From positions 1 through 64,000 of the forward strand of contig DASPIL010000079.1 in the NCBI GenBank assembly GCA_035629175.1: a DNA stretch of 64,000 nt. Direction: 5' to 3'. The notes below the pieces were generated by a model. That model was not told the origin of the DNA. It saw nothing but the letters and a program-made list of their open reading frames with translations, and did no database searches. The first letter of the stretch is position 1. The number at the start of each line of letters is the position of its first letter. Made by a program: the position numbers and the translations under genes. Below, piece after piece: positions 1-64,000 of this stretch. Source of the stretch: Verrucomicrobiia bacterium (lineage in GTDB: Bacteria > Verrucomicrobiota > Verrucomicrobiia > Limisphaerales > DASXHY01).

Positions 1-1109
1 ACGTCCGCGTTTTCCCGCGGGCCTTGACTCCCGTCGAGGCAGCGGGGTTCACCGCCACCAATTTCGGGGCTCTGATTTTTGTGCCCACCAACATCGTCGT
101 GCAAGTCATCACTCCAATGGAACTCGGCGCAATCATTGAAGATGACGATCGCCCTAATCCTCCCGGCGCGCTCATCACGGCGTGGACACAGATCGCGGGA
201 CCGGCAGAGATCTCCCTGCCCGATCCAGGGGCGCTGACCAACGTGATCGAGTTCACACAATCGGGCGAGTATGTCTTCCGGATCATCGCTGATGACGGAC
301 AGGTCAAGGTCTATCAGGATCTTCCGGTCACCGTCGTGGAACCCACCTCGGTGCAGGTGTATGCGTCGGATGGCGATGCCGCAGAGCTTGGTCCGGACAC
401 GGGCGAGTTCACCTTTCAACGGATCGGGGATCTCAACTTCGATCTCACGATGCAGGTCACAATGACTGGGACGGCGAGCAACGCGATCGACTTTGTTCAG
501 ATACCCTTCTCAAACATCGTTGTCCTGCCGGCGGGTGTGGAAACGTTGACGCTTCCCGTAACTCCATTCCTGGATCATCGCACCGAAGGCGACGAGACGC
601 TCACATTTACGATCGTGACGAACGTTGCCTACACGGTCATTGGCGGGGAGGCGACCGTGACAATCCACGACTCTCCTTATGGAATGTGGAACATCGCGCG
701 GTTCACGCTTGAAGAGCTGACCGACCCATCGTTGAGCGGCGAGGCCGCGGATTTCGACACCGACGGCCGGTTCAACTTTGTGGAATACGCGTTCAACATG
801 GAGCCCAAATCCGTCGAGACGGATTCGCCGATGATCACGACGCTGGAGCTGAACCCGGCGACTTCGCGCCAGCACATCACGCTCACTTACCAGCGGCGCC
901 TCGAACCGACAGACGTGGGATACGAAGTGCGGACATCCAGCGATTTGGTGAACTGGAATTTCGGTTCCGAACACATTGAAGAGATCGAGGTCGTCGACGA
1001 CGGAAACGGGCTCACTGAAACGGTGAAAGCTCGGGTCGTGGCTCCGTGGCCAACGGGCAGTCGCCAATTCGTGACGATCCGCGTCTGGCTGCGTTCCACT
1101 GGGCCATGA
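1..1109 (+). CDS. Secreted Calx-beta-like protein, C-terminal part (5' end outside window)
   Basis: The frame is open to the left edge, so this is the last 369 or so codons of a larger gene; the first in-window start-like codon (TTG at 24) is probably internal. The piece begins in a PKD/Ig-like beta domain (ending near the phrase SGEYVFRIIADDG), followed by a Calx-beta-like module with the typical EGDETLTF motif. Next comes an aspartate-rich loop (FDTDGRFNFVEYAF) like the thrombospondin-3/EF-hand spacer common before the C-terminal domain of verrucomicrobial exported proteins. The C-terminal beta domain ends with FVTIRVWLR, a usual ending for this class. No sorting helix follows. An extracellular or cell-surface location is inferred. 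The function is unknown. Confidence 0.8.
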   Translation, partial: VRVFPRALTPVEAAGFTATNFGALIFVPTNIVVQVITPMELGAIIEDDDRPNPPGALITAWTQIAGPAEISLPDPGALTNVIEFTQSGEYVFRIIADDGQVKVYQDLPVTVVEPTSVQVYASDGDAAELGPDTGEFTFQRIGDLNFDLTMQVTMTGTASNAIDFVQIPFSNIVVLPAGVETLTLPVTPFLDHRTEGDETLTFTIVTNVAYTVIGGEATVTIHDSPYGMWNIARFTLEELTDPSLSGEAADFDTDGRFNFVEYAFNMEPKSVETDSPMITTLELNPATSRQHITLTYQRRLEPTDVGYEVRTSSDLVNWNFGSEHIEEIEVVDDGNGLTETVKARVVAPWPTGSRQFVTIRVWLRSTGP

Positions 1110-1293
1110 ACGCAATGGCGGCGCCTGCAGCATGGCACACCGGGACCTGCACCAGAGAAAGATCGCGGTCCGTGACAAAGACGAATTGTCGAGAAGCGTC
1201 CTCGAACGCGAGCTTGGCGAAGACCAACAGGATACCCGCGCGGTAAAGCCAACGTCGGCCTCCAGCAGCTCCCTTGTAGCCGGGCTTCGCCAC
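1012..1293 (-). pseudogene. Possible remnant of a rhombosortase/rhomboid-like membrane protein
   Basis: This frame reads GTG then about 93 codons. It contains a hydrophobic stretch (LYRAGILLVFAKLAFE) and then VPVCHAAGAAIAFM. These resemble the AK-x-x-(W/F)E helix and the final H-x-(A/G)-GA helix of rhombosortases (rhomboid-family proteases that process GlyGly-CTERM proteins). The catalytic Ser segment (SG-x-x-HG) is absent, and an in-frame TAG (1294-1296) sits just before the GTG. The same frame continues upstream to about 1650 with protein-like but unrecognised sequence (for example GLKQAATNMVANLDEQPG at 1340-1400). The 3' end overlaps the preceding plus-strand gene by 98 bases. I read it as a decayed gene; it could also be chance similarity. 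Confidence 0.35.
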
Positions 1294-1729
1294 CTACTTG
1301 ACTTGTTCCGGCGAGTCCCGCAGCCGCTCCTTGAACAAACCCGGTTGTTCATCAAGGTTCGCCACCATGTTCGTGGCTGCCTGCTTCAGTCCCCTTTCCG
1401 CATCGAAGCGCAATGGTTCATTCAAATGGAGGGGCGTGGCCGAGCCTCCGATCTGGCTTACTCCAGGCGCGAGAAAGAGCCGCCGAAATGGGAATCCGAC
1501 AACCATTTTGGCGGAAGGTTGCGCAGGAGGCAGCGCGCTGTCGTGATTCGGATTACAGGTGCGCTGCCAAAATCGGCGAACACTTTCGCAATTTACCGCA
1601 ATCCAGCCGGCCCTGAATCGTTTTGACTCACTTGGCGAGTCGGATATTCTCCCCGCTCTCGTTTCCCGGGAAACACCGGATAGTGGAATTCGCCCCGGCC
1701 AAGACCGCGCGGCTCATGGAGACTGATTT
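1110..1729. other. Gene-poor stretch before pgk
   Basis: No convincing intact gene lies here. The minus strand holds the rhombosortase-like fragment and an in-frame upstream fragment (1294-1506). Plus-strand frames are arginine/serine-rich shadows. A good ribosome binding site for pgk (GGAG at 1718-1721, 8 bases before the ATG) is the only clear signal. The pgk promoter must lie between about 1600 and 1710, but I cannot point to convincing -35/-10 boxes. Confidence 0.5.
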
Positions 1730-2983
1730 ATGGCAAAGCTGACAATTCGAGACCTGAATGTTCGTGGCAAACGCGTTTTCCTGCGCGTCGATTACAACGT
1801 GCCGCTTGAGGAAAAAGATGGCCAGATGGTCATCACCGATGACACCCGGATCAAGGAAACTCTTCCGACCCTGAAAGCGCTGATCGAGCAGGGTGGCAAA
1901 TTAATCCTGACCGCCCACCTCGGCCGCCCCAAGGGCCAGCGCGAAGCCACCATGTCGCTCCGCCCAGTCGCCGCCCGCCTTGCCGAAATGCTCGCGCGGC
2001 CAGTCGCGTTTGTCGACGATTGCATCGGAGAAAAAGTCGAGAAAACCGTCGGCATCATGAAGGATGGCGACATCGTCCTGCTCGAGAACGTCCGCTACTA
2101 CAACGAGGAGGAGAAGAACGATCCTGCGTTCGCCGAGAAGCTGGCGAAGGTTGCTGATGTTTATGTGAACGACGCATTCGGCGCGGCGCACCGGGCCCAC
2201 GCATCCACGGAAGGCGTTGCGCGCATCGTGTCCAAACGCGGTGGCAAGTGCGCCGCCGGGTTGCTGATGGAACGCGAGTTGAAGTTCCTCGGCGACGAAC
2301 TGGAGTCGCCCGCAAAACCGTTCGTGGTCATTCTCGGCGGCGCCAAAGTGTCCGACAAAATCAAGGTAATCGACCGCCTCCTTGAAAAGGCCGACACCAT
2401 CCTGATCGGCGGCGCAATGGCTTACACCTTCAAGCTCGCGCAGGGTTACAAAGTCGGGCAATCACTGGTCGAACCTGAAAAAACAGACGTCGCCCTCTCA
2501 GCGCTCGAAAAGGCAAAGCAACGCGGTGTGCAATTCCTGCTGCCGATCGACAACGTCGTCGCCACGCCCGTCAAGACCGACAAGCTCAACAAGAAGGGCA
2601 AGCCGATCATTGATCTCAACAACCCGCGCACCAATTCCGAGGAGAACATTCCGGACAACGAGGAAGGCGTGGATATCGGACCAGCGACAGCCAAGAAGTT
2701 CGCTGACGTCCTTCTCAGCGCAAAAACGATCCTTTGGAACGGACCGATGGGTATTTTCGAAGACAAGCGTTTCGCAGCAGGAACCAATGCCGTTGCCCAG
2801 GCAGTCGCTGAAGCCACGCAAAAAGGCGCCAAGAGCATCATTGGCGGTGGCGACAGCGTGAAGGCGCTGAACAAGGCAGGCCTCGGCAGCAAGGTGACCT
2901 TCATGAGCACGGGCGGCGGCGCCAGCCTGGAATTCCTCGAAGGCTCCGAATTGCCCGGAGTCGCCGCGCTGAGCGACAAATAA
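1730..2983 (+). CDS. pgk: Phosphoglycerate kinase
   Basis: Catalyses 1,3-bisphosphoglycerate + ADP to 3-phosphoglycerate + ATP in cytosolic glycolysis. The protein has 417 residues, slightly above the usual 390-400. N-domain substrate-binding motifs are present (RVDYNVPL near residue 19, TAHLGRPKG near 60). So are the hinge/nucleotide motifs GGAKVSDKI (about 202), WNGPMGIFE (about 338) and the C-terminal GGGDSVKAL and STGGGASLEFLEG. The ATG has GGAG 8 bases upstream. It is the first gene of pgk-tpiA-secG, with 28 bases to tpiA. No key residue appears to be missing. Confidence 0.98.
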   Translation: MAKLTIRDLNVRGKRVFLRVDYNVPLEEKDGQMVITDDTRIKETLPTLKALIEQGGKLILTAHLGRPKGQREATMSLRPVAARLAEMLARPVAFVDDCIGEKVEKTVGIMKDGDIVLLENVRYYNEEEKNDPAFAEKLAKVADVYVNDAFGAAHRAHASTEGVARIVSKRGGKCAAGLLMERELKFLGDELESPAKPFVVILGGAKVSDKIKVIDRLLEKADTILIGGAMAYTFKLAQGYKVGQSLVEPEKTDVALSALEKAKQRGVQFLLPIDNVVATPVKTDKLNKKGKPIIDLNNPRTNSEENIPDNEEGVDIGPATAKKFADVLLSAKTILWNGPMGIFEDKRFAAGTNAVAQAVAEATQKGAKSIIGGGDSVKALNKAGLGSKVTFMSTGGGASLEFLEGSELPGVAALSDK

Positions 2984-3011
2984 CGAGGCGAGCCCCTACG
3001 CATTTTGACAC

Positions 3012-3776
3012 ATGAACAAAGAACGAAAACTGATCATTGCCGGAAACTGGAAGATGAACAAAACCGTCGCCGAGGCGCTGGACCTCGTGCGCGGATTGAA
3101 GATCGAACTCTCAGGCGTAAAGGAAGTGGATATCGTGGTCTGTCCTCCCTATACGGCGCTGGGAGAAGTTTCGAAGGCGATTCTCGATTCCAACATCCGC
3201 CTGGGCGCCCAGAATATGAGCGAGAACAACGTCGGCGCCTACACGGGCGAAATTGCCGCCGTCATGCTTAAGGAATTCTCAGTGCGTTATGTGATCCTCG
3301 GCCATAGCGAACGCCGCCAATATCAAAAGGAACCTGACGCGCTGATCGCGAAGAAAGCGGCCGCTGTCCATGCGGCGTCCCTGAAGCCGATCGTTTGCGT
3401 GGGCGAAACCCTCGCTGAACGCGAAGGCGGGCAGATGGAACAGGTGCTCGACACCCAGGTGCGGGGCAGCCTCGCCGGCTTGAGCAAGGAACAGATGGCG
3501 GAAACCATCGTTGCCTATGAACCCGTTTGGGCCATCGGGACCGGCAAGACAGCAACGACCCAACAGGCGCAGGACGCCCATGCTTTTATCCGGGGAATCC
3601 TGTCCAAAATGTTCGACGACAGCGTTGCCAAGAAGGTGCGCATCCAATATGGTGGCAGCGTTAAGCCTTCCAATGCGCGCGAGCTGATGAGCCAGCCGGA
3701 CGTGGACGGCGCGCTGGTTGGCGGGGCTGCCCTGGAAGCCCGCAGCTTCGCGGATATCATTAAAAACTCGATCTAA
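3012..3776 (+). CDS. tpiA: Triosephosphate isomerase
   Basis: Interconverts dihydroxyacetone phosphate and glyceraldehyde 3-phosphate. The protein has 254 residues, normal for the TIM-barrel family. Catalytic residues are visible: Lys14 in GNWKMN, His98 in ILGHSERR and Glu170 in AYEPVWAIGTGKTAT, followed by the flexible loop 6. The phosphate-binding GGSV and GGAAL segments are near the C-terminus. Transcribed with pgk upstream and secG downstream (3-base gap to secG), an arrangement common in bacteria outside the Proteobacteria. Confidence 0.98.
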   Translation: MNKERKLIIAGNWKMNKTVAEALDLVRGLKIELSGVKEVDIVVCPPYTALGEVSKAILDSNIRLGAQNMSENNVGAYTGEIAAVMLKEFSVRYVILGHSERRQYQKEPDALIAKKAAAVHAASLKPIVCVGETLAEREGGQMEQVLDTQVRGSLAGLSKEQMAETIVAYEPVWAIGTGKTATTQQAQDAHAFIRGILSKMFDDSVAKKVRIQYGGSVKPSNARELMSQPDVDGALVGGAALEARSFADIIKNSI

Positions 3777-3779
3777 CGT

Positions 3780-4235
3780 ATGTTTGTTTTTGTCATTGGC
3801 CTGGTGACGCTGCTGTTGCTGCTGGATTGTTTCGTTCTGATCCTGCTGGTCCTGATGCAGCTGCCAAAGAAAGAGGCGGGCGCGGGCCTGGCATTTGGCG
3901 GTGCCGCAACGGATGCCCTGTTCGGCGCGGGATCAGGCAACTTTCTGACAAAAGCCACGAAGTACGTCGCGGGCGGATTCTTTGTCCTGACCCTGTTGCT
4001 GGCCGTGATGCAGAACCATTACGCTCATCGTCCAAATTCCCAGTTCCGCCGCATGCTGGAACGGCAAGCCCAGGCAGTGCCTGCCGCTTCGCCCGACTCC
4101 GCACAGCCGGCAGCGGCTCAATCACCCGCCCCGGGAACGCCAGTTGCGGGTGCAGCCCCGAGCACGAACATTGGCATCCTGCCGCTGAACACCGCTCCTG
4201 CAAACACGCCTGCGGGAACGAACTCGGGACAATAA
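3780..4235 (+). CDS. secG: Preprotein translocase subunit SecG, with long Ala/Pro tail
   Basis: Auxiliary subunit of the SecYEG channel in the inner membrane. The first 75 or so residues have the SecG pattern: TM1 (VTLLLLLDCFVLILLVLMQ), the conserved cytoplasmic loop (KEAGAGLAFGGAATDALFGAG) broken by glycines, and TM2 (GGFFVLTLLLAVMQN). The remaining residues (about 80-151) form an Ala/Pro/Ser/Thr-rich low-complexity tail not found in short SecGs. The gene starts 3 bases after tpiA and is followed by a strong terminator at 4253-4281, so it closes the pgk operon. The tail's role is unknown. Confidence 0.93.
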   Translation: MFVFVIGLVTLLLLLDCFVLILLVLMQLPKKEAGAGLAFGGAATDALFGAGSGNFLTKATKYVAGGFFVLTLLLAVMQNHYAHRPNSQFRRMLERQAQAVPAASPDSAQPAAAQSPAPGTPVAGAAPSTNIGILPLNTAPANTPAGTNSGQ

Positions 4236-4252
4236 TCTAAAATTCTTTCTGA

Positions 4253-4281
4253 GCGGCGGTCCTTGACCGCCGCTTTTTTTT
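4253..4281 (+). terminator. Rho-independent terminator of pgk-tpiA-secG
   Basis: A perfect 8-bp stem (GCGGCGGT with ACCGCCGC), 5-base loop CCTTG and eight T residues follow the secG stop by 17 bases. Confidence 0.92.
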
Positions 4282-4455
4282 GCCCGTATCCGGCTTGCGC
4301 TGCCGCGGAAAATTGCATGCTTTGGAACCTGCCGCGCCGCACCCGGCGCGGACTTCAAACGCTTCAACGTCACGCATGCGAGAATTGCTGCACCGGACTA
4401 AGAGTATTGAGTTCGCGTATTCCAGCGGCATGAACGCCGTGCTCCTAACTAACGC

Positions 4456-4489
4456 AAAAAAACGCCGCGCCCTTTCAGAGCGCGGCGTT
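4456..4489 (-). terminator. Rho-independent terminator of the pectinesterase gene
   Basis: Read on the minus strand: 10-bp perfect stem (4480-4489 with 4461-4470), 9-base loop, then a run of seven T residues (the A run at 4456-4462). It lies 18 bases after the end of the pectinesterase gene. Confidence 0.9.
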
Positions 4490-4507
4490 GGAACATACCC
4501 CGTCAAA

Positions 4508-7500
4508 TCAAGGCACCGTGATGATATAGAACCGCTGCGGATGGTTCGTCGCGATGCTGTCTGTGTAGGGAACAGCTGATCCATCAAAGGCGCCGCTGCT
4601 CAATAATGTCCAGGTGTTTGCAACGGGTGTTGCAAGCAGGTCCGAGCTCGCCCACAAACGATAAGGCTGGCCTGCCGCGCCACTGAATGAGAACGCTACA
4701 TTCCCATCGCTCAGCCGCGTCATGTTGCTGATCATCGGTGACACTCCAGTTCCAACACTGACACTGGCCGCGTCGGAGATCGCATATCCAAGACTGTTCG
4801 TCACCCGCAATGAATACAGCCCCGAATCTGTCATCTGCGCATTGGGAATGACGAGCGTTTCGTTTGTTCCTCCAGGAACCGCCATTGCGCCACGATACCA
4901 CTGATACGAAGGCTCTGGGATTCCGCCGACCGCGGCGCGAAGCGTCACGGTTTGCCCGACAATTGCGTCCCTCGGTTCAGGCTGTCCCGCGATATACGGC
5001 GCCAGAACAGGTTCCCATCCAATCGATGCGAATACATTGGTTGGATTGCTCACGGTCAGATATTCAGCCTCGCTGAGCTGGCGCGACCAGGGAACCCTTG
5101 CCGAGACGTCCAGCAACGTGGTCCCCGTGATATCGCGCGTTTGATACTCCCAAAAGCGCAGCGTGCTCTTGTCAGCCAGCCCGCCGTCGGTCCAGCCCGC
5201 GGGAATGATATGCGAATCCATGAGGCACTTCAGGTAAGCCACATTGCCGTCAGGTCCGGATGTATTCGCGTCACGGCCGAGGCTCCAGCTATTCACCGCG
5301 GGTGAGGAACGGGTGAGGGCACATTCCACAAAGATCAGCCCATACACGCCCGCTGGCGTCCGTGCCTGCGTGGTGACGCCCTGCGCGTTGCCCGCGCGCT
5401 GCATCGCGCGGATTTCGGTCTTGTAGAAATAACCGATTCCCGAGCCCCAGATGAAATCAACATCGCCTTGAATCAACCCCTTGTTCACGAACGCCGCACT
5501 CGAGTTCCCTGTGTTGATCAACAGCGTGTCCTGGAAACTTGCGAGCTTGCAGTTGTCGAGGATGATCCGGGATCCCTGCGCCCGAACGGCTTCTGCCTGC
5601 GAACCGCCTTGGGGCGTGCTGTTCGTGAACACGAGATTGCGAAAGACAAGACCACTGCCGCCCGCAAAGAACATCACGCGCGTCGATGTGCCAGCGTTCG
5701 CCCCCTGGAACGTGTTGTTGTTCGCATATACCAAAACGCTCTCCTGGTAACCTTCGCCACTGAACGTCAGGTTGTCCTTCCCCGCCGGAACACGGTTGAT
5801 CTCTTCGTAAGTACCCTTGCGAATGAGGACATGGCGCGGAGTGGTATTTCCCGCTGGCACCCAGTCAATGGCTCCCTGAACGGTCACAAAGTCACCGCTG
5901 CCATCCGACGCAACGACAACATCGTTGACAGATGCGGCATCGGGTCCCGCCGTCTTGGTCGTGAAGCGCCACGTGTTGGGGTCGCTGATGCCAGCCTCGC
6001 TCGCGCCGCCTGAGTCCTTGAAGAAGCCCGCATCCATCAGCACGTAATACGTCGTGTTGCTGGCAAGCATTCCCAGATGCGGGAAGATTGCGGCAATGTT
6101 GCTGCGGATGATCACGGGATACGTGTTGTAGCTGCCGCCTGCGATCACGCGCAACTGGCCGCCGTTGTTGTCATTGAGGCCGAGATCGATGGTGTCCACC
6201 AAAGCGTCGTCGGCGTTGTAGATGCGCAGCGTTCCAGTTCCAAGGACGGGCGTCTTGTTGAATCGGATGTAGAGCGGCGTGTCGTAGCAGACATTGCCCG
6301 AGCCGCCGGCAGGCGTGAATTGAATCGCGGCGAGATTGGTTGAAGTAACGGTCAGGCTGACAGTCACACTGGTATCGGATCCGCCATCGTTATTGACGAG
6401 GACCGCATACGTTCCCGCATCGGAGGGTTGAACGCTGGCAAACGACAATGTGGCGTTCGTCGCCCCCGAAAGCGTACCGCTATTTTTGACCCATTGGTAC
6501 GTTGGCGGCGGATTGCCCGTCGCAACGACATGGAACGATGCCGGCGTTCCCTGCGGTGCGGTCACGTTGACTGGTTCCTCCGTGATCACGGGCGGCACGA
6601 GGACGGTGAGCGTTGCGCTGTTCGTGACAGCCCCCGCCACGTTCGTCGCAACAATCGAATATGTGGTCTGGTCCGCCGGATACTGGGCATTCTCAACAGT
6701 GTACGAGCTGTTGTGAGCTCCTGGAATGTCGACGCCATTTTTCCGCCACTGAATGGCGGGACTGGGAACACCCGAAACCGAAGCCGTGAACGTCGCATCC
6801 TGGCCTTGTAGAACCGCAAGATTATTCGGCCCTGTAATCACGGGAGCCACATTGCCGGCGCTGATGGTAAGCGTGGCAACCGAACTTGTGATCGCACCGT
6901 AAACGTTCGTGATCACCACGGTGTAGTCGCCGCTGTTGGCGACCTGTGCGCTGTTGATGGTCAATGTGTCTGTTGCCGATCCAGAGATGCCGCCGACATC
7001 GGAAAGATCGACGTCGTTACGGCGCCATTGATAAGCTAGGGGCTGGATGCCAGCCGCTGCCACACTGAACTGCGCCAGTGAACCCGGAGGTCCGCTGAAA
7101 CTGGAGGGGTCTTCGGAAATTGTGGGCCGCGGATCGTTCGGAATGTACAGATCAATCGAGGAATTGAAGGTGTTGTTGGACAGCGTCGCACCCGCGAGGC
7201 TGGCAGGAAGCGCTCCAAGCGCGAAGTTGTGATGACCAAGGCCGGCCGTCATGTTCGACAAGGTTGTGTATTTGAACAACGCAACTTGCGCGGGATACGA
7301 CGAGAACAGAATCGAGCTGCCGATGTTGATCGTGTTGCCACCTCCGCCAGTGACCAGGTTCGTCACGGATGCAATGTTCCCCGCCCCTGTCAGGTGGAGC
7401 TCAATGCTCGAATCACTCATCATCAACGTGCGCAGCGGCTTGCTGGCACCCAGTGTGTTTGAAACGGCAAGGGTACCGCCCTCAACAACGTTAATCACCT

Positions 7501-8824
7501 GATTCAAGCTCGCCGCGCCCACGGTTATCATGTTCGCCCGCACAGTGCCGGCATTGATGTTCAGGATTCCAGTGGTCGCCTGCGCAGCGGTCGTGGACTG
7601 AATCGTGGACGCGAGAGTCAATGTGTTGTTGACCACGAGTTCGGCGCCGCTGCCATTCACGTTCATGATTCCCATGTTTGGGGTGACGCTCGTGCTTGGG
7701 CCGAGCGCCTGATTGCCAAGGAACAGGTTGTTGACATCGATCCTGCCGTTATCAAACGTCAGCACGCCCGTGTTGATGCGCGGAGGATTTCCTCCCGATG
7801 CAGTGTGGCTTCCAGAGCAATCGCGTCCCAGGCTCATCACATCGACCAGTGCATCCACGTATCCGCCGGTGAAATCATTGGTTCCCACAGCGTGTTGCGC
7901 CGATGAAGCGAACGCGCTCATATCGCCGATGCCCCACCAGGTTACCCTGCTCGAACTGCCACCAACACCACGAAACACAGCAATGGGAGAGGCACCGACG
8001 ACTCCGGGATCGAAACTCATGACTGCTGCCGAGTTTGCCGAGGCTTTGGACCGCCCGAAGCCCATGCTGTCCACGAAGAAGGCGTTGGTCTGGCCAAGAT
8101 AAAGAAAGCTGCGCGTGCCCGCATTGTTCCCTGCTCCCACCTGCACCATCTCAATCGCATTGGTCGCGGCGGCAACCGTCATGTAAACCGAAAGCGGCTG
8201 GGTGTAGCTCAGGGCAATGACATTGGTTCGCGCCAGATACAACGTACCCGAGTTACGCTGGGCAACGGCATTGGGGAAACTCACCGTGCCGATGCCGATG
8301 GAATTGATGTTCGCGATAAAGGTATCGAGACCCTGGAGATTGAGGATGGCGTGCGAGCCGTTCAACGATGCGGTTCCTTGATTCAACGTCAGCCGCGCCG
8401 CGGGATGGTTCAGGTTGAGCGCGCCCGATCCGACAAACGTGGAACTGCGAACCAGTGCCACGGCAGGATCCACGATTGTGCCGACGGCCAGACCTCCGGC
8501 TCCTGTGACGTTCAACGTCGTGCCTGCTGGGATCGACGTCACGTAATCGTTGTTGGTACTGCCGAAGCGCAGTGAAGCGATCGTTCCGCCAAACATGTCA
8601 TCGACGGTTGGATTTGCGGCCGTGGCGTCGAAGAAGAACGTGTCATCTGTCGCGCCCGGCGCCGTGCCGAACACGCCTGCCGTGCTGTTTGTCCAATTGC
8701 TGCCCGTTGACCAATTGGAATCCGGCCCGGTTCCAAACCAAACCACCGTGTCAGCTTGTGCGGAAAGCATCGGTGCAATGGAAGCGAACAGACCCAAACG
8801 AAGTAGGGTTGTGATTTTCATCAT
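4508..8824 (-). CDS. Large secreted multidomain pectinesterase (CE8) with Ig-like modules
   Basis: Predicted to demethylate pectin outside the cell. The protein has 1438 residues, against about 300-400 for the catalytic domain alone. A signal peptide (residues 1-24, ending SAQA) is followed by a Gly/Asn/Ser-rich beta-strand region to about 565, like passenger domains of autotransporter-type proteins. Then come three Ig-like domains (about 565-828, with YQWRRN and YQWVKN motifs), an SbsA/Big_5-like domain (about 828-965), the pectinesterase beta-helix (about 967-1262), a fourth Ig-like domain and a C-terminal beta domain ending FYIITVP. Catalytic residues fit CE8: Gln1076 (QAEAVR), Asp1099 (FQDTL), Asp1123 (DVDFIWG) and an Arg in SLGRDA. 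The gene lies 91 bases downstream of a response regulator gene on the same strand. The true start could be either of two adjacent ATGs. I see no membrane anchor. Confidence 0.88.
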   Translation of the reverse strand: MMKITTLLRLGLFASIAPMLSAQADTVVWFGTGPDSNWSTGSNWTNSTAGVFGTAPGATDDTFFFDATAANPTVDDMFGGTIASLRFGSTNNDYVTSIPAGTTLNVTGAGGLAVGTIVDPAVALVRSSTFVGSGALNLNHPAARLTLNQGTASLNGSHAILNLQGLDTFIANINSIGIGTVSFPNAVAQRNSGTLYLARTNVIALSYTQPLSVYMTVAAATNAIEMVQVGAGNNAGTRSFLYLGQTNAFFVDSMGFGRSKASANSAAVMSFDPGVVGASPIAVFRGVGGSSSRVTWWGIGDMSAFASSAQHAVGTNDFTGGYVDALVDVMSLGRDCSGSHTASGGNPPRINTGVLTFDNGRIDVNNLFLGNQALGPSTSVTPNMGIMNVNGSGAELVVNNTLTLASTIQSTTAAQATTGILNINAGTVRANMITVGAASLNQVINVVEGGTLAVSNTLGASKPLRTLMMSDSSIELHLTGAGNIASVTNLVTGGGGNTINIGSSILFSSYPAQVALFKYTTLSNMTAGLGHHNFALGALPASLAGATLSNNTFNSSIDLYIPNDPRPTISEDPSSFSGPPGSLAQFSVAAAGIQPLAYQWRRNDVDLSDVGGISGSATDTLTINSAQVANSGDYTVVITNVYGAITSSVATLTISAGNVAPVITGPNNLAVLQGQDATFTASVSGVPSPAIQWRKNGVDIPGAHNSSYTVENAQYPADQTTYSIVATNVAGAVTNSATLTVLVPPVITEEPVNVTAPQGTPASFHVVATGNPPPTYQWVKNSGTLSGATNATLSFASVQPSDAGTYAVLVNNDGGSDTSVTVSLTVTSTNLAAIQFTPAGGSGNVCYDTPLYIRFNKTPVLGTGTLRIYNADDALVDTIDLGLNDNNGGQLRVIAGGSYNTYPVIIRSNIAAIFPHLGMLASNTTYYVLMDAGFFKDSGGASEAGISDPNTWRFTTKTAGPDAASVNDVVVASDGSGDFVTVQGAIDWVPAGNTTPRHVLIRKGTYEEINRVPAGKDNLTFSGEGYQESVLVYANNNTFQGANAGTSTRVMFFAGGSGLVFRNLVFTNSTPQGGSQAEAVRAQGSRIILDNCKLASFQDTLLINTGNSSAAFVNKGLIQGDVDFIWGSGIGYFYKTEIRAMQRAGNAQGVTTQARTPAGVYGLIFVECALTRSSPAVNSWSLGRDANTSGPDGNVAYLKCLMDSHIIPAGWTDGGLADKSTLRFWEYQTRDITGTTLLDVSARVPWSRQLSEAEYLTVSNPTNVFASIGWEPVLAPYIAGQPEPRDAIVGQTVTLRAAVGGIPEPSYQWYRGAMAVPGGTNETLVIPNAQMTDSGLYSLRVTNSLGYAISDAASVSVGTGVSPMISNMTRLSDGNVAFSFSGAAGQPYRLWASSDLLATPVANTWTLLSSGAFDGSAVPYTDSIATNHPQRFYIITVP

Positions 8825-8874
8825 AGGGTTGAAGGTGGCCGAAACTAGCGGATGAACAGGAGTTTGCCTAGTTG

Positions 8875-8912
8875 GACGAAGGTCAAGCCGCGGCCTATGA
8901 CTTTCGTCATAG
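8875..8912. promoter_or_regulatory. Candidate tandem operators for the NarL-type regulator
   Basis: Between the regulator stop and the pectinesterase start lies a perfect 18-base palindrome (CTATGACTTTCGTCATAG, 8895-8912). A related site GACGAAGGTCA (8875-8885) is centred about 23 bases away, close to two helical turns. The core GACGAARGTCA is shared. LuxR/NarL-family regulators bind such dyads, so I infer binding by the adjacent regulator. As RNA on the minus strand the palindrome also forms a stem with a GAAA tetraloop. There is no T run, so it is not a standard terminator. Confidence 0.5.
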
Positions 8913-8915
8913 CCT

Positions 8916-9554
8916 TTACCTCAATTGAATCAGCCCCCGCTTGAGCGCCGTCGTCACAGCCTGCGTGCGGTCGGCTGCATGCAGCTTGTTGAAGATGTTG
9001 GTGACGTGCGCCTTGACCGTTCCCTCCACAATGCCGAGCGCCTGTCCAATTTCCTTGTTGCTGCGGCCGTTCGCGATCATCTGAAGCACGTGTATTTCCC
9101 GTTCGGTCAATGCGTGGTTTCGGAACGACTGCGCCAGCCGGGACGAAATCTCGGGCGGGAAATAGGGCTTGCCCTGGTGCACGGAACGGACCGCTTCAAC
9201 CAGGATGTTCAACGGCATGTCCTTCAACAAGTATCCCGCAGCGCCCCCCTGCACCGCGCGCTGAATTTCCTCGTCGGTGCCGTAGGTGCTGAGGACGAGA
9301 ACCACCGCCTCGGCAAACTCCTTCTTCAGCGCGACCGTCGTCTGGATGCCATCGATTCCAGGAAGCCGCAAGTCCATCAGAACCACGTCGGGCCGATGAT
9401 TGCGGTATGCCTCAACAGCGCTTTCGCCGTCCTCCACTTCAGCAACAACCTGAATATCCGGTTCAATCTGTGCCGCCGTTTGCAGGCCCATGCGAATCAG
9501 GATGTGGTCCTCCACCAACATCACACGAATCGGCGCATGAAGCTTCAGGTTCAT
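8916..9554 (-). CDS. NarL/LuxR-family response regulator
   Basis: DNA-binding output of the two-component system encoded with the upstream sensor kinase. The chosen start (9554, MNLKLHAPIR) gives 212 residues, the usual NarL length. The frame extends upstream to 9695 into the kinase gene, but that extension is not receiver-like. The receiver domain (10-125) has the acidic pair in LVEDH, phospho-acceptor Asp61 (VLMDLRLPG), a conserved Thr/Ser in LVLST and Lys in LLKDM. The LuxR-type helix-turn-helix is at about 145-205 (LTEREIHVLQMIANGRSNKEI). It lies 82 bases after the kinase stop and is probably co-transcribed. The likely target is the pectinesterase gene downstream. Confidence 0.92.
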   Translation of the reverse strand: MNLKLHAPIRVMLVEDHILIRMGLQTAAQIEPDIQVVAEVEDGESAVEAYRNHRPDVVLMDLRLPGIDGIQTTVALKKEFAEAVVLVLSTYGTDEEIQRAVQGGAAGYLLKDMPLNILVEAVRSVHQGKPYFPPEISSRLAQSFRNHALTEREIHVLQMIANGRSNKEIGQALGIVEGTVKAHVTNIFNKLHAADRTQAVTTALKRGLIQLR

Positions 9555-9636
9555 CGTGCAGCTGCATATCCGAACCGGACCGCGGAAGCGAGAATTCGTT
9601 GATGCCTCTGAAGTCTGTCTGCCGTGAAGTTCCGGA

Positions 9637-12600
9637 TTACAGCCCCGGAACCGTGACGCGAACAACCGTGCCTTCACGAGGGCGGCTGATGACATGAAGT
9701 TCGCCGCCGATTTTCCGTGCGCGGCTTTTCAGATTCCTCAGGCCCAGATGACCGCCCGATGCAACCAGCGCGGCGTCCGGCAGAAACCCTTTTCCGTCAT
9801 CCATCACGCTCACGCTGACGCTTCCCAACCCGTACTCGAGAGTCACGCGCACGATGGCGGCGTCAGCATGTTTCAAGGCGTTGTTCAAAGCTTCCTGGCA
9901 AACCCGCAGGAGATGATGTTCAACCGAAGTGGGCAACGGCATCGGTTCTCCTAATATTTCAACGATCACCTTCGCTCCATTCGAAGGCACCATCTGCCGG
10001 GCAATCTCGCGCAATGCCGTAGGAAGGTCGGAGTTCTCAAGAACTGGAGATTGCAGGTTCCACAGGCTGTGGCGCACCTCCGCGCGGCTGAACCGAACCA
10101 TATTGCGTGCAAGCTCCAGGTAGTGGCGGACATTTGCTGGATTGCGCTGCAACGCGGATTCAACGCCGTCCAACTGCATCATGATCCCGCTCAATCCCTG
10201 CTCGAGCCCGTCGTGGATCTCCCCGGCCAGCCGATCGCGTTCGGCCAGGGTTGCGGAAGCCTGCGTTTCTTTTTCCAGCTTGCGCATGGCCACCTGCAAA
10301 TCCTTCGTGCGCTCAACCACGCGGCGCTGAAGTTCTCGAATCCACACCATCGCTGCGCCGAGCACGACCACAAATCCAGCGGCAATCGCTGCCGTATGCT
10401 TCCATGTCCACCACGGTGGATTGCGAATGACCTTGAGATCCGCCGGCGACCGGAGCAACAGCTGCCACGAAGAAAGGATCGGCGCATCGGCAGGATTGGA
10501 AATTTCGGGACGCCAGAGCACTCCAATCGCTTCAACAACACTGCCTGGCTCCATGCGGGCGAGCGGCCGGTCAACGGGACAGACCGCCTTGAAAATACGA
10601 TCCCCCGCCTGCAGATCACACCATGCAAACCCGCTTTGGACCCGCTGCTCGAGCAGTGTTGCCCGGCTGTTGATCAGGCGGCCGTTCAAGGTCGCGGGGA
10701 TCTCTCGCGCCAAATCAGCGCTCAAAGGCAGCGGCGGCGCCGCCCGCCCGACTCTCCGCACCGCCGCCCCGTTCACCGTGACTGGAACGTCATGGCTTGC
10801 CTGCGGAAATCCAACCACCTCAACCTGATCGCCAGGTTTCAGGGCAGCGTCTGCTTGAAGAGGCACAACGCGGCCCGCATTTCCCGCTTGCTCGAGAAAC
10901 AACAGGTTCGACCGAGCAAACGTCACCGTTCCCAACACCTTGATCCACCGCGCGTCGCTGTTCGCTCCAAAACTCCGCGCTTCGGCCAGGCTGATCCTCG
11001 GCAGCAGAAACGGGTCGACTGGCGGCGTTTCCACCGTGTTCAGAAAGCGCGGCGAGGGCATCAGCAACGCCAGTTCTTCACCCTCACGCACAGCAACTCC
11101 GCGGACCCTGACGCGAGCATCGACCAGCGATGAAAACCTTCCGGCTTCCGGCGTTCGAACCCTCACCAATCCATCCTTGATCGCAAGAACCAGCTGCAAG
11201 CGATCCACGGCACGCACCACACCTTCGACTTCAAGCCAGTGACCTTCGCCGTCGTTCGGCAACGAACGTGCCGCCCCATACGTGACCGGCCGTGGTAATC
11301 GCCCATGCCCCAACAGTGCAATGGTTTCGGGCTCAAACGGCACTGGCCATTTGTCATTCACCCGGCGCCCGCTCATCCGCACACGATCTCCGGGGGCCAA
11401 ACCCTGGCGGGACAGGCGTGGCGTCATCCTGACAAACATTCCCGCCGTCTCATCCTGAACAGTCACCAGGAGACTTCCCGGCGATGTGTCGCAATACGTC
11501 ACTGTCCCTTCTATGAACCCGAACAGCGAATCCCGGTCGGCGCGTTCCTTTCCCAGAACAATATCGGCAATGCGCAGTGCCGCCCGCTGATTCGGTTGAG
11601 GCGGGGCCCCGAATTTGCGTTGGCTGCCGGTTCGAGAAATCCCGATCAAGCTCGCGTCCCGCAGCATCGGAGTGCCATCCCGCCATTCCAAAAATCCGCT
11701 GACTTCCACCATGTCACCCGGTTCCCACGATCCCTCCCGCTTTGGCAGGACGACCACCGACGCATGCTTCCGCTGGAGTCGCAACCAGCAGGGCGGCGAG
11801 ACGTTCTGGACGCTTGCCATTTCGCTGCGCCCGCTGCGATCGCGTCGAAACTGAAACACAGCGGTGTTGGCGGCTGTCAGGCTGATCGCTGCAAATGGTG
11901 CGTTGTTTTCCAGGGATTTGCGCATCATCAAGCCCGCACTCGCCCGGGCGTTCGGGTGGGCCGTTTCCGCAATGCGCGCCGTCAACACCTCGTCGCCCTC
12001 CATTGCCTCCGTCACAAAAAAGAACTGGTCCCACACGGATCCTATTCCGATGCCGCTTCCGTGCACCGTTCGAACGTTGTTGGTCGTCTGCATGCCGCCG
12101 CTCGTTTGTGGATTGGAAATATCAATTCCGATTGAGCCTCCCGAAAGGCCTGAAATGTGATCGAATCGCGCGGAGTGAATCTGGCCGGCTTCAAACGAGG
12201 TAACCATCAGACCCGCCTGCACGGTTTTCTCCATCGGAATTTCCACCACGTTTCCGACCTGGATCCAGTTGCTCCCGTCACCTGAAATTTCAGCGACAAA
12301 GGCATCGAATCCCTGGACGGCTACAGCTTCGCCGAGCCTGGCTTCGACCACTCCTCGAACAGATACGCGTTTACTCCATCCCAGCCCCGGCGCGGGAACC
12401 TGAAGATCTGCTACCGCGATCAAGGGACCAAACGATCCCGCGCGTTGGTCGAGAACTGAAACATCGTTGGTGGACGCAACGCTTAATCGATACGGATGCA
12501 ACCCGGCCGAAGTCTGCGAACACTCCAGCACCCCCTTGGCTCGCATGCGCATGCCGTCCCAACGGGGGATCTCTCCGCTTGCCCAATCGAGCACATGAAT

Positions 12601-13644
12601 CTCGAGCGCCGCATCGTCATTTTCCAACTCTACAACAAGCTGGCCGCCCGCAGTTCCAATGAAGCGCACAGTTCCTTCCGCTTCCACGAATTGAAAATTC
12701 GCATTGGGCAACGAACCCTCGCTCAACGTGAAACGAAGCGCTTGCGGGTTAATTCGGGGATCCAGAATTTCAATCGCAGGATTGACCGCCGCCACTTCAC
12801 CAAGGCTCGGGTGCCGCTGGGAAATGGAAGCCACATCGCCCGCGAAAAAATTCGTCCAATATTCCCACACTAAGCCTGAGAGGGATTGCACCCCGTTCAA
12901 TGCATTGGCAGTCGCCGGGACGAATGCGGATGCAGGAATAACCGACAACTCGATGTTCGGCCCCTGCCACGCCACCGCCAGATTGTCTGTTCCCGTTCCT
13001 TCCTCACGAAGGGTTTCGACATAATACCTTTCCCCGCCGCGAAGCGTGATGGGCCCGGAACACTGCGACGGATATTTATTCCATTGCCGCGGCCGTGTTG
13101 CGTTGCCTGGTGACACGGAAGCGATGCACCGACTGTTCGCCGCGGACGCGTCGGAACTGAGCCACAATTCCGAGCACCCACGGCTGGCAATCCAGAACGT
13201 GTAATCACCCGTCTCCGGTGCGATGAGCAAACCGCGGACACGGGTCAGAAAATGCGAGTTGAAGTCGTTTTGCTCTTCAAACGAGGGCAGCTGGCCGCGG
13301 CCCGAAGGCTGCAACGGAAAGGCGGGCTGCGCAGGCGCGTAAACCGCAGCGGAATCCGCCCGCACGCGAACCCGCGTTCCCGAACTCACACGCGGCACGT
13401 CACCCGTTATGTGAATCGCCAGAGATCCCGTGTCGTCCTGCAGCACGAGCAGACTCCGTTGCGCGTCCCAGAGTCTCACGACACCATCCAGATTCAGATG
13501 CAATGCGTGGCGCGCCTCGCCCGTGGATAAACGAAGGAACTGCTCCGCCGAAGTAACGGGCAAAACACCCAACGAGTCTGCCCTCGCCACGGCGCAAGCC
13601 ACCCAGATGACCAGCAGGGACACGGAAATCCGCATAGCGCGCAA
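9637..13644 (-). CDS. Giant NarX-like sensor histidine kinase with PA14 and OB-like periplasmic modules
   Basis: Membrane sensor that probably phosphorylates the downstream regulator. The protein has 1335 residues; ordinary HisKA_3 kinases have 400-650. Signal peptide about 1-22, then roughly 1060 periplasmic residues. These hold several OB-fold-like repeats (segments such as LDGVVRLWD, FIEGTVTYCD, EVEGVVRAV and KVLGTVTFA, each followed by a GD-x-V-x-V-x-G turn) and a PA14-type module (about 125-235: LIAPETGDYTFWIASRG, LWLS, YYVETL). One TM helix is at about 1083-1105. A coiled region leads to the HisKA_3 box with His1144 (AGEIHDGLEQG). HATPase motifs follow: ALNNALKHA, DDGKGF and GLRNLKSRA. 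PA14 modules often bind carbohydrate, so a polysaccharide-derived signal is inferred. Confidence 0.9.
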   Translation of the reverse strand: MRAMRISVSLLVIWVACAVARADSLGVLPVTSAEQFLRLSTGEARHALHLNLDGVVRLWDAQRSLLVLQDDTGSLAIHITGDVPRVSSGTRVRVRADSAAVYAPAQPAFPLQPSGRGQLPSFEEQNDFNSHFLTRVRGLLIAPETGDYTFWIASRGCSELWLSSDASAANSRCIASVSPGNATRPRQWNKYPSQCSGPITLRGGERYYVETLREEGTGTDNLAVAWQGPNIELSVIPASAFVPATANALNGVQSLSGLVWEYWTNFFAGDVASISQRHPSLGEVAAVNPAIEILDPRINPQALRFTLSEGSLPNANFQFVEAEGTVRFIGTAGGQLVVELENDDAALEIHVLDWASGEIPRWDGMRMRAKGVLECSQTSAGLHPYRLSVASTNDVSVLDQRAGSFGPLIAVADLQVPAPGLGWSKRVSVRGVVEARLGEAVAVQGFDAFVAEISGDGSNWIQVGNVVEIPMEKTVQAGLMVTSFEAGQIHSARFDHISGLSGGSIGIDISNPQTSGGMQTTNNVRTVHGSGIGIGSVWDQFFFVTEAMEGDEVLTARIAETAHPNARASAGLMMRKSLENNAPFAAISLTAANTAVFQFRRDRSGRSEMASVQNVSPPCWLRLQRKHASVVVLPKREGSWEPGDMVEVSGFLEWRDGTPMLRDASLIGISRTGSQRKFGAPPQPNQRAALRIADIVLGKERADRDSLFGFIEGTVTYCDTSPGSLLVTVQDETAGMFVRMTPRLSRQGLAPGDRVRMSGRRVNDKWPVPFEPETIALLGHGRLPRPVTYGAARSLPNDGEGHWLEVEGVVRAVDRLQLVLAIKDGLVRVRTPEAGRFSSLVDARVRVRGVAVREGEELALLMPSPRFLNTVETPPVDPFLLPRISLAEARSFGANSDARWIKVLGTVTFARSNLLFLEQAGNAGRVVPLQADAALKPGDQVEVVGFPQASHDVPVTVNGAAVRRVGRAAPPLPLSADLAREIPATLNGRLINSRATLLEQRVQSGFAWCDLQAGDRIFKAVCPVDRPLARMEPGSVVEAIGVLWRPEISNPADAPILSSWQLLLRSPADLKVIRNPPWWTWKHTAAIAAGFVVVLGAAMVWIRELQRRVVERTKDLQVAMRKLEKETQASATLAERDRLAGEIHDGLEQGLSGIMMQLDGVESALQRNPANVRHYLELARNMVRFSRAEVRHSLWNLQSPVLENSDLPTALREIARQMVPSNGAKVIVEILGEPMPLPTSVEHHLLRVCQEALNNALKHADAAIVRVTLEYGLGSVSVSVMDDGKGFLPDAALVASGGHLGLRNLKSRARKIGGELHVISRPREGTVVRVTVPGL

Positions 13645-13766
13645 AGTATGACCCGAGGCAAAATCAGAAGTAAGGGAAAACCTTCCGAAAGGCGTCTTCC
13701 AAAAAAAGAGAAGCTTTTTTCAAAATGAAGCCAGAACTTTGCGGAAGTTGAAGTAATGTTTCTTCA

Positions 13767-13800
13767 TTGACCGGTTCAGAGCCGGCGGTATTATCCGCCG
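13767..13800 (+). promoter_or_regulatory. Sigma-70 type promoter of gap, -10 box inside a palindrome
   Basis: TTGACC (13767-13772), a 16-base spacer and TATTAT (13789-13794) lie about 40 bases before the gap start codon. The -10 hexamer is framed by an inverted repeat CGGCGG...CCGCCG (13783-13788, 13795-13800), which could be a repressor site. Confidence 0.6.
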
Positions 13801-13824
13801 TCAAATTTCGGCAAACATATTTGA

Positions 13825-14883
<1,059 letters not shown>

Positions 14884-14906
14884 GATTTGCCGTTTGTTTA
14901 CCTCGG

Positions 14907-14939
14907 CCGGCTGGAGTTAGCTCCAGCCGGTTTTTTTTT
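14907..14939 (+). terminator. Rho-independent terminator of gap
   Basis: A perfect 10-bp stem (CCGGCTGGAG with CTCCAGCCGG), 4-base loop TTAG and nine T residues, 24 bases after the gap stop. Confidence 0.95.
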
Positions 14940-15045
14940 GCCGTGTTGGGATGGCATGCTTTCACCTTCTGCCTTTCCACATCCAGATGGATCGCCTTCA
15001 ATGGTTGCGTTGGAAAACGTACTCGGCACAAACCTGAAATCCTGG

Positions 15046-17358
15046 ATGGGCGAATGCCCGAGCCGGCCCATTCGCCGTAATGGTTTTCAAAATGCGCTGC
15101 AGTTTTTCATTGCCCTCCTGCTCTGCTGCGCCGCTGCAGGTTGCAACCGCGAAGAAAAGCGAGCCACTGATCCTTCGCAGCCTGCGTTCGCATTCGCGGG
15201 GTCCGCCAGTTGTCGCGAATGCCATCGGGACACATTCGAGCAATGGCACGGTTCCCACCACCAACTGGCCGAACGTCCCATCGATCCACAACTCGACAGT
15301 CGCGCATTTGAGCCGGAACGCCGATTCCAGCACGGTTCGCAATCCGTACGCGTGTTCCTGTCAAACAACGTCCCGTGGATTGAAGCCATCGGCCTCTCCG
15401 GCAAACCCGAGGTTCATGCCGTTGCCCGCGTCCTTGGCCATGATCCTCTGCGGCAGTTCCTCGTGGAATTTCCAGGAGGCCGGCTTCAGGCGATGGAAGC
15501 CGCCTATGACCCGCATTCCAACAACTGGTTCAATGTCTTTGGGAACGAAGATCGCCAGCCAGGCGAATGGGGCCATTGGACTGGCCGCGGCCTGAACTGG
15601 AATTCGATGTGCGCCTCCTGCCACAACACCGGCCTGCAACGAAACTACAGTGCCGCCTCGGATTCCTATCACACTCGCTTTCTTGAAAATGGCGTGGGAT
15701 GCGAATCGTGTCATGGTTCGATGCAGCCCCATAACGATTGGCAGAAACAATTCGGGAAGAGCGGCCGTCCTGATCCATCGCTTTCAAAATTGACCCGCGT
15801 CCAAACCCAGGATTACTGCGGCTCGTGCCACTCCCGTCGCAGTGATTTAACGGGCCAGTTCAAGGCGGGAGAAGCGTTCCTCGACCATTATTCACCGGCG
15901 CTCGTGGATGCGTCGGAAACGTATTACGCCGATGGCCAGGTGCGCGACGAAGACTTTGAGTTTGGGTCGTTCCTCGGCAGCCGCATGCATGCAAAAGGGG
16001 TGACGTGTATCGACTGCCACAATCCGCACACAGCCAAAACGATTCTCCCAGGAAACTTCCTGTGCATTCGATGTCACGATGGAAGCCGCAGCGACGCTCC
16101 GAAAATTGACCCGGTTTCCCATAGCCGCCACAAGGTCTTTGGTTATTCGACAGAAGGTGCGATGACCAACTTCAATCTCGCGGCGTATGACCCCGCCACG
16201 ATCAAGGAAAAGGGCGGTGAGTGCGTCAACTGCCACATGCCGCAGACCACCTACATGCAGCGCCATCGCCGCCACGATCACGGTTTCACCATTCCCGATC
16301 CGCTTTTGACGCGAGAGCTGGGCATTCCGAATGCCTGCACCCGATGTCATCAGGACAAGGATGTGGAATGGGCCATCCACCACTCCAGTGATTGGTACGG
16401 CGAGCGACTGAACCGTCCCACGCGTCGGCGCGCGCGCTTGATCGCACAGGCGCAACAACTCGATCCCCAAGCCGCGCCACAACTCCTCGCGTGGCTTCCG
16501 AAAGAACCGCTGCCGTATTGGCAGGCTGTGATTGCTGGACTGCTGGAACCCTGGGCTGGGGACGGCAATGTCAGCGCCACTCTGAAATCGTTGTTGCAGC
16601 ACACCAACGCACTGGTGCGCGCCAGCGCTGCCCGCGCACTTGAACCTGCAGTACACGCACGCAATGCCGAAGTGGTCACCGCATTGCGCCAGGCTCTGAA
16701 GGATTCGCAGCGCAATGTTCGTGTGGCAGCAGCCTGGAGCTTGCGGGCCGAGCGCAAACCCGGCTCTCGAGCGGATCAGGAACTGCGGGCTTCCCTTGAG
16801 GTGGGCGCCGACCAGCCGCTGGGCCAAATGCAACTCGGGAACTACTTCATCGCGCGCGGAGACTTGCAAACAGCCGTTAGCCACTTCCAAAAAGCTGTGC
16901 AATGGGACCAGCGATCCCCCGCGATCCGCCAGCAACTCGCCATTCTGCTCAGCCAGCTTGGAAGGCCCCACGAAGCCGTCGAGCAACTCCAGGCGGCCTG
17001 CCGGCTGGCGCCGAGCGATGCGAACTACCGATACGAACTCGGCCTCGCGCACAATGAAATCGGCGATCTATCAGGAGCCGTTCGGGAATTGAGCGCCGCT
17101 GTTAAGCTCGATCCGCGTCTTGCCATGGGTTGGTACAACCTTGGACTGGCGCAGCATGCCATGGGTCAATCAGTGCTCGGTTTGGAATCCCTGGCCCATG
17201 CCGAACGCCTCGAGCCCGCGCAGGCACGAATTCCTTACGCGCGCGCCACCATCCTGCTGCAGATCGGACAGCGGAACGAAGCCTTTGCCGCTGCGCGCCG
17301 CGCTCTGCAGATTGATCCGTCGCACGCAGAATCCCGGGCATTGTTGCAGCTTCAATGA
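15046..17358 (+). CDS. Multiheme (8 CXXCH) cytochrome c fused to HEAT/TPR repeats, lipoprotein
   Basis: Predicted periplasmic or outer-membrane-facing electron-transfer protein. Eight CXXCH heme-binding motifs occur in the first 60% (SCRECH, MCASCH, GCESCH, YCGSCH, TCIDCH, LCIRCH, ECVNCH, ACTRCH), spaced as in the cytochrome c554/octaheme-like class. The C-terminal third has HEAT-like helices and then four or five TPR units ending ALQIDPSHAESRALLQLQ. The start is uncertain. ATG 15046 gives basic residues, a hydrophobic core and a possible lipobox (AAAGC). ATG 15001 is the alternative. Upstream starts fall inside the gap terminator and are unlikely. Partner redox proteins are not in the window, and the substrate is unknown. 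Confidence 0.85.
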   Translation: MGECPSRPIRRNGFQNALQFFIALLLCCAAAGCNREEKRATDPSQPAFAFAGSASCRECHRDTFEQWHGSHHQLAERPIDPQLDSRAFEPERRFQHGSQSVRVFLSNNVPWIEAIGLSGKPEVHAVARVLGHDPLRQFLVEFPGGRLQAMEAAYDPHSNNWFNVFGNEDRQPGEWGHWTGRGLNWNSMCASCHNTGLQRNYSAASDSYHTRFLENGVGCESCHGSMQPHNDWQKQFGKSGRPDPSLSKLTRVQTQDYCGSCHSRRSDLTGQFKAGEAFLDHYSPALVDASETYYADGQVRDEDFEFGSFLGSRMHAKGVTCIDCHNPHTAKTILPGNFLCIRCHDGSRSDAPKIDPVSHSRHKVFGYSTEGAMTNFNLAAYDPATIKEKGGECVNCHMPQTTYMQRHRRHDHGFTIPDPLLTRELGIPNACTRCHQDKDVEWAIHHSSDWYGERLNRPTRRRARLIAQAQQLDPQAAPQLLAWLPKEPLPYWQAVIAGLLEPWAGDGNVSATLKSLLQHTNALVRASAARALEPAVHARNAEVVTALRQALKDSQRNVRVAAAWSLRAERKPGSRADQELRASLEVGADQPLGQMQLGNYFIARGDLQTAVSHFQKAVQWDQRSPAIRQQLAILLSQLGRPHEAVEQLQAACRLAPSDANYRYELGLAHNEIGDLSGAVRELSAAVKLDPRLAMGWYNLGLAQHAMGQSVLGLESLAHAERLEPAQARIPYARATILLQIGQRNEAFAAARRALQIDPSHAESRALLQLQ

Positions 17359-17433
17359 CGATTTTGTTTTCGACATGCGATTTACGGCGACTTGACCGTT
17401 CCTCTCTCATGTCGGAATCTCCCGGCACACATC

Positions 17434-17940
17434 ATGAAGAACTCAACGTGCTCCCTCATTGTTGCCGCAGGCGTGCTCGCCGGATGCGGCGGCCCGGCTC
17501 CGGATGCTACTGAACCCGGAACAACGCCCGGATTGACCTCGGCCACGAATGCTGCCGCGCCGTCAAACGACGCCACGAACAGCGCGAACGCAGTGACCGG
17601 CGAATGGAAAACGACAGCCAGCGGGCTCAAGTATCAGGTCCTTAAATCCGGCGGGGGAACACAGTCGCCCAAAGCAACCGACCAGGTTCGTGTCCACTAC
17701 CATGGAACACTGCTGAATGGGAACGTGTTCGACAGCTCCGTTGAACGAGGAGAGCCCGCCAGATTCCCGCTGAATCGAGTGATACCCGGATGGACGGAAG
17801 GCGTGCAATTGATGAAGGTGGGCGACAAGTTCAAGTTCGAGATTCCGCCCAACCTCGCTTACGGCGCCAACAGTCCCGCACCGACCATTCCACCAAACAG
17901 CACTCTCGTCTTTGAAGTCGAGTTGCTGTCCATCGAGTAA
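17434..17940 (+). CDS. FKBP-type peptidyl-prolyl cis-trans isomerase, lipoprotein
   Basis: Folding catalyst for exported proteins. ATG 17434 gives a lipoprotein signal peptide (MKNSTCSLIVAAGVLAGC) with an LAGC lipobox; upstream in-frame codons lack such a signal. A Thr/Ala/Pro-rich linker (about 20-55) precedes a single FKBP domain with the usual motifs: VRVHYHGTLLNGNVFDSS, VIPGWTEGVQLMKVG, IPPNLAYG and NSTLVFEVELLSI. The length is 168 residues. It follows the multiheme cytochrome by 75 bases on the same strand and ends before a terminator, so the two may be co-transcribed. Confidence 0.92.
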   Translation: MKNSTCSLIVAAGVLAGCGGPAPDATEPGTTPGLTSATNAAAPSNDATNSANAVTGEWKTTASGLKYQVLKSGGGTQSPKATDQVRVHYHGTLLNGNVFDSSVERGEPARFPLNRVIPGWTEGVQLMKVGDKFKFEIPPNLAYGANSPAPTIPPNSTLVFEVELLSIE

Positions 17941-17960
17941 CGCACTGGACTTCTAAACAA

Positions 17961-17990
17961 AACCCTCTTCCCGCGAACGGGAAGAGGGTT
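17961..17990. terminator. Bidirectional terminator between the FKBP gene and tsf
   Basis: A perfect 13-bp inverted repeat (AACCCTCTTCCCG, loop CGAA, CGGGAAGAGGGTT). T-rich tracts lie on both sides, and it sits between two convergent genes. Confidence 0.88.
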
Positions 17991-18016
17991 TTCCATTTTA
18001 AACAACAGCGAGCCAA

Positions 18017-18862
18017 TCAGCCGACCGCTTCGCCGACCTGGAACCGCACAAAACGGCGGATCGTGATGTCATCGCCGAGTTGCTTCGCAACCGTGGCGAC
18101 ATGCTCCTTGACGCTGATCTCGGAATTCTTCTTAACGAATCCCTGCTCCACCAGGCAGTAAGTCTGGAAAAACTTGTCGAGCATTCCCGCGAGGATCTTT
18201 TCCATCGCCTGCTCAGGCTTGCCCTTCAGGCGGTCCGATTGCGCGGCAATGTCCCGCTCCTTCTGGATGACATCCGCGGGCACCTGCTCGCGTGACACAG
18301 CAAAAGGATGACCCGCAGCAATCTGCAGGGTGATGTCTTTCACCAACTGCTTGAACTCTTCATTTGCAACGGTGCTTTCCTTGCCCGCGCCGACTTCAAC
18401 AAGCACGCCGACCTTGGCGCCCGTATGGATGTAGGCGGCAACCAGACCGTTGCCTTCCACTTCCATGCGCGCGTGCCGTGCGATGCGGATGTTCTCGCCA
18501 ATCTTGGTCACGGCGCCTTCCCGATCTGCTTCGAGGTTCGCGTTGGGATCGGTCGCAATCTTGCGGGCGAGTTCGTCGCCAAATGCCCGGAACGTGTCGT
18601 TGCGCGCCACAAAATCGGTCTCGCAATTCACTTCCACCAGCACGCCGAGCTTTCCGCCCGCGGCGATGTGTTGTGCAATGATACCCTCTTTTGCTTCGCG
18701 CGACGCTTTGTTTGCGGCGGTTGCGGCGCCCTTCTTGCGCAAAATGTCGACGGCGGCATCCAGGTCGCCCTTCGCTTCAGTGAGCGCCTTTTTGCAATCC
18801 ATCATCCCCGCGCTGGTCATCTCGCGGAGTTTTGCAACTGTTGCAGCAGTGATTTCAGCCAT
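18017..18862 (-). CDS. tsf: Translation elongation factor Ts
   Basis: Nucleotide exchange factor for EF-Tu. The 281 residues match the family. It has the N-terminal UBA-like domain (VAKLREMTSAGMMDCKKAL) with the conserved TSAGMMDCK signature, and the dimerisation/core motifs EVNCETDFVARND and HTGAKVGVLVEV. It is second in rpsB-tsf, 102 bases after rpsB, the near-universal order in bacteria. A shared terminator lies 26 bases beyond the stop. Confidence 0.97.
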   Translation of the reverse strand: MAEITAATVAKLREMTSAGMMDCKKALTEAKGDLDAAVDILRKKGAATAANKASREAKEGIIAQHIAAGGKLGVLVEVNCETDFVARNDTFRAFGDELARKIATDPNANLEADREGAVTKIGENIRIARHARMEVEGNGLVAAYIHTGAKVGVLVEVGAGKESTVANEEFKQLVKDITLQIAAGHPFAVSREQVPADVIQKERDIAAQSDRLKGKPEQAMEKILAGMLDKFFQTYCLVEQGFVKKNSEISVKEHVATVAKQLGDDITIRRFVRFQVGEAVG

Positions 18863-18964
18863 AAAGTCAGTTGAAGTTAAAAAATTGGAAATGTTTGGAC
18901 GTTGCGTTGACGACGCGGTTGCGAGCGTTCACTCGGAACCGCGGGCAGCCAGCGCAACCCTGCC

Positions 18965-19762
18965 TCAGGCCGGCGAACTTTCCGGAGTTGAAGGATCTTC
19001 GCCAGCTGCAATTTCCACCGCTTCTGCAGATTCAAATTTCTCGCCCTGCTCGGTGCGGCGGCGGCCGTATTTCGCTTCGTATTCGCCACGGGCGCGGGTG
19101 ATCGTTTGCGCCACAGTCTGGAGGATCACGCGCACGGAACGGATCGCATCGTCGTTGCCAGCAATCGGGAATTCCACCAGGTCGGGATCGCAGTTCGTGT
19201 CAACGATCGCGACAACAGGGATCTTCAGGCGGCGGGCTTCGGCGATGGCATTGTGCTCACGCTTGATGTCGACCACGAACATCGCACCCGGGAATTTGTC
19301 CATGGCGCGGATGCCGTCGAAATACTTCACCTGGCGGGCGGCCTCGCGGCGGATCATCGACTGCTCCTGCTTGACGTAATTATTAATGCTGCCGTCGGAT
19401 TCCATTTTTTCGATCTGCTTGAGGCGGGCGATCGAGCGCTTGATGGTCTGGAAATTGGTGAGCGTGCCGCCGAGCCAGCGTTCGGTGACATAAAACTGGC
19501 CGCATTCCTTTGCGGTTTCCTTAACCGCCTGCTGCGCCTGCTTCTTGGTGCCAACGAACAGGACGCGCTCACCCTTGCCAACGATCGAGGCGAGAAAGTC
19601 GCAGGCGGCTTCGAGCTGGGTGAGGGTTTTGCTAAGGTCGATGATATGGATGCCGTTGCGGGCATCGAAGATGAAGGGCTTCATCTTGGGGTTCCACCGC
19701 TTGGTCTGGTGGCCGAAATGAACGCCCGATTCCAACAATTCCTTAACGCCGATACTGATCAC
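18965..19762 (-). CDS. rpsB: 30S ribosomal protein S2
   Basis: Small-subunit protein needed for S1 binding. 265 residues, with the family signatures VKELLESGVHFGHQTKRWNPKMKPFIF, HIIDLSKTL, FVGTKKQA and WLGGTLTNF, and the C-terminal PVVAIVDTNCDPD. The start is GTG at 19762 with AAGGA placed 6 bases upstream. The C-terminal tail (after residue 235) is acidic/Ser-rich. First gene of rpsB-tsf. Confidence 0.97.
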   Translation of the reverse strand: MISIGVKELLESGVHFGHQTKRWNPKMKPFIFDARNGIHIIDLSKTLTQLEAACDFLASIVGKGERVLFVGTKKQAQQAVKETAKECGQFYVTERWLGGTLTNFQTIKRSIARLKQIEKMESDGSINNYVKQEQSMIRREAARQVKYFDGIRAMDKFPGAMFVVDIKREHNAIAEARRLKIPVVAIVDTNCDPDLVEFPIAGNDDAIRSVRVILQTVAQTITRARGEYEAKYGRRRTEQGEKFESAEAVEIAAGEDPSTPESSPA

Positions 19763-19798
19763 AATTTTCCTTTTGTTAGGAGCCCGCTTTTGCGAACC

Positions 19799-19817
19799 AT
19801 CCCGCGGAACACGGGAT
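19799..19817 (-). promoter_or_regulatory. Hairpin in the rpsB leader
   Basis: A 6-bp inverted repeat ATCCCG...CGGGAT lies about 36 bases upstream of the rpsB start. Many bacteria have an autoregulatory S2-binding leader at this position. I cannot match this hairpin to a known S2 leader consensus. Confidence 0.3.
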
Positions 19818-20045
19818 TTTATTTGATGTTGTTTTGGCCGCCGGAACTCACACGAGCGCCGGGATTGAAGGCCGTTTACCCCCAGCTACCGCTGAAAGGC
19901 CCAGCAAAATAGCAGAGGCTTCCTTGCTGGCAACGATTATTTGGGAACTGTTTTGGCCTCCCCGGTGTTTCCCTCGGATGTGATTTGGTGCCGCGCCCCA
20001 ATAGCGTCTCATCGCAATTCCTGCCATCGTCACAGCCATCAATTC

Positions 20046-21050
20046 ATGAATCACCACGCGCTCACGATGCAACATCTCGCCCGGGTCACCGTCCGAAACC
20101 TCTGTTTACTTGCCGTTGCGGCTTCCTCGTTCAGCCTCCACGCCGCCAATCAGGTGCTGACCTGGGGCGACCTCTCGCAAGATTTCCAACTGACCTCTGC
20201 ATATCGGAAGGGCGTGCGCGAGATCGCGACGGGCAGCTTTCATTGCGCTGCAATTCAGCCCGACCGCCGTGTGCGGGTTTGGGGCGATAATCGCTTTGGC
20301 CAGACAAACATCCCAGCCCGGCTGAAGCGCACGCCAGTTCTCGACATCGCCGCGGGCAATGTTCATACGGTTGCGCTGCTTTGGAACGGAACCGTGGCGT
20401 CGTGGGGTCCCACAGCCGGAACGTTCGGGGATTACGGGCAGACAACTGTTCCTTCGGGCCTGAAACATGTCTCCGCCGTGGCCGCTGGGGCCTTGCACTC
20501 TCTCGCGCTGAAGCGAGACGGAACCGTCGTCGCATGGGGCGCGAACTGGATGGGACAATGTGACGTTCCGGAAAACCTTTCTGACGTCGTTGCCATTGCT
20601 GGCGGCGCCTATCACAGCCTAGCGCTGCGCCGCGATGGAACAGTGGTGGCCTGGGGCAACAATGCACAGGGTCAGTGCGACATCTCCGCAGACCTCGACA
20701 ATGTGGTGGAGATCGCCGCGGCGGGAAACCATTGCATTGCGCTGCGCGCCGATGGGACCGTCGCCAGCTGGGGCGCGTTTGGGCTCGCAACAGTTGATGT
20801 TCCGGAAGATCTCGTCGATGTGGTTTCCATCGCGGCGGGCGATTATCACGTGGTTGCATTGAAGGCGGACGGCACGCTTGTGTGCTGGGGATTCAACGAG
20901 GCCGGACAGTGTGACATTCCCGAGTTCGCAGGCAAAGTGAAGGCACTCGCCGCAAGCGGAAAACACAGCATGATCCTGCTCGACACTCCGCCGGCAACGA
21001 CGCGCCGCCCCGCGAAGGTTGTCGCACGGGCGCTGCAACATGTTCGATGA
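20046..21050 (+). CDS. Secreted RCC1-repeat protein
   Basis: About 334 residues from ATG 20046; ATG 20067 is also possible. A signal peptide ends near SLHAANQ. The rest is a beta-propeller-type array of about six RCC1 repeats of 40-50 residues, each of the form (A/G)IA-x-G-x-H-x-(V/L)AL-x-x-DGTVV-x-WG-x-N-x-x-GQ-x-(D/N)-(V/I)P. A short basic tail (TTRRPAKVVARAL) follows. Bacterial RCC1 proteins of this kind are common in exported proteins of soil bacteria; the binding partner is unknown. The gene is divergent from rpsB and convergent with glmS, with no operon partner. Confidence 0.85.
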   Translation: MNHHALTMQHLARVTVRNLCLLAVAASSFSLHAANQVLTWGDLSQDFQLTSAYRKGVREIATGSFHCAAIQPDRRVRVWGDNRFGQTNIPARLKRTPVLDIAAGNVHTVALLWNGTVASWGPTAGTFGDYGQTTVPSGLKHVSAVAAGALHSLALKRDGTVVAWGANWMGQCDVPENLSDVVAIAGGAYHSLALRRDGTVVAWGNNAQGQCDISADLDNVVEIAAAGNHCIALRADGTVASWGAFGLATVDVPEDLVDVVSIAAGDYHVVALKADGTLVCWGFNEAGQCDIPEFAGKVKALAASGKHSMILLDTPPATTRRPAKVVARALQHVR

Positions 21051-21203
21051 CGGCATTCCGCGGCTCATGCGCCGCGGATTCGCAGCATGGCGGCCCAACT
21101 CGGAGTGCGCTCGTCGCAAGGCCCCGGGGTTGCGGGAAACGAGCTACCCTGTGATCGGTCCACAGGCCGGAGCGGCTAGCGACGCCGCGTGCTGGCACTC
21201 GAG

Positions 21204-23060
21204 TCACTGAACCGTCACGCTCTTCGCGAGATTGCGCGGCTTGTCCACATCGCAGCCGCGGGCGACGGCAATGTGATACGCAAAGAGCTGTAGCGGCACG
21301 CTTGCAAGGATCGGACAGAGGGGCTCCAGGGTCTTTGGCAGGTAAAACACATCGTCGGCGACCTTCTTCACCGTCTCGTCACCCTCAGTTGCCAGGGCAA
21401 TGACGGGACCTTTGCGAGCACGAATCATGGCCAGGTTTGCCATGGTGCGGTCATACATTGAATCCTGCGGCACCAGGAACACTGTCGGCGTCTTCTCGTC
21501 GATCAACGCAATCGGCCCGTGCTTCATCTCCGCAGCGGAATAGCCTTCCGCATGAATGTAGGAGATTTCCTTGAGCTTCAAGGCGCCCTCGAGCGCAACG
21601 GGGAAAGTATAGCCGCGGCCGAGAAAGAAAAAGTCGTCGGCCTGGGCATACTTCAGCGCGAGTTTCCGAATCTCCTCATCCCGATCCAGCACCTGTTGTA
21701 TCTGGGCCGGAAGTGCTTCCAATGCCTTTAACAACTCCGTTGCCCGGTTCACCGACAACATGCGCATGCGTCCCAGAAAGATTCCCAGGAGCGTCAGTAT
21801 GGATAGGGTTGAAACGAATGCCTTGGTCGATGCCACCCCGATTTCGGGGCCTGCGTGCATGTAGATGCCGCCGTCCGACTCACGGGCAATCGTGCTTCCC
21901 ACGACGTTGACGATGGCGAGCGCACGATGACCGCGGCGCTTGGCCTCGCGCAATGCAGCGAGCGTATCGGCAGTCTCCCCCGATTGTGAGATGACGAGCA
22001 GGATGGTGTTCGGTTCCAATGGGGCGTTGCGGTAACAAAACTCGTGCGCGAACTCCACCTCAACCGGAAGGTGCGCAAGTTCCTCAATCAGATACTCGCC
22101 GACAAGCGCTGCGTGCCAGCTCGTGCCGCTCGCCGCGATGACAATCCGGTCGATGGCGCGCAATTCCGCAGGGCTCATGTTCAGGCCCCCAAACTTTGCT
22201 GTCGCTCCCTCGAAATCGAGACGCCCTCGCAATGCATTCTCGACGGTTCGGGGTTGCTCGAAGATCTCCTTGGCCATGAAATGCTGGAATTCACCGCGCT
22301 CAGCATCCTGCGAACTGAATTCCAGATCGCTGATCTGCACCTTCGGAATATCCGTTCCGAGATTCTGCACATCGAAACGGTCCGAAGTGATCGTTGCGAC
22401 ATCGTAGTCGTTCAGGAACACCACTTTTCGTGTGTGCGCTACAATCGCATTCGCGTCGCTTGCCACGAAGTTCTCACCATCGCCAATCCCAATGATCAAC
22501 GGTGAACCCCGCCTCGCCCCAACAATAATGTCAGGGTGCGCCGTGCTGATCGCCGCAAGCCCGTAAGTGCCGATCACCTCGCGCAGCGCGTCGCAGACTG
22601 CCAGCGTGAGCGCGTTGGATTCACCATTCTTCCCGGCATGTTTCTGATAATGATCGCCGATCAGGTGCGCCAACACCTCGGTATCCGTTTCTGAACAGAA
22701 CGTGTGGCCTGCACTCATAAGCCGTGCTTTCAGGCGATCGTAATTTTCAATGACGCCGTTGTGCACGACCGCGATTTTCCCGGAACGATCAAGGTGCGGA
22801 TGACAGTTATCGTCCGAGGGTGGGCCGTGAGTCGCCCAGCGGGTATGGCCGATTCCGAGTTTCCCAACGGGCGGTTCATGGACCAGTGCGCGGGCCAGGC
22901 CTTCGTCGATTTTGCCCTTCCGCTTCCGCACGAGCAGGTCGGCCTCATGCAACACCGCCAACCCCGCGCTGTCATAGCCGCGGTATTCGAGGCGCCGCAA
23001 TCCCTCCAACAGGATCGGAGCTGCCGTTTTCTTGCCGACGTATCCAATAATTCCGCACAT
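21204..23060 (-). CDS. glmS: Glutamine-fructose-6-phosphate aminotransferase (isomerising)
   Basis: Makes glucosamine-6-phosphate, the entry to peptidoglycan and LPS amino sugars. 618 residues. The N-terminal glutaminase domain begins with Cys2 (MCGIIGYVG) and contains RRLEYRGYDSAG and HTRWATHG. Two SIS domains follow (IAASGTSWHAALVGEYL, LVISQSGETADTL, LGRGYTFPVALEGALKLKEISYIHAEGY). The C-terminus is the expected PRNLAKSVTVQ. I looked for a glmS ribozyme in the 180 bases upstream and did not find its core. An extended -10-like TGTGGTATAAC lies about 40 bases before the start. Confidence 0.97.
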   Translation of the reverse strand: MCGIIGYVGKKTAAPILLEGLRRLEYRGYDSAGLAVLHEADLLVRKRKGKIDEGLARALVHEPPVGKLGIGHTRWATHGPPSDDNCHPHLDRSGKIAVVHNGVIENYDRLKARLMSAGHTFCSETDTEVLAHLIGDHYQKHAGKNGESNALTLAVCDALREVIGTYGLAAISTAHPDIIVGARRGSPLIIGIGDGENFVASDANAIVAHTRKVVFLNDYDVATITSDRFDVQNLGTDIPKVQISDLEFSSQDAERGEFQHFMAKEIFEQPRTVENALRGRLDFEGATAKFGGLNMSPAELRAIDRIVIAASGTSWHAALVGEYLIEELAHLPVEVEFAHEFCYRNAPLEPNTILLVISQSGETADTLAALREAKRRGHRALAIVNVVGSTIARESDGGIYMHAGPEIGVASTKAFVSTLSILTLLGIFLGRMRMLSVNRATELLKALEALPAQIQQVLDRDEEIRKLALKYAQADDFFFLGRGYTFPVALEGALKLKEISYIHAEGYSAAEMKHGPIALIDEKTPTVFLVPQDSMYDRTMANLAMIRARKGPVIALATEGDETVKKVADDVFYLPKTLEPLCPILASVPLQLFAYHIAVARGCDVDKPRNLAKSVTVQ

Positions 23061-23244
23061 AGAAACTGAGCCAAACGTGTTCGCCGGGGTTATACCACAC
23101 CGGCTGACAGCAGGGAAAGCTCACATTAAGTCGTCGGCAGCGGAGCAAACTGAAGGACAAGATTGTGGCGCGGTGTGACCCTCCCGGGATTCGAAGCCGG
23201 ATCAATCTCGGCTCCGCAACGGGGAAAACGCGGCCTGGAAAAGG

Positions 23245-23790
23245 TCACTGTGGGGACGACTGGAACGCGTTCACGAATATGGTGTGGTCCCGGATCCTTT
23301 GCTTTTTATCCGGGTCCAGCTCCCATTGGGCAAGATCCTCACCCAACTGTGCAATCATGCCTGCTATGTTCACGCGCTGCCCGGCCTGAATACCAGGAAT
23401 TGTCTCCTTAAGCCGCACGACGACACCCTTGCCGGATTCGGCACCAACGATGAGATACTGTTCGCTCAGGACGGTTTGAACCGGCACGTTGTTCCAGTTC
23501 ACCTGGCGCCCGATCAAACCCGTCATGTTGACCTGCCGCGTGACGTCTTCCACAGTTACGAGCGGCTGGCGATCTGTATTCATCGCCGGCCCGGTACCTG
23601 GCGATATGCCATGTCCGCTTGGGGATCCTTCCATGGCGTTCGTGGGTAGCGGTTCCGTGGGGGAGCCTGGTTTGCGATCGTTGGAATCCTCGAAACGCTC
23701 AGTACACGCCGTAAAACAGAACAAGGAAACCGCCGAACAAATCGCGGCCACACCGGCACGTTTGGCAAGAAAACAGGAATTTCCAGGCAT
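23245..23790 (-). CDS. Lipoprotein with an OB-fold-like domain, encoded after tamA
   Basis: Not matched to a named family. From ATG 23790 the 181-residue product has a lipoprotein signal peptide with lipobox FTAC (Cys near residue 29). A Pro/Gly/Ser-rich linker and a compact beta domain (about 85-180) follow. The beta pattern (DVTRQVNMTGLIGRQV, LIVGAESGKGVVVRL, IQAGQRVNIAGMI) resembles the bacterial OB/nucleic-acid-binding-like fold also seen as repeats in the sensor kinase at 9637-13644. Longer upstream frames run through the tamA 3' end and are discarded. The 73-base gap after tamA suggests the same transcript and perhaps a link to outer-membrane assembly. Confidence 0.7.
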   Translation of the reverse strand: MPGNSCFLAKRAGVAAICSAVSLFCFTACTERFEDSNDRKPGSPTEPLPTNAMEGSPSGHGISPGTGPAMNTDRQPLVTVEDVTRQVNMTGLIGRQVNWNNVPVQTVLSEQYLIVGAESGKGVVVRLKETIPGIQAGQRVNIAGMIAQLGEDLAQWELDPDKKQRIRDHTIFVNAFQSSPQ

Positions 23791-23863
23791 GACCCAACAT
23801 GCGCTCGAAGGAGCGAAGACGAAAGGGTGCAAAGCGTGGGGGATTATCCCCGCGCACACCAAA

Positions 23864-26071
23864 TCAAAACGGGAAACCGAGCGAGAAATGAACCGCGCCG
23901 GATGGGTCTTCGCTGCGGGGATTGAGATTGTGCCCATACTCCACCCGCACCGGGCCGATGAAAGTCTTCCATCGGAGTCCGAGCCCCACGGACACGAGCG
24001 TCTCATCGCCCGGATACGCCGACAGGTCCCGGCCAAAGGTGACGGCGTCGGCGAATACGACGACGGACCACGTGGGCGTGAGACCCTGCTCGAACTCGAA
24101 ATTGCCGAGCAGGTAGGTTTCTGCACCGACCACTTCACCTCGTTCGTTGCGCGGTGCAGCCTCACCTTCCGTGTAACCACGCACCGAGTTTTCGCCACCC
24201 GGGAAGAACCGCCGGTTGAACGGCAGATCCTCCGCAGTGCTGGATATGGCGGCTACAAGACCATGGCTGATTCCAAGATGCACCCATTGTGAATCGCTGA
24301 TGGCACGATGCCACGCTCCCGACATTTCCATTCGCTGGTAATCGACGTCGCCGCCGAGGTAATCGCTTGCCACTTCAAGGTTGGCGAAGAGTTTGTACCC
24401 ACGCCGTGGATACAAGGGGTTGTCTCGCCGATCGTGATTCAAGTCGGTGATGATTGCGGCTGCCCGGGAATTCTGCACGCCCAGAAGCTCGATATCGGGG
24501 TCAACGTCCTGTGCCTGCAGGATCTCGTAGTTGTAGCGGGTGCTGATGTCCGTATGGATGCCGCGAAAATATTTCCGCAAACCGGCGCCGCCTCCGTATT
24601 CGAGCCGCGTAAACGAAACCTCCTCGCGACGCAAACCCTCGCCCGTGATGAACACGTCCATGTTTTCGCCGAAAAATTCCGGCATTGTGTACAGGTAATC
24701 AGCGCTGGAGGAACGGAATGACTGCACCACCTTCAGCCGCTGATGGTGCGCGCGGCCGAACACATTGAATTGGTCGACCTGGACGCCGCCACGCAGCAAC
24801 TCGTAACTGCCAAATCCGAACAGCAGGCTTACGTCGATCTGCTTCCCCTCATCGAGAACGTACGTGATGTTTCGCGTGTGCTCGTCGACCGCGTCGTATT
24901 TCAGCTCAACAGAATCAAACACGCCGAGTCGCGAGAGCCGATAGCGCCCGCGCTCCGCGCGAATGCGATTGAGCCAGTCGCCATCATCCAACGGGAGGCG
25001 GCGCTCGAGGACGGCGTCGCGCGTGCGAACGTTTCCCGAAAAGCTCACTGTCCCAACCCGAACGCGAGGCCCGGTATGCACCACCGCCTTCATGTCGAGC
25101 TGGACCTGGTTGGTCTGCGTCGATTGACCGGCTGTTTCAATTGTCACCGTGGTGTCGGGATAACCCATTTGAAAATAATTGGTTCGGAGGCTCTGGCCGT
25201 GGTCCTGTTCCCATATCTTCGAGAAAGGCTCGCCAGGATACACCGTGCGGCTCTCGGCGGGTTCCGCGTTGGTGTCGATATAGAGCTCCTGAAAAACCGA
25301 GCGCACGATGAATTGCGGACCCTGTTGCACCACCACAGTCGCACGCGTTGCACCCGTCTGAGGATTCGAATCGATGTTGGTTGTGACGACGCTGGCATTC
25401 TGGTAACCGAGGCGATGGAGTTGATCCGTGAGGTTCCCGATGCTTCGCTTAAGGCGTTCTGGAGAATACAGTCGATTGCGTTTCAACGACAACAAGCCGC
25501 CCGTTTCCACAAAATACGCGCGCGCTGTTTTTTCAGGAACCGCATCGAGACCGGAAAATTTCAGGTCCTCAAAGTAGTAAAACACTCCCGGATCGATTTC
25601 AAACTGGACGGCTCGCGCCGCTATGGGCCGCTGCATCGGTTCCTCAACAGGTTCGTCCCAGATATGGATTGCTTCCGTCCCGTCATCAAGCGTCAGCCGC
25701 GCCGTGATCACCGGCCTGAGAAACCCGTCATCGTTCAATCGCGAAACCAGCAGGAGCGCCGCGTCCTCGACGAAGTTGGCGTCGTACAAGGTTGGCGGCG
25801 TCTTGCCCTCCTGCAGAATCCGCAGCATCTGCCGAAGGCGAAGATTGCCAAGCAGACCGTATCCCGAGATTTTGAGTTTGGCCGGCTTGGGAGGCGCAGG
25901 CTGCGCGGCGTCCTGCGCCCGAACTGGAATTGCCATGAACACGACGAGCCAGATACAAAGCAGATTCCTTCCGAGGCAGGCGAACCGCCTGCGAATGCGC
26001 TTTCGGACAACGCAAACGCGGTCAAATGCAGCACGCTCGGATTTTGAAGTCACTTGGTGTAAACGCGCCAT
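23864..26071 (-). CDS. tamA: TamA-like Omp85-family outer membrane protein
   Basis: Outer-membrane component of a translocation and assembly module. 735 residues. A long basic n-region and signal peptide end near MAIPVRAQDA. POTRA-like domains follow (about 150-265, with PGVFYYFEDLKFSGLDAV; about 320-425, with VRVGTVSFSGNVRTRDAVL). The C-terminal half is a 16-strand-type barrel with the Omp85 loop-6 motif (RRFFPGGENSVRGYTEGE) and a C-terminal Phe (LGFPF). The ATG lies inside the end of tamB (22-base overlap), which implies translational coupling. BamA is the alternative, but the tamB neighbour and two clear POTRAs favour TamA. Confidence 0.88.
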   Translation of the reverse strand: MARLHQVTSKSERAAFDRVCVVRKRIRRRFACLGRNLLCIWLVVFMAIPVRAQDAAQPAPPKPAKLKISGYGLLGNLRLRQMLRILQEGKTPPTLYDANFVEDAALLLVSRLNDDGFLRPVITARLTLDDGTEAIHIWDEPVEEPMQRPIAARAVQFEIDPGVFYYFEDLKFSGLDAVPEKTARAYFVETGGLLSLKRNRLYSPERLKRSIGNLTDQLHRLGYQNASVVTTNIDSNPQTGATRATVVVQQGPQFIVRSVFQELYIDTNAEPAESRTVYPGEPFSKIWEQDHGQSLRTNYFQMGYPDTTVTIETAGQSTQTNQVQLDMKAVVHTGPRVRVGTVSFSGNVRTRDAVLERRLPLDDGDWLNRIRAERGRYRLSRLGVFDSVELKYDAVDEHTRNITYVLDEGKQIDVSLLFGFGSYELLRGGVQVDQFNVFGRAHHQRLKVVQSFRSSSADYLYTMPEFFGENMDVFITGEGLRREEVSFTRLEYGGGAGLRKYFRGIHTDISTRYNYEILQAQDVDPDIELLGVQNSRAAAIITDLNHDRRDNPLYPRRGYKLFANLEVASDYLGGDVDYQRMEMSGAWHRAISDSQWVHLGISHGLVAAISSTAEDLPFNRRFFPGGENSVRGYTEGEAAPRNERGEVVGAETYLLGNFEFEQGLTPTWSVVVFADAVTFGRDLSAYPGDETLVSVGLGLRWKTFIGPVRVEYGHNLNPRSEDPSGAVHFSLGFPF

Positions 26072-29000
26072 TTCATCCCGAGATTGTATTGACTGAAACG
26101 ATCGTATTCGCCAACGACCGACCAGTCATCCGTAAGCCTGTACTCCAGGTCGTAAGTAGGCTTGCCTGAATCGGTCACCTGTTCGCCAGATCGAATAGTC
26201 AGCCTGCCATCCCCTCCCCCGCCAATCCCGATATCACTCAGGATGTTTTTCCCGACGAACAAAGCGATACCCTGCGCACGCTGCCGAGTGCTTGTCGCGG
26301 TGGCCACGCCTTGCGGCGTCTGGCCTGTCGTCAGCATCAGAACGATCTGTTCTGAGCTCAACGGCGGGCTCGACGAAAACTGGACGACAGGCTGATCCGC
26401 GGGGCCAGTCACGTCCATCTGAATGTCATATCCCATGCGCTGTGCCTCAGCCGATACAAACAGCTGCGGATGATAGGGATCCGCACTCGTCAGCGAGACA
26501 AAGCCTTGCTTCACGTCGAGGCTGCCGAATGGGAACGTGACAGTTCCGGAGTTGATCCGCACTTCCCCCAGTGCGAGCGGTTCCTTCAATGTTCCCTCCA
26601 CCCGCATCGTGGTCGAAACAGTCCCGCGGAAGAACGGACTTTGCGCGCGGAGGAACCTTTCACCTTCGACATCGAGATTCAGCCGCCATCCGGCAAACGG
26701 TTCCTTATCAAGGCTGAAGTAGGGAGGGCGGCGTTTCGGCGAGGCCACCCTGCCGGGCGCGAGGTCACCGAGGCTGCTCAGGAAAAAACTTTCACGCAGC
26801 TGCACTTTTCCCGACACAACCCCGTTTGTTGCTCCACGGTTCGTGATCGACAGGTTGAGATCGGATCGCACGAGAACACTTGCCTGGCGGACGAGAGGAA
26901 CGTTCTCACCTCGCACATGCAAATTGAAGTCGGGCAATTGTTTCTCACGCAATACTGCCTCGTTCAACGCGGCATTGCCCTGGGCCCTGACGCGCTGCCC
27001 CCCGATTTCGGCTGTGAAATTCGTCAGCACCACGTTGGTGCCCGCAAACAGGATCCGTGCATCGATCCCGCGGACAGGTCCCAGTGATTGCAACGGACGC
27101 GTTCCGGCATTGTACAGAATCAACTCACCGCCCAAGCGCATTCCCGGCTCGAGCCTTGCGTTGACCGTCAAGTCTCCCTGCGGCGCGAGCACTTCGGGCG
27201 CGAAGTCCACAAACGCCGCGAGCTTTGCGTTCTCAATATGCAGCTCTGCTGTCGCCTCGTGCCAATCCGGCAGGCGACGTTCATTTCGCAGCGATTCCCA
27301 GAAACCCCGGCCCAGGGGAACAACGCCGCGGGCTGAAACCGGCTGCTCCTGAACAGCAGCCTTCAGCTCCGCGCGCGCTGATTCCTCGTCGAGATTCACA
27401 TTGAGGTTCAAGTCCGTTAGTGATGGCACCGCTCTCGCAGTTGTCAGTTCAATTTTCTCCGCCTTTGCGCGAATGACCCCCGATGGCCGCACCCAGGTTC
27501 CTGAAATATCGATGTGAAGCTCGGGAGCGATGAGGCGAATCGGCAACTGTTCCGCCAGCTGATTCCAGACAGCGGAGTTCGTTTCCGTGAAGGCGCGCAC
27601 GTTCAACTCGCCGTCGGATCTAAGATCGAGGAAGCCATTCGTGGATCCGGGACGCAGAGCCATCGGGATTGTTCCTTCCGCGCGCGCGACGACCTGCGTG
27701 CTGGTGCTCAGTGAAAACTCGTGAATGACGGTGGCGTCCTCATCACCGCTGATATTTGCATGCAGCGCGAACTCTCCGGCCGCGGCGTTCGTGCTGCGCA
27801 ATTGGGCTGCAATGCCGAACAACATCGGGCCGTTTGTCCAAACGGTCTTGACCTGAATCGTGTCAACAACCACAGGTGCTTTCGGAGGCTTGATGAAGTC
27901 AGCCAATAGATCCGTGCTCAAGTTAGTGGCGGAAAGATTCATGGCACCTCGCGACGGCCAGTCGATGGCGGTCCTCATCTCGATTGCCTCTGCGGGTCCC
28001 GTCAGCAAGACGGGCGACACATCCAACCGCCACGCGTTGCTGTTCGTCACGACGCCACGCGAAAAACTCGCGGTGACCGGCTGCTGGAGAACAAGATCTC
28101 CGCGAGCCGAAGTATGAACCGCCAGTTCGTGCAACGTTAACTCACTTCGATCCCGCGAAACCCCTCCCGCAGCAACCGCCCGCACGGATGCCGCTCCAGA
28201 AACTATTTGCAGCTCGAGGCGGCGGAAATTCTCGCGTGTTCCATTCCAGTTCAGTGCAATGTCGATCGGCTTCCCGCCAGGCATTTTCATCTGTGTCAGC
28301 CGCATCGATCCCGCATGCTCAAGATTCGTCAACGCCCCCTGCACATGCGACTCGCCCGAGAGCGATTCGAACTCGTAGCCTTGCGGCAGCAGGTCTCGCC
28401 CGAAGGCTCCTTCGGTTCGCATCACTCCGTTCTCCAGCATCCTCGTTTCCAAATCCAAGGTGCCCGCCACGAGCGCCTCGGAGCCATCCGTAAGCCTAAC
28501 TCGCGTTCCGCGCAACTGCACCAGCGGCCATTCAAATTCGCCTTCGAGCTGCACGCTGCGCATCTGCAGGTTTGAAACGGTTACGTCCGTTCCATTCAGG
28601 TGGAACGCAACTCGCGGGTAGCGATTGGTCGATGGAAACAACTGGGCTCCGCCCTCGAGAATTCCCGTCCCCGGAATCTGCTCTTGCCGCGAAAGATCCG
28701 CGCGGACGTGCAACGCGGCCGGGGCGGTCAGAAAGGGGGGAGAAAACTGAACCTCGGTTTGTTCGGAGAATCGCGCGTCCAGCCACGGGAGGCGCACCTC
28801 CGCGGAATCGATCCGGGCGCGATTCGTTGTGCCAGAAGCGCGCACGACGATTTCAATGGGCGGCATCTCTGCTGACGCAGGGGCGCCACGGGCGTTCAGT
28901 TCCAGCTCGAACTGGGGAACGAAGCTGTCGTTCGTGGCGAGGCCTGCAGCGTTCCAGTTGCCCCTCAATGTGCCGGTCAAGTTGCCATACTGCTCAAGCT

Positions 29001-29811
29001 TCAGCATCTGGCCAGGCACCGCGAAGTCGTTCGCCACCACCCGGGCCGACTGCGGCAGCACTGAGCTGCGTCCGAATTCTGCTGCCAGGGCAACCCGATT
29101 ACTTTGCCAGAGCATCGCACCCGACAACTGAATTTCAGATCCTGTATTGGTGAGTGCTCCGTCCATTTGCAACGCAAGGTTTGGAATGGACGCGGCCAGG
29201 TCGAAGATGCGTGACGTTCTTCTCGTGACATCCACGATGGCTTCCAACCCGTTCGTTTGCACGGCGCGCATTCGCAGCCGCCCAGCAAGCCAGGTGATCT
29301 CGGGGATTTTCAATTCCTGGTTGGAAGCGGCATGCCATAGCCCATTCGTCAGAGTTGCGTAGGGCATCCATTTCAGCAGCAGATCCACTGCACGCTGAGC
29401 ATTCGCAATGTTGGTAAATACAGACGCCTCGCCCTTGGAACCGCTGCCGGGCTGAGATTGGTTCTGTGTGGCCTCCCATTGGTGGACCTGCAGGAAAGGA
29501 CTGTTGGTCCGTCCTTTCAAGGCGTTCCAAAGCCACGCTGGAGGCGTGAACGCCCCTACCCGCTCCGCGCTCAAACTGACCGTCTTGTTGGTAAACGTGA
29601 GCTGATGCAGCAAAAACCGGGAGTACCCCTCGCGTTCGTACCGCTGGAAATTCACGCCGTACGACTTCGCCGCAGGCTTAAGCAGCCAGGGCAGCCACAC
29701 GGGCATGGCTGCCATCAACGCCACCAGCACCAGCGACGGAATAACCAGCCATCGCACCAGCAATTGTCGTTTGCGGCCCACAATGTTTGGCTCAGTATCG
29801 GACGGGTGCAC
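26050..29811 (-). CDS. tamB: TamB-like translocation/assembly module protein (DUF490)
   Basis: Inner-membrane-anchored periplasm-spanning protein that works with TamA and is related to lipid-bridge AsmA proteins. 1253 residues, typical of TamB. One N-terminal TM helix (about 20-42, LVIPSLVLVALMAAMPVWLPWLL) is followed by long beta-rich repeats. The conserved DUF490 C-terminal region (from about 930) contains LALGEVRINSGTVTFPFGSLDV, the FSSSPPLSSEQIVLMLTTG stretch and a final NLGMKWRVYTK. The start is GTG at 29811, and GTG 29781 is an alternative; neither has a strong Shine-Dalgarno sequence. It is upstream of tamA, which overlaps its stop. Confidence 0.88.
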   Translation of the reverse strand: MHPSDTEPNIVGRKRQLLVRWLVIPSLVLVALMAAMPVWLPWLLKPAAKSYGVNFQRYEREGYSRFLLHQLTFTNKTVSLSAERVGAFTPPAWLWNALKGRTNSPFLQVHQWEATQNQSQPGSGSKGEASVFTNIANAQRAVDLLLKWMPYATLTNGLWHAASNQELKIPEITWLAGRLRMRAVQTNGLEAIVDVTRRTSRIFDLAASIPNLALQMDGALTNTGSEIQLSGAMLWQSNRVALAAEFGRSSVLPQSARVVANDFAVPGQMLKLEQYGNLTGTLRGNWNAAGLATNDSFVPQFELELNARGAPASAEMPPIEIVVRASGTTNRARIDSAEVRLPWLDARFSEQTEVQFSPPFLTAPAALHVRADLSRQEQIPGTGILEGGAQLFPSTNRYPRVAFHLNGTDVTVSNLQMRSVQLEGEFEWPLVQLRGTRVRLTDGSEALVAGTLDLETRMLENGVMRTEGAFGRDLLPQGYEFESLSGESHVQGALTNLEHAGSMRLTQMKMPGGKPIDIALNWNGTRENFRRLELQIVSGAASVRAVAAGGVSRDRSELTLHELAVHTSARGDLVLQQPVTASFSRGVVTNSNAWRLDVSPVLLTGPAEAIEMRTAIDWPSRGAMNLSATNLSTDLLADFIKPPKAPVVVDTIQVKTVWTNGPMLFGIAAQLRSTNAAAGEFALHANISGDEDATVIHEFSLSTSTQVVARAEGTIPMALRPGSTNGFLDLRSDGELNVRAFTETNSAVWNQLAEQLPIRLIAPELHIDISGTWVRPSGVIRAKAEKIELTTARAVPSLTDLNLNVNLDEESARAELKAAVQEQPVSARGVVPLGRGFWESLRNERRLPDWHEATAELHIENAKLAAFVDFAPEVLAPQGDLTVNARLEPGMRLGGELILYNAGTRPLQSLGPVRGIDARILFAGTNVVLTNFTAEIGGQRVRAQGNAALNEAVLREKQLPDFNLHVRGENVPLVRQASVLVRSDLNLSITNRGATNGVVSGKVQLRESFFLSSLGDLAPGRVASPKRRPPYFSLDKEPFAGWRLNLDVEGERFLRAQSPFFRGTVSTTMRVEGTLKEPLALGEVRINSGTVTFPFGSLDVKQGFVSLTSADPYHPQLFVSAEAQRMGYDIQMDVTGPADQPVVQFSSSPPLSSEQIVLMLTTGQTPQGVATATSTRQRAQGIALFVGKNILSDIGIGGGGDGRLTIRSGEQVTDSGKPTYDLEYRLTDDWSVVGEYDRFSQYNLGMKWRVYTK

Positions 29812-29870
29812 CGATGCCGCACTCGGGCATTCGCCCCGGATGGGAGTTCACCTCGCAGTCGAGCTTTCCA

Positions 29871-30302
29871 ATGGCGCGGCACTGGACAATATTGGGGGCC
29901 GATTGGGACTGGTTCCGTATGTTGAAAGTCAAAGACACACTTCGCGCGACGGTGCATCTCACCTTCGATGGGCAGGTCATCAAGGCCTACCACGGCCCCA
30001 ACGCCGGCGAGCGCTTTGACAACGAAGTCCGCGTGCTGCGGCATCTTGAGGCGCGTGGCTGCAACTTCGTTCCCCGCCTGCTTGAGGCTGACCGCGAGAA
30101 GATGCGCATCGTCACCACCAACTGCGGAACGCGCGTCGAGCGGATTGACGATCAGCGTGTAAAGGAACTGTTCGGGGAGCTCGAGCAGTTCGGTGTGCGC
30201 CACGACGATCCAGATATCCGGAACGTCACGTACCGGCAATCCGACGGGCGCTTTTGCTTGATCGATTTTGAGTTCGCCACCATTCTCCCCGGCTTCGAGT
30301 GA
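29871..30302 (+). CDS. Minimal protein-kinase-like protein coupled to a PP2C phosphatase
   Basis: I do not know a named family for it, but the kinase catalytic layout is visible in only 143 residues. Lys38 lies in VIKAY (beta-3 position) and Glu52 in FDNEVRVLRHLE (helix C). H111-D-D113...N118 fits the catalytic loop with Asp-to-Asn spacing of 5, as in protein kinases. D132-F-E134 lies in LIDFEFA, 14 residues after the Asn, at the DFG position. It lacks a glycine-rich loop and most of the C-lobe, so it is closer to Bud32/Kdo-kinase-like minimal kinases. The start is uncertain (29871 or 29919). Its stop overlaps the GTG of the PP2C gene by 4 bases (GTGA), which suggests coupled translation and an opposing enzyme pair. 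Confidence 0.7.
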   Translation: MARHWTILGADWDWFRMLKVKDTLRATVHLTFDGQVIKAYHGPNAGERFDNEVRVLRHLEARGCNFVPRLLEADREKMRIVTTNCGTRVERIDDQRVKELFGELEQFGVRHDDPDIRNVTYRQSDGRFCLIDFEFATILPGFE

Positions 30303-31159
30303 ACGCCGCGCCGATGCATCCCAACACCCCTGCAAATCCAATCAACGCCACGGGCCTTCGCTGGTTCGGCTGGACCGATCGCGGCAAGGTTCGCAAGAAC
30401 AACGAAGACTCCTTTCTCGGACTCCAGTTCGATGCGCGCGAGGTCCATCACCTCGGCAGGTTGGGCGAAGCCTCGCTGCAGAACCGCGACTTTGCCTTTG
30501 CTGTCAGCGATGGCATGGGCGGTGCGCTCGCTGGCGAATACGCCAGCCGCATCGCGGTTGAGAAGATTACGCACCTGCTGCCGAGGTCGTTTCAACATCG
30601 AGCGACGGGAATGAATGCCGGCTTTGCAGATGTCATGGAGGAACTGTTCAGTGAAGTCCATCGCGCGCTGGCATACCTCGGCAGCTGCTATGACGAGTGT
30701 TCTGGAATGGAAGCCACGTTAAGCCTTTGCTGGCTGACTCCCGAATGGATGTATTTCGGCCACATTGGCGACAGCCGCATTTATTATCTGCGTGCGCAGG
30801 ATTCGACCATCAAGCAACTCAGCCACGACGACACGCACGTTGGCTGGCTGTTCCGAAGCGGAAAGATCAATGAGCGCGAAGCGCGGACGCATCCGCGCCG
30901 CAACGTGCTTCAGAAGGCGCTGGGTGGAAGCAATCAGTTCGTTGATCCGCAGGTGGGTGCCGTGGGTCTCGAACGCGGAGATATTTTCCTGCTCTGCTCG
31001 GACGGTCTGACTGACGGCCTTTACGATCATCATCTGGTCGATCTGCTAAGGACGTCAGCCGAGGGCGCCGACCACAACCCTGCTCGAGCACTTGTCGAAG
31101 CATCGCTTGCTCAATCCGGCCGCGACAACACCACCGCCGTTGTAATCGAGGCAACTTGA
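30299..31159 (+). CDS. PP2C-family serine/threonine protein phosphatase
   Basis: Mn/Mg-dependent phosphatase, 286 residues. The usual motifs are in order: GWTDRGKVRKNNEDSF (RxxNED metal site), FAVSDGMGGALAGEYAS, GMEATLSLCWL, FGHIGDSRIYYLR, LCSDGLTDGL and GRDNTTAVVIEAT. The start is GTG at 30299, overlapping the stop of the kinase-like gene; ATG 30314 is an alternative. There is no TM segment, so it is cytosolic. Substrates are unknown. The neighbouring kinase-like protein is the obvious candidate partner. Confidence 0.92.
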   Translation: MNAAPMHPNTPANPINATGLRWFGWTDRGKVRKNNEDSFLGLQFDAREVHHLGRLGEASLQNRDFAFAVSDGMGGALAGEYASRIAVEKITHLLPRSFQHRATGMNAGFADVMEELFSEVHRALAYLGSCYDECSGMEATLSLCWLTPEWMYFGHIGDSRIYYLRAQDSTIKQLSHDDTHVGWLFRSGKINEREARTHPRRNVLQKALGGSNQFVDPQVGAVGLERGDIFLLCSDGLTDGLYDHHLVDLLRTSAEGADHNPARALVEASLAQSGRDNTTAVVIEAT

Positions 31160-31171
31160 CCTCTTAAAACG

Positions 31172-31202
31172 AAAAAGGGCGCGTGCATTCAGCAAGCGCC
31201 CT
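31172..31202 (-). terminator. Rho-independent terminator of glnB-amt
   Basis: Minus-strand stem AGGGCGC...GCGCCCT extended by TGC/GCA pairs across one mismatch (31176-31186 with 31192-31202), followed by five T residues. It lies 25 bases after the amt stop. Confidence 0.85.
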
Positions 31203-31227
31203 GCGCAGTTTTGATTCGTTCGAAGAC

Positions 31228-32640
31228 TTACGATTCTGCGTGGTAGCCTTCTTCACCGTGCTCGGCGAGATCGAGGCCGAGCGTTTCGATTTCTTCACTC
31301 GGACGCAATCCCACAACGGCTTTCACGATGTAAGCAATGATTGCGGTTCCGACCACGCTCAAGAGAAGCGTCACGATGATGGCCTTGACCTGGCTCATGA
31401 AGAGACCTTCCTTGACCCCTTCGACCAGCGGATTGGCGGCAGGATCGGCCAGGATCCCGGTCAGCAACGCCCCGAGGGTTCCGCCGACTCCGTGGATGCC
31501 GAACGTGTCCAACGCGTCGTCGTATCCAAACCACGCCTTGAGCTTGGCTACCGCGAGGTAGGGAATCACACCCGCTGCAACGCCGATTATCATCGCTCCG
31601 GTGGTATTCACAAATCCGCACGCGGGAGTGATCACAACCAGACCGCCCACGATGCCTGAGCAGAAACCGAGGACGCTGGGCTTGCCGCGATGAAGGTATT
31701 CCACCATTCCCCAAACAAATCCTGCAGTTGCGGCTGCGAGCGTGGTGGTGGCGAATGCATTCGAAGCAACCGCATCAGCGGCGAGTGCGGAGCCCGCGTT
31801 GAATCCATACCAGCCTACCCAGAGCATGCCGGTTCCGATCATACACAGGACCATGCTGTGAGGCGGCATGGGTTCGCGTCCGAAGCCGAGGCGCTTGCCG
31901 AGGATGATGCACAACACCAGCGCAGACCAACCCGAGGACATGTGCACCACTGTGCCACCCGCAAAATCCAGAGCACGGATTCCAGCCGTGGGATTGAGAA
32001 TGCCGCTCATCAGGCCGGTGCTGGACCAGACCATGTGGGCGAGCGGGAAATAAACCACAAACATCCACAACGCGATGAACAGAAGAATTGCCGAGAATTT
32101 CATGCGCTCCGCAATCGCGCCCACAATCAGCGCAGGGGTGATGATCGCAAATGTTAATTGGAAAATGGCCCACATGCTGTCGCTGATCCACGGAGAGCCC
32201 GCGCCCACATTGGTCGGGAGAATTCCTTTGAAGAATGCGAAGTCAAAATTGCCAAAGTAAGGATTGCTTCCGCCAAAACAGAGGCTGTAGCCGCATACCC
32301 ACCAGATGATTGTCACCATGCCCGCGATGCCAAGGCATTGTGCCATGACTGATAGAACGTTCTTGCGACGGACAAGGCCGCCGTAAAAAAGAGCCAGCCC
32401 GGGCAGCGTCATGAAGAGCACCAGCGCGGTCGCGGTCATGATCCAAGCGTTGTGGCCGGGCCCCGGGCCGGCAATGTTTGATTCGCCTTCCGCTCGCGCC
32501 GTGTTGTTGGCGTAAGCTTCGAGGTCAGCCAGACGCTGTTCCACCGAGCGTTCAGCGACTGGAGCGTCCGCTGCGATTGTCGAGGCCACAAAGCTCATGG
32601 CAAACAGGGCCAGGAGCGTAAAAAAGAGGTATTTCTTCAT
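31228..32640 (-). CDS. amt: Ammonium transporter (Amt family)
   Basis: Inner-membrane ammonium channel. 470 residues: a cleavable signal peptide (ending TIAAD), a short periplasmic segment, then 11 TM helices. Conserved features: GPGHNAWIMTATALVLFMTLPGLALFYGG, the pore histidines in HMSSGWSALV and FGIHGVGGTLGALLTG, and a cytoplasmic tail (LRPSEEIETLGLDLAEHGEEGY) typical of PII-regulated Amt proteins. It lies 19 bases after glnB and is co-transcribed from the sigma-54 type promoter at 33108-33123. Confidence 0.95.
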   Translation of the reverse strand: MKKYLFFTLLALFAMSFVASTIAADAPVAERSVEQRLADLEAYANNTARAEGESNIAGPGPGHNAWIMTATALVLFMTLPGLALFYGGLVRRKNVLSVMAQCLGIAGMVTIIWWVCGYSLCFGGSNPYFGNFDFAFFKGILPTNVGAGSPWISDSMWAIFQLTFAIITPALIVGAIAERMKFSAILLFIALWMFVVYFPLAHMVWSSTGLMSGILNPTAGIRALDFAGGTVVHMSSGWSALVLCIILGKRLGFGREPMPPHSMVLCMIGTGMLWVGWYGFNAGSALAADAVASNAFATTTLAAATAGFVWGMVEYLHRGKPSVLGFCSGIVGGLVVITPACGFVNTTGAMIIGVAAGVIPYLAVAKLKAWFGYDDALDTFGIHGVGGTLGALLTGILADPAANPLVEGVKEGLFMSQVKAIIVTLLLSVVGTAIIAYIVKAVVGLRPSEEIETLGLDLAEHGEEGYHAES

Positions 32641-32659
32641 GAGGTTAAAAACTCCAGGA

Positions 32660-33061
<402 letters not shown>

Positions 33062-33107
33062 TTAGAGCGACTCGTGTTTGCGTCTGCAGATCGTTTTGCG
33101 ATTCCAT

Positions 33108-33123
33108 AGCAAGCGTTCTGCCA
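33108..33123 (-). promoter_or_regulatory. Sigma-54 (-24/-12) promoter of glnB-amt
   Basis: The minus strand reads TGGCAGAACGCTTGCT, matching TGGCAC-N5-TTGCW, with the required GG and GC exactly 10 bases apart. It predicts a start site near 33097 and a leader of about 100 bases before glnB. RpoN control of glnB/amt operons is well known. Confidence 0.75.
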
Positions 33124-33130
33124 CACGAAA

Positions 33131-33149
33131 CGTTGAATGAAATTCAACG
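33131..33149. promoter_or_regulatory. Palindrome just upstream of the sigma-54 promoter
   Basis: A perfect 8-bp inverted repeat CGTTGAAT-GAA-ATTCAACG lies 8 bases upstream of the -24 element. It could be an activator/repressor site or the transcript end of the transporter gene before it; there is no T run to support a terminator. It does not match the usual NtrC site (TGCACC-N5-GGTGCA). Confidence 0.4.
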
Positions 33150-33269
33150 AAGACACCGCGGAATTCGAAGAAAGAAGCCAAAACGCGCAGAAACCACGTT
33201 AATTCAGGCCCTGTCGCTCTGAGTTCACCCTGTCGTGTTTTGCGCACACTGAGCGCTTTTCAGCCGCGC

Positions 33270-35081
33270 TCAGCTGTGAATCACCAACTGAATGTTCTCA
33301 GGAAGATGTCGAGCGACTTCGGTGACCACATCGCCTTGAAGCAGCTTCGCAAGCGCCGTCCGGTGCGGCGCGCCCAACATCAACACGTCGATGCCGAGGG
33401 TCGCGGCGAGATCGATGATGGTTGCAGCAGGATCATCACTGACCGTGTAAAGCGGGATGACCGGCACGCCGGACTGCTGGCTGAGTTCAAGGACGCCGGT
33501 CATGATGCGTGCGGCGATGGGATCGTTTTGCCATCGTGGGCGCTCCTGCGATTGGGGCGATCCAGGCAGAGATACTGCAAGTTGCTTCACGTACAGCACG
33601 TAAAGATTTCCTTCCCGGTATTTGGCTTCTTCGAGTGCGAACTTCAGCACAGGGGTCAACCCGCGCGCAGCGACGAGAATCGCCTGACCTTTGGAAAAAT
33701 CCGGCCGGAAAGCCGCAAGGGTTTCCGGGCTGACGGCGGCGGCAACTTCCTTGGTTACTGTGATCGTCTCAAGTCCCGCCCTGCGCTGGGCATAGGCTCG
33801 AAGGCTCAAACCCGCAATGAGAATGCAAACCACGAAGAACAGCGCATTGGGTTTGGTCTTGGCAATCGTCAACTCCACTGCGAAAAGGATCAGGAACGTC
33901 ATTACCATGGCACCGCGTTCATACCAGCGCAGGTTAAGCCGACGGTTCACGACGCAGGATCCCACGTTCACGCCGATGGCGCCGACGACGCCGATCGCAT
34001 ACAACTCCATCAATGACACCTGATTGGGCGAAATGATGAGGACAATGACGGGCAATGCGGTCGCGATGACCACTGGCCAGACGGGCATTCCGTGGGCATT
34101 CAGCTTCCCGAATTGCCGGGGCATTTCACCGTCGCGCGTCAGCAGGTAAAGCAGGCCGATGAGCGCGCCGATGGCGGTGTTCACCGCGCTCAGGAGGAGC
34201 AGTCCAACGACCATGCTGATACCAAGCCCGAACCAGCGCCCTCCTTCAGTTCCCAGCACCAGGGTGCCGTAGTATTCCGCAAGCACTGTGAGCATTTCAT
34301 CCCATCGATCCAGCAACGCCGTCTTCAGGTCCGGTGAAATGGAAAGCATCGCCCACCCGAGAAGAATCGTCACAAAAACCACTTCGCAGGCGACCACAAA
34401 GATGGCGCGCCGCGACGTCTGCGCCACTGAGGGAGCCTCCGGCGAACTGCCGGGATCGAGTTTCATCACGCCTGTGAGGTTGGCAACGGCTTCAATGCCG
34501 CTGAGGGCGAGGATGACTCCGACGAAGCCGATCCAATTTGCCGAGAACGTTTGGTGCGGCGCTTCCAGGTGAACGGTTGAGAGGTGGGGAATGCTAAAAC
34601 AGGCGATCAGTGTGACTCCAATAACCATCGGGATTGCCAGCCAAACGGCGAGGCTGCCGGAGTGCTTGGGTCCAAAAACATTCAGCAGGCCGACTGACAA
34701 GGTGACCAGGACAGCGCTGAGCGCCACGAACTCTCGTGGAACGCGAAAATAAACCATGGCCGCCCACGCGCTCAGGGAGGCTGTCACTGTAAAATTGGCA
34801 ACGAGCAGGAGGGCGCCGATCACCCCAAGCACGCGGCTTTGCGATCGCGCAGACGAGTACACGCCGCCTCCTTCGGGAAAGGACCTGCAAATGATGACGT
34901 AAATATAACCAACCAGTCCGGTGAGGAGGCTCACCGCAATGATGTGCGGCAGCGAAGCATAGACGAGCGCGAAAAACGCGGCGCCGATGACATACGCCTT
35001 GCTGGAGCCCCAATCCCCGTAGAGCAACGCAGCCGCCCTGATCCACCCGACATTCCGCGGACGATGAGAACCAATTTCCAT
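33270..35081 (-). CDS. APC-superfamily transporter with C-terminal UspA-like domain, KimA-like
   Basis: Probably a potassium or amino-acid transporter in the inner membrane. 603 residues, close to KimA (YdaO) of Bacillus at about 607. Residues 1-430 form about 12 TM helices with APC features: LYGDWGSSKAY in helix 1, ICRSFPEGGGVYSSA, LSGIEAVANLTG and LLSAVNTAIGALIGLLYLLTRDGEMPR. Residues about 460-603 form a universal-stress-like nucleotide-binding domain (ILVAARG, VLYVKQLAV, DVLMLGAPHRTALAKLLQGDVVTEVARH). Its 5' leader contains a ydaO-type c-di-AMP riboswitch, which strongly supports a potassium/osmotic role. Confidence 0.85.
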   Translation of the reverse strand: MEIGSHRPRNVGWIRAAALLYGDWGSSKAYVIGAAFFALVYASLPHIIAVSLLTGLVGYIYVIICRSFPEGGGVYSSARSQSRVLGVIGALLLVANFTVTASLSAWAAMVYFRVPREFVALSAVLVTLSVGLLNVFGPKHSGSLAVWLAIPMVIGVTLIACFSIPHLSTVHLEAPHQTFSANWIGFVGVILALSGIEAVANLTGVMKLDPGSSPEAPSVAQTSRRAIFVVACEVVFVTILLGWAMLSISPDLKTALLDRWDEMLTVLAEYYGTLVLGTEGGRWFGLGISMVVGLLLLSAVNTAIGALIGLLYLLTRDGEMPRQFGKLNAHGMPVWPVVIATALPVIVLIISPNQVSLMELYAIGVVGAIGVNVGSCVVNRRLNLRWYERGAMVMTFLILFAVELTIAKTKPNALFFVVCILIAGLSLRAYAQRRAGLETITVTKEVAAAVSPETLAAFRPDFSKGQAILVAARGLTPVLKFALEEAKYREGNLYVLYVKQLAVSLPGSPQSQERPRWQNDPIAARIMTGVLELSQQSGVPVIPLYTVSDDPAATIIDLAATLGIDVLMLGAPHRTALAKLLQGDVVTEVARHLPENIQLVIHS

Positions 35082-35140
35082 ATAAGTACAGCATTCACCG
35101 GCAGAGCCGGCTTCGAGGGTAATGGAAACGCTCCATCGCC

Positions 35141-35281
35141 CTTAATGTTCGCGCTGACGAGGTTAGCTGTCGGGCTGGAACCATTAAGTGTTCCCGATAT
35201 CCGTATCGTTAGCCCCGATCCGTCCGCCTAGGCGAACGGAATGTCTGGGTCCCCCGCTGGCTGCACGTCGCAGCCATTAAG
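35141..35281 (-). ncRNA. ydaO/yuaA-type c-di-AMP riboswitch aptamer
   Basis: The minus-strand leader of the KimA-like gene contains the hallmark 3' segment CCGACAGCTAACCTCG followed by TCAGCG (35150-35174). The 5' segment is GCAGCCAGCGGGGGACCCA (35247-35265). The closing helix is perfect: CTTAATG at 35275-35281 pairs with CATTAAG at 35141-35147. About 140 bases is the usual aptamer size. The 59 bases to the ATG contain a CCGGC/GCCGG hairpin (35098-35110) but no T run, so control may be translational. The ydaO class binds c-di-AMP and usually turns expression off. Confidence 0.88.
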
Positions 35282-35421
35282 CAGACATGAACTGGGCGAA
35301 ACGATATGGTTTCGCGATAGGAAATCAAGACCGGGAGTGACCCTATGCCGCAAGCTTCGTTCCGATGTGACGCTGGAGCGCCGTTGGACATGTTCACCCC
35401 TCTTTGTTACGGTGACGACGC

Positions 35422-37206
<1,785 letters not shown>

Positions 37207-37280
37207 ACAGAGCTTCAGCCGCGATGCTGGCGGGCCCAAGAGGGCCAATCGCCGTTTGCCGCCAGACTGGGCGGAAAGAC

Positions 37281-37312
37281 AAAAAAAGCCGGAATCGTGA
37301 GATTCCGGCTTT
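37281..37312. terminator. Terminator between convergent glnS and fusA
   Basis: A perfect 12-bp inverted repeat (AAAGCCGGAATC, loop GTGA, GATTCCGGCTTT, 37285-37312). On the minus strand it is followed by seven T residues, so it is strongest for the rpsL-rpsG-fusA transcript. Confidence 0.92.
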
Positions 37313-37332
37313 GCAATTAGCTTTGGAACGTC

Positions 37333-39528
37333 CTACGTGCGCGCAGCGGGCTTCTTGGCGGCAGCGTCGAGGATTGTGCTCAGAATGCTATTCGGAACCT
37401 GTTCGAATGTCAGCGGTTCCATTGAGTAGGAAGCGCGGCCCTTCGAGAGCGACCGGATCGCCGTTGCATATCCGAACATTTCAGCAAGCGGCACCTGGGC
37501 GTTCAGAACGGTCTGACCCATCTTGGCTTCAATGCCGTTGATGATTCCGCGCCGGCGATTGATGTCGCCGAGGAGGTCGCCCTGATACTCGTCAGGCGTC
37601 GTGCATTCAACCTTCATGATTGGCTCGAGCAGGATCGGACCAGCCTTCTTGAAAGCGTCCTTCAGCGCAAAGATACCGGCCATCTTGAACGCGAGTTCGT
37701 TTGAATCGACTTCATGGAAGCTGCCGTCGATGACTTCAACCCGAAGGTCAATCACCTGGTAGCCAGCGTACACGCCGCCCTTGACGGCTTCTTCAATACC
37801 ATCGATGACAGCAGGGACGTATTCCTTGGGAATCGTGCCGCCGACGATCTTGTTCTCGATTTCAACGCCTTTGCCCTTTTCATTGGGATAGACCTTGATC
37901 ACGGCGTGGCCGTATTGACCGCGACCACCGGATTGGCGGATGAACTTGCCTTCACCTTCGGCATCCTTGGTGATGGTTTCGCGATAAGCAATCTGGGGAG
38001 CGCCCGCATTGGCTTCCACCTTGAATTCGCGCATCAGGCGGTCGCGAATAATTTCCAGATGCAACTCACCCATTCCCGCAATGATCAACTGGCCGGTTTC
38101 CTCGTTCGTGAAACATCGGAACGTGGGATCTTCTTCGGCCAGGCGCTGCAAGCCCTCGGACATCTTGTCGCGATCCGCTTTCGTCTTCGGTTCCACAGCC
38201 ATGCTGATGACAGGTTCGGGGAACGTGGGCGGTTCCAGCGTCACGTCCAGGTCCTCATCGACCAGCGTGTCACCTGTCGTGATATTGCGAAGACCAACCA
38301 GCGCCGCGATGTCGCCCGCGTAAACGGAATCGATATCCTTGCGTTCGCTGCCTTGAATGATCATCAGGCGGCTGACGCGCTCGCGTTTGCGCGTGCGCGG
38401 ATTGTAAATCGAGTCACCCTTCTTCAGGTGGCCTGAATAAACGCGGAAAAACACCAGCTTCCCCGCGTACGGGTCTGTCCAAAGCTTGAACGCGAGGGAG
38501 CAGAATTTGGCATGATCATTGGATTCGACCACAACGGTCTTGTCCGTTCCAAGCTCAAGCCCTTGAGCGGGCGGAATGTCCAGAGGACTGGGCAGATAAT
38601 CGACAACCGCATCAACGAGAACCTGGACGCCCTTCTTTTTAAAAGCGGAGCCACAGAGTACCGGGATCAGTTCGATCTTGCAGGTGAGCCTGCGAATTGC
38701 TGCCTTTAGGATTTCGGGAGTAATCGCCTTTTCCTCGATCACCATTTCGGCAATCAGGTCGTCCTTGTTTGAAACCGCATCAATCAGTTCAGCCAGAGCG
38801 GCCTTCGCGCGCTCCTGATATTCAGCAGGAACTTCGGCAACTTCGTAATTAAGCCCTTCGTTCGCCACATCGCCGGGTCCCCAGACATATGCCTTCTGGT
38901 TCACGACGTCGATGACCCCCGCAAACTTGTCCTCTGCGCCGATGGGCAGGAAAATGGGGAATGCGTACGCCTTAAGCTTCGTGCGCATGTCGTTGAGCGC
39001 ATTGTCAAAGTTCGCGCCGGTGCGGTCCATCTTGTTGACAAACGCAATGCGCGGAACCTTGTACTTCGTTGCCTGCCGCCAGACGGTTTCCGATTGCGGC
39101 TGCACGCCCGCAACGCCGCAGAACACTGCCACAGCCCCGTCCAAAACGCGCATCGAGCGCTCCACTTCGGCGGTAAAATCCACGTGTCCCGGAGTGTCGA
39201 TGATGTTGATCCGATGCGGAATGTCGCGGAACGCCTTGTAGATTGCGTCTTCGCCCGGCTTCATTGCCTTCTGGGTCCAAAAGCTCGTGACGGCGGCTGA
39301 GGTGATCGTGATGCCACGTTCGCGCTCCTGCTCCATCCAGTCAGTCACCGTGTTGCCGTCGTCCACGTCGCCGATCTTGTGAATGAGACCGGTGTAAAAA
39401 AGAATACGCTCGGTGGTAGTGGTTTTTCCGGCGTCAATGTGCGCTGCGATACCGATATTGCGCGTCCGCTCCATCGTGTATTGACGATTGGGGGAATTGA
39501 CTGGGTTGGCGTCCGTTGCTGCTTGCAT
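37333..39528 (-). CDS. fusA: Translation elongation factor G
   Basis: GTPase that drives ribosomal translocation. 731 residues, slightly long because of an N-terminal extension of about 20 residues before RNIGIAAHIDAGKTTTTERIL (G1). The other G motifs are DTPGHVDFTAEVERSMRVLDGA (G3) and FVNKMDRTGANF (G4). Domains II-V follow, with domain IV RQSGGRGQYGHAVIKVYP. ATG 39528 is used; an ATG at 39474 would remove the extension. Third gene of rpsL-rpsG-fusA, separated from rpsG by a hairpin with a short T run. Confidence 0.97.
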   Translation of the reverse strand: MQAATDANPVNSPNRQYTMERTRNIGIAAHIDAGKTTTTERILFYTGLIHKIGDVDDGNTVTDWMEQERERGITITSAAVTSFWTQKAMKPGEDAIYKAFRDIPHRINIIDTPGHVDFTAEVERSMRVLDGAVAVFCGVAGVQPQSETVWRQATKYKVPRIAFVNKMDRTGANFDNALNDMRTKLKAYAFPIFLPIGAEDKFAGVIDVVNQKAYVWGPGDVANEGLNYEVAEVPAEYQERAKAALAELIDAVSNKDDLIAEMVIEEKAITPEILKAAIRRLTCKIELIPVLCGSAFKKKGVQVLVDAVVDYLPSPLDIPPAQGLELGTDKTVVVESNDHAKFCSLAFKLWTDPYAGKLVFFRVYSGHLKKGDSIYNPRTRKRERVSRLMIIQGSERKDIDSVYAGDIAALVGLRNITTGDTLVDEDLDVTLEPPTFPEPVISMAVEPKTKADRDKMSEGLQRLAEEDPTFRCFTNEETGQLIIAGMGELHLEIIRDRLMREFKVEANAGAPQIAYRETITKDAEGEGKFIRQSGGRGQYGHAVIKVYPNEKGKGVEIENKIVGGTIPKEYVPAVIDGIEEAVKGGVYAGYQVIDLRVEVIDGSFHEVDSNELAFKMAGIFALKDAFKKAGPILLEPIMKVECTTPDEYQGDLLGDINRRRGIINGIEAKMGQTVLNAQVPLAEMFGYATAIRSLSKGRASYSMEPLTFEQVPNSILSTILDAAAKKPAART

Positions 39529-39622
39529 GTTAAAACTTCTATTTCGCTGCGTTCTGTAAGAACGCTGCCGTTATTACAAAAATTCGCTGCGCCCTCAAAA
39601 GGAACGCAGCTCCATGAGAATG

Positions 39623-39650
39623 AAAACGCCCCGACGACATCCTCGGGGCG
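39623..39650 (-). terminator. Intra-operon attenuator-like hairpin between rpsG and fusA
   Basis: On the minus strand an 8-bp stem (39643-39650 with 39627-39634), 8-base loop and four T residues lie 17 bases after the rpsG stop. The T run is short, so partial termination is more likely than a complete stop. Confidence 0.55.
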
Positions 39651-39667
39651 CGTTCGATAAATTGCTT

Positions 39668-40141
39668 CTACCAGCGGAAATGTGCAAACGCTTTGTTCGC
39701 CTGCGCCATCTTGTGGACTTCATCCCGCTTGCGGATGGCATTTCCCTGACCCTGGTAGGCTTCCATGATCTCGGCTGCCAGCGCATCCTTCATGGGGGTG
39801 CCCTTGCGAGCGTCCGCAAAATCCACCAGCCAGCGCAGTGCAAGCGCGAACTGACGGTCAACCGTGACTTCAACGGGGACCTGATACGTGGCACCGCCAA
39901 CACGGCGCGCCTTGACTTCGAGGCGCGGCTTGGCGTTGTCCACTGCGCGTTGCAACACATCGAGCGGGTTCACCGTCGGATTCTTCTCGGCGAGATTGTT
40001 GAACGCGCCGTAAACGATGCGTTGTGCAGTGGCCTTCTTGCCGCTGATCATGACCGTATTCACAAGGCGGGACACGAGCGTATTGTTGAACTTCGCATCC
40101 TTTTGGACGGGCCGGCGGGTAGCTTGTCTTCTTCGGGACAT
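39668..40141 (-). CDS. rpsG: 30S ribosomal protein S7
   Basis: Primary 16S rRNA-binding protein of the small-subunit head. 157 residues, normal length. Signatures: MSRRRQATRRPVQKDAKFNNTLVSRLVN, SGKKATAQRIVYGAFN, NPLDVLQRAVDNAKPRLEVKARRVGGATYQVPVEV and the C-terminal GNAIRKRDEVHKMAQANKAFAH. Second in rpsL-rpsG-fusA, 29 bases after rpsL. Confidence 0.97.
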   Translation of the reverse strand: MSRRRQATRRPVQKDAKFNNTLVSRLVNTVMISGKKATAQRIVYGAFNNLAEKNPTVNPLDVLQRAVDNAKPRLEVKARRVGGATYQVPVEVTVDRQFALALRWLVDFADARKGTPMKDALAAEIMEAYQGQGNAIRKRDEVHKMAQANKAFAHFRW

Positions 40142-40170
40142 GGAATCTAAAAGCGTTGTTTTTTAGTAAA

Positions 40171-40563
40171 TTACTTGGCCGCCGGCTTGGCTGCCTTCGG
40201 GCGTTTCACGCCATACTTCGAGCGGCTTACCCGGCGCTTCTCGACGCCGGCGGCATCGAGGGTCCCGCGAACGATATGATAACGCACACCCGGTAGATCC
40301 TTAACACGACCGCCGCGAACCAGGACGATCGAATGCTCCTGCAGGTTGTGGCCTTCATCAGGGATGTAGGCGATCACTTCGAAGCCGTTGGTCAGACGCA
40401 CTTTTGCGACCTTGCGCATCGCCGAGTTGGGCTTCTTGGGCGTGCGGGTCATCACCTGGATGCATACACCGCGGCGGAACGGGGAGTTCTCCAAAGCGGG
40501 AGACTTGGACTTGTACCGAATTTTGGTACGCCCTTTGCGAACTAATTGATTGATCGTCGGCAT
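40171..40563 (-). CDS. rpsL: 30S ribosomal protein S12
   Basis: Decoding-centre protein. 130 residues with the family signatures [34 protein letters not shown] (contains the Lys of the streptomycin-sensitive site) and [22 protein letters not shown], so a streptomycin-sensitive type sequence. The alanine/lysine-rich C-terminus ([10 protein letters not shown]) is slightly extended. First gene of its operon, behind a promoter at 40609-40636. Confidence 0.97.
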
Positions 40564-40608
40564 TTGAAATTATTAACCGTTGCCTCTACCGGGACAAACG
40601 GAGCGCGG

Positions 40609-40636
40609 AATATAACAAGCCTCATTTTCGTTGCAA
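40609..40636 (-). promoter_or_regulatory. Sigma-70 type promoter of rpsL-rpsG-fusA
   Basis: The minus strand reads TTGCAA (40636-40631), a 16-base spacer and TATATT (40614-40609), about 45 bases before the rpsL start. Confidence 0.6.
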
Positions 40637-40689
40637 CTAGAATTTGGCCAATTTGCGCTGTTCGCAAAAATTCTTGCTGGGTCGCTGCT

Positions 40690-41016
40690 TCATTGGCCGA
40701 CAGGTGAGGCAAATTTGAGCCCGACCACCCCGGCAACAATCAAACCGACACAAACCACACGCAAAACCTCTCGCGATTCACCCAAAAAAGCCATGCCGAT
40801 CACCGCCGTCCCCGCGGCTCCAATCCCAGTCCAGACGGCATAACCTGTCCCCACAGGTATCGTCTTGAGCGCAGCCGCCAGCAATCCAAAACTCGCAATC
40901 ATCGCCAGAATGGTGGCCACGCTCGGCCACAGCTTGGAAAAACCTTCCGTGTACTTTAGGCCTATCGCCCAAGCGATCTCAAGGAGGCCTGCAATGACCA
41001 GATATGTCCAAGCCAT
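40690..41016 (-). CDS. SMR-family exporter (SugE/Gdx-like)
   Basis: Four-helix inner-membrane exporter of 108 residues from ATG 41016 (MAWTYLVIAGLLEIAWAIGL). The membrane-embedded Glu in LLEIAWAIGLKYTEG, the WPS turn and GTGYAVWTGIGAAGTAVIGM are as in SugE/Gdx guanidinium exporters rather than EmrE-type drug pumps. The 80 bases upstream hold only the rpoC terminator and no room for a guanidine riboswitch, so regulation is unclear. It may be read from a promoter overlapping the rpoC terminator or by readthrough. Confidence 0.88.
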   Translation of the reverse strand: MAWTYLVIAGLLEIAWAIGLKYTEGFSKLWPSVATILAMIASFGLLAAALKTIPVGTGYAVWTGIGAAGTAVIGMAFLGESREVLRVVCVGLIVAGVVGLKFASPVGQ

Positions 41017-41046
41017 AATCAATCGCCTTTCTCGATGCAGTTCAAG

Positions 41047-41076
41047 GAAAAGGCCGGTTTCCTAGGGAAACCGGCC
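41047..41076 (-). terminator. Rho-independent terminator of the rpoBC operon
   Basis: An 11-bp perfect stem GGCCGGTTTCC...GGAAACCGGCC with a 3-base loop (41052-41076), followed on the minus strand by TTTTCC. It lies 22 bases after the rpoC stop. Confidence 0.9.
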
Positions 41077-41098
41077 CTTCATAATAATTCTGCGAGGA

Positions 41099-44000
41099 TC
41101 AGCCAACCAACGGATTTTCCGTTGGCGCGGTTTCCAATGCATCCTCGAGGAGCGGTTCCTCGGGCAACTCTACCAAAGCCTTCAGTGTGACTTTGCGATG
41201 ATGATCGAAGCCAGTGCCCGCCGGGATGATGTGTCCCATGATCACATTCTCCTTGAACCCGCGCAGGTAATCGACCTTAGCCCGGGTGGCAGCCTCGGTC
41301 AGGACACGGGTGGTATCCTGGAACGACGCGGCGCTCAGGAAGCTTTCGGTTTCGAGCGATGCTTTGGTAATACCGAGGAGCACAGGTTGTGCTTCCGCGG
41401 GTTTGCCGCCCATCTTCTCGACGCGCGAATTTTCTTCCTCGAACTCCAGCTTGTCGATCTGCTCTCCCCACAGGAATGTGGTGTCGCCAGGTTCAGTGAT
41501 CCGCACCTTGCGCAGCATTTGGCGCACGATGATTTCAATGTGCTTGTCATTGATCGTCACACCCTGGAGGCGGTAAACCTCCTGGACTTCGTTGACGAGA
41601 TGTTCCTGCAACTCCTGCGGTCCGCAGATGTCCAGAATTTCGTGCGGGTCGATCGGGCCTTCAGTCAACTGCTGGCCTTTCTTGACGTAATCGCCCTTGA
41701 ACACAATGACGTGCTTGCCGATCGGGATGAGGTGTTCCTCTTCCACGGCCGTCTGCTGGTCCTTGATGACAATGCAGCGCTTGCCGCGGACACTCGGTCC
41801 GAAGTCAACGATGCCGTCAATCTTCGAAATCTCCGCGGCGTCCTTTGGACGGCGGGCTTCGAACAGTTCCGCGACGCGTGGGAGACCACCCGTAATGTCC
41901 TTTGTCTTCGCACTCTTGCGCGGAGTCTTGGCCATCAGGGTTCCCGCGACGATCTTGTCGTTCTCGTTCACCACGATATGAGCGCCTGAAGGAATCGGGT
42001 AGCTCGCCGTGATCTCATTCTCGTCGTCGAGAATGATGATCTGCGGATGCAGGTCTTCCTTGTGTTCGATGACGACCATGGCTTCCTGCTGGGTCTGCTC
42101 ATCCATTTCCTGCTTCATCGTGACACCTTCGATGATGTCATGGAACTTCACGCGTCCTGCCTTCTCCGAGAGAATTGGAACGTTGTAAGGATCCCATTGA
42201 ACGAAGGTTTCGCCCTTCTTCACCGTGCCACCGTCGACCGCAGAGATGACTGCGCCGATCACGACATTGTGATTCTCCAGTTCGCGGCCGTCTTCGCCCA
42301 TGATCGACACCGAACCGTTCTTGTTCAGAACGATGTTGTTGCCATCCTCGAGCTGCACGATGCGGAGATCGTTGTAACGGATTTTGCCTTCGAACTTGGC
42401 TTTGATCTGCGGGACCTTGAATTGAGCCGAAGCCGTTCCACCGATATGGAACGTACGCATCGTCAACTGCGTTCCGGGCTCGCCGATTGACTGGGCGGCA
42501 ATGATGCCGACCGCTTCGCCGAGCTTGACCAGGAGACCGGTTGCCAGGTTGCGTCCGTAACAATATTTGCAGACGCCATGCTTGCTTTCGCACGTGAGCA
42601 CGGACCGGATCTTCACCTTCTCAACCCCAGCCGTGTCGATTGCCTTTGCCCGGATCTCATCGATCTCGTTATTGGCTTGGGCTAGCGATTCCTTCGGATT
42701 GTTGGGGTTCTTGACGTCATCGCACGAGAAGCGGCCGACCAACCGGTCAGCAAGCTTCACGACCACGTCGTCACCTTCCGAGATCGCCTGCACCCAAATA
42801 CCATTCGAGGTGCCGCAATCTTCCTCGCGGATGATCACGTCCTGCGCCACATCGACCAGCTTGCGGGTCATGTAACCCGAGTCAGCGGTCTTGAGCGCGG
42901 TATCGGCAAGACCCTTGCGGGCGCCGTGCGTCGAGATGAAGTATTCGAGCACCGTCAGGCCTTCGCGGAAGTTCGACAAAATCGGTTTTTCGATGATGTC
43001 GCCGCTCGGCTTGGCCATCAGTCCGCGAACACCTGCGAGCTGGCGAACCTGCTGGCGATTGCCGCGGGCGCCGGAATCCACCATCAGGTAGACAGGATTG
43101 AATTCCTTCTTGCCCTGGTTCTTCTCCAGCGTGCGGAACATGACGTTTGCGATCTGGTCGGTGCAATGCGTCCAGATGTCGATGATCTTGTTGTAGCGTT
43201 CGCCAGGAGTGATGACACCCTTGCGATACTGCTTCTCAACTTCCTTGATTTGCTTTTGCGCGGCTTCGATCTCTTGATCCTTCTCAACGGGAATGATCAT
43301 GTCGTCGATGCCGATCGACACGCCGGCCTTAGTTGCCTCGCGGAAGCCGAGTTCCTTGAGTTTGTCGAGCATGATGACTGTTTTCTCATGGCCGCAAACC
43401 TTGTAGCAGCGCCAGATGAGATCGCCGATCTCGCTCTTCTTCACAACCTTGTTGGGGAAGCCCAATTCCGACGGCCAGATCTCAGAGAAGATCACGCGGC
43501 CGACTGTCGTTTCGATGACCTTGCGGTTCGCGTCGCCGTAAACGGTTTGCTTGCCGATGTCGGGGTTTGCCATGCGAATCCGCTCATGCGTCGTCACAGC
43601 GCCATCGTCAAACGCGAAGATCACCTCGGACTTGGATCCGAAGAGCTTCAGCGTGCGCGAGTCTGTAGGCGCAGGTGTGCGGGGTTCGGCCGTGAGGTAA
43701 TAACAGCCCAGCGTAATGTCCTGTGTAGGCGTGATGATCGGTTTGCCGGATGAAGGCGAGAAGATGTTGTTGGTCGCCATCATCAGCAGGCGCGCTTCCA
43801 TCTGCGCTTCCACCGACAGGGGCACGTGAACAGCCATCTGGTCGCCGTCGAAGTCCGCGTTGTAGGCGGTACAAACCAGCGGATGAATGCGAATGGCTTC
43901 GCCTTCAATCAGCTGCGGTTCGAATGCCTGCACCGACAGTCGATGCAACGTTGGCGCGCGGTTCAGCATGACTGCGTGTCCTCGCGTGACTTCTTCGAGA

Positions 44001-45244
44001 ATATCCCAAACCTCGCTGGTCTGGCGCTCAATCATCTTCTTGGCTGAGCGCACAGTGTGCACGTAGCCGAGTTCCTTGAGGCGGCGGATGATGAACGGTT
44101 CGAACAGCACGAGCGCCATTTTCTTCGGCAAACCGCACTGATTCAGCTTCAGTTCTGGACCAATGACGATCACGGAACGGCCAGAGTAATCCACGCGTTT
44201 CCCGAGCAAGTTCTGGCGGAAGCGTCCACTCTTGCCCTTGAGCATGTCGGACAGCGACTTAAGCGCGCGATTTCCGGCGCCTGTCACGGCACGGCCATGT
44301 CGGCCGTTGTCGAACAGAGCGTCCACGGCTTCCTGCAACATGCGCTTTTCGTTGCGAATGATCACTTCAGGCGTCTTGAGCTGGAGCAGGTTCTTCAACC
44401 GATTGTTGCGGTTGATGACGCGGCGATACAGGTCGTTCAGGTCGGACGTCGCAAATCGGCCGCCTTCGAGGGGAACCAGCGGACGCAGGTCCGGTGGAAT
44501 GACAGGCAGCACAGTGAGGATCATCCATTCCGGACGGCTCTTGGACTGCTGCAGGCCCTGGAGCAGCTTGATTCGCTTGGCAATTTTCTTGCGGATCTGC
44601 TTGCTCTTGGTTTCGGTCATGCCGATCTGCAACGCGTCGATCTGCTTCGCAAGGTCAACCTTCGACAAAGCATCCCGCACGGCTTCGGCTCCCATCTTTG
44701 CCAGGAACGCGTCGGGTCCGTAGGTTTCACGCGCCTCACGGTATTCGTGCTCGCTCAACAATTGGTTCTGTTTGAGCGGCGTCGAACCCGGATCGATCAC
44801 CATGTAATCTTCGTAGTAAATGACCCGCTCGAGGTTGCGGGCAGTCATGTCCAGTGCAAGGCCGATCCGGGACGGCATGCACTTGAAGAACCAGATATGG
44901 CAGACGGGAACGGCCAGTTCGATATGGCCCATGCGTTCGCGACGAACGCGGGCAAGCGTCACTTCCACGCCACAGCGATCACAAACGACCCCGCGGTGCT
45001 TGATGCGCTTATATTTTCCGCAGGAACATTCCCAATCCTTCACAGGGCCGAAAATGCGTTCGCAGAACAGGCCGCCTTTTTCGGGCTTGAACGTGCGGTA
45101 ATTAATGGTCTCGGGATTTTTGACTTCGCCTTTGGACCAGGAACGAATGGCATCGGGTGACGCGACCGAGATCGCGACGTACTCCACCTGATTCACCTTG
45201 TCCAAGCCAAGCAACTCACGCGCGCTTTCTTTGGTGCTAATCAT
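41099..45244 (-). CDS. rpoC: DNA-directed RNA polymerase subunit beta'
   Basis: Catalytic large subunit. The start at 45244 ([16 protein letters not shown]) with GGAAGA upstream gives 1381 residues. Zinc-binding cysteines are [20 protein letters not shown] (near residue 70) and [13 protein letters not shown] (near 890). The catalytic Mg triad is in [12 protein letters not shown] (near 464). The bridge-helix/trigger-loop region has [17 protein letters not shown]. No long lineage insertion is obvious. It lies 46 bases after rpoB. Confidence 0.98.
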
Positions 45245-45290
45245 ACAGATTTCTTCCAGCGGGTTTCCCCGCACTCAATTTCAATTCGGA

Positions 45291-49148
<3,858 letters not shown>

Positions 49149-49330
49149 TTTGACCTTAATCACTGTGGGCAAGCTGTATGGCTGGCCCGTTATTTCTTCT
49201 AAACGACACAAGGCAAGTACCCTGTATGAACAGCGAACTTGCCCGACTTTCAGTCACCGAAATGGCTCGATGCCCTTCTGTCTGTTAATCGAAAAACTCC
49301 CAAAAATATTCCGCTTCCGCAGGTGAAAGT

Positions 49331-49357
49331 GGGGCGGCGACACAAAGCCGCCGCCCC
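49331..49357 (-). promoter_or_regulatory. GC-rich intercistronic hairpin between rplL and rpoB
   Basis: A 9-bp perfect stem GGGGCGGCG...CGCCGCCCC with a 9-base loop, 16 bases after rplL. There is no T run. It is at the position of the attenuator/RNase III processing site known in enteric rplL-rpoB operons. An attenuation or processing role is inferred. Confidence 0.55.
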
Positions 49358-49373
49358 AGATTCAAACGCAGGT

Positions 49374-49763
49374 TTACTTTACTTCAACCTTGCCGCCGGC
49401 TTCTTCAAGTTTCTTTTTGGCGGCATCAGAATCCGCCTTGTTGGCTCCCTCGAGCACGGGCTTCGGAGCACCTTCAACCAGCGCCTTGGCTTCCGCCAGG
49501 CCGAGGCCGGCTTTCACTTCGCGAACAGCCTTGATCACTGCGATCTTCTTGTCTGCCGGAACGGATGCCAGGATCACGTCAAATGTGTCCTTGGCAGCTT
49601 CTGCAGGAGCCGCAGCTCCACCGCCACCACCAGCAGCAGCAACTGCGACAGGCGCAGCGGCCGTGACACCCCACTTGTTTTCGAGCTCTTTCACGAGGTC
49701 AGCGATCTCGATGACTGTCGCGTTGCTCAATTGATCTACAATACTTGCTTTGTCTAACGCCAT
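49374..49763 (-). CDS. rplL: 50S ribosomal protein L7/L12
   Basis: Stalk protein that recruits translation factors. The start at 49763 ([14 protein letters not shown]) with AAAGGT upstream gives 129 residues. An N-terminal dimerisation domain is followed by an Ala/Gly-rich hinge containing five consecutive glycines and AAAPAEAA. The conserved factor-binding C-terminal domain contains [31 protein letters not shown] and the end [13 protein letters not shown]. It follows rplJ with an unusually long gap (about 200 bases) containing a hairpin. Confidence 0.96.
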
Positions 49764-49878
49764 GTTACCTTTCGTCTCGTCGTCTCCGCATATCACCATC
49801 GCATTTGCGCCAGTGCGTCACATTGCGGGAGGTTTAAGTTCGTTTTGAACCGACGATTTACGTTGTTTTTGTTGTATC

Positions 49879-49904
49879 CCGGCCCGCTGGCTAAAACGGG
49901 CCGG
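49879..49904 (-). promoter_or_regulatory. GC-rich hairpin in the rplJ-rplL gap
   Basis: An 8-bp perfect stem CCGGCCCG...CGGGCCGG with a 10-base loop, about 60 bases after rplJ. No T run follows on the minus strand, so it is probably an mRNA stability/processing element or weak attenuator. Confidence 0.45.
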
Positions 49905-49965
49905 AAATTTATCCCAGATTTGCGTTTGTGCAACTTGCAGACTGAACAAACGTGAAATCCGTCGG

Positions 49966-50478
49966 TTATTGGGTTTTCTCCGCCTTGGCCTGGAGCACGC
50001 GCGCCAGCTGGGTTGCAGGAGTGTTCAGCAATACGACCAGCTTGGTCGCTGGAGCGTTCAAAACACCCAGCAACCGGCCACGGAGCACCTCTATGGAAGG
50101 AAGATCCGCCAGCGCAATCAGGTCAGTGTCAGCCAGGCGCTGATTGTTAAGGAAGCCGAACTTGAGCTTCAGCTTTTCAAATTCCGCCGCAAAGGTCTTT
50201 ACGATCTTCGCAGCCGCGGAAATGTCCTTCTGCCCCGTGACAACGGCAAGCTGGCCGGCCAGTGAGCCGTTCAGATCCGCAACGCCAGCTTCCTTCGCAG
50301 CAATGCGGAAGATCGAGTTCTTCACGACGTGAACCTCCGCGCCAGCGCCGCGAAGGCGCTTCCGGAGTTCCGTCATGTGACCCACTTTGAGGCCTTGATA
50401 ATCCACAACGATGAAGAACGGCGACGCGTTCAACCGCGTGAGATATTCCTGTGTTAAAGTTTTCTTTTCGAGACGCAT
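49966..50478 (-). CDS. rplJ: 50S ribosomal protein L10
   Basis: Base of the L7/L12 stalk. The start at 50478 (MRLEKKTLTQEYLTRLN) gives 170 residues. Family features: FFIVVDYQGLKVGHMTELRKRLRGAGAEVHVVKNSIFRIA and the C-terminal helix that binds L12 dimers (VLLNTPATQLARVLQAKAE). It lies 19 bases after rplA and about 200 bases before rplL. Confidence 0.95.
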   Translation of the reverse strand: MRLEKKTLTQEYLTRLNASPFFIVVDYQGLKVGHMTELRKRLRGAGAEVHVVKNSIFRIAAKEAGVADLNGSLAGQLAVVTGQKDISAAAKIVKTFAAEFEKLKLKFGFLNNQRLADTDLIALADLPSIEVLRGRLLGVLNAPATKLVVLLNTPATQLARVLQAKAEKTQ

Positions 50479-50497
50479 GTTCGTGTTTCGTTGGAGG

Positions 50498-51190
50498 TTA
50501 GGCAGCGAACTCGCGCAAATCCACAGCCACACCGGGGCTCATGGTCGCCGAAATCGTGCAACTCTGGATGTAAGTTCCCTTCACGCTGGAAGGTTTTGCC
50601 TTGGCAACCGCGTCGATCACAGCACGGGCATTCTCCTCGAGCTGGGCGGGCGCAAACGACGCCTTGCCGACTGGCACGTGAATGTTTCCGGCCTTATCGA
50701 TTTTGAATTCCACACGGCCGGCCTTCACTTCGCGGACTGCTCGGGCAGTGTCTTCGGTGACCGTTCCAGTCTTCGGGTTTGGCATAAGACCGCGTGGTCC
50801 CAGGACCTTGCCCAGTTTGCGAACTTCCACCATCGCCTCAGGAGTGGCAACGGCGACGTCAAAATCCGTCCATCCGTCGGTGCACTTCTTGATCATGTCC
50901 TCAAAGCCAACGAACTCCGCGCCCGCGGCGCGCGCTGCATCGGCTGCAGGACCGCTCTTTGCAAACACGAGAACCCGCACGGTCTTTCCGCTGCCGTGCG
51001 GCAGAGGAACCGTTCCACGGACCATCTGGTCTGACTGCTTGGGATCCACACCCAGTCGGAAGGCAAGATCAACGCTTTCGTTGAACTTGGCCTTGGGAAA
51101 CTTGTGCAGGACTTCAACGGCGGACTTCAACGGATACGTTTTCCGGGTGTCCACCATTTCCAACGCTTTTTTGAATCGTTTACTGGGCAT
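50498..51190 (-). CDS. rplA: 50S ribosomal protein L1
   Basis: 23S rRNA-binding protein of the L1 stalk. 230 residues. Signatures: KRFKKALEMVDTRKTYPLKSAVEVLHKF, VDLAFRLGVDPKQSDQMVRGTVPLPHG, LGPRGLMPNPKTGTVT, EVKAGRVEFKIDKAGNIHVPVGKASF and KGTYIQSCTISATMSPGV. It lies 102 bases after rplK. A small imperfect hairpin lies in that gap (51248-51275 region). L1 autoregulation is likely but not demonstrable here. Confidence 0.97.
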   Translation of the reverse strand: MPSKRFKKALEMVDTRKTYPLKSAVEVLHKFPKAKFNESVDLAFRLGVDPKQSDQMVRGTVPLPHGSGKTVRVLVFAKSGPAADAARAAGAEFVGFEDMIKKCTDGWTDFDVAVATPEAMVEVRKLGKVLGPRGLMPNPKTGTVTEDTARAVREVKAGRVEFKIDKAGNIHVPVGKASFAPAQLEENARAVIDAVAKAKPSSVKGTYIQSCTISATMSPGVAVDLREFAA

Positions 51191-51292
51191 TTATGGAATG
51201 CGGTGCAAGCGAGCTTTTGGCTCTCCCGCGGTTGTGTGTTTGTTTTGAGATAGGTCCCACGACCGTTCCGGTCTTGTGAGATCTATAAAATC

Positions 51293-51718
51293 TTAGCCAA
51301 CGACGTCGATGCCCATGCTTCGTGCCGTGCCCGAGATCACCCGGAAAGCGGCTTCTTCCGAAGCAGAGTTCATGTCCTTGTACTTCATCTTGACGATTTC
51401 CATCACCTGCTTGCGGCTGACTTTGCCGACCTTTTCCTTGTGCGGCACCTTGGAACCAGCGGTGATTCCGGCCGCCTTCTTGAGCAGAACCGCGGCTGGG
51501 GGCGACTTGGTGATGAAGGTAAACGATTTGTCCTGGTAAACAGTAATGACCACCGGGATTACCAGACCAGCGTCGGCCTTCGTGGCTGCATTGAATTCCT
51601 TGCAGAACGCCATGATGTTGACGCCGTGCTGACCGAGCGCGGGACCCACGGGGGGCGCTGGGTTGGCCTGCCCGGCCGGAATCTGCAGCTTGATCTGTCC
51701 TGTAACTTTCTTTGCCAT
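51293..51718 (-). CDS. rplK: 50S ribosomal protein L11
   Basis: GTPase-centre protein. 141 residues, exactly the usual length. Signatures: [61 protein letters not shown] and the C-terminal [11 protein letters not shown]. First ribosomal-protein gene after nusG (113-base gap). Confidence 0.97.
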
Positions 51719-51831
51719 ACAAGTATTTGCGACTTCGGTTTACCACTGACGATTTACAGGCTCGCGGCGCGAACACCATGGTGTTCCCAACGTCGCCAAC
51801 CAGAGATCATCCAATATAAACCATAAATTGT

Positions 51832-52380
51832 TTACGCCTTCTCCACCTGCCAATACTCCAGTTCCACAGGCGTATTGCGGCCGAAGATATTCACAGTCAC
51901 CTTGAGCTTGCCACGATCAGGCTCAATTTCCTCAATAATACCACTGAAATTGAGAAATGGACCATTGTTGATCTTGATTGTCTCGCCAATGTCGAAATTG
52001 ACCTTCGGCTTCTCGGTCTCTTCAGACGCTGAAATCTGGGCTTTAATCGATTCGACCTCGTCGGCCGGAGTTGGCGTGGGCGGCTCACCGCCGACAAACC
52101 CAATCACGCCCTGGGTTTCCTTGATGAAGTACCAGGGCTTCTCAATGAGGCGCTTGTTCTCATCCAGCAGCACCATGTCGACAAACACATACCCGGGCCA
52201 AAGCTTGCGAGTGGAAACGGTCTTCTTCTGATTTCGGACTTCCACGACTTTTTCCATCGGAACGAGGACTTCCTTGATGTAGTCGCCCATCTCTTCGGGC
52301 TTAATGCGTTTCTCGATGCTCTCCTTGACCTTCTGCTCCTGGCCTGAAAGCGTGTGAATGACGAACCACTGGCTTTTCAT
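51832..52380 (-). CDS. nusG: Transcription elongation/antitermination factor NusG
   Basis: Binds RNA polymerase and couples it to Rho or the ribosome. The start at 52380 (MKSQWFVIHTLSGQEQKVKESIEKRI) gives 182 residues; the longer frame overlapping secE is discarded. The NGN domain contains RKLWPGYVFVDM. The C-terminal KOW domain contains VNFDIGETIKINNGPFLNFSGIIEEI. A short linker insert (GGEPPTPTPADEVESIKAQISASEETEK) separates them. It lies 7 bases after secE. Confidence 0.95.
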   Translation of the reverse strand: MKSQWFVIHTLSGQEQKVKESIEKRIKPEEMGDYIKEVLVPMEKVVEVRNQKKTVSTRKLWPGYVFVDMVLLDENKRLIEKPWYFIKETQGVIGFVGGEPPTPTPADEVESIKAQISASEETEKPKVNFDIGETIKINNGPFLNFSGIIEEIEPDRGKLKVTVNIFGRNTPVELEYWQVEKA

Positions 52381-52387
52381 ATTTCGA

Positions 52388-52654
52388 TCACGCCTTGGAA
52401 ATGAGCAGGATAACCTCGAAGAACACCCGGTCGATAATGATTGTGAACAAGCCCAGAACCGCGATGGAAACGGCAACCAGCACAGTTGACCCCTTGAGTT
52501 CATCCCATGTCGGCCACGTGCACTTGCGCAACTCTTCCTTCGTCTGGGCGACGTAATTCGAGAGCCTGAGCAGCAATCCCTTCCGCCATGCAATGACGAA
52601 GAGAACCAGGACCACAGCGATCCAAATCCCGATCTTGATTAAGTCTTTATTCAC
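52388..52654 (-). CDS. secE: Preprotein translocase subunit SecE
   Basis: Essential SecYEG subunit. 88 residues with an N-terminal extra TM helix (IGIWIAVVLVLFVIAW), the conserved amphipathic segment (YVAQTKEELRKCTWPTWDEL) and a C-terminal TM helix (STVLVAVSIAVLGLFTIIIDRVFF). Followed by nusG after 7 bases; tRNA-Ser and tRNA-Trp lie upstream on the same strand, the typical arrangement. Confidence 0.94.
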   Translation of the reverse strand: MNKDLIKIGIWIAVVLVLFVIAWRKGLLLRLSNYVAQTKEELRKCTWPTWDELKGSTVLVAVSIAVLGLFTIIIDRVFFEVILLISKA

Positions 52655-52795
52655 AAAATGTTAGCCGTTCCGGCAATCTTCGTTTTAGTTGCGCTGTTGG
52701 CGCATCCTCGCGGAAGCTCAGGCGCGATTCACTATCCGGCGCTCAACCCTGCCGCGCGTTGCAATCGTTCGCTCATGAGCGCAGCAATCCGAGAC

Positions 52796-52885
52796 TGGCG
52801 GAGAGGGAGGGATTCGAACCCCCGGTGCGCTTTCACGCACAGCGGTTTTCAAGACCGCCGCAATAGACCACTCTGCCACCTCTCC
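52796..52885 (-). tRNA. tRNA-Ser (UGA)
   Basis: The minus strand folds into a 90-base tRNA with acceptor GGAGAGG/CCTCTCC and discriminator G. The CCA end is encoded. The long variable arm (GTGCGTG...CGCAC) is diagnostic of serine. The anticodon loop CTTGAAA gives anticodon UGA. Confidence 0.95.
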
Positions 52886-52943
52886 CACGCTGCGCTGAAT
52901 CTCAAATCTGAGATTCCAAATTCGAGATCCAGCGGAGCGTGGC

Positions 52944-53019
52944 TGGCAGGGCGTGCAGGACTTGAACCTGCAACCAACGGTTTTGGAGACCGCTACTCTA
53001 CCAATTGAGCTAACGCCCT
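52944..53019 (-). tRNA. tRNA-Trp (CCA)
   Basis: A 76-base minus-strand tRNA with acceptor AGGGCGT/ACGCCCT, discriminator G and encoded CCA end. The anticodon loop CTCCAAA gives anticodon CCA. It sits between tuf and secE, the common bacterial position. Confidence 0.96.
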
Positions 53020-53044
53020 AACCGCAAATACCATCCGTTCCGAC

Positions 53045-53078
53045 AAAAAAGGAGGCGGGGATTTTATCCCCGCACTCC
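53045..53078 (-). terminator. Terminator after tuf
   Basis: On the minus strand an 8-bp perfect stem GCGGGGAT...ATCCCCGC (3-base loop) is extended by GGAG/CTCC across a bulge, then six T residues. It would separate tuf from the tRNA-Trp, tRNA-Ser, secE transcript. Confidence 0.8.
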
Positions 53079-53101
53079 AAAGAATTGTCGAATCCAGTTG
53101 C

Positions 53102-54289
53102 TTACTTCATCACTTCGGAAACGCGGCCCGCGCCAATCGTGCGGCCACCTTCACGAATTGCGAAACGCAAGCCCTTTTCCATCGCAACCGCCTTTTGCAG
53201 TTCGACTTCGACCGCTACGTTATCGCCAGGCATGACCATTTCCACACCCTCGGGCAGCGCCAATGTTCCAGTCACGTCGGACGTGCGGAAGTAGAACTGC
53301 GGGCGGTAATTGGTGAAGAACGGCGTGTGCCGGCCACCCTCGTCTTTCGTCAAGACGTAGACTTCGGCCTTAAACTTCGTGTGGGGCGTAATCGATGCCG
53401 GCTTGGCGAGAACCATGCCGCGTTCGACTTCTTCCTTCTTGGTGCCGCGGAGCAGCACGCCGACGTTGTCGCCAGCATTCGCACTATCCAGAAGCTTTCG
53501 GAACATTTCGATGTCCGTCGCGACGGTTTTACGCGTGTCGCGGAGGCCAACGATTTCCACTTCGTCCATCTTCTTGAGAACGCCACGTTCGACACGGCCC
53601 GTCACGACAGTTCCGCGGCCTTCAATGTTGAACACGTCTTCGACGCACATCAGGAATGGCTTGTCGACTTCGCGCACGGGATCAGGAATGAACGAGTCCA
53701 ACGCGTCCAGCAGGTCGGAGATCGCCTTCTCACCTTCGGGCTTGCCAGCGAGGGCAGCAGTGGCGGAAGCGCGGATGATCGGGGTCTTCTCACCGGGGAA
53801 ACCATACTTGGTCAGGAGATCGCGAATTTCCATCTCGATCAGCTCCAGCAGGTCCGCGTCAGCGAGGTCAACCTTGTTCAGGCAAACCACGATGCTCGGC
53901 ACGCCGACCTGGCGGGCCAGGAGGATGTGTTCGCGGGTCTGAGGCATCGGGCCGTCAGCAGCGCTGACAACCAGGATTGCGCCATCCATTTGCGCCGCGC
54001 CCGTGATCATGTTCTTCACATAGTCAGCATGGCCGGGACAATCCACGTGCGCGTAATGCCGCTTGGGGCTCTCGTATTCCACGTGAGACACAGCGATCGT
54101 GACGGTCTTGGTTTCGTCGCGCACCGTGCCGCCCTTGGTGATATCCGCATACGAAATCGGAGGCGCCATGCCCTTGCGATTCTGAACGGCGACGATGGCC
54201 GCGGTCAGGGTGGATTTACCATGGTCAACGTGGCCGATCGTGCCAACATTGACGTGCGGTTTCGTTCGTTGAAATTGCTCTTTTGCCAT
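53102..54289 (-). CDS. tuf: Translation elongation factor Tu
   Basis: GTPase that delivers aminoacyl-tRNA. 395 residues. G motifs: [43 protein letters not shown] and [16 protein letters not shown]. Domains 2 and 3 follow with the usual [12 protein letters not shown] and [24 protein letters not shown]. Flanked by tRNA-Thr upstream and tRNA-Trp downstream. Only one tuf copy occurs in the window. Confidence 0.98.
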
Positions 54290-54355
54290 GTGCGATCTCC
54301 TGCTGTGTTTGTCTGTTTACGACTGCGATTAATTATTGCGCTTCTGCTGCTTAAA

Positions 54356-54431
54356 TGGAGCCCATGATCAGGATTGAACTGATGACCTCATCCTTACCAA
54401 GGATGTGCTCTGCCAACTGAGCTACATGGGC
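54356..54431 (-). tRNA. tRNA-Thr (GGU)
   Basis: A 76-base minus-strand tRNA with acceptor GCCCATG/CATGGGC, discriminator U and encoded CCA. The anticodon loop TTGGTAA gives anticodon GGU. It lies 66 bases upstream of tuf and is likely co-transcribed with it. Confidence 0.96.
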
Positions 54432-54442
54432 ACCGGCCAAAA

Positions 54443-54468
54443 TCAATTTCCTGATTCAATTTCCTGAT
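54443..54468. repeat. Perfect tandem repeat in the tRNA-Thr/tuf leader
   Basis: The 13-base unit TCAATTTCCTGAT occurs twice head to tail, 11 bases upstream of the tRNA-Thr 5' end and inside the predicted leader. Confidence 0.85.
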
Positions 54469-54570
54469 GCCTGAAAGACGACAAAAAACCGTTCCCCCGC
54501 TTTCTTCCTGCGGAAATCTGAGGGACGAAACGGATTGTGCGTCTTTTTACGGCCCGACTAACAGCGCTGC

Positions 54571-54599
54571 AAATTACGGAACGAGCGAAAACGTGTCAA
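54571..54599 (-). promoter_or_regulatory. Sigma-70 promoter of tRNA-Thr-tuf
   Basis: The minus strand reads TTGACA (54599-54594), a 17-base spacer and TAATTT (54576-54571). A second TTGACA lies just upstream. A start near 54564 gives a leader of about 130 bases before tRNA-Thr. Confidence 0.75.
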
Positions 54600-54695
54600 C
54601 GGGTTTGTCAAAAATTTTGCAATGCGCAGTGACCCTCGGTAGCTCTATTGTTTTGGATTGAATACGGCAGCAGTTTTCCTGAAAGTCTGTTGCAC

Positions 54696-55241
54696 ATGCG
54701 CATCCATACAACCGCCACAGGGGTTGACGACCACGCGCCAACCGCCGAGCAGCAGAGCCCTTCCAGACCAGGTGCCGATGTCCTGTTTCTCTGCACTGGC
54801 AACTACTATCGAAGCCGGTTTGCTGAGGAACTGTTTAATCATCTGGCAGTCCGCCGCCGCATCCCACTGCGGGCGCATTCGTTGGGTTTCACACCGCATC
54901 CCGACACGAATCCTGGCTTCCTCTCGACCTTTGCGATCGCCGCGCTGGCTGAACGAAACATCGCCCCGGCAAGCACCCGCATGCCACAAGCGGTCAAAGC
55001 CGCGGATTTCATCACCTGCCGTCGGTGCATCGCAATGAGCGAGACGGAACATCGCCCCATAATGGAATGCCTGTTTCCGTCCTTGATCCACACGGTTCAA
55101 TTCTGGTCCGTCGAGGACCTTGCCTGGGAACAGCCCCACTCCGCCCTGGGGAAGATTGAATCGTCGGTTGCCGCCTTGATGAGCGAACTCGTTGAGGGTG
55201 CCTCCTCCCCAACGAGCGCTGCTGCGGTCACGCCTTCGTGA
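54696..55241 (+). CDS. Low-molecular-weight protein tyrosine phosphatase-like protein
   Basis: 181 residues from ATG 54696. After a 27-residue variable N-terminus comes the phosphate-binding loop VLFLCTGNYYRSRFAEELF (Cys33 and Arg39, CX5R), placed at the N-terminal end of the domain as in LMW-PTPs and arsenate reductases. A general-acid Asp may be in WSVEDLAWEQP. The loop has Tyr-Tyr-Arg instead of the common Ile-Cys-Arg/Ser, and the C-terminal third differs from classical LMW-PTP, so substrate type is open. Its stop overlaps the 3' end of the convergent histidine kinase gene by 14 bases. Confidence 0.75.
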   Translation: MRIHTTATGVDDHAPTAEQQSPSRPGADVLFLCTGNYYRSRFAEELFNHLAVRRRIPLRAHSLGFTPHPDTNPGFLSTFAIAALAERNIAPASTRMPQAVKAADFITCRRCIAMSETEHRPIMECLFPSLIHTVQFWSVEDLAWEQPHSALGKIESSVAALMSELVEGASSPTSAAAVTPS

Positions 55242-57177
55242 GCTCGATCCAAAAGCTGGTTCCGGAAGCCGGATCAGACTCAAACCCGACGCTTCCTTCC
55301 ATTCGTTCCATCGCCTTTTTCACGATCGCAAGGCCAATTCCCGTCCCGGGAAAACGGCTTTCCGGATGAATCCGGCCAAAAATGTGGAATAAACGGTGGC
55401 GATGTTCGGGAGCGATGCCAATGCCATTGTCGCGAAACCAAAGTCGCACCGACCCGCCGCGATCCTCGCATTCGACTTTTACGAGCGGCTTTACACCCGG
55501 CGCGACAAACTTCACAGCGTTGCGAAGGAGATTGGAGACGCACTGCGTCAGGTAAGCCTCGTGTCCAAGCACCTGTTCGCATCGGGAAACATCAACCACA
55601 ACGCCCGCCTTGTGCTCTGCGATGTCGGGATAGTGGTCGATGACCCCGTCAATCAATGGCGCCAGGCTGACGGGTGACAACGTGATTTCACCCTTCGCGA
55701 CTTTGCTGTACGTCAGGATATCCCGGACGAGCAGGTCCAGTCGGGCCGCGGCTTTCTGCATGCGATCGATATAACCCAGCGCTTCTGCGCTGAACTCACC
55801 GCGGTAATCCTCCACAAGCACCCGCGCGTAACCTTCGATGGCGCGCAATGGAGATCGCATGTCGTGCGAGACGCTGTAGGAAAACGCCTCGAGCTCTGCA
55901 ATGGTTTCCTGCAATCGCGCAGTGCGCTCGGCAACGGCCTTCTCAAGCATCTCAGCGTGCTTTTGCAATTGCTGCTGCGCCTCGGCAAGCGCTCTCTCCG
56001 CCTGCTTCCGTTCGGTGATGTCATGAAATACAACTCCAACCTGCCGGCGTGTTCCATCGCCCACGCGAAACGCATACACCTCCAGCGTCCGCGAACCCGA
56101 CCTTAGATCGCGTTGCAAGCGCAACGGTTTTCCGAAGGTTGCAACCTCGTCGTAAATGCGAATCCAGTCTTCGGCTTCCGTGCCAAGGATGTCGCGGACA
56201 GTCCTTCCGGCCACCATCTCAACCCCTGATTGGTGGGGAACCGCCGGGTTCGCAGCCACATGGCGGAAATCCACGATTCCTGCAGGCGATTCGATTTTCT
56301 CAACAACACAAAACCCTTCCGCCATTGAAGTAAAGAGCTCTCGATACCGCTCTTCGCTCTCCCGCAATGCCTGTTCTGAGCGCTTGCGGTCAGTCACATC
56401 GCGCGTCGTGCCCGCGATCAATTCGATTTTTCCATCAGGCCCAATGACTGGCGTGAAAATGTATTCGTAAACGCCAAAGATTCCGGTGCCTGGCGCCTTG
56501 AATGGGACCTCGCCTTTGATCGATGACTTGGTATTGATAACCTGCGCAATTTCCCGCATGTGCATATCGTGATGCCATTGCTCGTACCCGAGTTCACGGC
56601 AGGTCTTGCCGACGATGTCGTTCAGGACCATTCCCCACACTTCCAGGAGTCGCCGATTCGCATAAAGGAAACGGCCTTGAAGATCGAAGAGATAAACGAA
56701 ATCCGGCGTGGTTGACGCAACGCCTTCAAAAAGGCGGACCTGACGTTCGTATCGTTCCAGGGTCTCGCAAGCCGATGCTTCCGCCCGCTTGCGCGCTGAG
56801 ATGTCGACCGTGACGCACACTGCGTTTTCGGTCTTGCCCAAATCATCAACGACGGGCGCAACACTGTTGCTCACCCATACGCGGGCACCGTCTTTGCGCA
56901 CGTACTCCTTCTCAAGGACGAATGAAGTGCCATCCCGCCAAAGGCGTTCGAACAACAGCATGTTTTGCTGCAAGTGCTCCGGCGCCGTGATCGCCTGCAT
57001 TTGCAGTTCGAGAAGTTCCCTGCGCGGATAGCCGGTGATCTGGCAGAACCGGTCGTTCACAAACAAAAACCGTCCAGTCACATCGACCTGGCTGATCCCC
57101 ACAGTGACTTGTTTGACGATTGCGGCGAAGCGTCTCTCGCTGACGGGGGTGGGGCCAGAGGCTGACACGGTTTCCAT
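55228..57177 (-). CDS. PAS-domain sensor histidine kinase (cytosolic)
   Basis: 649 residues from ATG 57177; a GTG at 57189 is the alternative. Three PAS domains: about 15-140 (FVNDRFCQITGY, ending in a PAC segment VTVDISARKRAE), about 150-270 (FLYANRRLLEVWG, TRDVTDRKRSEQ) and about 280-400 (VVFHDITERKQAE). A coiled coil and the HisKA domain follow, with phospho-acceptor His in FSYSVSHDMRSPLRAIEG. The HATPase domain has NLLRNAVKF, DNGIGIAPEH and GTGIGLAIVKK. There is no TM segment, so it senses an intracellular signal. No regulator gene is adjacent, so it is an orphan here. Confidence 0.92.
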   Translation of the reverse strand: METVSASGPTPVSERRFAAIVKQVTVGISQVDVTGRFLFVNDRFCQITGYPRRELLELQMQAITAPEHLQQNMLLFERLWRDGTSFVLEKEYVRKDGARVWVSNSVAPVVDDLGKTENAVCVTVDISARKRAEASACETLERYERQVRLFEGVASTTPDFVYLFDLQGRFLYANRRLLEVWGMVLNDIVGKTCRELGYEQWHHDMHMREIAQVINTKSSIKGEVPFKAPGTGIFGVYEYIFTPVIGPDGKIELIAGTTRDVTDRKRSEQALRESEERYRELFTSMAEGFCVVEKIESPAGIVDFRHVAANPAVPHQSGVEMVAGRTVRDILGTEAEDWIRIYDEVATFGKPLRLQRDLRSGSRTLEVYAFRVGDGTRRQVGVVFHDITERKQAERALAEAQQQLQKHAEMLEKAVAERTARLQETIAELEAFSYSVSHDMRSPLRAIEGYARVLVEDYRGEFSAEALGYIDRMQKAAARLDLLVRDILTYSKVAKGEITLSPVSLAPLIDGVIDHYPDIAEHKAGVVVDVSRCEQVLGHEAYLTQCVSNLLRNAVKFVAPGVKPLVKVECEDRGGSVRLWFRDNGIGIAPEHRHRLFHIFGRIHPESRFPGTGIGLAIVKKAMERMEGSVGFESDPASGTSFWIELTKA

Positions 57178-57284
57178 GCTGTGACTCACAAGGACTGATT
57201 ACGACCACTGCAATTTAAGGAATTCATCGATTCGGACAATTACAATCTGAAACAACTTCAGATCATCACGGCACCAAAATTGAG

Positions 57285-57314
57285 TTGACCAGTGACATAT
57301 CGGAGTGATATCAC
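57285..57314 (+). promoter_or_regulatory. Possible sigma-70 promoter of the SPFH gene
   Basis: TTGACC, an 18-base spacer and TATCAC, 21 bases before the start codon. The start has a good Shine-Dalgarno sequence (AAAAGGAAATCT before ATG). Confidence 0.45.
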
Positions 57315-57335
57315 ATCGATACCAAAAGGAAATCT

Positions 57336-58337
57336 ATGAAGAACCCATCAAACAAGCCGGTCAGTTCGGAACGGGAGGCTACGGCCATGAGCGGTTGGGC
57401 AATGTTGCTGTTTAACCTGGGCCTGCTCTTCGGAATGTTGTTGGCCGCCATTGCAGTCTTGATCGCCACTGCCAAAACGGACGAGAACAACCTGTTGCTG
57501 TGGCTGCTTCCCATCGCTTTGGTAGGATTCATTTCGATCATCCTGCTGTGCGGCCATTTCTCTCTGCAGCCAAATGAGGCCAGGGTCTTGATCTTGTTTG
57601 GAGAGTATAAGGGCACTATCCGCCAAAGCGGCTTTTGGTGGGCCAACCCCCTTTATTCGCGAACACGCGGTCCCAGCAAGGACCACGGATACATCACGGC
57701 GCACAATGTGAAAGCGGGCGAGACTCCTCACAGGGCACCCGGCCCGTCAGCAAAAATCTCGCTGCGTGCCCGCAACTTCAACAGCGAGAAACTCAAGGTG
57801 AACGACAAACGCGGGAACCCGATTGAAATCGCCGCAGTCGTGGTCTGGCGCGTTGAAGACACTGCGCGGGCGGCGTTCGATGTCGACGATTTCGAAAGCT
57901 ATGTTCATATTCAGGCCGAATCCGCCATCCGCCACCTCGCGAGCCTCTACGCTTACGACCGAGGCGACGAACATGAACCCACATTGCGCGAAAGTGCTGA
58001 TGAAGTTGCTGCCGGGCTCAAACACGAACTCCAGGAACGGCTGGAAAAAGCCGGCGTCACAATTGAGGAAGCCCGCCTCACGCATCTGGCATACGCTCCT
58101 GAAATCGCGCAGTCGATGCTTCGCCGGCAGCAGGCGGAAGCAGTGATTGCAGCGCGCCAGAAGATTGTTCATGGAGCGGTTAGCATGGTGGACATGGCCT
58201 TGCGGGAACTTGCCGAGAAATCGGTTGTGCACCTGGACGATGAACGCAAAGCCGCCATGGTCAGCAACCTGCTCGTTGTTCTTTGCGGCGAATCTGAGGC
58301 TTCGCCGGTGATTAATACAGGCACGCTCTACGCCTGA
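57336..58337 (+). CDS. SPFH/Band 7 family membrane protein
   Basis: 333 residues. Two TM helices (about 18-46 and 53-73) are followed by an SPFH/prohibitin domain with [64 protein letters not shown] and a helical C-terminal region ([35 protein letters not shown]). SPFH proteins form large ring assemblies in membrane microdomains, often with proteases or in stress responses. It is followed after 4 bases by a 56-residue ribbon-helix-helix gene, which suggests a conserved two-gene unit. Confidence 0.9.
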
Positions 58338-58341
58338 GATC

Positions 58342-58512
58342 ATGGCAAGCGAAGATCGCAAAAGCTTTCTGTTGCGCATCCCTCCTGACCTCTGGAAGGA
58401 GCTCGAAAAATGGGCGGCGGACGAATTACGAAGCGTTAATGGCCAGATCGAGTACCTCCTGAGGCAGGCTTTGGAACGTCGCAAATCCGGGGGTGGGAAT
58501 GACGCGGATTAA
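58342..58512 (+). CDS. Small ribbon-helix-helix (Arc-like) protein
   Basis: A 56-residue gene that starts 4 bases after the SPFH stop (ATG 58342, stop TAA 58510-58512). The fold is readable: a beta strand ([12 protein letters not shown]) then two helices ([29 protein letters not shown]), the Arc/MetJ-type DNA-binding pattern, with a short acidic tail. It may autoregulate the SPFH operon or act as an antitoxin-like regulator. No toxin gene is nearby. Confidence 0.8.
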
Positions 58513-58841
58513 CGTCCCTGAGCCAACCCTCGCTCCTGTGTCGGCCGCTTCCGCTCTTCGGGCACGACGGTGCGGAAGCGAGTCACACAGATCGCAGGGC
58601 TGCGGATCCGCATCGCGCAGTTCATCGGCGTCCTCGCGTGGCAGTCGGAATCGGAAATGCCTGCATGTCTTCATGCGCAGATTCAACCTCCTGCGTGTGA
58701 CAACTGCTTGGCACGCATGTGACAATCCGGTGACGAACTCACGCTGACATTCCGCACCTATTTCCTCGCGCAGTCGGATTGACCCGCCTGTTTCTGTGGA
58801 CGAGCCGATTGCTGAAATGCTATGGGTAACCGCGCTTCTCT
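58513..58841. other. Intergenic region before the rhamnosidase gene
   Basis: No credible gene is seen. It contains two direct copies of TGTGACAA (58696-58703 and 58718-58725) exactly 22 bases apart, which may be a regulator site for the downstream gene. A promoter is not obvious. Confidence 0.5.
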
Positions 58842-61800
58842 ATGAACTGGACTCGTGCCGCCGTGCGGATCATCTCTCTCGCTGCTGTTGCTGCAGCGCT
58901 GCCGCTGATTGCTGCGGATCCAGCAAACCCCGATCTCGAACGGAATTTCCGGTTTCCACCGCTGCAGGCAAAAGCGCGCACCCTCTGGATGTGGATGAAC
59001 GGCAATGTAACCGCCGACGGCATTTCGCGCGACCTTCAAGCCATGCAACGGGCCGGTCTCGGCGGGGCCCTGATTTTTAACATCGGCGAATTCATCCCCA
59101 AGGGCGCTGTTGATTACGGCGGGACGAACTGGCTGGAATTGATGTCCCACGCCGCGCGCGAAGCCGAACGTCTGGGCCTGGAACTCGCCATGCACAATTG
59201 TCCTGGCTGGTCGAGCAGCGGCGGGCCATGGGTCACGCCCGAGATGAGCATGCAACGGCTTGTCTGGAGCGAGACGCACGTGAAAGGCGGCACCGCCTTG
59301 GAGATCAATCTGCCGCAGCCGTTCACGCGCCTCGATTATTACCGCGACATCTGCATCCTTGCGTTTCCATCATTGCCGGGCGAAGAGAAGCCCTTCGCGG
59401 AAGCATTGAAAGCTGTGCGGAGCGCGCGCGGGTCGGTGGACAAACGTCTGTTGATCGACACTGATCTCGCAACGGCCATTAATGCGTCGCCCGAAAATCC
59501 GCTCGTGCTCGAATTTGCGGAGCCGTTCAGCGCGCGTGCTGCGACCATTCATTACAGCTCGGGCGGAGCCACGGTCGGCTTCGAACTCGAATCCAGCGAC
59601 GACGGGGAAACGTTCGCACCCGTCGCCACATTGTCTCCCGCGACGCCGCGCGCCATTGAAGACGCGTCGCTGGTTGCGAACTTTCAACCTGTGCAGGCGC
59701 GCTTCTTTCGCATCACACCGCGCCGATCCCGCGGCATCACGGAAGTTGAACTGCACGCGGCTCCGAGACTTCCCGATTGGAATTTCAAGGCGAACCATTC
59801 GTACCGTGCCGCGCGCCCGTTCAGTGTTGAAGGGGACACAAACAGGGTTGTGATCGAATCGCGATCGATTGTGAACCTCACCACCAACATGAATGCTGAA
59901 GGCGCCTTGCGATGGCTTGCGCCTGAGGGGCAATGGACAATTGTCCGGTTCGGATACACGCCGCGCGGGCAGCAGAACATCGCGGCGCCCGACAGCGGCG
60001 TGGGGCTTGAAATCGACAAAATGAGCCGCAGCGCGACGGCGTTCCATTTCGAGAAAGGATTGGGGCCGCTGTTGCGCGCGCTGGGCCCCAAGGCGGGAAA
60101 ATCATTCACGGGCCTCGAAATCGACAGCTACGAAGTGGGCGTGCAGAATTGGACAGCCGGTTTCGAAGTAGCATTTCGCGAGCTGAACGGCTACGACATT
60201 CATCAGTTTCTGCCAACGATGACGGGCCGCTACGTGGACAGTGCGGAAACCTCCGAGCGGTTCCTCTGGGATTTGCGACGAACCCACGCTCAATTGGTTG
60301 CCGATCACTATTACGGCGGATTGAAGGACATTGGCAATCAGCGCGGGTTGCGATTGTTTGCTGAGCCGTACGGCGCGGGTCCGGGAGCTTACGATGAACT
60401 CCAAGTGGCCGGGCGGGTCGACGTGCCCATGGGCGAATTCTGGGCGCACTTCCCCTGGGACGACATGATGAGCATTCGCTTGGCGGCATCAGCCGCGCAC
60501 GTTCAGGGAAAATCCATCGTCGCGGCCGAAGCCTACACTGCGACGGAAGAACAAAGCCGCTTCCTGGATTATCCCTTCGGGCTGAAGGCCACGGGCGACC
60601 TCGCATTTTCCCTTGGCTGCAATCAAATTTATTTCCATCGTTACGCACATCAGCCGCATCCAACGGCGATTCCTGGAATGACGATGGGCCCATGGGGATT
60701 CCATTTCGATCGCAACAACACCTGGTTTGAACACTCGGGTCCATGGCTGGCCTATATCGCGCGATCACAATTCCTGCTGCAGCAGGGAACTTTCGTCGCG
60801 GATGTGCTTTACTTCACAGGTGAAGGTTCACCGCAAATGTCCAAACGCATCACACCTGAACTTCCACCTGGCTATCAGTTCGATGCCATTGACGCAGAGA
60901 CCTTGTTGCGTTCGGCCCACGTGGAGAATGGTACCATAGTCCTGGAAAGTGGCGCTCGCTATCGGGTCCTGGCGATGCCGCCAGACCTGAATGCAATGAC
61001 GCCCCAGATTCTGCGCAAGCTGCACGAGTTGGTGACGCATGGCGCGGTGGTGGCGGGTCCCAAACCGGTCCATTGCCCGACACTGCGTGGCGGCCTGGCA
61101 AGCCAGGACGAATTTGAAACCCTCGTGAACACGCTTTGGAACACGTCGGACACCAACGGCCTTCACATTTCAAGCTCCCCTCCGGCAGAGCTCCTGCGCG
61201 ATCACTCAATACCTCCCGATTTCGACTTCACTGCAGAAAACCCCGATGCCGATCTTGTGTGGCTGCATCGCCGGGTGAAGGACGCGGATATCTACTTCGT
61301 CGCCAACCGGCAGAGGCGTGACGAGAACGTCGTGGTTTCTTTCCGGGTCGAAGGCCGGCAACCTGAGCTGTGGAAACCTGAATCGGGAACGATTGAGACG
61401 TGCGCAGTGTTCGAAATGACCTCAGGCCGAACACGTGTCCCACTCGCACTCAAGCCCTCGGAATCCGTCTTTGTTGTCTTCCGAAAACCAGCGGAATCCC
61501 ATGTTGCCTGGGTCGAGCGGGATGGCAGACGCATCGTGGATGCGTCCGCAACAACACAGCGCGCGGTGTCGGTGCCACCCACAAATTCCTTCACCGTCCA
61601 TGCATGGATCAAGCCCGACACCGACCTGATGGGAATTCCCCAGGATGGCGGTTCGGTTGCGGAGAATGGCAAGAGCTGGGTGATTCCTGCGCAGCCGGGG
61701 CGTGAGGCAAACTCGTCCGTTTTAGGAATCGCCGCCGGCCGCAACGGCGTCATCGTCGCAGAGCGGAATGGAAACAACCTGAATGCGCTGATGGTTCATC

Positions 61801-62747
61801 GCTCCCCGATCTCCTCATGGACCCATGTTGCAGTCACGTGTCGCGGCGGCACCACCTCTCTGTTCATCAACGGACGCAAGGTCCGGGAAGGCCGGGCTGC
61901 CGCGGGTGGGATTCGAGCAGGATATGGTGCGGCGCCCCTGCCAGGCAGGACGATCTACTACTTCGATGGTGATATGACCCGTCCGCAGATCTCGGCCGGC
62001 GTGCTTTCGGATTCAGCCATTGCAGAATTGTCGAGACGCGGCGTGCCGGATCCGGCGCTGCCAACCGGCCTCGAAATGTTTCAGGCGGAGGGGAGACGCA
62101 GGGCCAATGTCTGGTCTCCCGGCAGATACAGCCTCAGCGACGGGGGGCAGCTGAACGTATTGCAGGTGCCTGAACCTCGCCTTCTGTCGGGACCATGGGA
62201 GGTGGCTTTCAGCGGCCCAGGCAAGTGGCCTGATCCAATCACAATGACTAACCTTGTTCCGTTGCAACAGCACAACGAGCCGCTGATTCGCAACTTTGCC
62301 GGGCGAGCAACATATCGGCAGCAATTCGAGCTGAGCTCGGATCAATTGGCGCACAGCGGCAAGCTGTGGCTGGACCTTGGCCGGGTGGCAGTTATCGCGG
62401 AGGTTCGGCTCAACGGCGAGTGGCTGGACCCGCTCTGGCGGCCCCCTTTTCGGGCCGAGATCACCGCCCTGGTTCGACGCGGGATGAATGATCTCGAAAT
62501 CCACGTGAACACGCTTCTGGCCAATCGCCTGATCGGCGATGAATCGCTGCCGTCGGAAAATGAGTATGATCCCCGCACACGTGCGATCCTGGCGTTTCCG
62601 GAATGGTATTCGCGCAACCAGCCCAAGCCTCCAGGGCGTGCAACCTTTTCCACCTGGCGCTTCTTCCAGCCTGATGACCCGCTCGTTGAGTCCGGGCTGC
62701 GCGGACCCGTGCGGATCCTCACGAGCGTTACAGAAGAGTTCAGGTGA
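58842..62747 (+). CDS. GH106-like alpha-L-rhamnosidase with LamG-like and GH2-like modules
   Basis: Predicted exported enzyme that removes rhamnose from pectin-type (rhamnogalacturonan) or glycoside substrates. 1301 residues, typical of GH106 (about 1100-1200) plus a module. The signal peptide ends near ALPLIAAD. The catalytic TIM barrel contains WMWMNGNVTADGISRDLQAM, GLGGALIFNIGEF, AMHNCPGWSSSGGPW, SFTGLEIDSYEVGVQNWT and AEAYTATEE. Acidic residues in these segments are candidates for catalysis. A concanavalin/LamG-type insert lies at about 920-1060 (FTVHAWIKPDT, INGRKVREG). The C-terminal jelly roll (LDLGRVAVIAEVRLNGEWLDPLWRPPFRAEITALVRRG) resembles the GH2 sugar-binding domain. Confidence 0.85.
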   Translation: MNWTRAAVRIISLAAVAAALPLIAADPANPDLERNFRFPPLQAKARTLWMWMNGNVTADGISRDLQAMQRAGLGGALIFNIGEFIPKGAVDYGGTNWLELMSHAAREAERLGLELAMHNCPGWSSSGGPWVTPEMSMQRLVWSETHVKGGTALEINLPQPFTRLDYYRDICILAFPSLPGEEKPFAEALKAVRSARGSVDKRLLIDTDLATAINASPENPLVLEFAEPFSARAATIHYSSGGATVGFELESSDDGETFAPVATLSPATPRAIEDASLVANFQPVQARFFRITPRRSRGITEVELHAAPRLPDWNFKANHSYRAARPFSVEGDTNRVVIESRSIVNLTTNMNAEGALRWLAPEGQWTIVRFGYTPRGQQNIAAPDSGVGLEIDKMSRSATAFHFEKGLGPLLRALGPKAGKSFTGLEIDSYEVGVQNWTAGFEVAFRELNGYDIHQFLPTMTGRYVDSAETSERFLWDLRRTHAQLVADHYYGGLKDIGNQRGLRLFAEPYGAGPGAYDELQVAGRVDVPMGEFWAHFPWDDMMSIRLAASAAHVQGKSIVAAEAYTATEEQSRFLDYPFGLKATGDLAFSLGCNQIYFHRYAHQPHPTAIPGMTMGPWGFHFDRNNTWFEHSGPWLAYIARSQFLLQQGTFVADVLYFTGEGSPQMSKRITPELPPGYQFDAIDAETLLRSAHVENGTIVLESGARYRVLAMPPDLNAMTPQILRKLHELVTHGAVVAGPKPVHCPTLRGGLASQDEFETLVNTLWNTSDTNGLHISSSPPAELLRDHSIPPDFDFTAENPDADLVWLHRRVKDADIYFVANRQRRDENVVVSFRVEGRQPELWKPESGTIETCAVFEMTSGRTRVPLALKPSESVFVVFRKPAESHVAWVERDGRRIVDASATTQRAVSVPPTNSFTVHAWIKPDTDLMGIPQDGGSVAENGKSWVIPAQPGREANSSVLGIAAGRNGVIVAERNGNNLNALMVHRSPISSWTHVAVTCRGGTTSLFINGRKVREGRAAAGGIRAGYGAAPLPGRTIYYFDGDMTRPQISAGVLSDSAIAELSRRGVPDPALPTGLEMFQAEGRRRANVWSPGRYSLSDGGQLNVLQVPEPRLLSGPWEVAFSGPGKWPDPITMTNLVPLQQHNEPLIRNFAGRATYRQQFELSSDQLAHSGKLWLDLGRVAVIAEVRLNGEWLDPLWRPPFRAEITALVRRGMNDLEIHVNTLLANRLIGDESLPSENEYDPRTRAILAFPEWYSRNQPKPPGRATFSTWRFFQPDDPLVESGLRGPVRILTSVTEEFR

Positions 62748-62794
62748 TTTTGGACTTTTCGACCCGTGGTATTTCGCCTTTTCTAACGGGACGG

Positions 62795-62826
62795 GGGTCA
62801 GCAGCAGTAGGTTCTGACCCTATTTT
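62795..62826 (+). terminator. Possible terminator after the rhamnosidase gene
   Basis: A 7-bp stem GGGTCAG...CTGACCC with a 12-base loop is followed by TATTTT, about 45 bases after the stop. The GGGTCAG/CTGACCC plus TATTTT pattern also resembles short dispersed repeats of REP-like elements. Confidence 0.5.
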
Positions 62827-62881
62827 GAATTGGGCACGCTGGCGGATCATTCAACGACTGTGACTTTGTACAACCACTCCC

Positions 62882-63301
62882 GTGAACATAGTTTTAATCG
62901 AGGATTCTGAGGACGACGCGTTTTTCTTCTTTCATGCATTGAAGGGAACGGGGTTGCCTGCAGAGGTGACCCACCTGCCGGGCGGCAGCGAGGCGATTAC
63001 TTTTCTCACGGAACTCTCTGAAGGCAAGCATGCGACCCCTGATCTCATTTTCCTCGATCTAAAGCTGCCCGTCTATTCCGGCTTCGACATTCTGCAATGG
63101 CTGAAGGATCGTTCGATGCTGGGTGGACTGAGGATCGCGATTCTCAGCGGATCGGATCATCCCTCCGACCTGCAAACCGCACGGGAATTTGGAATCATGG
63201 ATTACCTGGTCAAGCCCCTTTCGCCTGACGATCTGCGGCGGCGCATCCAGGCCGCCGGCAAAGCGGCACCTCCCGCAGCAGCCCTCAGCCGCACGTCGTA
63301 A
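62882..63301 (+). CDS. CheY-like single-domain response regulator
   Basis: 139 residues starting at GTG 62882. One receiver domain: the acidic pair in VLIEDSEDD, phospho-acceptor Asp59 (LIFLDLKLPVYSGFD), Ser in AILSGSDH and Lys in DYLVKPLSPDD. The form EDSEDD-x-FFF is typical of the Rcp1/phytochrome-type stand-alone receivers. A short Ala-rich tail follows. It lies 10 bases before the CheA-like gene, in a likely signalling operon that continues past the window. Confidence 0.9.
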   Translation: MNIVLIEDSEDDAFFFFHALKGTGLPAEVTHLPGGSEAITFLTELSEGKHATPDLIFLDLKLPVYSGFDILQWLKDRSMLGGLRIAILSGSDHPSDLQTAREFGIMDYLVKPLSPDDLRRRIQAAGKAAPPAAALSRTS

Positions 63302-63311
63302 CCGTCCCCCG

Positions 63312-64000
63312 ATGAATTCGGAACTTCCAGCGGGTCTCAACGCGGAGATGCTCGACGACTTCTACGTCGAATGCGACGAGCAGTTGACTGCGATCCGGGA
63401 GAACCTTGTCCGCCTTGAAGAATCCGTCGGCATGGCGGAGGCCGATGCGGAAGCTGTGGAACGGCTCTTCAGAAGTTTTCATTCGTTCAAGGGAAATGCG
63501 GCGATCGTTGGTCTCAGGGCTGCCGAAAACCTTTCCCATGCGGCGGAGGATTTCATCCGCGAATTGTCCGCTGGAAAGGTAATCCTTCGCACGGAAAGCC
63601 TGGACCTTCTGATGGCATCGGCGCAACGGCTTGAAGAGATCGTTGCGGGTCAGCGCGCCTCAAAACCCATCCCCGAGATTGGACCGTTGCTGGCAAGCTT
63701 GCATCAACTCGCCGGAAAATCCGACGACACGCCCCCTGTCCCTACCGCAGCGCCTGTGAACGCTGTCAAACCCGACCTGCTGGCGCGCGCGGAACAGGCT
63801 CGTGCCCGTGGATTGAGTGTCTGGCGGTTTACGTTTGCGCCCAGCCAGGGCCTGGACCAGCGCGGGGTGAATGTGGGTTGGATCCGCTCGCGCATTTCGG
63901 GCTTGGGTGAAATTCTGGATGGAATCCCGCAGGTGCATCCCGGGGGGACGATCAGTTTTGATTTCGTTGTTGCCCTCGCTGAAACCCCGGCAGACCTGAG
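63312..64000 (+). CDS. CheA/Hpt-type histidine kinase, N-terminal part (3' end outside window)
   Basis: The frame runs open to the right edge; 229 residues are visible from ATG 63312. Residues 10-110 form an Hpt (P1) domain with phospho-acceptor His57 in RSFHSFKGNAAIVGL. A linker rich in Pro/Ala (PPVPTAAPVNA) leads to a domain starting near residue 155 (RAEQARARGLSVWRFTFAPS) with SRISGLGEILDGIPQV, similar to the ACT-like/P2-type region of CheA relatives. Whether kinase, dimerisation and CheW-like domains follow cannot be seen. It may serve chemotaxis or another output such as matrix production. Confidence 0.8.
   Translation, partial: MNSELPAGLNAEMLDDFYVECDEQLTAIRENLVRLEESVGMAEADAEAVERLFRSFHSFKGNAAIVGLRAAENLSHAAEDFIRELSAGKVILRTESLDLLMASAQRLEEIVAGQRASKPIPEIGPLLASLHQLAGKSDDTPPVPTAAPVNAVKPDLLARAEQARARGLSVWRFTFAPSQGLDQRGVNVGWIRSRISGLGEILDGIPQVHPGGTISFDFVVALAETPADL

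Follow-up and report, generated by a model that had tools for sequence, protein, structure and literature searches.

A c-di-AMP riboswitch in front of a Usp-tailed, KimA/Kup-like transporter gene and its probable role in repressing K+ import in a Verrucomicrobiia bacterium

In the DNA analyzed here, a stretch of 64,000 nucleotides from a Verrucomicrobiia bacterium (hereafter, the window), the leader of a transporter gene carries a c-di-AMP riboswitch that probably represses a KimA/KUP-like importer of K+ (probably K+/H+) at high K+. A probability of about 0.78 is assigned to this reading as a whole. It is practically certain that the leader element is a genuine c-di-AMP riboswitch aptamer, and there is high confidence that this aptamer controls the transporter gene downstream. 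The role of c-di-AMP as the OFF signal is strongly favored, and the 603-aa product is, judged from its sequence, probably a K+ importer. That the bacterium turns K+ uptake down with c-di-AMP is very likely.

Table 1. Positions of the leader elements and the transporter gene in the window
Feature	Position	Strand	Basis or remark
c-di-AMP (ydaO/yuaA) riboswitch aptamer, RF00379	35136..35293	-	cmscan 49.2 bits; single genome copy
Pseudoknot 5' arm CUUAAUG, in hairpin loop	35182..35188	-	complements 35147-35141; co-varies in 87 leaders
Pseudoknot 3' arm CAUUAAG	35141..35147	-	last two nt overlap foot of next hairpin
P8 hairpin AGGG-C-GAUGGA/UCCAUU-A-CCCU	35116..35142	-	-12.1 kcal/mol; layout as in relatives
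Start codon and first codons, putative anti-start partner	35059..35081	-	pairs 20 bp with 35141-35122
603-aa transporter, APC/KimA-like core and C-terminal Usp domain	33270..35081	-	ORF; Pfam; KimA profile match

The RF00379 covariance match, obtained by cmscan on the 64-kb window, spans the full model (1-134) and is significant: it scores 49.2 bits, above the gathering threshold of 38 bits, at an E-value of 2.1e-8. It is the only match in the 5.4-Mb genome, and its 3' end lies 54 nt from the transporter's ATG at 35081. Two conserved short segments pointed out in a preliminary description of this DNA were both located in the core of the leader, GCTAACCTCG at 35167-35158 and GGGGGACCCA at 35255-35246. 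The perfectly paired closing helix reported there was overstated: P1 in the covariance alignment has only four pairs, one of which is U-G (35283-35280 with 35155-35152). The range given at that time, 33270-35281, ends too early on the upstream side, where the aptamer begins 12 nt further upstream. RNA-level control of this kind had also been considered less well described in this phylum, but Verrucomicrobia are among the several phyla for which c-di-AMP riboswitches before K+ transporter genes had already been predicted (PMC6488665, introduction). Consequently, the RNA is an additional, ordinary member of a known riboswitch class.

The strongest evidence for any helix in the leader concerns a 7-bp pseudoknot between a hairpin loop and the 3' tail, which was absent from the earlier account. 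The two arms are exact complements in the window leader. Among the aptamers of related genomes (91, of which 87 are distinct), arms paired with their own partners score a mean of 15.8, compared with 12.5 (s.d. 0.26) for swapped partners, and the best of 300 partner swaps reached 13.2. Complementarity is retained with other letters in the relatives, for example, UUUAAUG/CAUUAAA and CAGUUCAUG/CGUGAAUUG. Partner swapping leaves the kinship among the leaders in place; nevertheless, because the arm letters differ between groups, the pseudoknot is taken as established on comparative grounds.

Directly 3' of the pseudoknot and outside the Rfam model, 76 related leaders share a conserved helix in which GGGYGAUC and GRUCNCCC enclose a small hairpin. 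In a position-specific test on these 76 leaders, the right arm scored 14.1, whereas shuffles gave 10.4 ± 0.34 and foreign arms 10.8 ± 0.34. No signal for a common 3' helix emerged from a cruder test by duplex energy, and leaders without the GATC arm show weak covariation and contribute little to the right-arm score. By this comparison, the conserved 3' helix appears moderately supported. In the window, 17 of 1000 shuffles are as stable as the P8 hairpin, whose left foot starts inside the 3' arm of the pseudoknot, so that 2 nt are common to both.

An alternative to P8 is a predicted duplex of -26.4 kcal/mol between 35141-35122 and the beginning of the coding sequence. Known from the window sequence alone, this anti-start duplex was equaled by 9/3000 and 6/3000 shuffles (15/6000 together, which makes it stronger than 99.7%) and by none of 1067 other window segments. 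A separate, putative pairing, between the relatives' conserved GGTCTCCC strand and the aptamer core GGGGGACC, was seen by eye in several leaders; its match in the window is poor.

In the mechanism proposed here, c-di-AMP made by a CdaA-type cyclase, the gene for which was found, would bind the aptamer and lock the pseudoknot, as membership in RF00379 implies. The locked pseudoknot would take two nucleotides from the foot of P8; because the two structures share them, the ligand should weaken P8 and release the anti-start strand. The right arm of P8, thus freed, would pair with the start codon, and translation of the importer would fall. When c-di-AMP is lacking, P8 would form and the start codon would stay open.

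The balance leans slightly towards such a translational platform. A serious contender, which falls somewhat short of even odds, is that the riboswitch is real but transcriptional, acting through premature termination (possibly Rho-dependent) in the manner of B. subtilis ydaO/kimA, with the start-codon pairing being incidental. Termination is how the known ydaO/kimA switches act (PMC9960051, PMC6488665), but a scan of the minus strand from 35293 to 35081 revealed no terminator-like site and no intrinsic terminator of the B. subtilis ydaO type between aptamer and gene. The anti-start pairing draws no support from the relatives, yet few shuffles match it. When the leader was folded with and without aptamer constraints, no switch appeared at the start codon: the thermodynamic model prefers the anti-start helix in the bound-like state as well as in the free one. 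Consequently, a translational switch would need to operate kinetically. For a c-di-AMP riboswitch acting on translation, C. glutamicum provides a precedent (PMC9960051).

The reading frame downstream had been called a transporter gene, and it is real. Pfam assigns AA_permease_2 to residues 12-402 of its product (E 6e-21) and Usp to residues 477-594 (E 2e-11). The UspA-like nature of the soluble tail, suspected earlier, is supported both by Pfam and by the family-profile PDB matches for the tail, which are solved USPs. At the sequence level, these matches set it apart from a PPAT-like cytosolic c-di-AMP-binding domain. Since the cytosolic domain of KimA is described as PPAT-like (PMC6994465, PMC10284832), the Usp tail counts as a difference and not as part of the KimA likeness.

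The preliminary description also proposed that c-di-AMP could act on both RNA and protein. The RF00379 match supports the RNA half, and known motifs do not support the protein half. A double lock, in which c-di-AMP (or ATP) would also bind the Usp tail and gate the transporter, can be entertained only tentatively. It has a model in KimA, which is inhibited by c-di-AMP on its cytosolic domain, and the contact residue Arg337 aligns with R322 (EMPR) of the window protein (PMC10284832). Furthermore, G570 is invariant in the transporter family, as is the first Gly in KdpD USP domains (PMC8214093). However, the ATP-binding USP motif, the Walker A sequence G-X2-G-X9-G-(S/T), is broken in the tail (G570, H573, G583, D584): its first Gly (G570) is kept, but the second Gly (H573) and the Ser/Thr (D584) are lost. 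The KdpD c-di-AMP motif (A/G/C)XSXSX2N(Y/F) is absent, with the tail segment reading AARGLTPVLKF (both motifs as defined in PMC8214093). AlphaFold2, run with the window protein and one relative only, gave a pLDDT of 34.5 and therefore no usable fold model.

KimA-likeness of the transporter, another earlier suggestion, finds support in a profile search and in the retention of K+/H+ residues. When a 24-member family profile was compared with 177635 PDB sequences, the best match was B. subtilis KimA (6s3k, E 5.1e-16) and the second a lysine-specific permease (E 1.4e-4); phmmer with the single protein gave no PDB match at 1e-3. Six K+/H+ residues of KimA (D36, Y43, T121, S125, E233, and Y377) are identical in the window protein (D23, Y30, T100, S104, E197, and Y361) and invariant in the 24 relatives. 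The profile alignment places TM3 ADxTVTxxxS on D117/T121/S125, TM6 LSGVEA on T230/E233, and LYAIGV on Y377. T230 of KimA is replaced by S194, and D117 by Asn96, a position held by Asp in most relatives; KimA D117 variants still transport (PMC6994465). The roles of the KimA residues are those given in PMC6994465 and PMC10284832. Comparison by hhalign of the family with 17 verrucomicrobial KimA-type proteins gave a probability of 98.6 (E 5.8e-15), and with 17 Kup proteins 90.7 (E 1.5e-7). The same method aligns D23 and Y30 in TM1 with D36 and Y43, and YGDWGSSKAY with Kup FGDIGTSPLY; the HMMER alignment edge in TM1 is off by a few residues, which is regarded as an edge effect. The only named relative is from a Verrucomicrobia MAG, with 43% identity.

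The genome also encodes a putative source of the ligand. A single diadenylate cyclase (PF02457, 137.6 bits) of 303 aa carries a CdaA_N membrane domain, which supplies the cyclase gene that the earlier interpretation called for. It lies beside what we take to be a folP-like gene and is followed by a frame that presumably corresponds to the usual YbbR-type partner. No PgpH-type phosphodiesterase domain turned up in the genome. Pfam searches for Kup (K_trans), TrkH/KtrB, and KdpA, which had positive controls in other genomes, gave no match in this genome, whose completeness of 96% leaves room for a K+ system in the missing part. Because K_trans, TrkH, and KdpA are lacking at this completeness, the data suggest that the riboswitch-controlled transporter is the main K+ importer of the host.

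The same absence speaks against a substrate other than K+, namely an amino acid or another cation, with c-di-AMP control forming part of a wider osmolyte control. This reading, which is considered unlikely, draws on the Pfam label of amino acid permease and on the lysine-specific permease as the second PDB match. However, KimA is by far the better match and its K+/H+ residues are retained, and the Pfam name does not discriminate, since canonical KimA-type homologues likewise score only as AA_permease_2. A decayed aptamer or an ON switch is a very improbable reading. Among the scores of the relatives, 49.2 bits falls in the lower half, but the model match is complete and the core and the covarying pseudoknot are intact.

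Aptamers of this class are carried by 88/196 genomes of the order. Transporter homologues occur in 90/286 genomes of the class and in 89/196 of the order, a count that takes in some weak, partial matches, several of them to the Usp part only. In the 196 genomes, 11 aptamers lie 70-119 nt upstream of a member of the transporter family on the same strand, where about 0.001 would be expected, and further aptamers precede this family outside the 11 (L039, L108-L115, and L121). The window transporter belongs to an orthologue group with 50-65% identity, in which 29 members were scanned (L028-L056) and an aptamer precedes the gene in L039 alone. A second orthologue group, at 42-46% identity, is usually preceded by aptamers, and the window aptamer is nearest to these over its full length (83-87%). 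A possible explanation for this mismatch between aptamer and transporter groups is leader exchange between paralogues.

The remaining verrucomicrobial aptamers precede Kup, KimA-type, TrkH/KtrB, KdpA, and SPFH/Band_7 genes, which is largely the expected regulon; since adjacency to this transporter was one of the grounds on which the set of aptamer neighbors was assembled, its proportions are not those of a random sample. SPFH/Band_7 (flotillin-like) genes follow aptamers at L010, L011, L021, L022, L024, L069, L075, L084, L098, L099, L118, L122, and L125, with the assignment confirmed by Pfam for L021, L084, and L118. At L026 (4212-5624, minus strand) and L080, an aptamer stands before a gene for a BBP2-type outer-membrane porin, and at L026 the porin gene is followed on that strand by a transporter of the window's family. 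Aptamers at L003 and L004 precede a Na/H-exchanger-type gene and a gene that, from its appearance, we take to be citrate synthase-like. Other RNA matches were a fluoride riboswitch (L112, 6485-6564, minus strand) and an Acido-Lenti-1 sRNA (L040, 1242-1287, minus strand). In the window itself, P-II (glnB-type) and ammonium transporter genes come after the transporter (33025-31228, minus strand), probably as a separate unit because a terminator-like hairpin (33149-33131) lies between the transporter and P-II genes.

These results give a functional label, based on regulon membership and active-site residues, to a subfamily that databases name amino acid permease. The riboswitch is common in one order, and this transporter subfamily stands under it in about 20 genomes; in the window genome, it may be the sole importer of K+. 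Less is known about the transporter subfamily and the conserved 3' helix than about the RNA. A Usp-tailed KimA/Kup-like transporter under a riboswitch is a variant for which no description was found in the literature searched, and the subfamily looks uncharacterized. The translational mechanism offered is testable and has one precedent. A more far-reaching picture, in which verrucomicrobial Usp-tailed K+ importers between Kup and KimA would form the host's main K+ route under a translational pseudoknot-versus-hairpin riboswitch near the start codon, is put forward as a speculative proposal, with the odds rather against it.

Compared with the B. subtilis ydaO/kimA leader, the window leader has the whole RF00379 model, the core segments, the pseudoknot, and the place before a K+-importer-like gene in common. 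In contrast, it has no detected terminator-like platform, and leaders of this phylum have an additional conserved helix after the pseudoknot. The C. glutamicum nlpC c-di-AMP riboswitch (PMC9960051) is similar in having no canonical terminator and in that control is inferred at translation. However, nlpC encodes a cell-wall peptidase and not a K+-importer-like protein, and the window pairing would involve the start codon instead of a Shine-Dalgarno site. With Kup/KUP (K_trans, PF02705), the transporter shares the TM1 signature, YGDWGTSKAY aligning column for column with (V/I)(F/Y)GDIGTSPLY in hhalign, whereas the PF02705 model gives no match to the window protein and the tail differs. KimA (B. 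subtilis YdaO; 6s3k, 8b70) differs in TM1, which is Kup-like in the window protein (YGDWGSSKAY), and in its PPAT-like tail in place of Pfam Usp, but it shares the APC-type core, most K+/H+ residues, the length of about 600 aa, a C-terminal soluble domain, and an upstream c-di-AMP riboswitch.
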